Of a DNA stretch of 34,785 nucleotides, positions 1-34,785 are shown piece by piece. Numbering within the stretch: the stretch's first letter is position 1; the number at the start of each line of letters is the position of its first letter. A model generated the notes under the pieces. It was not told the origin of the DNA and did not search any database. It saw only the letters and a list, made by a program, of their open reading frames with translations. Source of the DNA: a virus; IMG/VR virus record IMGVR_UViG_3300046167_000250, positions 1 to 34,785 of that record. One strand, written 5' to 3'. Made by a program: the position numbers and the translations under genes.

Positions 1-201
1 GATGCGAAGACATGGAAAGACCGAGTCGAAAATGTCCATGCGACTATCAACCTTAATGATGTTCTAAGCGGTGCAAAAGAAAGACTTGGCAAATATACGG
101 CAAATGAAAACAAACTAACAGAAATAAATCCTTTAGCTACAACATCTAAAGAGAAGAGCAGTCTGGTAATTAATCAGACTAATAAGAAAAAGAATAAATA
201 A
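1..201 (+). CDS. terS: Terminase small subunit, C-terminal part (overlap copy)
   Basis: This is an open frame from the first base to a TAA at 199-201. It encodes the last 66 residues of the protein also found whole at 34152-34653. Compared with that copy it has five conservative replacements (E/D, L/I, T/M, L/I, A/G), and the other differences are silent. That pattern is real evolutionary divergence rather than random error. It ends in a lysine/asparagine-rich tail (KKKNK). It is truncated only because the window opens inside the gene. Confidence 0.9.
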   Translation, partial: DAKTWKDRVENVHATINLNDVLSGAKERLGKYTANENKLTEINPLATTSKEKSSLVINQTNKKKNK

Positions 202-258
202 ATGGCGGTTGTTACTCCTCCTCATGGTGGCAACGTTCAAGGGTTCGCCAATAGGTAG
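202..258 (+). CDS. Possible 18-residue leader-like peptide
   Basis: An ATG directly follows the small terminase stop (TAAATG) and opens an 18-codon frame starting MAVVTPPHGG and ending FANR. The same frame recurs at 34654-34710. It could be the front of a decayed or frameshifted gene, because other frames downstream remain open for some distance. It could also be meaningless. No domain is recognisable and no separate ribosome-binding site is visible. Confidence 0.2.
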   Translation: MAVVTPPHGGNVQGFANR

Positions 259-260
259 AA

Positions 261-326
261 TATTTGTAAGATGCTCCTACAAATACGATGCTTATACCCC
301 CCCTTGATTTTTTCGCACGGGGTATA
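261..326. other. Two inverted repeats in the terS-terL spacer
   Basis: The first is TATTTGTA (261-268) with TACAAATA (278-285), an 8-bp stem and 9-base loop. The second is TATACCCC (293-300) with GGGGTATA (319-326), an 8-bp stem around a C- and T-rich loop. T-tracts follow at about 345-376. Possible roles are a transcription terminator or attenuator before terL, or part of a packaging recognition site, since pac sites commonly lie in or next to terS. The sequence alone does not decide. Confidence 0.5.
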
Positions 327-386
327 TTACGTGTAACTGTTGCGATAATTTTTTTTAATTTTTTTGAATTTTTTTTGGAGCAAAAT

Positions 387-476
387 ATGAAAGAGGCAAT
401 ACGAGAAATCTTAGCAATACTTAGCATTGGTGCTGTAGGCAACTTTGCAATATTTTTAATACTGGTACATATATGA
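387..476 (+). CDS. Small single-span membrane peptide
   Basis: A 29-residue peptide starts at the ATG preceded by TTTTTTGGAGCAAAAT, a good ribosome-binding site (GGAG at 377-380). A longer frame begins at 288 but lacks such a site, so the short start is preferred. Residues 7-28 are almost entirely hydrophobic (ILAILSIGAVG, FAIFLILVHI), consistent with one transmembrane helix. Its stop overlaps the start of the large terminase gene (ATGA). The function is unknown; a small membrane protein in the late operon could be lysis related, but the lysis genes lie elsewhere. Confidence 0.45.
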   Translation: MKEAIREILAILSIGAVGNFAIFLILVHI

Positions 477-2006
477 AATACGGAGCAGAACAAGAAAAGG
501 AATTGATGACCGAGATATGGTCGCCCTACATAAAAGATGATCCATACAACTTTGTAAAGTTTATCTTTCCCTGGGGACAGAAGGACACCCCCCTTGAAGA
601 CTTTGAAGGCCCAAGGAAGTGGCAAGAAGAAATTTTAAAAAAAATGACAGTCCACATCCAACGTAACCAAGGACGTGTTGATCCCTGAAATGTTTAGATT
701 AGCTGTAGCATCTGGACGTGGTATCGGAAAGTCTGCACTTGTCTCCTGGCTAATCCTATGGATGCTATCCACACGACTAGGCTCAACCATAATCGTAACT
801 GCTAACACCGAACAACAGCTCAGATCAAGAACATGGGCGGAGCTAGGTAAGTGGCTAACCCTAGCAATAAACAATCACTGGTACTCTAAGACAGCCACCA
901 CGATTAAACCAGAAGGTTGGTTTGAAGAAGCACTCAAAAGAGATCTAAAAATAGACACGGGTTACTACTACGCCCAAGCACAATTATGGAGCGAGGAAAA
1001 CCCAGACGCGTTTGCAGGTATCCATTCATCATACGGCGTATGTTTGATTATGGATGAAGCATCAGGTATCCCAGCTCCTATCTACTCAGTATCCGAAGGT
1101 TTCTTCTCCGAGCCAACCGAAAATCGTTACTGGTTTACCTTCTCCAACCCTAGAAGAAACTCAGGCCCTTTCTACGATAGCTTTACATCTAAACGTAAGT
1201 TCTGGAATCTAAAACAAATAGACTCACGAACTGTAGAGGGTACTGACCAAAAACTTTTTGAAACCATGCTAGAGCAGTACGGTGAAGATTCTACCGTTGC
1301 AAGAGTAGAGGTACTCGGAGAGTTTCCAAACTCCGATGACGACTCAGTCATACCAATGGAACTTGCTAGAAACGCAGTAAACAGAGATGTAGCACTAACA
1401 GCTAAATCACCAATCATTTGGGGACTAGACGTAGCACGTTTCGGTGGAGACAACTCAGCACTTTGCGTCCGCCAAGGAAATACAGTTTTTGAAATTAACA
1501 CTTACAAATCGATGGATTTAATGCAATTATGCGGTGCAGTTAAAAATAAGTTTGATGATTGCACAGTTATAGAAAGACCAGAAGAAATACTTATTGATGT
1601 TATTGGTCTTGGTGCAGGAGTTGTAGATAGACTAGCGGAACAAAATTTACCAGTAAGAGGTATCAACGTAGCCGAGTCACCATCATCAAAGAAAAACTAT
1701 CTCAACCTACGAGCTGAGTTATGGTTTGCTATTAAGGATTGGTTGGCGCTGCGTAATTGCCGACTTCCTAATGATGATGAGCTTGTATCAGAATTGGCAG
1801 CGCCTTCTTACAAATATACATCAACAGGAAAAATAAAAATAGAGTCCAAGGATGAAATGAAAAAAAGAGGAATCAAGTCACCCGACAAAGCAGATGCTCT
1901 TGCATTGACCATGGCATCCTCGGCTGCAAGTTTTAGTGGAGGAGAGAACTTTTTAGGGTATAATTTCAAGAAACCATTGACATCAAGAATAATACGAGTG
2001 GGATAA
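473..2006 (+). CDS. terL: Terminase large subunit, interrupted by one +1 frameshift
   Basis: This is the packaging motor that translocates DNA into the prohead and cuts concatemers. The first frame (473-688) ends at CCC-TGA (683-688); the rest reads on in the +1 frame to 2006. Removing one base gives 510 residues, a normal TerL length. The ATPase part has the Walker A motif GRGIGKS followed by LVSW, and Walker B LIMDEAS. The nuclease part has LDVARFGGD, ILIDVIGLGAG and PDKADALAL, carrying acidic residues typical of the RNase H-like fold. The start overlaps the preceding stop (ATGA). The break lies just before Walker A, so without frameshifting no active motor is made. It may be a sequence error or a programmed +1 shift. 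Confidence 0.93.
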
Positions 2007-2012
2007 AAATTT

Positions 2013-4156
2013 ATGGAATATGATAAAGACATAGTTGAAGCAACAGAAGAACAACAAGAGTCTTATGACGAACAAAAATTACAAGGCGTACTCAAATCCG
2101 AAATGGATGACGCTAAAGACTTCATTGACCAAATTGGTGAACAACGAGCAGATGCAACAGACTACTATCTAGGCAGTCAGCCTGGATCAACATCTTCTCT
2201 TCAATCAGAGTTTATATCAACAGACGTTAGAGACAGCGTACTGTTTATGCTTCCCTCTATCATGCGTACCTTTTTTGGTACTAGCAAGATAGTTGAGTTC
2301 ATACCTAAAGGCCCTGAAGACATACAACTTGCTACACAGCAAACCGATTACATTAACTATGTCATCCAGCAAAAGAATCCTGGCTTCAAAGTTTTATACG
2401 ATGCTTTCAAAGACGCACTGATTAGAAAAACTGGTTTTGTCAAAGCCTACTGGGATGACAGCATTACTGCATCAACACACGAATACACAAATATTTCTCC
2501 AGAAGCCTACCAAGCACTCATACTTGATCCTAACGTAGAGGTAATCAAAGAGTCTGTAGAAATGCAAAGCATGACATTGCAAAACCCTGAGACTGGCGAA
2601 GAGATGACTCAAGAAACACCAGCCAGTTACGACATAAAAATTAGAAGAATTAAACCTAAAGACCAAGTGGTTATAGAAGCAGTACCACCCTGAAGAAGTT
2701 TTAATATCAAGAAATGCTAGAGACTTAGAATCATCACCTTACGTTGCACACCGCATGGTAAAAACTGTAAGCGACTTAGTTGCTATGGGTTACAACAAAG
2801 AAGACATGGAACAATACGCTGGTTCTGGTGACTCTATAGATGCAGAAAGTTATGACGAAGAACAAGCAAGAAATCCTTACGCTGATTTTTCTGGCGTAGA
2901 TAGAACTGACCAAAATAATGTTCTCTATGTAGAGCATTATGTTTTTTATGATTTAGATGGCGATGGTATAGATGAAAGGATTAGGGTATGCACTGTAGGC
3001 AATGGGATGAACATTGTTAACGCAACACCTTGGGACGATCTACCTATTACACTCTTCTGTCCCGATCCTGAACCTCACACCTCCATTGGTTCATGTCCTG
3101 CGGACTACCTAATGCCTATTCAAGCGGCTAAATCTCAGATAATGAGAGACACCCTTGATAGTCTAGGCCACGCCATCTTCCCGAGAATGGGAATTGTTGA
3201 AGGACAAGTAAACATCGACGATGTCCTTAACACCGACATAGGACAACCTATTAGAATGAGAGCGCCAGGAATGGTACAGCCTTTCGCTGTGCCTTTCGTT
3301 GGTAAAGAAGCCTTCCCAGTATTGTCTTATCTTGACGAAGCCAAAGGAGAACCGCACAGGCGTTTCTAAAGCCTCCGCTGGACTAAACGCAGATGCACTT
3401 CAGTCTTCTACCGCCCAAGCAGTATCAGCAACCATGTCTGGAGCGCAAGGCAGAGTAGAACTTATTTGCAGACACTTCGCAGACGGAATGAAAGATTTAT
3501 TTAAACTGGTTAACTCACTTGTTATCAAGCACCAAGAAGGTCAAGATATGATGAGACTTAACAATGAGTTTATACCTATTGATCCTAGATACTGGGATGC
3601 TGACAAAGACTTAGTCATTAATGTTGGTATATCTAAATCATCTGATGAAGAGAAGTTCCAAGTCTTAACAGCCCTATCACAAAAACAAGAACAAATCTTA
3701 CAAACACTAGGCCCTGACAATCCTTTACTCAATCTACAACAGTACGCTAACACATTGACCAAAATGATTGAAATGGCTGGTTTCAAAGATGCTAATACAT
3801 TTATAAACACGCAAGTTCCACCAATGCCACCACAGCAACCGCAAGATCAGAAACCTTCTCCTGAAGAAATGTTAGCTCAAGCAGAAGCAATGAAGGCACA
3901 AAACTTAGCACAAAAAGCTATCATTGATGCAGAGACAGACAGAATGAAAATTATCATGGATGACGACAGAAACCGTGATGAACATGAAGCTGATCTAAAA
4001 GTAAAAATAGCTGAACTTGAAGCTAAGTACGGTACGCAAGTAAATGTAGCAGAGATCAACGCTATCATGGAAAGAGATAGAGAAGCTATTAGACAAGTAG
4101 CAAAGAATCAATCTCAAGGAATGTTTACAAATGGAAACAACCAACCAATCGGATAA
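2013..4156 (+). CDS. Portal protein, P22-like, interrupted by two +1 frameshifts
   Basis: The dodecameric portal forms the DNA entry and exit vertex and docks the terminase. Three overlapping frames add up to a 713-residue protein once single bases are removed near 2690 and 3345, close to the roughly 725 residues of P22 portal. The first break is again at CCC-TGA (VPP then stop, continuing as EEVLISRNA). The second is in AAAGGAGAAC, where AAAGAGAAC restores DEAKENRTGVSKA. A characteristic segment, TGVSKASAGLNADALQ, follows. The C-terminal third is rich in Q, E and K, suggesting a helical barrel. It starts six bases after terL and is followed by an overlapping small gene. Adaptor and nozzle genes of matching type lie downstream. 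Confidence 0.88.
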
Positions 4157-4313
4157 GATATACGATTTAGAATTTCTTGATGGAGATTTTATTTATGTTG
4201 GTTCGGACATAAAAGCTAAGAACTTAGAAGAAGCCAAAAGAGTCGCAAGAGTGTTTCTACAAATACCACCAGACTCAGAGCTAATATCTTGTACGGAGAC
4301 ATTGATACACTAA
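4131..4313 (+). CDS. Small acidic hypothetical protein
   Basis: This 60-residue protein starts inside the portal 3' end, overlapping its stop by 26 bases. Its stop TAA at 4311-4313 overlaps the next ATG. The sequence reads METTNQSDKIYDLEFLDG, then an alternating acidic segment and KNLEEAKRVARVFLQIPP, so an alpha/beta fold is likely. I recognise no family. Tight coupling on both sides supports expression as part of the packaging and head operon. Confidence 0.6.
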   Translation: METTNQSDKIYDLEFLDGDFIYVGSDIKAKNLEEAKRVARVFLQIPPDSELISCTETLIH

Positions 4314-4411
4314 TGAAAAAATATTTAATTAAAACTTGGCAATGGTTAGACAGCTTGATGAAGCCTAAACCAATTATCAAAAAAAGAGGACGACCAAGGA
4401 AAAAGAAATAA
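4313..4411 (+). CDS. 32-residue AT-hook-like peptide
   Basis: The start overlaps the preceding stop (TAATG) and the stop overlaps the next start (TAATG), which strongly suggests real translation. The peptide begins MKKYLIKTWQWLDSLMK and ends with a basic tail, KKRGRPRKKK. RGRPR is the core of the AT-hook, a motif known to bind the minor groove of AT-rich DNA. The N-terminal half could form an amphipathic helix. DNA binding is inferred from this motif only. It belongs to a run of three small basic genes between portal and lysis genes. Confidence 0.6.
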   Translation: MKKYLIKTWQWLDSLMKPKPIIKKRGRPRKKK

Positions 4412-4683
4412 TGGCAATAACCTATAGAGGCGAAAAGTTCGCTGGTTACAATAAACCTAAACGTACCCCTAACCACAAAACAAAGTCACACGCTGTCTTG
4501 GCAAAAGTCGGTAGCACCATAAAATTAATTCGCTTTGGTCAACAAGGCGTAAGCGGTGCTGGTAAAAAACCAATGACTGAAAAAGGCAAAGCAAGAAGAA
4601 AATCATTCAAGGCAAGACACGCCAAGAATATCGCAAAGGGTAAGTTGTCCGCAGCTTACTGGGCTAACAAAGTAAAATGGTAA
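4411..4683 (+). CDS. Small basic protein of marine phages, unknown role
   Basis: This 90-residue protein is very rich in lysine and arginine. It opens MAITYRGEKFAGYNKPKRTP and ends LSAAYWANKVKW, with a basic stretch KGKARRKSFKARHAK in the C-terminal half. I recall similar proteins next to portal genes in marine podovirus genomes but know no function. A role in contacting DNA, RNA or the head interior fits the charge but is inference. It overlaps its upstream neighbour by one base. Confidence 0.7.
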   Translation: MAITYRGEKFAGYNKPKRTPNHKTKSHAVLAKVGSTIKLIRFGQQGVSGAGKKPMTEKGKARRKSFKARHAKNIAKGKLSAAYWANKVKW

Positions 4684-4692
4684 GGAGATACT

Positions 4693-4824
4693 ATGTCACT
4701 ATATGAAAATATAAATAAAAGAAAAAAAGCTAAAACAAGCAGACCAAAAAAGAAATCTACAATTTCTAAAAAAGCCTACGCCAACATGAAAGCTGGTTTC
4801 CCTAAAAAGAAAAAGAAGAAGTAA
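4693..4824 (+). CDS. 43-residue lysine-rich peptide
   Basis: An ATG lies after TAAGGAGATACT (AGGAGA at 4683-4688). The peptide begins MSLYENINKRKK and ends GFPKKKKKK. About 40% of residues are lysine or arginine, with a short central segment ISKKAYANMKAG that could be helical. No known domain is recognisable. With 4313-4411 and 4411-4683 it forms a consecutive set of three strongly basic proteins, which suggests a shared nucleic-acid-related role. Confidence 0.6.
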   Translation: MSLYENINKRKKAKTSRPKKKSTISKKAYANMKAGFPKKKKKK

Positions 4825-4944
4825 TTGTTTGGTTGGTTTGATAAGTTTTTAGAGTGGTCATTCCAACGACACGCAAACAACCTGCACAAAAAATATACAT
4901 ATGATAGACAAACTAATAAAACCCGTAAGCGAACTACTAGATAA
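4825..4944 (+). CDS. Possible small gene with TTG start
   Basis: A TTG directly after the preceding stop opens a 39-codon frame (MFGWFDKFLEWSFQRHANN and onward) that runs 44 bases into the holin gene in another frame. The first 25 codons look protein-like, aromatic and amphipathic. The last part, overlapping the holin gene, is basic and low quality. No clear ribosome-binding site precedes the TTG. It could equally be an untranslated spacer. Confidence 0.25.
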   Translation: MFGWFDKFLEWSFQRHANNLHKKYTYDRQTNKTRKRTTR

Positions 4945-5272
4945 GTTTATTCCAGACGCGGATACAAAACAAAAGATTGCACATGAAATCGCAACCATGT
5001 CGCAAAAGCACATCCATGAAATTGCTAAAGCACAAATAGAAGTTAACAAAGAAGAAGCCAAAGGTAATTGGTTTCAATCATCTTGGCGACCAGCTACAGC
5101 ATGGATATGTGTTGCAGGATTTGCAGTCAACTTTTTAATCAGTCCTCTCGCCGCGCCTTTTGGTATTGTTGTACCTCAAGCAGATACATCAACGATGCTA
5201 CCTGTCCTTATGGGTATGCTTGGTCTTGGCGGAATGCGATCTTACGAAAGGGTAAAAGGAGTAGGAAAATAA
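4901..5272 (+). CDS. Holin, GTA/3TM-type
   Basis: This 123-residue protein has a soluble helical N-terminus (IDKLIKPVSELLDKFIPDADTK, then Q/E/K-rich to residue 55). The signature GNWFQSSWRPATAW comes next, followed by two or three membrane spans (ICVAGFAVNFLISPLAA and MLPVLMGMLGLGG) and a short basic tail. The WRPxxAW motif and layout fit the 3TM holin family found in gene transfer agents and many marine phages. It would let the downstream peptidase reach the cell wall. The TAA overlaps the ATG of the peptidase gene, giving a compact lysis cassette. Confidence 0.8.
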   Translation: MIDKLIKPVSELLDKFIPDADTKQKIAHEIATMSQKHIHEIAKAQIEVNKEEAKGNWFQSSWRPATAWICVAGFAVNFLISPLAAPFGIVVPQADTSTMLPVLMGMLGLGGMRSYERVKGVGK

Positions 5273-5643
5273 TGACTTGGGAAAACTTCAAAGAAGAAGA
5301 GTTTGCTTGCAAACATTGTGGTAAAAATGGTATTTCACACGAACTAATAAATAAGTTACAATCACTTAGAACTGAGCTGGGTTTTCCTTTTATTATTACA
5401 TCTGGTTACAGATGCGAAGAACATCCAATAGAAGCGAGAAAGAAAACACCAGGTACTCATGCAGAAGGATTGGCTGCTGATGTATATGTAAGAGGAAGCA
5501 AAGCACTCAACATAGTATCAAAAGCTAAAGATTATGGATTTACTGGCGTTGGTGTGAATCAAAAAGGAGATGCTCGTTTTATACACTTAGACATCTCGGA
5601 AGAAAAAGAAAACAGACCAAGGCCGCATATTTGGAGTTATTGA
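5272..5643 (+). CDS. Endolysin-like peptidase M15
   Basis: This 123-residue zinc peptidase of the M15 type would cleave D-Ala or peptide bonds in peptidoglycan at lysis. It begins MTWENFKEEEFACKHCG. The motifs are SGYRCEEHP, THAEGLAADV (the H-x6-D zinc ligands) and FIHLD with a further His. A longer upstream extension in the same frame (from 5068) overlaps the holin gene and lacks a plausible start, so the coupled TAATG start at 5272 is chosen. Two cysteines near the N-terminus (CKHC) are also common in this family. No signal peptide is present, consistent with holin-dependent export. Confidence 0.88.
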   Translation: MTWENFKEEEFACKHCGKNGISHELINKLQSLRTELGFPFIITSGYRCEEHPIEARKKTPGTHAEGLAADVYVRGSKALNIVSKAKDYGFTGVGVNQKGDARFIHLDISEEKENRPRPHIWSY

Positions 5644-5879
5644 TGGACAACCCTATTTTATTTTGGAACGCGATTATCACTCTCGTTTATGTTCCTATTA
5701 TATACAGCATCCGTACTAACGCTGCTGATGTCAAAAGGGTTGAAATATTGGTTAATAAAACAAGAGAAGAAATACCTACACGCTACGCTACCAAACAAGA
5801 CTTGCATTTAGACATGCAAAGAATTTTTGACAGACTAGACAAATTAGACGAAAAAATTGATAAACTAATAGCTAACTAG
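5643..5879 (+). CDS. Membrane-anchored coiled-coil protein, possible lysis accessory
   Basis: This 78-residue protein starts at the ATG overlapping the peptidase stop (TGATG). Residues 6-25 (LFWNAIITLVYVPIIYS) form one membrane span, followed by a charged helical region ending LDKLDEKIDKLIAN with heptad-like leucines and isoleucines. Position and topology match small inner-membrane lysis accessory proteins such as an antiholin or spanin-like protein, but no outer-membrane partner is visible. A virion role is an alternative. Confidence 0.6.
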   Translation: MDNPILFWNAIITLVYVPIIYSIRTNAADVKRVEILVNKTREEIPTRYATKQDLHLDMQRIFDRLDKLDEKIDKLIAN

Positions 5880-5888
5880 GAATTAATT

Positions 5889-6464
5889 ATGCCAGGATAC
5901 GATCACTTAAATAACAATCTAAACTACATACCATCTTATGCAATCACTCCTGCTGTAGATGCACCACAAATACAAAACGTACCAACACTACCAGCAGTAA
6001 CAAACCAAATGTCCAGCAATAGACAGCCTGGTTTTAGTATTGCTAACGACTTTATAGAAGAAGACTTTAATCCTGGACAAACTATTGGGCCAGTAGGAAT
6101 GAACTTTGAAAACATACCAAAAGGTTTATTTGAAAACAGAACACCAGAGCCTATTGAAATGTCTAAGTATGACGATAGAGATAGAAGACCAATAAGTGAT
6201 TTTGATTTTGGTGATTACTTTGGAACAGATATTGGAATAAGAACACTTAGCGAATTATTCCCAACACAAGACAACACTTATTCATCTGGTTTAAATTATG
6301 CTAGATCAATCGCAGATGGTTCTAACGTAGACAATATGATTAGCCAAGGTCAAAGCTATTCATCACAAATGCCTCAAGGCTACACACAACAAGAAGTTGG
6401 TAAAAGTGGCTATAAAGGTTTTGATTATTCTGGACTACAAAGACTAATAGACAACATAGGTTAA
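5889..6464 (+). CDS. Proline/asparagine-rich hypothetical, probably structural
   Basis: This 191-residue protein is low in charge and rich in N, P, Q, S and Y, beginning MPGYDHLNNNLNYIPSYAIT and ending YSGLQRLIDNIG. It has no membrane span or known motif. An upstream AATTAATT spacer gives only a weak ribosome-binding site (GGAATTAAT). Extended, asparagine-rich proteins between lysis and scaffold genes in podoviruses are often virion components, but that is inference. Confidence 0.6.
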   Translation: MPGYDHLNNNLNYIPSYAITPAVDAPQIQNVPTLPAVTNQMSSNRQPGFSIANDFIEEDFNPGQTIGPVGMNFENIPKGLFENRTPEPIEMSKYDDRDRRPISDFDFGDYFGTDIGIRTLSELFPTQDNTYSSGLNYARSIADGSNVDNMISQGQSYSSQMPQGYTQQEVGKSGYKGFDYSGLQRLIDNIG

Positions 6465-6465
6465 T

Positions 6466-6726
6466 ATGCCCTCACAAGAAGATATCTTAAGTTCAAACGA
6501 AGCAGAGTTAATTCTAAACTCAGAAACATTCAAACACGCTGTAAACAATCTTAAAGATGACTACATAAATTTATGGTTATTGTCTAAAGACAGTGATATA
6601 AATAAAAGAGAAAATTTACACAAAGCAATCAAACTTTTACCCGAAATAGAAAAACATTTAAGAATAATAGTAGAGAAGGGTAAGATCACAAAGTCACAAC
6701 TAGGAAGATTGCATAAAGTTGTGTAA
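6466..6726 (+). CDS. Small helical hypothetical protein
   Basis: This 86-residue protein is charged and helical (SNEAELILNSETFKHAVNNL, then KLLPEIEKHLRIIVEKGKI). It starts one base after the previous stop. Proteins like this often precede scaffold genes in marine podoviruses, and a head-assembly accessory role is possible. The AT-rich spacer after it has a short inverted repeat. Confidence 0.6.
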   Translation: MPSQEDILSSNEAELILNSETFKHAVNNLKDDYINLWLLSKDSDINKRENLHKAIKLLPEIEKHLRIIVEKGKITKSQLGRLHKVV

Positions 6727-6735
6727 AATTTAATT

Positions 6736-6767
6736 TAGTATTGTTAAAATACTACTTTACATTTTTA
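6736..6767. terminator. Weak hairpin before the scaffold gene
   Basis: TAGTAT (6736-6741) and ATACTA (6749-6754) can pair around a 7-base loop, followed by CTTTACATTTTT. The stem is short and AT-rich, so it is at best a weak terminator or an operator-like site upstream of the scaffold and capsid genes. Confidence 0.25.
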
Positions 6768-6771
6768 AGGA

Positions 6772-7779
6772 ATGAATATGACCAACAACGCAAAGCCGAT
6801 TGGTTTACAAACAAATTTAGAACAGACAGAACAATCTTTCGAAAGTTTTTTGACTCCATCGGAACAACCAGAAAACGAACTAGAACAACCATCAGAAGAA
6901 TTAGTCAACGAAGACGAAGTCATTGAAGATGATGAAATCATTGAAGAAGACGAAGACCTAGAAGACGACTTTGAAGAAGATGAAGACGAACCTCAAGAAG
7001 ATCAAGTTGAAGTAGAGGAGTCCGAGCAACCACAGCTATATACTATTAAAGTAGATGGTGAAGATACCCAGGTCACGCTTGAAGAACTCCAAAGTGGATA
7101 CAGTCGCCAAAGAGATTATACGAGAAAAACTCAAGAGTTAGCTGAACAGCGTAAAGCTATTGAAGCTCAACAAAAAGAGGTTTCTCAAAAAGATGCAATT
7201 TATTCGCAGTTGTTACCAAAACTGGAAGCGACTTTGAAAGGCGAGTTAGGAAACGAGCCAGATTGGAACGCACTTTATGATACTGATCCTATTGCCTATG
7301 TCCGTGAAAAAGACTTATGGAATGAGAAGAAGCAAAGGTTACAAGCCGCAGAAGCTGAAGCAACTAGACTCCAACAGGAACAAGCTGCTAAGCAACATGA
7401 AGAACTTGAAAAGTTCGTCAAGTACGGTAATGAACAATTGCTAACACAAATTCCAGAATGGCAAGACAACGAAATAGCAGTTAAAGAAAAAAATGCTATT
7501 CGGGATTATGGTGTTAATGTTTTAGGCTATTCATCTCAAGAGATGGACAGCGTTTACGACTACCGAATTTTACTTGGTTTAAGAAACGCATGGTTACAAC
7601 ATAAGACACAACAAGCTACTAAAGTAAAGCCAACTGAAAAGAAAGCGGCAGCTCGAACCGCCCGACCTGGCACTTCAAATGTACCTAAAAGTTCAACACC
7701 AGCGAAAAGAGCGCATCAAAGGTTAGCTAAAACTGGCAAAGTCCAGGATGCGGCTAAATTATTTGAACAAATTATATAA
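6772..7779 (+). CDS. Scaffold protein
   Basis: This 335-residue protein would guide capsid assembly and then leave the prohead. It follows TTTTTAAGGA and has two possible ATGs (6772, 6778). Residues 15-90 are extremely acidic (runs of E and D). The middle is a long predicted coiled coil (RKTQELAEQRKAIEAQQKE and QRLQAAEAEATRLQQEQ). The C-terminus is basic (KKAAARTARP, then KRAHQRLAKTGKVQDAA), matching the usual basic capsid-binding tail of scaffolds. It lies directly upstream of the capsid gene, the standard position. Confidence 0.85.
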   Translation: MNMTNNAKPIGLQTNLEQTEQSFESFLTPSEQPENELEQPSEELVNEDEVIEDDEIIEEDEDLEDDFEEDEDEPQEDQVEVEESEQPQLYTIKVDGEDTQVTLEELQSGYSRQRDYTRKTQELAEQRKAIEAQQKEVSQKDAIYSQLLPKLEATLKGELGNEPDWNALYDTDPIAYVREKDLWNEKKQRLQAAEAEATRLQQEQAAKQHEELEKFVKYGNEQLLTQIPEWQDNEIAVKEKNAIRDYGVNVLGYSSQEMDSVYDYRILLGLRNAWLQHKTQQATKVKPTEKKAAARTARPGTSNVPKSSTPAKRAHQRLAKTGKVQDAAKLFEQII

Positions 7780-7802
7780 ACTTTTAAACATAGGAAAATA
7801 TC

Positions 7803-8738
7803 ATGGCACAAGTAACAAACGCATTTGATACATACGAGGCTAAGGGTAACAGAGAGCAGTTAAGTAATGTTATTTACAACATCTCTCCGCAAACTACTCC
7901 TTTTATGTCTTCAATCGGAAAAAATTCAATCAGCAACGTAGTTTTTGATTGGCAAACAGAAACATTACCAACAGCAACTGGAGCTGGTCAATTAGAGGGT
8001 TTTGAATTAGCAAGATCACAAACTGCACCAACTACAAGAGTTAGTAATGTGGCTCAAATCTCATCAAGAGACGCAACTGTGACTGGTTCACAGCAAGCAA
8101 CTGATTCAGCTGGAAGAAAGTCAGAAATGGCTCACCAACTAGCAATCATGTCTAAAGCTCTAAAAAGAGATATGGAAACAGCACTTTGTCAAAAAGGCGC
8201 TAAAACAACTGGTAATGCTACAACAGCAAGAGTAACTGGTGGTTTCGAATCTTGGATTACATCAAACGTATCAAGAGGAACTGGTGGTTCAGGAGCTGGT
8301 AACGGTGCTGCTCCAACTGATGGAACACAAAGAGCTTTAACAGAAACATTATTAAAGTCTGTATTACAAGACTGTTTTGCTAATGGCGGAGAGCCTTCAA
8401 TGGCAATCTGTGGCCCAGTTAACAAGCAAAAAATATCTGGTTTCACAGGTAGAGCTTCAGCAAGACAAATGATTGATGCAAACACAGTAGAGGCTTCTGT
8501 TTCTATTTACGCATCAGACTTTGGTGAGTTGAAAATAGTACCGTCTAACTTCAGTAGAGAAAGATCACTTTTATTAGTTGATCCAGACTTCGCTAAAGTT
8601 TCTTTCTTAAGAGACTTTAAAACAGTTGATATCGCTACAGTAGGTGATGCAGTAACTAAAATGATTTTATGTGAGTATGGATTAGAAATGAGCAACCAAG
8701 CTGCTCACGGTATAGTCGCAGACTTAACAACTTCATAA
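7803..8738 (+). CDS. Major capsid protein, SU10/DUF5309-like
   Basis: This 311-residue protein begins MAQVTNAFDTYEAKGNREQL, followed by ISPQTTPFMSSIGKN and FDWQTETLP, features I associate with the SU10-type major capsid family with the HK97 fold. A Gly/Ser/Ala-rich stretch follows, and the C-terminal half reads DFGELKIVPSNF, LLVDPDFAKVSFLRDF and EYGLEMSNQAAHGI. The gene is intact, preceded by AGGAAAATATC, and followed at once by a strong hairpin, consistent with high late expression. Confidence 0.9.
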   Translation: MAQVTNAFDTYEAKGNREQLSNVIYNISPQTTPFMSSIGKNSISNVVFDWQTETLPTATGAGQLEGFELARSQTAPTTRVSNVAQISSRDATVTGSQQATDSAGRKSEMAHQLAIMSKALKRDMETALCQKGAKTTGNATTARVTGGFESWITSNVSRGTGGSGAGNGAAPTDGTQRALTETLLKSVLQDCFANGGEPSMAICGPVNKQKISGFTGRASARQMIDANTVEASVSIYASDFGELKIVPSNFSRERSLLLVDPDFAKVSFLRDFKTVDIATVGDAVTKMILCEYGLEMSNQAAHGIVADLTTS

Positions 8739-8752
8739 GTTAGTTAAACTTA

Positions 8753-8777
8753 GGGAAGGCTTCGGCCTTCCCACCCT
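8753..8777 (+). terminator. Hairpin terminator after the capsid gene
   Basis: GGGAAGGC (8753-8760) and GCCTTCCC (8765-8772) form a perfect 8-bp stem closed by the very stable TTCG tetraloop, followed by ACCCTTTATTAAA. The T-tract is short, so it may terminate partially or protect the capsid message 3' end rather than stop all transcription into the tail genes. Confidence 0.75.
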
Positions 8778-8786
8778 TTATTAAAT

Positions 8787-9086
8787 ATGTCACAAAAACG
8801 TACAATCACCGACCACAAAACTGGTTACAAATCAGAGTTCATTACAGAGGATGACAAGTTTGTCTATCACACAACTCAAGATGTTGCTCCTGTCATTGAC
8901 CACGTTAAGAAACTAAGAGACAATACACCTAAGCCTGGAAAAGATATGCGACACATAGCTGAAGTACCCATGGTAATTTGGCAAAAAGCATTACGAGAAG
9001 GTTGGTCACAGGATTCCGCAAAGTGGAAACAATGGCTAAACAATCCAGACAATAACGTCTTTAGAACTTGGCAAGGTAAAGTATGA
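8787..9086 (+). CDS. Small hypothetical virion-region protein
   Basis: This 99-residue protein runs from MSQKRTITDHKTGYKSEF to NNVFRTWQGKV. It is charged, with no membrane segment and several tryptophans near the C-terminus. I have seen similar proteins between capsid and adaptor genes in marine podoviruses, without a function. It overlaps the adaptor gene by 4 bases (ATGA), implying coupled translation, so a head-completion or minor head role is a reasonable guess. Confidence 0.65.
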   Translation: MSQKRTITDHKTGYKSEFITEDDKFVYHTTQDVAPVIDHVKKLRDNTPKPGKDMRHIAEVPMVIWQKALREGWSQDSAKWKQWLNNPDNNVFRTWQGKV

Positions 9087-9731
9087 CATATGCAGAATTA
9101 AAAACAGCCATAGCTGGTTATCTAAACAGATCAGATTTAACATCTACCATAGATACATTTATTGATAATGTAGAGGCTGAACTTAACAGAAAGTTAAGAA
9201 CAAAAGACATGATTGTAAGAGCTACTGCAACAGCAGATGCTCAATACTTAGCAGTACCAGATGATTGGTTAGAAGCCATCAATGTAGAAATAACATCAAA
9301 TGATTTTAGTCCGTTATTTCAACAGTCTATAGAATCTTTAGATGTTTATAGAAAATCAAATAACAACTTAACAGGTCAACCAGTATATTATGCAATGGTT
9401 GATGGTACTATAGAATTAGCACCAACTCCTGACGTTCCTTACACCCTACAGCTAACTTATTATGGTAAAATAAATGCACTGAGTGATACCAATACAACTA
9501 ACTTTGTATCAGTATCAAACCCAGATGTTTACTTATATGGTGCATTGAAACACGCTTCTATCTACTTGATGGAAGACGACAGGAATAGCAATGTTCACAC
9601 AACAGTTTGAGAAAGCATTAGAAGAAATGAGACTTGCTCAAGAGAAAGCTGCATTTGGTAAAGGTTCTCTAATGATGAGAAGAAAGACTTACGGAACAAA
9701 ACAAAAAAGAAATTACTACTACGGTAATTAA
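9083..9731 (+). CDS. Head-tail adaptor, SU10-type, one +1 frameshift near the end
   Basis: The first 175 residues start MTYAELKTAIAGYLNRSDL, with FIDNVEAELNRKLRTKDM and a beta-rich half (IELAPTPDVPYTLQLTYYG), a layout typical of the SU10/phiEco32-type adaptor that joins portal to nozzle. The frame stops at 9610, but one base less in AGGAATAGC (about 9581-9589) gives DRIAMFTQQFEKALEEMRLA and continues to TAA at 9729-9731, for 215 residues in all. The restored C-terminal helix is expected for this family. The stop is therefore artefactual or a loss of about 40 residues. Confidence 0.8.
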
Positions 9732-9742
9732 AGGAGAATACG

Positions 9743-10135
9743 ATGGCAGGATTTAGTGATTATTTAGAAGACAAGGTCTTAGAGCATGTCTTTGGTGGCA
9801 ATGCTTATTCAGCACCGTCAACATTATATGTTGCTTTATATACAGTAGCACCAACTGATACAGGCGGTGGAACTGAAGTATCTGGCGGAGCATATGTAAG
9901 AAAAGCATCGGCATTTACTGTGTCTGGAACTAACCCAACAACAGCAAGTAACACAGGTGCAGTTGAATATCCAACAGCTACAGCAAACTACGGAACAGTA
10001 GTTGCAGTTGGTATCTTTGATGCACTATCATCAGGAAACTTGTTAGCATACGCAAACTTAACTACATCAAAAGTTGTAAGTACAGGAGATGTGTTTAGAT
10101 TCAACACTGGTGATTTAGACGTAACACTGGCTTAA
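9743..10135 (+). CDS. Tail-associated beta-rich protein
   Basis: This 130-residue protein starts MAGFSDYLEDKVLEHVFGG, then PSTLYVALYTVAPTDTGGGTEVSGGAYVRK. This pattern (a short helix, an LYVALYT strand, then GGTEVSGGAYVR) is recurrent in phage proteins annotated as tail fibre or virion proteins. The remainder is alanine-, threonine- and glycine-rich. AAAGGAG precedes the start at good distance. The exact position in the particle is unknown. Confidence 0.7.
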   Translation: MAGFSDYLEDKVLEHVFGGNAYSAPSTLYVALYTVAPTDTGGGTEVSGGAYVRKASAFTVSGTNPTTASNTGAVEYPTATANYGTVVAVGIFDALSSGNLLAYANLTTSKVVSTGDVFRFNTGDLDVTLA

Positions 10136-10139
10136 GATC

Positions 10140-10682
10140 ATGGCCAGTATAGGCTATAACAAAGGCTACTACTCAAGATCAAAGTATAACGATCTTGCGT
10201 TTCAAGCCGAAGCAACCATTCAAGTCGTTTCAGGAGCTACCGCTACTGGAACACAAATAGATGTACCTACAGCAGTCATACAGGCTGTTTCAGGCTTTAC
10301 TGCAACTGGCACACAGATTGATAGAGCAGTTGCAAACATTGTAGCTGTATCAGATGTCAATGCAGTAGGCAGAAAAACGCATGGTGCTAATGCAACCATT
10401 GCAGCAGTATCAGACTTTGACTCACAGGCATTTATAACCGTAGCTGGTTTCTCAACTATTGCACAAACATCAGGCTTTGATGCAACAGGTAGAGCAACAT
10501 TTGCAGCCGCATCAACGATCAACCAAACCAGTAGCCTTGTCGCTGTTGGTGGTCTAAAATGGGAAGATATAATTGTTCCAGGCGATACATGGACAGATCA
10601 GATAGTTGCAAGTGCAACATGGACAGATCAAAGTAACCCATCAACAAATTGGACTGAATTAGACAAACAAGAGGCAGCTTAA
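10140..10682 (+). CDS. Tail protein with five to six 20-residue repeats
   Basis: In this 180-residue protein, residues 25-137 form tandem units of exactly 20 residues, each like [AS]-x-I-x-x-[VT]-S-[GD]-x-x-A-x-G (for example ATIQVVSGATATGTQ, AVIQAVSGFTATGTQ, STIAQTSGFDATGRA). The C-terminal 40 residues carry a second, WTDQ-based repeat (TWTDQIVASATWTDQ). The regular beta-prone period suggests a repetitive beta structure such as a fibre shaft. Its stop is followed immediately by the large fibre gene, so it is probably part of the same tail assembly. Confidence 0.7.
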   Translation: MASIGYNKGYYSRSKYNDLAFQAEATIQVVSGATATGTQIDVPTAVIQAVSGFTATGTQIDRAVANIVAVSDVNAVGRKTHGANATIAAVSDFDSQAFITVAGFSTIAQTSGFDATGRATFAAASTINQTSSLVAVGGLKWEDIIVPGDTWTDQIVASATWTDQSNPSTNWTELDKQEAA

Positions 10683-13600
10683 ATGGCAGATACATATACA
10701 ACTAATCTAAACTTAACAAAACCAGAACCAGGTGCAGCAGAAGATACCTGGGGTATTTCGCTTAACGCTGACTTAGACTCTCTTGATGCAATCTTTGGTT
10801 CAGGTGGTACAGCAGTATCTATGGGTGCTGTTACCTTGGATGGTTTGATTGTTGATGGTGTAGGTAGTTTAGATAACAATGGATTAAATTTAGAGTTATC
10901 AAGCTCTAACACAGGCATCATTTATGATGCACAAAATGGCTATCATACTTTTAAAAGAAATGGCACTAATGCACTACAGATTAATGGTGGAAATGGTGAT
11001 ATAGCTTTCTACGATGACAGTGGAACATCACAAAACTTAAAATGGGATGCAAGTGCAGATACTCTAAACTTTGTAGATAATGCGAAGGCTAAGTTTGGTA
11101 CAGGTTCAGACTTACAGATTTACCATAGTGATTCTGATGGTGCTAGTTACATTAAAGAAAGTGGATCAGGTCATTTAAGAATACAAGGCTCAGAATTACT
11201 ACTTGAAGCTACTAATGGCGATAATTTTTTCAGAGGTATTGAAAATGGTTCAGTAAGAATTTATCACGATAATTCTACTATTTTGCAAACAACCAGTTTG
11301 GGAATAGACATAACAGGAAGAGCAACTGCTGATGGATTGACAAGTGGAGGAACTTCAGGAACTTGGGAAATACAAGATAATGGTTATATTCAAACTTTTT
11401 CAAGAGCTGGTGCTAATTATATAAGAGCAAGTGATACAGCAGGTATTTTAAGATTTGACACAGGTGGCACAACCATACGTCAAAAAATAGCATCTAATGG
11501 AGACATATCCTTCTATGACAACACAGGCTCAACTCAAGGTTTCTTTTGGGATGCAAGTGCTGAATCGCTTGGTATAGGGACTACAAGCCCAGCTTCAGCA
11601 GCATCATTACATTTAAAAGGTGCTGGTGGTACTGAATTACACATGGAGTCAGGTGATGGTCAATCTACAAGTATTATAAAGCACAATCAATCTGCTAACA
11701 GTTTAGAGTTTACACCTAATAGTAATGCTGGAAAAAAATTAGAAATTAATGATACAGGAATTGACATAACAGGAACAGTTACAAGTGATGGTTTGACTGT
11801 TGATGGTGCTGATGTATTTTTTAATAGTGGTTGGATAAAATCAAATTCTAGCCTTCGTATTGATATTGACAACGACAACAACCAAACAGATAGAGCATTT
11901 TTTATAAGTCATGGCAATGCTTCTAAAGATATATTTAAAGCATCAGAGAACGGAGACATATCCTTCTATGATGATACAGGCTCAACTCAAGCTTTATTTT
12001 GGGATGCTAGTGCTGAGAGATTGGGCATAGGAGACACTACACCCGATGCTAAACTAACTGTTCAAGGCGATGTACTAGCTAGGGATGAGTTTAGAGGAGA
12101 AGTAGTCAGCTATTCAAGTAATCAAGATGCACCATATCTTATTGCAAGTACATCAGGTTATACAGGTGCAACTACTAACTGGAACACATATGGGTTTCAA
12201 CACAGATTTAAAACAGATTCAGGTGGTGCACCTAGAGTAACTATAGATACTTATCTTGGCGAAGCCTTTGCTGTTACAAATAACAATAGGGTAGGCATAG
12301 GAACAGGAGCACCAAGTAAAAAGCTACACGTGTCTACTGGTGATACAAATGTTGCTGCATTATTTGAAAACACTTCCTCTAATGGAACTGTAGCAGAATT
12401 TTTAACATCAGGCGATGGTAGAAAATTAACTGTACAACCAGACCATATTTTCTCAAATGGCATTTTGTATTTTGGTTCAGGTAGTTACACAAACATATAT
12501 AGAGCAGCTACACATACATTCCAAGAGGATGCTAGTAATACAGAAATAATGAGAATTACTGGTAATAATGTTGGAATCGGCACAAGTTCGCCACAAGGTA
12601 ATCTTCATGTAGAAGGTGCAGCAGGTGTATCAGGTGGTGGTATTATTTATGTTACTGATGCTGATAATGGAAGCACAGCAAGTGATGCTTTACAAATTTC
12701 TAAATCAGGCGATACAGCTTTTATCTACAATAGAGAAACTTCAGGTAATTTACAATTGGGTGCAGGTGGTAATGCAAACCATATGATTGTTAGAACTGAT
12801 GGAAAAATTGGAATTGGCACAACTTCGCCAAGTACAAAACTTGAAGTATCAGGTGATAATGGCACTGCAATTCGTATTACCCTTCCTTCTTCTAATACAA
12901 CCATTGGGCAAACTTTAAGTTCTTTTGAAACTTACTCTGTTGATGGTTCGGGTGGTTCATCTGCTAGTGTTCGTACCGCAATAAACACTATTGCAGCAGA
13001 TGTTTATGGTCATAAAATGGGTTTAGGTTTTAATACTTATTCTAGTGACAACACTTCTACTCAACGAATGCTTATTACCCATGATGGCTCAGTTGGCATA
13101 GGCACAAGTTCACCCGGTGAAAAATTAACAGTTGGCGGAAACACTTTAACTTATGGCTCTACTGGTAACGTAGGTGCTGGTGCTTCTTACTTTCTAGGTA
13201 ACAGTCAAAACTCAAGAGATATTGCTTTAACAAGAGTAGGCTCTGCAACTTTAGCTATTGGATACTATAGTAGTGGTTGGCAAGAGTCTGCTAGGTTTGA
13301 TAGTAGCGGAAATTTTTTAGTTTCCACTTCTGATAATTCACCAGTAGGTAATAATGTAGCAGGTGGTATAGCTCTACTATCTAATGGTTCAGGTCAATTT
13401 AGTCGTGATGGCGGTACACCTCTTTTAATTAATCGTAAAACTTCAGATGGAGAGTTACTAAGGTTTAATAAGGATAGTTCAATACAAGGAAACATCGGTA
13501 CAACAGGTGTTGCAAACGGAGTTGAAATTTATATTGCAAGTGGTAATACAAGTTCCGTTGGTGCTGGATTAAGTTTTGCTAATGTTACAATTAGTAACTA

Positions 13601-14018
13601 TATAGCACCGTGTAGAGGTGATGGTTCTTATGCTGATAATCTTATAGATTTAGGTACATCAAGTGCTAGATTCGATGATATCTACGCTACCAACGGTACT
13701 ATACAAACTTCAGACAGAAACGAAAAACAAGACATACAAGCCTTAACAGATGCAGAGCAAAGAGTAGCTACAGCATGTAAAGGTTTGATTAGAAGATTTA
13801 GATGGCAAGATGCAGTAGAAGAAAAAGGCGATGATGCTAGATTACACTTCGGTGTCATAGCTCAAGACTTACAAGATGCGTTTACAGCAGAAGGCCTTGA
13901 TGCAGGTGATTATGGTATGTTTATATCTAGCACCTGGGAAGATGATGACGGGGTAGAGCAAACTAGGCTCGGAGTAAGGTATAATGAACTCCTAGCTTTC
14001 ATAATAACAACTTTATAG
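10683..14018 (+). CDS. Large tail fibre with C-terminal S74-type chaperone
   Basis: This 1111-residue fibre is probably the receptor-binding protein. Residues 1-40 ([20 protein letters not shown], then TWGISLNADLDSLDAIF) are an attachment module shared with the gene at 14391. The shaft repeats NGDISFYDDTGSTQ-WDASAERLGIGTTSP-like units about every 100-150 residues, giving a beta-rich trimeric rod. The last 110 residues, from TSDRNEKQDIQALTDAEQRV on, with FGVIAQDLQDAF, fit the intramolecular chaperone (peptidase S74), in which a Ser and Lys would self-cleave the trimerised fibre. The 3.3-kb frame is uninterrupted, unlike its neighbours. Confidence 0.85.
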   Translation: MADTYTTNLNLTKPEPGAAEDTWGISLNADLDSLDAIFGSGGTAVSMGAVTLDGLIVDGVGSLDNNGLNLELSSSNTGIIYDAQNGYHTFKRNGTNALQINGGNGDIAFYDDSGTSQNLKWDASADTLNFVDNAKAKFGTGSDLQIYHSDSDGASYIKESGSGHLRIQGSELLLEATNGDNFFRGIENGSVRIYHDNSTILQTTSLGIDITGRATADGLTSGGTSGTWEIQDNGYIQTFSRAGANYIRASDTAGILRFDTGGTTIRQKIASNGDISFYDNTGSTQGFFWDASAESLGIGTTSPASAASLHLKGAGGTELHMESGDGQSTSIIKHNQSANSLEFTPNSNAGKKLEINDTGIDITGTVTSDGLTVDGADVFFNSGWIKSNSSLRIDIDNDNNQTDRAFFISHGNASKDIFKASENGDISFYDDTGSTQALFWDASAERLGIGDTTPDAKLTVQGDVLARDEFRGEVVSYSSNQDAPYLIASTSGYTGATTNWNTYGFQHRFKTDSGGAPRVTIDTYLGEAFAVTNNNRVGIGTGAPSKKLHVSTGDTNVAALFENTSSNGTVAEFLTSGDGRKLTVQPDHIFSNGILYFGSGSYTNIYRAATHTFQEDASNTEIMRITGNNVGIGTSSPQGNLHVEGAAGVSGGGIIYVTDADNGSTASDALQISKSGDTAFIYNRETSGNLQLGAGGNANHMIVRTDGKIGIGTTSPSTKLEVSGDNGTAIRITLPSSNTTIGQTLSSFETYSVDGSGGSSASVRTAINTIAADVYGHKMGLGFNTYSSDNTSTQRMLITHDGSVGIGTSSPGEKLTVGGNTLTYGSTGNVGAGASYFLGNSQNSRDIALTRVGSATLAIGYYSSGWQESARFDSSGNFLVSTSDNSPVGNNVAGGIALLSNGSGQFSRDGGTPLLINRKTSDGELLRFNKDSSIQGNIGTTGVANGVEIYIASGNTSSVGAGLSFANVTISNYIAPCRGDGSYADNLIDLGTSSARFDDIYATNGTIQTSDRNEKQDIQALTDAEQRVATACKGLIRRFRWQDAVEEKGDDARLHFGVIAQDLQDAFTAEGLDAGDYGMFISSTWEDDDGVEQTRLGVRYNELLAFIITTL

Positions 14019-14027
14019 GAGAACAAG

Positions 14028-14384
14028 ATGGCAAATACATACGAATGGGACTGTAAAACAGTAGACGTGTACCCAGAATACGAGGATCACACAGATACAG
14101 TTTACAACGTCCATTGGAGACTTAACGCAACAAGTAGTGAAACACACGAAGTAGATGGTCAAGAAGTACCATACACCGCTAGTGTTTATGGCACTCAATC
14201 ATTATCATTAGAAGATGTCGGTACAGACTTTAAACCTTTTGACGAATTAACTAACACAATAGTTACTGGTTGGGTTGAAGGTAATATGGGTGAAGAGGAA
14301 GTAGCAAACTTAAAGTCTGCTTTAGACTCAAAAATATCTGAAGAGATAACACCTACGACTGAAACAAAAACTATAGGCGAGTAA
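14028..14384 (+). CDS. Hypothetical protein between the two fibre genes
   Basis: This 118-residue acidic protein begins MANTYEWDCKTVDVYPEYED, with NVHWRLNATSSE and VYGTQSLSLED, then KPFDELTNTIVTGWVEGNMG. Similar proteins occur near fibre genes in many marine phages, but I know no function. A ribosome-binding site (AGGAG at 14016-14020) is present. The alternating pattern suggests a small beta-sandwich, and a fibre-associated or fibre-folding role is a guess from position. Confidence 0.6.
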   Translation: MANTYEWDCKTVDVYPEYEDHTDTVYNVHWRLNATSSETHEVDGQEVPYTASVYGTQSLSLEDVGTDFKPFDELTNTIVTGWVEGNMGEEEVANLKSALDSKISEEITPTTETKTIGE

Positions 14385-14390
14385 AATATT

Positions 14391-15556
14391 ATGGCTGATA
14401 CTTATACAACTAACTTACAACTCAGAAAACCAGAGGTAGGAAGTTCTACTAATACCTGGGGAGACAAACTTAATGCAGACCTAGATCAAGTAGATGCAGT
14501 CTTCTCGGCAAATGGAGCAGGAACAAGTGTTGGCCTACATGTGGGAACTGGTAAAAATTTAAAAGTAAATGGTACATTAACAGCAAGTGCCGATGTATTT
14601 TTAAATGGAAATGGCTTACAAAACGCATTAAAGTTTGTTGATGCAAGTGGTTACTCAATTGGACTAAAAGCACCAGCAGATTTAAACGATACAAACATAA
14701 CATTGGTGTTACCCGACACTACAAACACATCTAATGGTACAGCCTTAATTGCTACAAACGTAACCAATAATGTTGTAACCCTAGGATTTGGCACACCACC
14801 AGTTACAGTAAGTAATTACTTTGCAACATCTGGACTATCTAGCAAAGACTTAGGAACAGGCTTACATCTTAAGACTGGTGATAGCGGAGCTTCATCTGTT
14901 CAGGCTAGTTATGATGAACTGGTTATAGAAGGTAGTGCTGACGCAGGTATATCAGTTTTATCGGGAGCATCTAATAGTGGCGGAATAAGATTTGGTGACT
15001 CAGGTAACTCTAACGCTGGTGGCATTACTTATCTTCATACCGATAATACTATGAACTTTGTTGTTAATGGTACTTCATCTTTTTCTGCAAATGGCCAAGA
15101 CATTATGATACCTGATTCATCAGACGCAGGGTAGAATACAAATAATGGGTTCTTACACAAATCCACAAATAATTATTTATGGGCCAACTAATAGCAATAC
15201 TACTAAAATGTCTTTTAGAAATGGTAATGGTGCAGTTGGAACTATTGCAACAAATGGTTCTGCTACCTCTTACAATACATCTTCAGACTACAGGTTAAAA
15301 GAAAATGAAGTAGCTGTATCTGATGGTATAGAAAGATTAAAACAATTAAAGCCTTACAAATTTAATTTTAAAGCTGATCGTAGACACAACAGTTGATGGC
15401 TTCTTTGCACATGAGGTTTCAAGCGTAGTACCAGAGGCTATAACTGGAGAAAAAGATGGAGAGGAAATGCAAAGTATAGACCAAAGCAAACTTGTTCCTC
15501 TTTTAGTCGCAGCAGTTCAAGAACTAACAACTAGATTAGAAGCATTGGAGAATTAA
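14391..15556 (+). CDS. Second tail fibre with S74 chaperone, two +1 frameshifts
   Basis: The N-terminal 40 residues ([20 protein letters not shown], then [17 protein letters not shown]) parallel the first fibre and probably bind the same tail site. The frame stops at GGG-TAG (15130-15135) and continues in +1 as [13 protein letters not shown], through the chaperone start [19 protein letters not shown]. It stops again at 15396 but continues in +1 from about 15379 as [18 protein letters not shown], ending [16 protein letters not shown] at 15556. Corrected length is 387 residues. The SDYRLKEN Ser/Lys motif, GFFAHEV and the terminal coiled coil are hallmarks of peptidase S74. Both lesions hit the chaperone, so as written a fibre without self-cleavage would result. 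Confidence 0.8.
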
Positions 15557-17057
15557 ATGCCATTAATACAAGTGACTCCTCCACCTGGCATTGTCACTAA
15601 CGGTACTGATTATGCCAACAAAGGAAGATGGACAGACGGTGACTTAGTACGTTTTGAAAACGGATACCTAAGACCAATCGGTGGATGGACAAAACTCAAC
15701 ACATCAGCTCTTACTGGTACTCCTACTGGTATGTTCTCCTACATAACCAATGGCGATAAAAAAGTATTAGTAGTTGGAACAAGAGAAAAAATCTATGTCT
15801 TAATAAACGATACTTGGTATGACATCACACCATCAGGTTTTGTTACAGACGCATCTTTTGATCCTTTAGGATATGGTGCATATCACTATGACGCTGAAGA
15901 ATATGGTGATGCACGTTCACAATCTGGTTTATTATTTAACACCAACTCTTTTTCTTTTGACAACTTTGGCGAGATATTACTTTTTTGTTGTCCATCAGAC
16001 GGAAGAATATTTCAATGGAATCCAAACACACCTAGCACAATAGCAGCACCCGTTTCAGGTGCGCCAACTAACTGTGCTGGTGTATTAGTTACTAACGAAA
16101 GACATGTTGTAGCTTTAGGTGCAGGTGGAGATCCAAGAAAGATACAATGGTCATCAAGAGAAACACTAACAACATGGACTGCGGCATCAACTAATACTGC
16201 TGGTGATTTACAAATACCTACAGGTGGTAGAGTATTAAGTGCAGTTAAATGGCAAACAGACGTTATTATCTTTACTGATACTGGCGTAGCTAGATTGTAT
16301 TACACAGGTTCTCCTTTTATCTATGGCATACAAGACGCTGGTACTAACTGTAAAGCAATCAGTCCAAGAACAGTTGTAGCTGCTGATTCATTCTTATGTT
16401 GGATGGGTGAAAACTCATTCTTTGTATTTGATGGAACAGTTAAAGAAATAAAATGCGAAGTACATGATTTTGTTTATGACAATATAAATAGTCCATATAG
16501 AAAAACATCATGTGGTGGTCACAACTCTAACTTTAATGAGATGTGGTTTTTCTTCCCTGTTGGCACAGATCAGTTAACACCAAACAAATATGTTATCTGG
16601 AACTACATAGAGAACGTATGGAGTATTGGTTCAATGGATAGAGGATGTTGGTTAGACCAAGGCGTATTAGACTTTCCAACAGCATGTAATAGTTCTGGTT
16701 TTGTTTACCAACACGACAGCACAACATTAATTGAACTCAGAGGACATAGGTTCAGCAGTACCCTACGCAACGTCAGGGCCTATTGAGATAGGCGTTGGTG
16801 ATAACTATGTACAATGCAATCAGATTATTCCAGACGAAGAAGCAAACACCTTACCTGGAGTTGTATTAAGTTTTACAGGAAGATTTACACCACTTGGTGC
16901 AGAGACAGATTTTGGTAGCTTTACTTTTGAAACTGATGGTTACACAGACGCAAGATTTACAGCAAGACAAGTTAAGATGAAAATAACAGGCGACACAGAC
17001 CAGTTATTTAAAGTTGGTAATATACGACTAGATGTTAAAAAAAGAGGTCGTAGGTAA
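15557..17057 (+). CDS. Tail nozzle/DNA-stabilisation protein, P22 gp10-like, one +1 frameshift
   Basis: It begins MPLIQVTPPPGIVTNGTDYA, then GRWTDGDLVRFENGYLRPIGGW, a start typical of the phage stabilisation (P22 gp10-like) family that caps the tail tube and keeps DNA in. Beta-propeller-like strands follow (VLVVGTREKIYVL, VIFTDTGVARLYYTG, YVIWNYIENVWSIG). The frame shifts near 16737: reading one base on gives SEDIGSAVPYATSGPIEIG and runs to TAA 17055-17057, for 499 residues, the normal family size. It sits directly downstream of the fibre gene and one base overlaps the next ATG. Confidence 0.82.
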
Positions 17058-17284
17058 TGGCACGAAAGGCATTAAGAAGACCAGGGCCAGTATTAGATAC
17101 AGATTATCAAAACTATCTGATTTCTGAAATAGAGTACAGAGATGGGTTATCATTTAAGAAAGGTGAAAGAATAGAGGTTAGTGGTGTAGATGCTACTGAA
17201 CTCGTATTAGTGAGTCCAAATGGAACAAAATATAAACTTAGTATCGCAGACAACGGAACAATCTCCGCCACAGCAACAGTCTAA
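17057..17284 (+). CDS. Small basic/beta hypothetical protein
   Basis: This 75-residue protein starts at the ATG overlapping the nozzle stop (TAATG). MARKALRRPGPVLDTDYQNY is followed by FKKGERIEVSGVDATELVLVSPNGTKYKLSI, a beta-hairpin-rich segment resembling a small SH3/OB-like fold. Its 3' end overlaps the next gene by 65 bases. No family is recognised. Its position between nozzle and core proteins suggests a minor virion part. Confidence 0.55.
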   Translation: MARKALRRPGPVLDTDYQNYLISEIEYRDGLSFKKGERIEVSGVDATELVLVSPNGTKYKLSIADNGTISATATV

Positions 17285-17645
17285 AGAAGACTGGGAGCTA
17301 GAGTTTGATAAATATAAAGACTTAATTGAAAAGGCTATTGGCTACACAGATTCCTATACAATTGATGATGTTAAGTATAAAATAGAAAATGGAATAGCCT
17401 CAATTTGGGGTGGAAAACAAACAGTTATAATTACAGAGTTCGTAGTTTTCCCCAAGAAAAATGTCTTACATATTCTTTGTATAGCTGGAGATTATGAAGA
17501 AGTAGAAGAAATGTTTAAATCAATAGAGAAGTACGCCAGGTCAATCGGCATTAACAAGATAACTGGTAGTGGTCGTAAGGGTTGGTTAAGAAAAGTTAAG
17601 CACCTAGGATTTAAACAAGAATATTTAATTAGTAAGGACTTATAG
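17220..17645 (+). CDS. GNAT-like fold protein, possibly T7 gp13-like
   Basis: This 141-residue protein has its first 21 residues in the gene overlap. The core reads FDKYKDLIEKAIGYTDSYT, ASIWGGKQTVIITEFVVFP, VLHILCIAGDYEEVEEMF, YARSIGINKITGSGRKGWL and HLGFKQEYLI. This strand-helix order, ending in a residue-shuffled RxGW/LGF segment, resembles acetyltransferase-fold proteins and the T7 internal virion protein gp13 class. A full acetyl-CoA loop is not evident. Placed just before core/ejection proteins, a morphogenetic role is more likely than an enzymatic one. Confidence 0.6.
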   Translation: MEQNINLVSQTTEQSPPQQQSKEDWELEFDKYKDLIEKAIGYTDSYTIDDVKYKIENGIASIWGGKQTVIITEFVVFPKKNVLHILCIAGDYEEVEEMFKSIEKYARSIGINKITGSGRKGWLRKVKHLGFKQEYLISKDL

Positions 17646-17653
17646 GAAATAAT

Positions 17654-18502
17654 ATGGCATCAGCATTACCATACAGCATTAGCCACCGCAGCTACCGCTG
17701 TACGGAGCTATCAAAAGGTAGCGGTGATAAAAGACAACACAACCTCTACAGTTGATCCAGCAACTCAGCTCGTTATGACGATTTATATAACAGAGCTAAA
17801 GGCGTAGCAGGTCAACCATTTACACCATACACAGGTGCTAGAGTAGCTGGATTTAATCCAGACCAACTAGCTGGTTTTGATGCAACAAGAAACATGTTTG
17901 GTAGATCACTTGGTTATGATCCTACAGGACAACTAAACAACTTAGCTCAAGGCCCACTTAACATACAACAATTTCAGAATCCTTATAACGAACAAGTTAT
18001 TAATAACACGCTTGGCGATCTTAATGATGCAAGACAGATGCAAATACAAAGCGATCAAGATGCAGCAATAGGCAGAGGTGCTTTTGGTGGTTCTCGTTCA
18101 GCATTGCTTGAATCAGAAACAAACAAAAAATTTGCAGATGTAGCAGGTAGAACTGCTGGTAACTTAAGACAGTCTGGATTTAACAATGCAGCAAACCTAG
18201 CAATGGGCGACAGAAACTTCAGAGCTGGTTTATTTGGTAATCAATTAGCAGATCAATACAGAGGATTAGGTTTACTATCTGGTATTGGAAGCCAACAGCA
18301 GAGACTAGGACAAGCTGGACTAGATTCAAACTATGGCGAGTTTATGAGAGGCATAAATTATGGCCCACAACAGTTAGGTTTATTATCTGGTGCTGTATTT
18401 GGTATGACACCAGGACAAATAGATTCTACATCTAATAAACAAGGCACATTTGGAAGAATAGGTGATGCGGTTGATATCTACGACACAATTAAAAACATAT
18501 AA
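17654..18502 (+). CDS. Core/ejection-type protein, multiply frameshifted at the 5' end
   Basis: A clear start (AGGAAATAATATGG) opens MASALPY. Skipping one base near 17675 gives ALATAATAVRSYQKV, then DNTTSTVDPAT. A second shift near 17768 (either -1 or two extra bases) restores RYDDLYNRAKGVAGQPFTPY and then a clean frame to 18502. The conserved part, TPYTGARVAGFNPDQLAGFD, is frequent in marine podovirus internal virion proteins. The rest is Q-, N- and G-rich and helical (SRSALLESETNKKFADVAG, NLAMGDRNFRAGLFG). Corrected length is about 281 residues. As written, only the last 200 or so codons (from the ATG at 17894) are open. Confidence 0.65.
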
Positions 18503-18504
18503 TA

Positions 18505-19560
18505 ATGACAATATCAGAGTTTAACAATCCGTTTAGTTTGCTTAAGGCAAAACCAAATAACATAGATGATCCAATTATAAACATATCACCTATCAACGAA
18601 CAAAAAAAACTAGAAGAGGAAGAGAGAGCAAGAGCCGAAAAATCAATGAAGTTAAGAAACTTTGCTGATACGCTTCGTATGGTTAATGCAAACCAATCTG
18701 GCAACTCGCAACAGTCTATGATGTTTGCTAACAGACTAGCACAAAGAAAAGCAGACCAAGAAGCTAGGCAGTTGAAAGCACAGCAAGATATGCGAAGAAG
18801 AGATTATTTTGGCGATAATGAAAACTTGTTACAATTTGCAGAAATGATGGGTGATGAAGCTGCATACGCAGAAAAATTAAGATTAGACGCATTAGAAAAT
18901 CAAAGAATAAAAAAACAAAATTTCAACAGCGTTGCTCAAGGCATAAATATAAAGGACTATGGCAGTAATAGAGAATACTACCAAGCTCTAGGTATGGGAT
19001 ATCTAAATAAAGGATATAACGAAGAGGCTAGAAAGTTTTTAGAAATGGGTAAGGCTCAAACAGCAAAAGATTATTCAAAAGATATTTTGAGTGAAAGAAA
19101 GGTTGTAGAAAAACAATATACTCCTGTAAACCAAAATTTGCAAAATTTTCAAAAATTAGATACCGCACTAAACTCTGATACTGGAACAGGAGCTTATACT
19201 GCTTTAGTATTTTATCTAAGGAATTTAGACGGATCAGTTGTAAAATCTGAAGAGGTCAATACATTCCAAGAAATGCAAGGATTCTTAGAAAACGTACGAC
19301 AAAATCTTGAAAAAACAAAGGGAGATGGAATGACTGATGAAGTGAAAGCACAGTTGCGTAATATCTCTGCTGAAGCTACCAGGTTAACTCTTAAAGGATA
19401 TAATGATTACCTCAAAGGATCAGAGGTTGCATACGATGCTTTAGGTTTAGATCCAAATTTAATTTATTCTGGTTATATAATAGACACATCAGGTATAAAT
19501 CTTGGACAAGTAGAACCTTCGGATTTTACTAAAGAAATTACAGGGACGATAGTTGAATAA
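18505..19560 (+). CDS. Internal virion/ejection protein, coiled-coil
   Basis: This 351-residue protein starts two bases after the previous stop. After MTISEFNNPFSLLKAKPN it has long charged helices (EQKKLEEEERARAEKSMKL; RLAQRKADQEARQLKAQQD) and a mixed C-terminal half (GAYTALVFYLRNLDGS, then MTDEVKAQLRNISAEATRL). There is no membrane span. Size, position and coiled-coil nature match the middle of the three ejection proteins used by P22- and T7-like phages to pass DNA through the envelope. Its stop overlaps the next start (TAATG). Confidence 0.65.
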   Translation: MTISEFNNPFSLLKAKPNNIDDPIINISPINEQKKLEEEERARAEKSMKLRNFADTLRMVNANQSGNSQQSMMFANRLAQRKADQEARQLKAQQDMRRRDYFGDNENLLQFAEMMGDEAAYAEKLRLDALENQRIKKQNFNSVAQGINIKDYGSNREYYQALGMGYLNKGYNEEARKFLEMGKAQTAKDYSKDILSERKVVEKQYTPVNQNLQNFQKLDTALNSDTGTGAYTALVFYLRNLDGSVVKSEEVNTFQEMQGFLENVRQNLEKTKGDGMTDEVKAQLRNISAEATRLTLKGYNDYLKGSEVAYDALGLDPNLIYSGYIIDTSGINLGQVEPSDFTKEITGTIVE

Positions 19561-21863
19561 TGAGTAAAACATTTAGATCAGATCAGTATGGGGATTTGCA
19601 AGTACCTGATAATTATGAAGAGTTGTCTAAAGCAGATCAACAAAAAATATTAAAACAAGCAGCAAAGATTAAAAATACAAATGTTGCTCCTATGTCAAAC
19701 CTTAAATATGCCCAAGGTTTAATAGACCAAGGTGTTCAAGGTTTAACCATAGGGTCTTCAGATGAAATTGGTGGTGCTTTTTCTGAATTAGTAAATTTAC
19801 CAAAAACAATTTTTACAGACCAAGAATTTGGAGACTCTTTTAAAAGAAGAGTTGATAAAAAACAAAAAGACTACAAAGAGTTTCAAAACCAATATCCAGG
19901 GGCAGCACTTACAGCCAATATTGTTGGTTCAGCAGCACCAATCGCAGCTTCAGCTTTACTAGCACCTTTTACTGGTGGTACGTCTTTGGGAGCAACTACA
20001 GCAGCCACAAGTGCAAGGCTAGTTCCTCTTGCGGCAAAAACAAAAAATGTATTAGACAGTTCTAGGCTATTAGCTGGTGGTATAACAAAGCCAGGCTCAA
20101 CATTAACACAAAAAACTTTCGAAGGTTTTAAAATGGGCGGCGCTCAAGGATTGTTTGGTGGAGCTGCTTATAATGAGTCTGATTCAGATACTCTACTTGG
20201 AACCGTTAAAGACAAAGCAGCTGGAGCCGCAACTGGTGGTGTTGTTGGTGGAATTCTTGGAACTGCAATACCTTTAAGTATAGCTGGTGGTAAAAAAGTA
20301 ATATACGACCCCATTACAAAAACTTATAAAAAATTTACATCTAGCTCACCTATCTTTACAAAAGAAGAACTTATGGCAGTTAGAAATATTAGTGATGCTT
20401 TTTCAAGAGATGAAATAGATGCAAATACAGTAATTCAACAAATACAAAAAAATATTTCAGCGGATAAGTTAGAGGGAATTACTCCAGTAGAAATATTAGC
20501 TGACTATGGTGGAGTTGCTGTAAAAAGAAAGTTAAGAGGATTAAATATTAATACTCCAGGCTCAAGAATTTCAGATACCTTAACAGAAAGAGGATCTGGT
20601 AGTGTAGAGGGTAAAGCCACAGATATGATTAAGGGTAATACTTCTAACATACAATCAACCAGGGTTGCAAAGTCTGTAGAGGGAGCTTCTGATAGAACGA
20701 TTGAAACTAAAGGCATAAATCTACAAGATGGTATAAAAGAAATTGAAGAAGCTGCACAAAAAAATTTAGGCCCTTTGTATAAACAAGCGTTTGATAAAAA
20801 TATAGCAGTTGATAATTTAGAACTATATAAATATTTAGAACAGCCAATTTTACAAAAAGCATATAAAGAAGCTAAAGTAGAGTTTTTAGAAAAACTTAGT
20901 GCAGACAAAAGAAGTCCTATAGATATACCAGATTTTAAAAATTTATTTGTAAAAGAAGATGGAAAAATAGTTGGGGTAACAAAAAACCTACCATTAGAAT
21001 TTTTAGATTTAATTAAAAGAGCTGCTGACAGCAAAACTTATAATTTGAAAACTTCTAGTGTTGGTTCAGAAAAAATAACTTCTGCTGCTGCAAACAATAG
21101 ACAAAAAATTGCTAATAACTTTAGAAATTTATTAAAAGGTTCTGTTGGCGGTGATGAGTATGTTACTGTTTTAAATAATGCTTCAGATAGATTTTCTTTA
21201 ATAAAGGCCTATGAATTAGCTCCAAAATTACAAAAACAGTCTGTTAAATCTAAGTTTTTTAAAACAGCATTTGGGAATCTTAAAAATGAAGCAGAAAGAG
21301 ATGCCTTTAGACTTGGTGTATTTAAAGAACTTACAGATGAAATAAATAGTATTGGAGATAATATAGATTTAGCAAAAAAATTATTAAACTCACCTAATGT
21401 AAGAAATAAAATAGATATATTATTTGTTGGAAATGAAGAAGCCAAAGAAGTTTTTTTAAGAAGATTAATAAGAGAGAGTAAGATTGCTCAAACAGCACAA
21501 ACAGTTCTTGGTGGTTCAAACTCGGCTGAAAAACTTACCGATGCTGGTGATAGGCTTACAGCTTTGACAGATGCTATTGTTGGTTTAAGAGACCCAGGAA
21601 GTTCTGCTGGTTTAAGAGGTCAAGAGGCTACAGTTAGCAGAGTAAGAGATGCAATTTTTGACCCAGAAGGAAAACAGAGAAATGCTTTGTTAGATGTATT
21701 TTTAAATCAAAATCCTAATAGGCAGCAACAAATATTTCAAGCAATGACTCAAGCTCAAAGAGATGAATATATAAATAATTTATTACAAAACACAGCTAAT
21801 AGAAGTGCTATAAGATCATCCGTGCCACAAGGAACAGAATTGTTAAATGACCTTTTAAACTAA
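19560..21863 (+). CDS. Large internal virion/ejection protein
   Basis: This 767-residue protein is the largest internal candidate. It starts MSKTFRSDQYGDLQVPDNYE. Residues around 115-160 and 195-240 hold Ala/Gly-rich hydrophobic segments (AALTANIVGSAAPIAASALL; AAGAATGGVVGGILGTAIPL) that could insert in membranes. Long helical stretches follow. It ends NLLQNTANRSAIRSSV. It is markedly AT-rich compared with the head genes. Membrane-active hydrophobic segments in a big helical protein at the end of the tail operon fit an ejection-pore protein; no lytic enzyme motif was noticed. Confidence 0.65.
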   Translation: MSKTFRSDQYGDLQVPDNYEELSKADQQKILKQAAKIKNTNVAPMSNLKYAQGLIDQGVQGLTIGSSDEIGGAFSELVNLPKTIFTDQEFGDSFKRRVDKKQKDYKEFQNQYPGAALTANIVGSAAPIAASALLAPFTGGTSLGATTAATSARLVPLAAKTKNVLDSSRLLAGGITKPGSTLTQKTFEGFKMGGAQGLFGGAAYNESDSDTLLGTVKDKAAGAATGGVVGGILGTAIPLSIAGGKKVIYDPITKTYKKFTSSSPIFTKEELMAVRNISDAFSRDEIDANTVIQQIQKNISADKLEGITPVEILADYGGVAVKRKLRGLNINTPGSRISDTLTERGSGSVEGKATDMIKGNTSNIQSTRVAKSVEGASDRTIETKGINLQDGIKEIEEAAQKNLGPLYKQAFDKNIAVDNLELYKYLEQPILQKAYKEAKVEFLEKLSADKRSPIDIPDFKNLFVKEDGKIVGVTKNLPLEFLDLIKRAADSKTYNLKTSSVGSEKITSAAANNRQKIANNFRNLLKGSVGGDEYVTVLNNASDRFSLIKAYELAPKLQKQSVKSKFFKTAFGNLKNEAERDAFRLGVFKELTDEINSIGDNIDLAKKLLNSPNVRNKIDILFVGNEEAKEVFLRRLIRESKIAQTAQTVLGGSNSAEKLTDAGDRLTALTDAIVGLRDPGSSAGLRGQEATVSRVRDAIFDPEGKQRNALLDVFLNQNPNRQQQIFQAMTQAQRDEYINNLLQNTANRSAIRSSVPQGTELLNDLLN

Positions 21864-21874
21864 CATGTCCCAAC

Positions 21875-22354
21875 ATGACACGAGCAACGGAGAGAATAGG
21901 TAGGAGTGGCGAATACCTAACTTGCTCGGTGATAGCAAGGGAAACCGATACTGTAACAGTTATGCCTCATGGTGCTAACGCTGACATAATCTTTGAATAC
22001 GATAACCAAATGTATCGCTGTCAAGTCAAGACAGTTACCCATATAGAAAAAGCTAGAAACAGTTGGCGGTTTGATTTACGAAAAGGATCGCACAGCAAGT
22101 CAAGAGAGTACAAAGAAAACACCATTGATATATTCGCCTTGGTTAATCTTAAATACCAGAATGTTTACTTCCTACCTTTTAACAATTGCAAATACCTACA
22201 ATATTCTGTACATGACGAACCCATGAAAGCTGTTAATTCAATAGAGAGTTTTAGAGAGGCTATGGATGCAATAATTTCGGCAAATGGGCGGCAAATAGGC
22301 ATATCAGTCCATGACATACCTCTTGAAAAACCCCAGAAATTAGCGGTTATTTAA
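21875..22354 (+). CDS. PD-(D/E)XK-like nuclease next to the attachment site
   Basis: This 159-residue protein begins MTRATERIGRSGEYLTCSVI. The motifs match a restriction-type nuclease fold: RSGEYL (helix with E), ANADIIFEYD (D), and YRCQVKTV (Q-V-K, where many relatives have E-V-K). Later segments (IDIFALVNLKYQNVYFLPF) complete the usual sheet. It lies between the ejection protein and the putative attP, so in an integrated prophage it would be at an end. That position is typical of cargo (lysogenic conversion) or Holliday-junction and homing-type nucleases. The substrate is unknown. Its last 76 bases include one pair of integrase-arm-like repeats. Confidence 0.6.
   Translation: MTRATERIGRSGEYLTCSVIARETDTVTVMPHGANADIIFEYDNQMYRCQVKTVTHIEKARNSWRFDLRKGSHSKSREYKENTIDIFALVNLKYQNVYFLPFNNCKYLQYSVHDEPMKAVNSIESFREAMDAIISANGRQIGISVHDIPLEKPQKLAVI
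22279..22296 (+). repeat. Paired GGCAAAT heptamers, left arm candidate
   Basis: GGCAAAT occurs at 22279-22285 and 22290-22296, start-to-start spacing 11 bases, one helical turn. The same pair with the same spacing occurs on the other side of the attachment core (22518-22535). Phage integrases bind arm-type sites flanking the core, so these are plausible arm sites. They overlap the end of the nuclease gene. Confidence 0.55.
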
Positions 22355-22359
22355 CTGTT

Positions 22360-22394
22360 CGGGGAGTAGCGCAGCCTGGTAGCGCACTATGTTT
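22360..22394 (+). other. Putative attP core: 5' half of a tRNA-Pro gene
   Basis: Bases 22360-22386 read as a tRNA 5' half: acceptor strand CGGGGAG, TA, then the D arm GCGC-AGCCTGGTA-GCGC and A. This is a good match to bacterial proline tRNAs, and 22387-22394 (CTATGTTT) would fit an anticodon stem and loop entry. The tRNA is not complete: no pairing anticodon arm, T arm or 3' acceptor strand follows. A tRNA fragment next to an integrase gene is the standard form of attP. It carries the 5' rather than the usual 3' half. Confidence 0.75.
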
Positions 22395-22443
22395 ACAAGC
22401 CATCACACAATTTCACATCATTACTTTTTTTTACTAAAAACCC

Positions 22444-22473
22444 TTGTTTTCTTTACAAGATTCAATTTATAAT
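22444..22473 (+). promoter_or_regulatory. int: Candidate integrase promoter
   Basis: TTGTTT (22444-22449) and a perfect TATAAT (22468-22473) are 18 bases apart, a sigma-70-like promoter about 75 bases upstream of the integrase start. The -35 region lies in a small inverted repeat (CTTGT/ACAAG) that may be an operator. The transcript would begin near TAATAGGTAAACAA (22482-22495), a motif also found just before the excisionase-like gene. Confidence 0.5.
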
Positions 22474-22517
22474 TTACTCGTTAATAGGTAAACAATCACA
22501 TCAATACTGCTGATTTT

Positions 22518-22535
22518 GGCAAATGGATGGCAAAT
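22518..22535 (+). repeat. Paired GGCAAAT heptamers, right arm candidate
   Basis: GGCAAAT occurs at 22518-22524 and 22529-22535, again 11 bases apart, matching the left pair. It lies immediately upstream of the integrase ribosome-binding site, so integrase bound here could repress its own gene. Confidence 0.55.
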
Positions 22536-22545
22536 GGAGGAAAGC

Positions 22546-23637
22546 ATGGCGCAATACCAGACTGATACAAAAGTGAAAGGTCTTAGAATTTATCCAACAG
22601 GATATTATGTGTACTATCGGATAGATGGTAGACGAAGAGTTATGAAGTTAGCCAACACAGATATTCTTATTGGTGTTGCAAGAAACAAAGCACAAAAAAT
22701 ACTTGGTGAAGTAGCTCAAGGCATTGATCCATTAGAAGCAAAGAAAGTAGAAGCTGATGCTTATACCTTAAACCAGGCGTTTGAGTTAAAGCTAGAAGAC
22801 TTGTTCAACAATAATAAGAAGTGCGTTGAGATGAAGGATGGCAAGATAGATGGTGAGCCAAGACGTATGTGGGATAGAGATGTTAAGAATACTTTAGGTA
22901 AGATGAAACTAGAAAGCGTTGAGACTGGTGATATAACTAAGCTACATATTGCTGTAAGTAAAAGAGCTAAGTATCAAGCCAATAGGGTGGTGCAATTGAT
23001 TAGTTCTGTGTTTGAGAACAGCATTAGATTGTCTTTAGTTAAGTATAACCCTGCAAAGTACGTTAAAAAGAACCCTGAGATGCAACGTGATAGGCCTTTA
23101 ACAGACAAAGAGTTTGCTGAAATAAATAAGCAGATCAATATCATAGAGTCACAAACGCATGAGCGACACTTAAATTCTATCAAGTATATAAGGTTATGTA
23201 TCTTGACTGGTGGTAGATGTGTTAGCGAGATTGGTAGTGCTAAGTGGTCTGATCTTGATGGTAATAAATTAGTCTTAGAAGAACATAAGACAGACTACCA
23301 AGGTAAGCCAAGAGTAATACATCTAAACAATCAAGCTATGGCAATCATTAACTCTTGCGATAGAAACAGCGAAACAATACTTGGTGTTAAATATCCGTTC
23401 CATACTTGGAACAAAATTAGAAAAGCTGCTGGATGTCCAGATGTGACGTTCCACGATCTAAGACATAACTTTGGTACTATGGCAGGTGAGCAAATGAAGA
23501 TTGAAGATGTGAAGACTCTTATGGGACATAAAAGCATTAAGGCTACTGAGCGTTACCGTAAAACTAGAGAGCATATAGCCACCGAAGAAATGCAGAATGT
23601 CGGTAACTATATGCAGAAGATAATGATGTCTAATTAA
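22546..23637 (+). CDS. int: Tyrosine recombinase (integrase)
   Basis: This 363-residue site-specific recombinase would integrate the phage into the host tRNA gene. The start at 22546 is chosen because GGAGG (22536-22540) lies five bases upstream; a TTG at 22516 would extend it by ten residues. It has an N-terminal arm-binding region (YYVYYRIDGRRRVMKLANTD), a core-binding region, and a catalytic domain with TGGRCVSEIG (first Arg), HDLRHNFGTMA (His-x-x-Arg), LMGHKSIKATERY (His and the Tyr nucleophile). All catalytic residues are visible. It fits temperate marine podovirus integrases. Neighbouring attP and an excisionase-like gene complete the module. Confidence 0.95.
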   Translation: MAQYQTDTKVKGLRIYPTGYYVYYRIDGRRRVMKLANTDILIGVARNKAQKILGEVAQGIDPLEAKKVEADAYTLNQAFELKLEDLFNNNKKCVEMKDGKIDGEPRRMWDRDVKNTLGKMKLESVETGDITKLHIAVSKRAKYQANRVVQLISSVFENSIRLSLVKYNPAKYVKKNPEMQRDRPLTDKEFAEINKQINIIESQTHERHLNSIKYIRLCILTGGRCVSEIGSAKWSDLDGNKLVLEEHKTDYQGKPRVIHLNNQAMAIINSCDRNSETILGVKYPFHTWNKIRKAAGCPDVTFHDLRHNFGTMAGEQMKIEDVKTLMGHKSIKATERYRKTREHIATEEMQNVGNYMQKIMMSN

Positions 23638-23915
23638 AGTTCTTCGTAGTGTTTAATTAAAGCGTTTAAATACCATTGTGCTTTCTCCAAGCATTCAATG
23701 TTGCTGTCTTTATTTTTATGTCTAAATAAATATTTCCAGATGTTACCTTCTAAGTAAGCTGGAAAGTTATTAGAACCAACTCTATCTTTTATCAGATCAA
23801 TACATTCTATCTTGCCTTGGTAATGCGGTGGTTTGTTTACCATGTCTACCTTGTTGGTTTTTTTTAATTCTTCCAATTTATCCCACTCCTCTCTTGTAAC
23901 TTTATCTATACTCAT
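23634..23915 (-). CDS. DUF3310 protein
   Basis: This 93-residue protein matches the DUF3310 family in NKPPHYQGKIECIDLIKD, then YLEGNIWKYLFRHKNKD and ECLEKAQWYLNALIKHY. The family is common in phages and often annotated as nucleotide-kinase related, without proven function. It has an AAGGAGGTAAAA ribosome-binding site. It is read leftward and overlaps the end of int by four bases, so it is convergent with int and divergent from the excisionase-like gene, in the middle of the lysogeny module. Confidence 0.85.
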   Translation of the reverse strand: MSIDKVTREEWDKLEELKKTNKVDMVNKPPHYQGKIECIDLIKDRVGSNNFPAYLEGNIWKYLFRHKNKDSNIECLEKAQWYLNALIKHYEEL

Positions 23916-24076
23916 TTTTACCTCCTTATTAATGCGTAAATGTTATTGATAAATTTTCTGTAAATTTTTTCTGAAGATTTAATCTGAATAATATTTCTAT
24001 TATTTCTTGTCAGTTACTTGCTTTATTAAATTTACTTAGAGTAGAATAACATAATCACGAAGTAATAGGTAACAAC
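23916..24076. promoter_or_regulatory. Divergent control region between DUF3310 and excisionase-like genes
   Basis: This is 161 AT-rich bases without a gene. Rightward, TTGCTT (24018-24023) and TAGAAT (24042-24047), 18 bases apart, form a candidate promoter for the excisionase-like gene. TAATAGGTAACAA (24063-24075) abuts its ATG and nearly matches TAATAGGTAAACAA upstream of int. Leftward promoter elements for DUF3310 are not clear. This is a good place for a lysogeny switch operator, but no repressor gene is recognisable nearby. Confidence 0.4.
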
Positions 24077-24262
24077 ATGGAAGAAAAAATATTTTTAGAC
24101 CAAAAAGAACTAGCAAAAAGATGGTTACGTTCTCATAGAACATTAGAGAACTGGAGAACAAAAGGAAAAGGCCCAACTTATATAAAGATTGGTGGCAAAG
24201 TTTTATATCGTCTTAGCGACATAGTAGAAATAGAAAATAAATCAGACGTATCTGGAGAGTAG
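24077..24262 (+). CDS. Excisionase-like helix-turn-helix protein
   Basis: This 61-residue protein, MEEKIFLDQKELAKRWLRSH followed by RTLENWRTKGKGPTYIKIGGKVLYRLSDIVEIENK, fits the small winged-helix/HTH_17 (AlpA/Xis-like) type: recognition of LDQKELAKRW, then the wing GPTYIKIGGKVLYR. Such proteins bend DNA to direct excision or act as activators. Proximity to int and the shared upstream motif support an excisionase role. A control role for the replication operon that follows is an alternative. Confidence 0.75.
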   Translation: MEEKIFLDQKELAKRWLRSHRTLENWRTKGKGPTYIKIGGKVLYRLSDIVEIENKSDVSGE

Positions 24263-24263
24263 T

Positions 24264-24695
24264 TTGGTCAACGCACGAAACAAAGGGCGTAGAGGTGAGC
24301 GCGAAGTCATAGATGAAATTAAAGAACTTTTAGGCATAGAGCTAGAAGTTAATTATGCTCAGACTTTTGGTGGCGGTCACGATCTTATATCTCCTAATGG
24401 CTACATGCCTTACGCAATAGAAGTTAAAAGACGTAAAGCAATCACACAATCAGATATTAAAAACTGGTGGGATCAAACAGTCAGACAGGCAAAGAAAGTA
24501 GATTTATTACCATGTCTTTGGTTCAGACAAGACAGAGCAGATTGGAAGGTAGCGATACCATGTCCATATTCTAGCGAGAAAGATTTTTTTCCAGTTGAAG
24601 ATGTAAACATTGCTTCAATTATCAGTCCAGAACTTTGGGCGGCAATAGCAAGAGAGGAGTACAACATTGGCACACGCGATATTAGCACCGAGTAG
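24264..24695 (+). CDS. PD-(D/E)XK nuclease, Holliday-junction-resolvase-like
   Basis: This 143-residue protein uses a TTG start after GGAG (24254-24257). The motifs are NKGRRGEREVIDEI (E), GGGHDLISPNG (D), and AIEVKRRKAITQSD (E-V-K), the full active site of this nuclease fold, followed by WWDQTVRQAKKVDLLPCLWF. Archaeal Hjc-like and phage resolvases share this order, so it may cut branched intermediates of replication or recombination. It overlaps the next gene by 29 bases in another frame. Confidence 0.8.
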   Translation: MVNARNKGRRGEREVIDEIKELLGIELEVNYAQTFGGGHDLISPNGYMPYAIEVKRRKAITQSDIKNWWDQTVRQAKKVDLLPCLWFRQDRADWKVAIPCPYSSEKDFFPVEDVNIASIISPELWAAIAREEYNIGTRDISTE

Positions 24696-25404
24696 TATAA
24701 ACAGAATTATAAGATGTCCTGCTTCAGCTAAGATTAATGCTGTGGCGGAACGAAGAGGAAGTATAGCTGCGGCTAGAGGTACTGCGGTTCACGAAATGTG
24801 TGAAGCTCTACTTAAGAATAGATTAGATGGCATTACATTAGCTGATTACTACCTTGGTAGAACTGTTGATGTAGATGGTTTTAGTTTTGACATTACTAAA
24901 GATGATATTGCTATAGCTGAAATCTATGTTGATTATATTAATCAGCGAACAGAAGAACTTAACGGTAAATTATTAATAGAAGAAAAAGTAAATGCTCCAG
25001 AGATTAGTGATGATCTATGGGGAACTGCTGATGCAGTCATCTTAGGTGAAAGCAATAGAATGGTAGTAGCAGATTTAAAGTCTGGTGCTTGGCCTGTAGA
25101 TGTAGTGATGAATGAGCAGTTAATGACTTACTCATTAGCATGTCTGGCTAGATGGGGAAACGAAGATACTGTGATTGAAATGACAATCATACAACCAAAC
25201 AAAAGAGCCTTTCATAAAGATGGGCAAATAAGAACTTGGGATATTCAAGCTGTCGATCTTGCAGATTGGGGTTTGAATATTCTGAAACCAGCTTGTGATG
25301 AAGCATTGGGTGATGAGCCTAGCTTTAATGCTGGTAATTGGTGCAAATTCTGTTCACACAAAGAAGTTTGCGAAACATATAACAATCCAAAGGAGGATTT
25401 ATAA
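24667..25404 (+). CDS. DUF2800/Cas4-RecB-like exonuclease
   Basis: This 245-residue protein starts at a TTG. IIRCPASAKIN supplies one Cys and RGTAVHEMCEALL a conserved His. GTADAVILGESN and VVADLKSGAWPVD give the D and D-x-K catalytic pair, and NEQLMTYSLACLA contains the Gln-x6-Tyr-like motif IV. The C-terminal CKFCSHKEVC has three Cys, so with the first Cys a Cas4/AddB-type iron-sulphur cluster is likely. It probably resects DNA ends to make ssDNA for the neighbouring recombinase and ssDNA-binding protein. The stop overlaps the next ATG. Confidence 0.85.
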   Translation: MAHAILAPSSINRIIRCPASAKINAVAERRGSIAAARGTAVHEMCEALLKNRLDGITLADYYLGRTVDVDGFSFDITKDDIAIAEIYVDYINQRTEELNGKLLIEEKVNAPEISDDLWGTADAVILGESNRMVVADLKSGAWPVDVVMNEQLMTYSLACLARWGNEDTVIEMTIIQPNKRAFHKDGQIRTWDIQAVDLADWGLNILKPACDEALGDEPSFNAGNWCKFCSHKEVCETYNNPKEDL

Positions 25405-25700
25405 TGGTAGATAATAAAAAAGAGCAACCTCTTTTAAGTTTCCAAGATAAAGATGGAAACCCAAGAGAGATATTTGAGAAAGACTTAACTGATTTGAATA
25501 GACCTATAGTTCAGCAGATTAGTCAAGACTTAAAAGCGCAAGAACAGCTTGAACCTGCTTATGTAGAAGCAACTAAAACTGTTCATCACATGGAAACTCT
25601 TAGAAGGTGTATTGAAAATTCAGTAAAGGAATTAGAAGATGTTTTGCCACCTTACAAGAAACCAATTGTAATTGAAGGTGCTGACAAGGCAGGTAAATAA
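25404..25700 (+). CDS. Hypothetical protein of the recombination cluster
   Basis: This 98-residue charged protein starts MVDNKKEQPLLSFQDKDGNP and contains helices (NRPIVQQISQDLKAQEQLEP; METLRRCIENSVKELEDVL). It overlaps both neighbours by one base (TAATG), so it is translated with the exonuclease and the ATPase. No known domain is recognisable. A small partner or regulatory role for the recombinase is suggested by position only. Confidence 0.65.
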   Translation: MVDNKKEQPLLSFQDKDGNPREIFEKDLTDLNRPIVQQISQDLKAQEQLEPAYVEATKTVHHMETLRRCIENSVKELEDVLPPYKKPIVIEGADKAGK

Positions 25701-26482
25701 TGTCTTTAGATGCAATATTAACAAAAGCAAAAGCTAAACCGTCAATAACAATTATCTATGGCCCTTCTGGTCTAGGTAAAACAACACTTGCTGTTGGTAG
25801 TAAAAATCCAATTGTTCTTCAAACTGAAGAGGGACTAGGTATTCTTACTAAAAATAGAGAAATACCGCATTTTAAATTAGCAAAGGATTACGATACTTTT
25901 TTTGGCTATCTTAAATTCTTAGTTGATTCTGATCTTGAGTACAACACATTAGTTATTGACTCATTAGATTGGTTAGAGCCTTTAATACATACAAAAACTT
26001 GCGAGGTGCATAAACAAGCCTCCATTGAGTCATTTGGATATGGGCGTGGTTACAACGAAGCACTTAAGTATTGGAGAGAAGTCCTTGACCTAGTTAATAC
26101 ATTAAGAAACGAAAAGAAAATGCGAGTAGTGTTAATTGCACATAACCAAATCAAAGCGTTTCACGATCCAAGCACAGAGTCTTACGACAGGCATGAGCTT
26201 AAACTACACAAAGCAGCTTCAGCCTTAGTGTTAGAAGCAAGTGATATGTGTTTGTTTTTAAACTACAAAAAAGGAACAGTAAAAGTACAAGGCAATAAAG
26301 GATTAACAAGTAAAACTGTTCAGTCTGGAAGAGTCTTAGTTACTACTGAGTCACCTGCATGTGTAGCTAAAAACAGATACGGTTTACCAGAAGAGATACA
26401 AGTGATTGACGAAGGTGATGACTTCATTGTTAGAGCTGAGAAAACTTGGGCTGAGATTGGAAAGCTAATCGCTAAGAAATGA
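25700..26482 (+). CDS. Sak4-like RecA-fold ATPase (single-strand annealing/recombination)
   Basis: This 260-residue protein has Walker A GPSGLGKTT (about residues 21-29), Walker B NTLVIDSLDWLE, a sensor-like VLIAHNQIKAF, and a RecA-type core with KLHKAASALVLEASDM. This fits the Sak4/AAA_24 group of phage recombination ATPases, which work with an ssDNA-binding protein. The exonuclease upstream and DUF669-like protein downstream complete the usual trio. The gene overlaps the next one by four bases (ATGA). Confidence 0.85.
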   Translation: MSLDAILTKAKAKPSITIIYGPSGLGKTTLAVGSKNPIVLQTEEGLGILTKNREIPHFKLAKDYDTFFGYLKFLVDSDLEYNTLVIDSLDWLEPLIHTKTCEVHKQASIESFGYGRGYNEALKYWREVLDLVNTLRNEKKMRVVLIAHNQIKAFHDPSTESYDRHELKLHKAASALVLEASDMCLFLNYKKGTVKVQGNKGLTSKTVQSGRVLVTTESPACVAKNRYGLPEEIQVIDEGDDFIVRAEKTWAEIGKLIAKK

Positions 26483-26673
26483 TTACTGACCAAGAAAAAG
26501 CAATCTACTATTTAACTAAAGCTAAAATTTTAGTTGAAGAGGTGAGCGAAAGTAACGGAGATGACGATCATATTCTCCCGTTAGGTGCAAACAGAGTTTT
26601 AACAGACGTTGTTGATGCCCTTAAAGAAGAGATTGATAGAGCCAGTGATTACGAAGAGTATGATCCTGGTTAA
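26479..26673 (+). CDS. Small acidic hypothetical protein
   Basis: This 64-residue protein, MITDQEKAIYYLTKAKILVE and then a DDDHILP loop, ends with the helix DVVDALKEEIDRASDYEEYD. It is acidic and helical, with no known motif. The ATGA overlap with the ATPase gene implies coupled translation. A 35-base AT-rich spacer with a strong ribosome-binding site follows before the ssDNA-binding protein gene. Confidence 0.55.
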   Translation: MITDQEKAIYYLTKAKILVEEVSESNGDDDHILPLGANRVLTDVVDALKEEIDRASDYEEYDPG

Positions 26674-26708
26674 ACATTAATAGTTAATTTTTTTACGGAG
26701 GTAATAAT

Positions 26709-27197
26709 ATGAAATTAGCAGAATTTGGTATGGATAAATTTGAAGCTGGAGCAGAAAGTTCTGGTGGAGGCGCAAGAGTAAAACCTGGAAGGTACGACCT
26801 TAAATATTCGCACTCAGAGATGAGAATGAATGAAAAGGGTTATCAGGGTTTGGTTATACATTTTGACGTTGTTGGAGAAGCTATAAGAGTAAACAGTTTG
26901 TTTGCTATGGTTAATCCTAATAGTGAAAAAAATGTAGAAATTGGACAACAATCACTATCCTTAATGCTTAATGCAATGGGTGTCGGATCAATGAAAGACA
27001 CTGATGAATTGGCTGGTAAAAGAGTCGAAGCTGAACTTGTTGTCAATGAGAGAGGCTACTTAGAAATAAACGAAGACTATGGTAAGACTTGGATGCCAGT
27101 TGGAGCAAGTGCTAACAACTTAAATCCAAAAGAGGAACTACCAAAAGAAGAGATGTTTCCTAGTGGCGTAGATGACGAAGACGACCTTCCTTTTTAG
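26709..27197 (+). CDS. ssDNA-binding protein, DUF669-like
   Basis: This 162-residue protein follows GGAGGTAATAAT, a strong ribosome-binding site. The body (PGRYDLKYSHSEMRMNEKGY, GLVIHFDVVGEAIRVN, GKRVEAELVVNERGYLEI) reads as an OB-fold barrel of the DUF669 type. The C-terminus is a flexible acidic tail ending DDEDDLPF, like the acidic tip with terminal Phe through which bacterial SSB recruits partners. It would coat ssDNA and feed the Sak4-like ATPase and the helicase-primase. Confidence 0.8.
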   Translation: MKLAEFGMDKFEAGAESSGGGARVKPGRYDLKYSHSEMRMNEKGYQGLVIHFDVVGEAIRVNSLFAMVNPNSEKNVEIGQQSLSLMLNAMGVGSMKDTDELAGKRVEAELVVNERGYLEINEDYGKTWMPVGASANNLNPKEELPKEEMFPSGVDDEDDLPF

Positions 27198-27210
27198 ACA
27201 AGATGATCTC

Positions 27211-27543
27211 ATGTATCGGAGGCCGAGCTTATGTTCATACTGTCATGGCTTGGCTTCTCCTTTACTTCATATTCGTAATGGCAAGATTAAAGGAGCTTGT
27301 AGTTACAAACATCTTAAACTTATCGGGGAAAACAAAAAAATGGAGCATATCAAAAACTTTGCACAGATCAACGAGGAGTTGTTATCTGTCGCATTATCGG
27401 AAAGCAAATCTAAATACATAGAGGCTTCCAAAAAAAATAAATCTTACGTTCTGCATGAATGGAGTAAGGAAGACAGAATAAATTTTGTCCGAAGGCTTGT
27501 GTCTAGCTATTTAAACAATTCTAAGGCACAGGCTGATGACTGA
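27211..27543 (+). CDS. Small protein with CxxC motif, between SSB and primase
   Basis: An in-frame ATG at 27172 exists within the SSB gene, but the ATG at 27211 (MYRRPSLCSYCHGLASPLL) avoids most of the overlap and puts the CSYC pair at the N-terminus. The protein is then 110 residues, basic and helical (NKKMEHIKNFAQINEELLSV, then WSKEDRINFVRRLVSSYL). A second Cys pair is lacking, so a full zinc finger is unlikely. It overlaps the primase gene by eight bases. Role unknown; a replication accessory is plausible from context. Confidence 0.6.
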   Translation: MYRRPSLCSYCHGLASPLLHIRNGKIKGACSYKHLKLIGENKKMEHIKNFAQINEELLSVALSESKSKYIEASKKNKSYVLHEWSKEDRINFVRRLVSSYLNNSKAQADD

Positions 27544-29398
27544 TTTAACACAATTTTATGGTGAGCAAGGTTTAGTAATAGACAAGAACTTTGCTTTTAC
27601 AAGTACCAGTAAATCTAATGGCGATCTTATTAGTGAGATGCGTTCTAATGGTTTGCTTGTAGATTTTTTAGATACTACAGGCAATCTAGTTAGAGTTAGC
27701 GTTAGTGCTACTGCAAATTCAAGACCCGATAAATCAAATGAACGATCTGGTTACTATGCGTACAATCAATTAGACAATAATTTTATTTGTATTTACGGTA
27801 ATTGGAGAACGTCCCAGGAGTGGAAGTTTACTTCTTATAATCCTAACGAGATGTCTGCTGAACAAAAACGATTAATGCAGACTAAGTTGGAGGAAAGTCA
27901 AAAAAGGCGAGAGGAAGCTAAGGCTAAGAAGCAAGAAGAGGTTTCCATATATGCCAAAGAAAAGTTTGCTAGTGCGAATAAAGTGACGGATCATAATTAT
28001 TTAAATGATAAAAAGGTTAAAAGCTATGGTTTAAAAACAATCAATGGAAACCTATTGATTCCCGTGCATTCTATCACCAAAAGTGATAACGGTATATTAG
28101 TAAACGATATAAAGTCCCTCCAATATATCTTTCCAGATGGCAGTAAAAAGTTTGTCGGTGGTGGCGAGATTAAAGGCAATGTATTTTTAATTGGTTGTGA
28201 AGCAACTGAATTGCCCTATCTTGATACCCTAATTTTATGCGAGGGATACGCTACAGGAAGCTCTATATTTGAAGCTACAGGATTACCTGTTGCGGTGGTC
28301 TTCTCTGCTAATTTCTGTTTAACAGCGAGTGTTAGGTTGCGTAAGGTAACGGGTGCTAAGTTTGTTATTGCACTTGATAACGATACGTCTGGTATTGGTG
28401 AGAAAAATGCTAACGAGGTAGTTAATGCAGTTAGCAATTGTGTTTCCAGACTACCAAGCATTACAGGTGATTTTAATGATCTGCATTTAGCTAAAGGATT
28501 AGAACAGGTTAAAACTGAATTAACTGAACATGCTTTCGGTTTAAGAAATTATGCAATCCGTAACTTGGTTGGAAGTCCGCCACCTATTGAATGGTTAGTT
28601 GATGATTTAATTCCTCTTGGTATTAATTCAGTATTGGCGGGTGTAGGTGGTATCGGTAAATCATTTCTTGGTATTGATCTGGCCATGAAAGTGGCCAATG
28701 GTGGCAGTTGGTTAGGTAAAACAGTTCTTGGTAGAGGTGATGCACTTATTATTTCTGCGGAAGACAGTCACAGCGAAGTTTGGAGAAGGATATCTGAGAT
28801 AGATAAAACGGGTAAGCGATTTGATTCTTTATATGATGTATTTATTTATACAGTTGCCGACAGTGGTAAACCATTAATACTATTAAAAGATGATGAACTT
28901 TCCCAACGTGCAAACGAATTGGTTGAAGAGTTAAAATCCTTAAAGAATTTAAAGTTAGTTATCTTTGATCCTATCCAGGCATTTATTGGATCATCAATGC
29001 CAATCAGTAGCTCTAATGAAGCAGGGCAATTGTGGTCAACATTTACTGCGGGTATATCTGCTCAACTTGGTATTACCTGCATTTCAATGCATCACATGAG
29101 CAAGCAAGCATTAAATGAAGGCGAAGACCAATCATTAACAAAAATGAGACAAAATATCAGAGGAGCTTCAAGCATAATTGATGGAAGCAGACAAGGAATT
29201 GTTGTCTTTAATGCGGGTAAAGATGAAGCTGAAAAGGTTTGTTTTGAGCAAGGTGAAGACTTTGATCCAATGAAGGTTGTTAAGGGTGCAGTTGTTAAGA
29301 GCAACTTTAAATGTGACACAAGTATTAAGACTCTTTTCAGGAAGGGTGCGGTTTTAGAAATTTTAGATGAAAATAAAAAGTCCTTTGAATGGGACTAA
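27536..29398 (+). CDS. Toprim primase fused to RepA-like helicase
   Basis: This 620-residue replication protein begins MTDLTQFYGEQGLVIDK. After a charged linker (EESQKRREEAKAKKQEE), residues about 230-310 form a Toprim-like domain (LILCEGYATGSSIFEATG, FVIALDNDTSG, ITGDFNDLHLAKG), the acidic triad of primases. The C-terminal half is a RecA-like hexameric helicase: Walker A AGVGGIGKSFLG, Walker B KLVIFDPIQAF, and CISMHHMSK, as in RepA/AAA_25. Together they would open DNA at the iteron region downstream and prime synthesis by host polymerase, as no phage polymerase is seen. Confidence 0.88.
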   Translation: MTDLTQFYGEQGLVIDKNFAFTSTSKSNGDLISEMRSNGLLVDFLDTTGNLVRVSVSATANSRPDKSNERSGYYAYNQLDNNFICIYGNWRTSQEWKFTSYNPNEMSAEQKRLMQTKLEESQKRREEAKAKKQEEVSIYAKEKFASANKVTDHNYLNDKKVKSYGLKTINGNLLIPVHSITKSDNGILVNDIKSLQYIFPDGSKKFVGGGEIKGNVFLIGCEATELPYLDTLILCEGYATGSSIFEATGLPVAVVFSANFCLTASVRLRKVTGAKFVIALDNDTSGIGEKNANEVVNAVSNCVSRLPSITGDFNDLHLAKGLEQVKTELTEHAFGLRNYAIRNLVGSPPPIEWLVDDLIPLGINSVLAGVGGIGKSFLGIDLAMKVANGGSWLGKTVLGRGDALIISAEDSHSEVWRRISEIDKTGKRFDSLYDVFIYTVADSGKPLILLKDDELSQRANELVEELKSLKNLKLVIFDPIQAFIGSSMPISSSNEAGQLWSTFTAGISAQLGITCISMHHMSKQALNEGEDQSLTKMRQNIRGASSIIDGSRQGIVVFNAGKDEAEKVCFEQGEDFDPMKVVKGAVVKSNFKCDTSIKTLFRKGAVLEILDENKKSFEWD

Positions 29399-29410
29399 GG
29401 AGAAGGGAAA

Positions 29411-29569
29411 TTGAAATGTTGGCAATGTAACGAACAATTAATTTGGGGTGGCGATCATACAGGCGAAGATTATGACAATGAAGATTATGAAATTGTAACT
29501 AATCTATCTTGCCCTAAATGTGATGCCCTAGTTATTGTATATCACCAAAAAAAAGAGGAGATTAAATAA
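29411..29569 (+). CDS. Small two-CxxC zinc-ribbon protein
   Basis: A TTG start lies seven bases after AAGGAG. The peptide is 52 residues: LKCWQCNEQLIWGGDH, an acidic middle, and LSCPKCDALVIVYH. Two CxxC pairs about 28 residues apart form a typical zinc ribbon, a fold used by phage nucleic-acid or transcription regulators. Its stop overlaps the next ATG. Confidence 0.7.
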   Translation: MKCWQCNEQLIWGGDHTGEDYDNEDYEIVTNLSCPKCDALVIVYHQKKEEIK

Positions 29570-29700
29570 TGAATGGAAAGGGAAGCGATAGAAGACCAAT
29601 GCAGATTGATAAAAAAACTTTTGCTGATCGTTGGGAGTTAGCATTTGGTAAAAAGAAAGAGAAAAAAGAACCTAAAAAAGATAAACCAAAGCAAAAGTGA
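29569..29700 (+). CDS. 43-residue lysine-rich peptide
   Basis: It starts on the preceding stop (TAATG) and ends at TGA 29698-29700, directly before the iterons. MNGKGSDRRPMQIDKKTFAD is followed by RWELAFGKKK and a repetitive K/E tail ending KPKQK. Low-complexity charge hides any relationship. It is the last gene before the putative origin. Confidence 0.5.
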   Translation: MNGKGSDRRPMQIDKKTFADRWELAFGKKKEKKEPKKDKPKQK

Positions 29701-29702
29701 TT

Positions 29703-29769
29703 GGGTACCCGTATGGTCAATACAAGGGTATACGTATGGTCAATGATTGGGTACCCATATGGTCAAATA
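29703..29769. repeat. Three 23-bp iterons
   Basis: Three copies start at 29703, 29726 and 29749, period exactly 23 bases. Each has GGGTA(C/T)(C/A)C(G/A)TATGGTCAA. Copies 1 and 3 contain the palindrome GGGTACCC, and copy 2 has GGGTATAC. Regularly phased iterons next to a replication gene and upstream of two winged-helix proteins fit a replication origin or an operator bound by one of them. There is no gene from 29701 to 29908. Confidence 0.75.
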
Positions 29770-29787
29770 TCCTAGACTAGACTAATA

Positions 29788-29816
29788 GAGAGAGTGAGCC
29801 TTTAGGCTCATCTCTC
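29788..29816. other. 12-bp hairpin after the iterons
   Basis: GAGAGA-G-TGAGCC pairs with GGCTCA-TCTCTC around a TTTA loop, with one bulged G (29794). It lacks a T-tract on either strand, so it is a poor terminator. It may be a structural part of the origin or an RNA-level control for the downstream gene. Confidence 0.5.
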
Positions 29817-29908
29817 GGTGGGTAAAAGTATCAGTAATATTTACTCATAAAGTTGGGTTGTAATTGTTAGGTTAATAACTAAATGCAATGCAACAAAAGG
29901 AAACATAC

Positions 29909-30274
29909 ATGAAGCAGTTAGAAGCAAGAATGACAGAAGCAAGAGATGAATTCCATAGGAATAGAAGGAAGAGAGGATTTATGTCGTTCTGGTGGTCTGA
30001 TCCTTTACATTATGTTTTAGTTTTAGAGGTTGCTATTGCTAATGCGAGTAGCAAAAGCATTAACTTTGAAGCAATAGTGAAGCTATTGCCTGGAAGCATG
30101 GGGAGTCGGTCAACGATAGCAACAGTGTTAGATGATTTTGTTGCAAGGGAATATATGTGCAAGGAGAAGGGGAAGGATAAAAGGAAACGAGTATATAGGA
30201 TTTGCAAAGAGCCAATGTTGTTGGTTAATCAGTATTATACAAATAGGGATTTTAGTCTTAAGGCGGTTAGTTAG
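29909..30274 (+). CDS. Winged-helix DNA-binding protein (iteron binder candidate)
   Basis: The protein is 121 residues from the ATG at 29909, chosen because AAAAGGA precedes it at good distance; an ATG at 29888 adds seven residues. MKQLEARMTEARDEFHRNRR is followed by FWWSDPLHYVLVLEVAIANA, NFEAIVKLLPGSMGSRSTIA, and FVAREYMCKEKGKDKRKRVY, reading as a helix-turn-helix with a basic wing (MarR-like). Being first after the iterons, it could bind them as initiator or repressor. Confidence 0.7.
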   Translation: MKQLEARMTEARDEFHRNRRKRGFMSFWWSDPLHYVLVLEVAIANASSKSINFEAIVKLLPGSMGSRSTIATVLDDFVAREYMCKEKGKDKRKRVYRICKEPMLLVNQYYTNRDFSLKAVS

Positions 30275-30709
30275 TTGAAAGAACAAAAATGGTGGTTGGT
30301 CATAGAAGCAATTGAGAAGCCAGAGAGGAGTGGGTTAATAAAGTTTGGGGTAGCAATGAAGTATAAGAGCTATGCCAAGCTGAAACAGGTTGTCTGGAAG
30401 TGGTACAAGAAGCAGTTGGGGAGAACTGATATTAAGAGTCGGGAGAAGTTGGTATTGTATGCACTTTGCGAAAGGTATTCAGCACAAGACTATTCTAGCC
30501 ATGATGCGGTTAGCTACTTGGCGTTAATGATTGGTATGCATAGGCATACAGTTAGTAAAGGTATTCAGAATTTGATGGATTTAAATATTATATGGTGTGC
30601 TATTGATGGAGAGAAGAAAGTATTGCGAAGCCTAAAAGCAGGAGTGCAACATAAGCATTTTTTGTTTGTTGGTTTGGGTGTGATGTTAGAGGAAAGCCAA
30701 GAAGGGTGA
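30275..30709 (+). CDS. Second winged-helix protein, HTH_36-like
   Basis: This 144-residue protein uses a TTG start directly after the previous stop. SREKLVLYALCERYSAQDYS, then VSYLALMIGMHRHTVSKGIQNLMDLNII is a clear helix-turn-helix of the HTH_36 type used by replication initiators and plasmid Rep-like proteins, followed by a hydrophobic wing (HFLFVGLGVML). Together with the preceding gene it is the best candidate for controlling the iteron region. It ends inside the convergent terminator. Confidence 0.7.
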   Translation: MKEQKWWLVIEAIEKPERSGLIKFGVAMKYKSYAKLKQVVWKWYKKQLGRTDIKSREKLVLYALCERYSAQDYSSHDAVSYLALMIGMHRHTVSKGIQNLMDLNIIWCAIDGEKKVLRSLKAGVQHKHFLFVGLGVMLEESQEG

Positions 30710-30750
30710 CTACTTTAGGGGGAGTTGATAATATCACCCTCCAAGGCTTT
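30693..30750. terminator. Convergent hairpin between rightward and leftward operons
   Basis: AAAGCC (30693-30698) with GGCTTT (30745-30750), and AGGGTGA (30703-30709) with TCACCCT (30734-30740), form a two-part stem around an AT-rich loop. It overlaps the stop of the rightward gene and lies before the stop of the leftward operon, as expected for a bidirectional terminator. The T-tracts are short. Confidence 0.6.
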
Positions 30751-30758
30751 CTGATCGG

Positions 30759-30939
30759 TTAATCTATATAATCGCTTAATTCAAATGATACAGTAAGTTG
30801 TCCGCTTTTGAGTAAAGATTCAAAATAATCTATTGGACAAGTTTTTTAACCATTTTCTAATTTTAACTAATTCATCTTTGTATATTTTAGCCATATGTGG
30901 TGAGAAGTTTTCTACTTCTATTTGATCACGCGTTTTCAA
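30759..30939 (-). CDS. Small hypothetical protein, one +1 frameshift
   Basis: Leftward, from a TTG (30937-30939) seven bases after AGGAG. MKTRDQIEVENFSPHMAKIY is followed by KDELVKIRKWLK, where the frame stops soon after a run of six T (30842-30847, A on the coding strand). One base less continues as TCPIDYFESLLKSGQLTV to TAA at 30759-30761, for 59 residues. The restored reading is convincing, ending SFELSDYID. Function unknown. It is the last gene of the leftward operon. Confidence 0.55.
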
Positions 30940-30950
30940 TTGTTTGCTCC

Positions 30951-31247
30951 TTAGATTGTTTTAATAATTCCTGGTATTTTATTTTGTAATTTATTTCTTT
31001 TTGGGTTGCTCCTATTCTTAGCGTAATGAACTGCTGATCTACATGCACTACTGCAATACTCAGCTCTTTGTGTTCTATCTTTCATTTCTTTCCCGCAATG
31101 GTTACAAAATGTATTAATTTCTTTTATCAATATTTTTTGTTTTATTTGATGTGGACTATTTAAAGATTTAATTATTTGCTTTACTTCTTTTTGGTTCTTA
31201 GCCTTTATTCTTAGTTGTGTATTTAAATTCACAATATAAGTCTTCAC
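30951..31247 (-). CDS. Zinc-binding small protein
   Basis: This 98-residue protein uses a GTG start after AGGAGG. The basic N-terminal helix region (KAKNQKEVKQIIKSLNSPHQ) is followed by CNHCGKEMKDRTQRAEYC and SSACRSAVHYAKNR. The CxxC and CxxxC pairs resemble a treble-clef or zinc-ribbon finger seen in small phage and mobile-element proteins (FCNHCGK and YCSSACR). Nucleic-acid binding is likely. It ends 11 bases before the next gene. Confidence 0.7.
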   Translation of the reverse strand: MKTYIVNLNTQLRIKAKNQKEVKQIIKSLNSPHQIKQKILIKEINTFCNHCGKEMKDRTQRAEYCSSACRSAVHYAKNRSNPKRNKLQNKIPGIIKTI

Positions 31248-31281
31248 TTTTTGTTTACCTCCTTGTAAGTTTGTAGTGTCA

Positions 31282-31440
31282 TTATTTAGAACTTGTTAAT
31301 TTTAAATATAATTCATGGTCTTTAGTTGACATCATCACCTTAACTCTACGCATATTGTCATCTTTATCATTGCTAAATTTAGCGGTGATTCTTGAAAGTT
31401 CTGGGTACTTTCGTTTTAAGTATTTCATGTCTTGTTTCAT
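31282..31440 (-). CDS. 52-residue basic hypothetical protein
   Basis: The ATG at 31438-31440 overlaps the stop of the upstream leftward gene by four bases. MKQDMKYLKRKYPELSRITA is followed by NMRRVKVMMSTKDHELYLKL, an amphipathic and beta-prone peptide. No known family. The coupled start supports translation. Confidence 0.55.
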   Translation of the reverse strand: MKQDMKYLKRKYPELSRITAKFSNDKDDNMRRVKVMMSTKDHELYLKLTSSK

Positions 31441-31532
31441 AATTTAGCCGTAAATAGTAAAATTAATAATTGCAATTGGTCATCTCTTAGACCTCTTAAA
31501 TGCTTTGGTATTGTTCTTCTATCTATTTTCAT
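31437..31532 (-). CDS. 31-residue peptide
   Basis: MKIDRRTIPKHLRGLRDDQL then QLLILLFTAKL, with a leucine-rich C-terminus, starting after TAATAATG. It overlaps the next gene by four bases (ATGA). Its DDQLQLL core resembles the DDQIQII end of the adjacent upstream peptide, so the two may be related. Confidence 0.45.
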   Translation of the reverse strand: MKIDRRTIPKHLRGLRDDQLQLLILLFTAKL

Positions 31533-31539
31533 TATTAGG

Positions 31540-31700
31540 TTATTCCTCGTTAGTGTTAATAATTTGTATTTGGTCATCAGTTAAAGGACAAATTAAATTC
31601 CTTTTTCCAAAGTTTACTTATCTGATCTTTTGCTTGGTCTATAGTTTCTGCTGTTACCTCGTATGACTGTTCAACAGTCACCTAATAATTCTATTTTCAT
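31540..31700 (-). CDS. Small hypothetical protein, two +1 frameshifts
   Basis: Leftward frame from ATG at 31698-31700. As written it stops after MKIELLGDC. One base less near 31681 gives VTVEQSYEVTAETIDQAKDQ, and one less in an A-run near 31604 gives RNLICPLTDDQIQIINTNEE and TAA at 31540-31542, in total 52 residues. The two restored parts are clearly protein-like. No family known. Confidence 0.5.
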
Positions 31701-31702
31701 TA

Positions 31703-31936
31703 TTAGCTACCTCTTTTTATATATCTATAAGAATCTGTATTCCATTCAGCGTCCAACATCTTAACCAATTCATATTTTAAAGAATCTAAATTGTGTACAT
31801 CAGATATCCATAAATCATTAGTTTCATGTAGGGTCTGTAATGTGCTATCAAGTTTATTTATAAACTTAAATAGATCATCATATTCGCTGTTGGTCATTTC
31901 TATAGTTGTTTTGTTTTTTAGTATTTTTGTTTTCAT
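31703..31936 (-). CDS. Small helical hypothetical protein
   Basis: This 77-residue protein, MKTKILKNKTTIEMTNSEYD, followed by DLFKFINKLDSTLQTLHETN, ends RYIKRGS. It is helical and charged, with no recognised motif. The start overlaps the upstream stop by four bases, and GAGGATG gives a modest ribosome-binding site. Confidence 0.6.
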   Translation of the reverse strand: MKTKILKNKTTIEMTNSEYDDLFKFINKLDSTLQTLHETNDLWISDVHNLDSLKYELVKMLDAEWNTDSYRYIKRGS

Positions 31937-32031
31937 TTGTCTTCATCCTCTTTGGTAATTATTAGATATGCTCCATGTAGGCAAAAAGCCATGAATGAAA
32001 GCACGATTAAAATTTCTATACAGTTAATCAT
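31933..32031 (-). CDS. 32-residue membrane peptide
   Basis: A longer frame runs up to 32181, but AAGGAGCAAGACA lies directly before the ATG at 32029-32031, so the short form is preferred: MINCIEILIVLSFMAFCLHG then AYLIITKEDEDK. About 22 hydrophobic residues make one membrane span with a charged C-terminal tail. It overlaps both neighbours (8 and 4 bases). Role unknown. Confidence 0.5.
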   Translation of the reverse strand: MINCIEILIVLSFMAFCLHGAYLIITKEDEDK

Positions 32032-32320
32032 TGTCTTGCTCCTTGTTTGTAAATAATCGCATCCATTTTGAACCTTCTGTTTCTCTCCATGTTCCGCATT
32101 CTGTAGGGTATACAGGATATATAGAGCAATATGTGTCAGTTCTTGGTTTATCCATGTCATCATCAAAGCACTCAACATCAAAAAACTTTCCGTTTATATC
32201 AATCTCTGTCCATGTTTGTTCACCCTCTTGATAGCAATAGACTCTATTAAAATCTTGAAATATTTTAGAAGCCATGGTTTTAGCTGTTTCAAGTTCTTGT
32301 TCTGTTATCCAGTCATTCAT
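32024..32320 (-). CDS. Acidic hypothetical protein
   Basis: This 98-residue protein begins MNDWITEQELETAKTMASKI and continues with a Cys-, Tyr- and Asp-rich middle (VYCYQEGEQTWTEIDINGKF; TYCSIYPVYPTECGTW), ending FTNKEQDND. It is acidic and has no known motif. Coupled by ATGA to the upstream gene and by an eight-base overlap to the downstream one. Confidence 0.6.
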   Translation of the reverse strand: MNDWITEQELETAKTMASKIFQDFNRVYCYQEGEQTWTEIDINGKFFDVECFDDDMDKPRTDTYCSIYPVYPTECGTWRETEGSKWMRLFTNKEQDND

Positions 32321-32571
32321 CCTTGCTCCTCCTCTAAATGTCCGACAAGTTCTCCATACTTATTAAAAATATTATGATTCATTTCACAATGTTCTATTTG
32401 GTCTTCTAAATCCCATTCTCCGAAATAATCATATTTAATAATTGTATTGCCTTCCTCATCTTCATCTTCATATTCAAAAGGCGTGTCCCACATTTTATTT
32501 ATAAAGTTGTCTTTTGCCTTGTCGTTAAGTTCTGCATACTCGTATGCTTTGATTGTTATTAGTCTGCTCAT
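32317..32571 (-). CDS. Acidic protein with N-terminal AYEYAELNDKAK motif
   Basis: This 84-residue protein starts MSRLITIKAYEYAELNDKAK then DNFINKMWD. The Y-x-x-x-EL-x-x-KAK start is frequent in small phage and prophage proteins of unknown function, sometimes annotated as antitoxin-like without proof. A strongly acidic middle (EYEDEDEEGN) follows. GGAGCAAACCAATG supplies the ribosome-binding site, and the start overlaps the upstream stop by four bases. Confidence 0.6.
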   Translation of the reverse strand: MSRLITIKAYEYAELNDKAKDNFINKMWDTPFEYEDEDEEGNTIIKYDYFGEWDLEDQIEHCEMNHNIFNKYGELVGHLEEEQG

Positions 32572-32774
32572 TGGTTTGCTCCTGTGTAATCTGTAGATTC
32601 AACAATATTGCATATTGATGCTGAATAAACATCTTCTATATCAAGCAATCTTTTATATGCTGTATTTGCATTCTCTTTGGTTGAATAATATGAATAATGG
32701 TCTGTAAGTTTCTCACCACCTGCATTCCAATCTTTTTCCTTTTCTGTCCAAGCTAATATAAATCCGTTGTTCAT
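32568..32774 (-). CDS. Small hypothetical protein
   Basis: This 68-residue protein is MNNGFILAWTEKEKDWNAGG followed by TKENANTAYKRLLDIEDVYS. It resembles short domains, seen in phages, that read an exchange-like pattern (strand, helix, strand), but I cannot name a family. ATGA overlaps join it to both neighbours. Confidence 0.6.
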   Translation of the reverse strand: MNNGFILAWTEKEKDWNAGGEKLTDHYSYYSTKENANTAYKRLLDIEDVYSASICNIVESTDYTGANQ

Positions 32775-32938
32775 TGTGTGGCATCCTCAGTATGTATTGA
32801 TTTTAAAACCTCATCTTCAACTATTCCGAAAGCCTTCCAAATATCATTAGTTTCGCTTTTTGGTGCTGTTGATATGCAGTCTTCCACATAACAACCCACG
32901 GCATTACACAATAGATCAAGTGCTTGTTCTTTGTTCAT
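32771..32938 (-). CDS. 55-residue hypothetical protein
   Basis: MNKEQALDLLCNAVGCYVED followed by CISTAPKSETNDIWKAFGIV and an acidic end, EDEVLKSIHTEDATQ. GGAGGTGACGCA precedes the ATG. Two ATGA overlaps tie it into the operon. It is helical with three Cys and has no known domain. Confidence 0.6.
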   Translation of the reverse strand: MNKEQALDLLCNAVGCYVEDCISTAPKSETNDIWKAFGIVEDEVLKSIHTEDATQ

Positions 32939-33099
32939 TGCGTCACCTCCTGTACATTTAGAACTTGTACATCATCCAGAAAAAAATCAGATTCTATTGC
33001 ATTTAAAACACAATTTTCTTTTAAGTGGTCGCCACTTGGACAAACTAAGTCATCCGCTGTGTCAACTTTTACGTTTAATGTTACTTGTACTGTCTTCAT
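32935..33099 (-). CDS. 54-residue hypothetical protein
   Basis: Starts at ATG 33097-33099 after AAGGAGCAAACACA, the operon's typical ribosome-binding pattern. MKTVQVTLNVKVDTADDLVC is followed by PSGDHLKENCVLNAIESDFF, then LDDVQVLNVQEVTQ. A continuous frame upstream would extend it to 33255, but that part looks like a separate zinc protein. Beta strands with two Cys; function unknown. Confidence 0.6.
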   Translation of the reverse strand: MKTVQVTLNVKVDTADDLVCPSGDHLKENCVLNAIESDFFLDDVQVLNVQEVTQ

Positions 33100-33255
33100 T
33101 GTGTTTGCTCCTTGTATATTTCTATCAATCCACCATTCTGAAACAACATACTGTTCTGTATTACAATCATTACAATAACAATCCATTTCATTATCTTTAT
33201 CTTTTATTAACTCTATATTGCTAGAGGTACAGTTATCACATAATAAGTTATTCAT
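33096..33255 (-). CDS. Zinc-ribbon protein, probably one +1 frameshift
   Basis: MNNLLCDNCTSSNIELIKDK then EMDCYCNDCNTEQYVVSE: two pairs of CxxC (LCDNC, CYCNDC) form a small zinc ribbon. As written the frame reads through (WWIDRNIQGANT) into the next gene. One base less near 33135 would instead give GGLIEIYKEQTQ and a TGA at 33096-33098 overlapping the next ATG by four bases, exactly like the neighbours. I therefore treat it as a 52-residue separate gene. A genuine fusion is the alternative. Confidence 0.55.
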
Positions 33256-33263
33256 AATTCCCT

Positions 33264-33362
33264 CTAGTTTTTTAAGAAATGGTTAATAAGATATGAGCCG
33301 TGCCACGCTTTTCTGTTGCGTGGCTTCTCTGTTAGTTTGGTTATTAGTTGTTTAAATGTCAT
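33264..33362 (-). CDS. 32-residue basic peptide
   Basis: MTFKQLITKLTEKPRNRKAW then HGSYLINHFLKN, after AGAGGTAAACC. It overlaps the upstream gene's stop by 11 bases. The codons of PRNRKAW contain the perfect inverted repeat GCCACGC/GCGTGGC (33302-33324). With no T-tract this is more likely coding, though an RNA structure in the operon message is possible. Confidence 0.45.
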   Translation of the reverse strand: MTFKQLITKLTEKPRNRKAWHGSYLINHFLKN

Positions 33363-33549
33363 GGTTTACCTCTTTTAATTGGTTGCATAGTTTCGTATGC
33401 AATGAATCAATCTCTCTATAATTTAGATGTTCGTTGATGTGTTCTTCTATTCCATATTTTTTGTTAAATGGTCTATGTGTTGATGCTGTAGAATTAACAC
33501 CATTTAAAACACTACATAAAACACTTAACTCTTTTTTAGTTAGTGTCAT
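33352..33549 (-). CDS. 65-residue hypothetical protein
   Basis: A longer hydrophobic extension up to 33663 overlaps the upstream gene and is unlikely. The chosen start gives MTLTKKELSVLCSVLNGVNS, then RPFNKKYGIEEHINEHLNYR and EIDSLHTKLCNQLKEVNHDI. It is helical. It begins one base after the upstream stop. No family recognised. Confidence 0.55.
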   Translation of the reverse strand: MTLTKKELSVLCSVLNGVNSTASTHRPFNKKYGIEEHINEHLNYREIDSLHTKLCNQLKEVNHDI

Positions 33550-33550
33550 G

Positions 33551-34000
33551 TTAACCCACCTCACAATCAAGAAACATCTGGCATACATCCCAAGATAAAG
33601 TTTTATAAGAAACAGGAATAGAAGCACCATCAAACCAATCCATATAATGGTAATCAATAACATCTATTTCTAATGTGTCGCCTATAGTATAAATTCTGAA
33701 CTCATCAGAAGGCCCACCCCATGAGAGTTGAAGTCTATAATATGCGGGGTTATCTTTGCCTTCTGCCTCCACATAATCCCAAGATAAAGCGGTTTGGTTT
33801 ACATAATCAAATAAATCTTCATATTCTTGTAAATAGTCGCCTTTGTGTTTATCAATAACCTTCATGGCTATCTGTTCGCCTTCTGTGGCGTTGTCATAGT
33901 CATTAAAGTATTGCTCCGCCTTTTTGTATTCTTGCTCAACTTGGTTGAACTGATCTTTTACTAGTTCCGCACATGTTGGTTGTGTCGCTGTGTTTGTCAT
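33551..34000 (-). CDS. First gene of the leftward operon, acidic hypothetical
   Basis: This 149-residue protein has GGAGGTAACAAA before its ATG. MTNTATQPTCAELVKDQFNQ leads into a long acidic helix (EQEYKKAEQYFNDYDNATEG), then a beta region NPAYYRLQLSWGGPSDEFRI with YTIGDTLEIDVIDYHYMDWF. I have seen this kind of RLQLSWGGPSDEFRIY segment in many phage proteins without a known function. It leads the operon, so it would be made early and strongly. Confidence 0.65.
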   Translation of the reverse strand: MTNTATQPTCAELVKDQFNQVEQEYKKAEQYFNDYDNATEGEQIAMKVIDKHKGDYLQEYEDLFDYVNQTALSWDYVEAEGKDNPAYYRLQLSWGGPSDEFRIYTIGDTLEIDVIDYHYMDWFDGASIPVSYKTLSWDVCQMFLDCEVG

Positions 34001-34151
34001 TTTGTTACCTCCTAAAGTAATTAATTGTTCTCAACTGTATGAATTGTTACACAAATATACTTATATATCAAACACTTATTTTATAAATCTTAGTGTTTAA
34101 GTGAAGAATGCTGTATTATAGGGGTTTAAGGAGCAATAAAAAAAATCAGTT
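34001..34151. promoter_or_regulatory. Divergent control region between the leftward operon and terS
   Basis: These 151 very AT-rich bases contain the inverted repeat AAACACT (34070-34076) and AGTGTTT (34092-34098). Leftward, TTGATA with AACAAT 17 bases on is a candidate promoter. Rightward, TATTAT (34114-34119) is a candidate -10 with a weak -35. AAGGAGCAA (34128-34136) is 15 bases before the terS ATG, rather far for a ribosome-binding site. This is a likely switch between the early leftward and late rightward directions. Confidence 0.45.
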
Positions 34152-34653
34152 ATGGAGCAAAAAACACCCAAAAAAGACAATAAACCTATGAAAAAAGTAG
34201 GTAGAAAAAGAATTAATATTGATTTAGAGCAAGTAGAGAACCTTAGCATCAAGAGGACTAGGAACTACTCAAATTGCCCGTGCTTTGGGCGTTTCATGGT
34301 CAACTATAGACCGCAACAGAAAACGATCTGCGGAATTTGAGGAGACTATAAAAAGGGGAAAGGCTAAAGGACTTGCCCAAGTTACAAATTCCCTGTTCAC
34401 TTCCGCCACTGATGGCAACGTTACCGCCCAGATATTCTACTTAAAGAATCAAGATGCGAAGACATGGAAAGACCGAGTCGAAAATGTCCATGCAACTATC
34501 AACCTTAATGATGTTCTATCTGGTGCAAAGGATAGAATCGGCAAATATATGGCAAATGAAAACAAGATAACAGAAATAAATCCTTTAGGTACAACGTCTA
34601 AAGAGAAGAGCAGTCTGGTAATTAATCAGACTAATAAGAAAAAGAATAAATAA
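34152..34653 (+). CDS. terS: Terminase small subunit, one +1 frameshift
   Basis: This DNA-recognition subunit of the packaging enzyme reads MEQKTPKKDNKPMKKVGRKR and then IDLEQVENL, where the frame breaks at CTTAGCATC (extra A about 34245). One base less gives ASRGLGTTQIARALGVSWST, a textbook helix-turn-helix, continuing IDRNRKRSAEFEETIKRGKA to TAA at 34651-34653, 166 residues in all, the usual size. As written, translation would end in about 60 residues or restart at an internal GTG or ATG lacking the DNA-binding helix. The end of the gene is repeated at position 1. Confidence 0.88.
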
Positions 34654-34785
34654 ATGGCGGTTGTTACTCCTCCTCATGGTGGCAACGTTCAAGGGTTCGC
34701 CAATAGGTAGAATATTTGTAAGATGCTCCTACAAATACGATGCTTATACCCCCCCTTGATTTTTTCGCACGGGGTATATTACGTG
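34453..34785. repeat. Terminal imperfect direct repeat, right copy
   Basis: This is the second copy of the 333-base end sequence. It joins the right end of the window to its left end, so the gene order is continuous from terS into the terL region. After 34596 it is identical to the left copy, and the 13 differences all lie before that. The small 18-codon frame at 202 recurs at 34654-34710. Confidence 0.95.

Follow-up and report, generated by a model that had tools for sequence, protein, structure and literature searches.

A leftward operon of small overlapping genes in an uncultivated phage, with cassettes exchanged at gene joints between three fixed micro-genes

Gene content of the leftward operon

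The window analysed here is the whole of the IMG/VR phage record IMGVR_UViG_3300046167_000250 (34,785 bases), which comes from an uncultivated virus of bacteria and carries a direct repeat common to both ends. It codes for TerL, portal and capsid proteins, a tyrosine integrase, PD-(D/E)XK proteins, an AAA ATPase and a Toprim/AAA primase-helicase; a search for a tRNA fragment near the integrase found none. The relatives of the window, which include Vibrio phages and aquatic contigs, suggest that these phages are marine. Nearly all the genes of the window point rightward, and the leftward block extends from 34000 to 30759.

The minus strand of this block contains 15 ORFs, ranging from 149 (g01) down to 31 codons (g12). 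The first-pass annotation had described about 16 minute leftward genes of 31–149 codons. The co-directional operon and the size range stand, but the count is about 15, with one ORF (g04) consisting of two joined genes and two others (g11 and g15) frameshifted. Six junctions (g04/g05, g05/g06, g06/g07, g07/g08, g09/g10 and g12/g13) are 4-base ATGA overlaps, as that annotation had noted, and the remaining junctions measure -11, -8, +1, +2, +8, +11 and about +34. The best chain of ORFs with an ATG and a Shine-Dalgarno (SD) sequence on the minus strand comprised 797 codons in 11 genes, with five ATGA overlaps, versus 84 codons on the plus strand of the same region and a mean of 64 codons (maximum 222, with no more than one ATGA overlap) in 300 dinucleotide shuffles. 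The small-gene chain at 30759–34000 is far outside chance. The motif GGAGCAA was observed five times at SD distance from a start codon, against 0.09 expected; the entire plus strand of the genome contains two such cases. The pairing of this motif with start codons is borne out, but it covers only about a third of the genes, rather than the "many" initially proposed.

The first gene of the operon, g01 (F00; 33551..34000; minus strand, like all the genes below), encodes a 149-amino-acid (aa) protein with a net charge of -20, which matches phrog_36747 (2.7e-11) and belongs to a family found in 21 contigs. Its C-terminus has distant relatives in Vibrio phages, sited within arrays of small unknown genes; the model of its fold was of low confidence (pLDDT 63) and had no PDB match. 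The variable gene g02 (33352..33549; 65 aa; family C142, two contigs) precedes the first of three landmarks, g03 (33264..33362), a basic micro-gene of 32 aa with the invariant C-terminus KAWHGSYLINHFLKN, called F02 below. The 106-aa ORF g04 (32935..33255) combines a Zn-ribbon-like gene and, in the same frame, a second gene (MKTVQ...), which retains its own SD sequence and ATG; the two halves form separate families (C91 and C26) in relatives. There follow four cassettes: g05 (32771..32938; 55 aa; C72); g06 (32568..32774; 68 aa; C30), which has been swapped with a distant lineage (in a 98.1% block common to the window and contig L087); the acidic g07 (32317..32571; 84 aa, net charge -16), seen in a single contig only and with a weak match to phrog_10310; and the acidic g08 (32024..32320; 98 aa; C73; 74% in contig L014).

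The second landmark, g09 (F01; 31933..32031), encodes a 32-aa membrane peptide and has the joint AGGAGCAAGACA directly ahead of it. It is separated by g10 (31703..31936; 77 aa; C31) and g11 (31540..31700; C37), which is frameshifted in the window record and present as an intact gene of 52–56 aa in relatives, from the third landmark, g12 (F03; 31437..31532), a basic micro-gene of 31 aa (MKIDRRxIPKHLRxL...). The model of the F03 fold was confident, consisting of just a turn and one helix, and was uninformative. The basic gene g13 (31282..31440; 52 aa; C10) opens one of two alternative operon tails. It is followed by g14 (30951..31247; 98 aa; C56; phrog_1271, 3.5e-5), encoding a basic protein of which one segment, Cys-rich and zinc-finger-like, weakly resembles the zinc segments of HNH endonucleases, and by g15 (30759..30939; C57), which has a TTG start after GGAGCAAACAA and is frameshifted in the window but intact (59–61 aa) in relatives. 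The operon boundary first placed at 30759 corresponds to the g15 stop codon read in the other frame. Both frameshifts are likely to be sequencing errors, because further frameshifts are present in the TerS and portal genes of the record. The zinc-type proteins and membrane peptide reported previously are recovered, by sequence, in the N-terminal half of g04, in g14 and in g09. PDB sequence searches gave no matches, and among the 90 operon families identified in the window and its relatives only a few were annotated (GP88, deoxyribonucleotidase and HNH-like zinc proteins), in keeping with the earlier statement that almost none has a known function.

A candidate sigma70-like promoter of the operon (TTGATA-17-AACAAT; 34043..34071, minus strand) is not significant in the window alone. 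Promoter-like sites, for which the window has a weaker version, were found at the matching position in relatives: TTGACA in L028, TTGACT-16-CATAAT in L013 and TTGATA-16-TATGAT in L002 and L004. In about a third of the relatives examined, an intrinsic terminator lies ahead of the operon instead, located 60–65 nt before the first gene in the g01-led relatives that have one; transcription may have to read through it. A long hairpin (30699..30757; -28 kcal/mol), between the end of the operon and the convergent HTH gene, is a candidate end of both transcripts.

Fixed order of three micro-genes in related phages

Searches with g01, F02 and F03 as queries identified 21, 60 and 96 contigs, respectively, yielding 100 distinct IMG/VR stretches carrying the operon locus after merging, most of them picked by the presence of F02 or F03. 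A search of plasmids with g01 gave no match. Gene-call families in the flanks that were antisense shadows (e.g. C06 and C13) were removed by hand. Wherever the contigs include flanks, the operon points away from TerS/TerL and towards the HTH and primase-helicase genes, which face it. Identity to the flanking proteins was mostly 83–100% for TerL and 33–100% for the HTH and primase-helicase proteins, and the locus was unchanged even in relatives in which the latter were only about 35–50% identical. The operon is, in these relatives, a co-directional unit of small overlapping genes with a content that turns over at a fixed locus; the comparison with related phages proposed in the first-pass annotation thus revealed the gene turnover it was to look for.

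The order F02-F01-F03 was found in 49 of the 49 contigs in which all three could be ordered. F01, detected in 59 contigs overall, was never used as a query, yet it was present in 49 of the 51 contigs holding both F02 and F03, always between them. The layout in these 51 contigs is g01 or another gene, F02, zero to nine cassettes, F01, zero to three cassettes, F03 and one of two tails. The F02-F01 slot contained 37 cassette families and the F01-F03 slot 15, with just one family common to both; in L076 and L077, the three micro-genes are adjacent, without cassettes. Among the contigs selected with g01, which are unbiased for the triad, seven (including the window) have the full triad and six have one or no member although their downstream sequence exceeds 2 kb, the g01-bearing contigs L005–L007 and L010–L012 lacking one or more members. 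The triad core is therefore common, but not universal.

The ratio pN/pS was 0.27 for F02, 0.42 for F01, 0.33 for F03 and 0.27 for g01, values that indicate purifying selection on the three micro-genes, as judged from their sequences; conservation of the reading frames, on which the earlier interpretation had been made to depend, is thus observed for the genes tested. The last 15 residues of F02 (KAWHGSYLINHFLKN) were identical in all 48 distinct DNA versions, most codons varying synonymously, in a sample gathered with seed patterns that favour the conserved residues of F02. The search used two patterns from the C-terminal segment, either of which sufficed, so variants in one half of the segment would have been detected. 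Fractional non-synonymous counts in this segment result from path averaging of Leu codons, with zero residue differences. The N-terminal half of F02 is replaced in two groups, in which the C-terminus is still invariant. An RNA element was considered and rejected for F02: the DNA hairpin GCCACG/CGTGGC is lost in two F02 groups while the protein is invariant, and an Rfam search gave no family match.

Gene joints and cassette exchange

Each joint encodes the C-terminus and stop codon of the upstream gene, together with the ribosome site and start codon of the gene that follows. Its sequence is tied to the downstream gene rather than to the upstream one. Before F01, most of the 16 unrelated upstream families end in a sequence close to AGGAGCAAACACA; before F03 and F02, upstream genes often end in GAGGTAACTAACC and GAGGTGGCATAAC, respectively. 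Owing to the gene overlaps, the upstream protein receives its C-terminus from the joint, and unrelated proteins therefore have tails in common. EVA, EQTQ, EVQG and QPND recur in this way, and the last three residues were common to 47 pairs among 87 families, versus 1.3 expected. What had been described as a uniform translation signal is thus the seam between exchangeable cassettes. The fixed micro-genes, the exchange of cassettes at joints and the joint as the source of this signal were all missed in the first-pass annotation.

Exchange is recent, because cassettes are up to 100% identical in DNA between phages with replication proteins that are only 35–48% identical. The DNA of g10 is 100% identical in L087, the HTH protein, primase and TerS of which are 35%, 48% and 42% identical, respectively, and other cassettes of the window group are 98–99% DNA-identical in phages with HTH proteins less than 45% identical. 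The block common to the window and L087 runs from precisely the start codon of F01 to a point within F03, and the joint inside g04 is where another exchange block starts. When all pairs were compared, 335 of the 478 unique breakpoints (70%) lay within 15 nt of a start codon, versus 17% expected at random, a large effect calculated from breakpoints that are not statistically independent. Breakpoints at gene borders and short border sequences common to otherwise unrelated neighbours are both marks of boundary-sequence mosaicism, and both were found here. Two models for such a seam can be found in the literature: it guides recombination, or it is left by selection (PMC3233612; PMC3029335).

The cassettes had a median pI of 4.7, versus 5.4 for the other genes, and net charge per residue differed between the two sets (p=0.004). 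CxxC pairs were present in eight of 79 cassette families versus none of the 26 other genes. Acidic composition is frequent among small phage proteins.

Proposed role of the operon and alternative explanations

The operon is probably an accessory cassette array transcribed by the host RNA polymerase, in which exchangeable, early, host- or defence-directed genes lie between three fixed micro-genes. It stands apart as a leftward unit, always at the same locus. F02, F01 and F03, keeping their order, would probably have a function in common that is needed by the whole phage group, and the slots between them hold small, mostly acidic cassettes swapped by recombination at gene joints. Because each joint (e.g. 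AGGAGCAAACACAATGA) combines the end of the upstream gene with the ribosome site and start codon of its successor, a swapped gene would remain translated and coupled. For the cassettes, early action directed at proteins or defences of the host would be most likely, as suggested by gene turnover and size, by the promoter type and by the precedent of genes 143–171 of mycobacteriophage Wildcat, which are early expressed and in many cases toxic when overexpressed (PMC7474061). Of the three roles first put forward for the operon, early host takeover and anti-defence fit the leftward unit, the cassette turnover, the host-type promoters and the small acidic products, but lysogeny control finds no support. 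No match to a known anti-defence gene was obtained for the 90 operon families in Pfam, PHROGs or NCBIfam.

It is conceivable, as a speculative extension, that the cassette array evolves without a dedicated recombinase, with stop, ribosome site, start and recombination site all combined in a single short joint, and that the three micro-peptides have a double role, as anchors of homology and as a shared complex, host-targeting or regulatory, needed by the cassettes.

We consider it unlikely that the genes are instead cargo expressed from the prophage, protecting the lysogen by superinfection exclusion or defence and exchanged in the manner of other defence hot spots. Such cargo would be compatible with the rapid, slot-specific gene turnover, the conservation of a membrane peptide and the host-type promoters, which would be usable in a lysogen, but the genes have a median of 53 codons, and PADLOC, which covers defence rather than anti-defence genes, gave just two marginal matches among the operon families (E-values of 0.0026 and 0.004). 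Furthermore, no match to g01 or F02, and no prophage carrying either, was found in the GTDB genomes. About as unlikely is a lysogeny or immunity module, in which a temperate phage would keep its repressor, its antirepressor and other such decision factors. The genome does encode a tyrosine integrase, the equivalent leftward array of phage DSL-LC05 includes a "repressor protein C", and small phage antirepressors are known (PMC11323111). However, there was no HTH or repressor match among the 90 operon families, the HTH_36 protein gene of the window (30275–30709) lies on the opposite strand, and a decision circuit would tolerate far less cassette turnover than is seen here, the three fixed micro-genes possibly excepted. 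Neutral gene litter, in which short ORFs come and go and breakpoints fall at joints only because broken genes are lost, is very improbable: selection for intact genes can by itself cause breakpoints to fall at gene ends (PMC3233612), the window has frameshifts in two of its about 15 operon genes and many families were seen once, but pN/pS values of 0.27–0.42, the invariant F02 C-terminus and the fixed order and locus argue against it, and the frameshifts, with others in TerS and portal, are probably sequencing errors.

Whether phage small genes are shuffled under the guidance of boundary sequences or at random with subsequent selection is unsettled, and phage genomes are rich in small genes lacking an assigned function. 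The accessory cassette array proposed here renders the first question directly testable, because it supplies about 50 natural recombinants that can be aligned and that have sharp joints, fixed landmarks and slot rules. It also provides ranked candidates, the three micro-proteins and about 80 cassette families, for screening against host functions and defences. F02 and F03 had no convincing match in the cultured-phage collection searched, and F02 was also absent from the GTDB genomes searched.

Comparison with known systems

In the lambdoid nin region, small overlapping genes are replaced at gene borders. Its architecture resembles that of the window operon, and the "boundary sequence" model of phage mosaicism (PMC3233612; PMC3029335) likewise combines gene-border replacement with short conserved sequences at the joints. 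The window operon differs from both in that the joint comprises ribosome site, start and stop and varies with the downstream gene, and in that three micro-genes mark fixed slots. The closest precedent, compared by layout, is Wildcat 143–171, where small unknown genes likewise form a leftward block at the end of the genome; many of the Wildcat genes are spaced by 80–100 bp with motifs, whereas the genes of the window operon overlap and have joints in common (PMC7474061). Phages DSL-LC05 (OR003940) and ctNMl277 (MW202483), with TerL proteins 48–50% identical to that of the window, have leftward small-gene operons in a similar place, divergent from the terminase and on the primase-gene side. These operons contain no detectable homologue of the window operon genes and carry a repressor, a methyltransferase (a cytosine methyltransferase in ctNMl277) and an endonuclease of their own. 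Anti-defence genes of archaeal viruses, found via regulatory sequences in common, are likewise unrelated small genes behind one conserved signal; this signal is a promoter or regulatory motif of early genes, whereas that of the window is a translation joint within one operon (PMC11065993). The operon is of a known kind, a variable small-gene operon with boundary-type joints; its unusual features are the three fixed micro-genes and the slot rules.

Leader and boundaries of the operon

In related contigs (L003, L005, L008, L014, L022 and others), the first operon gene is preceded by a leader ORF followed by an intrinsic terminator. This terminator is strongly conserved (AAGCCCGC-TTATGT-GGGCTTTTT) and also occurs in a compensated form (AACCCCGC/GGGGTT). 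In contigs in which the operon begins with g01, the acidic first gene, it lies 60-65 nt upstream of that gene. Such a leader may act by attenuation or antitermination. At the other end, a long hairpin (30699-30757) separates the operon from the convergent HTH gene, and the alternative operon tail closes, in about 28 contigs (L061, L068, L077 and others), with a small basic protein (family C04; MSGKGSxPRPIPDRKKYESEFDRIFG...).

Integrase and integrity of the window

The window encodes a tyrosine integrase (22516-23637), close to which no tRNA fragment was found; despite this integrase, no CI-like repressor was recognised. The TerS (34152-34653) and portal (2013-4156) genes are split into overlapping frames, resembling the breakage of the frameshifted operon genes g11 and g15, and assembly indel errors are likely. 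The two ends of the window form a direct repeat (1-333 and 34453-34785) with a divergent interior (about 42-144), which together indicate that the contig would be circular or terminally redundant, its ends apparently derived from two variants.
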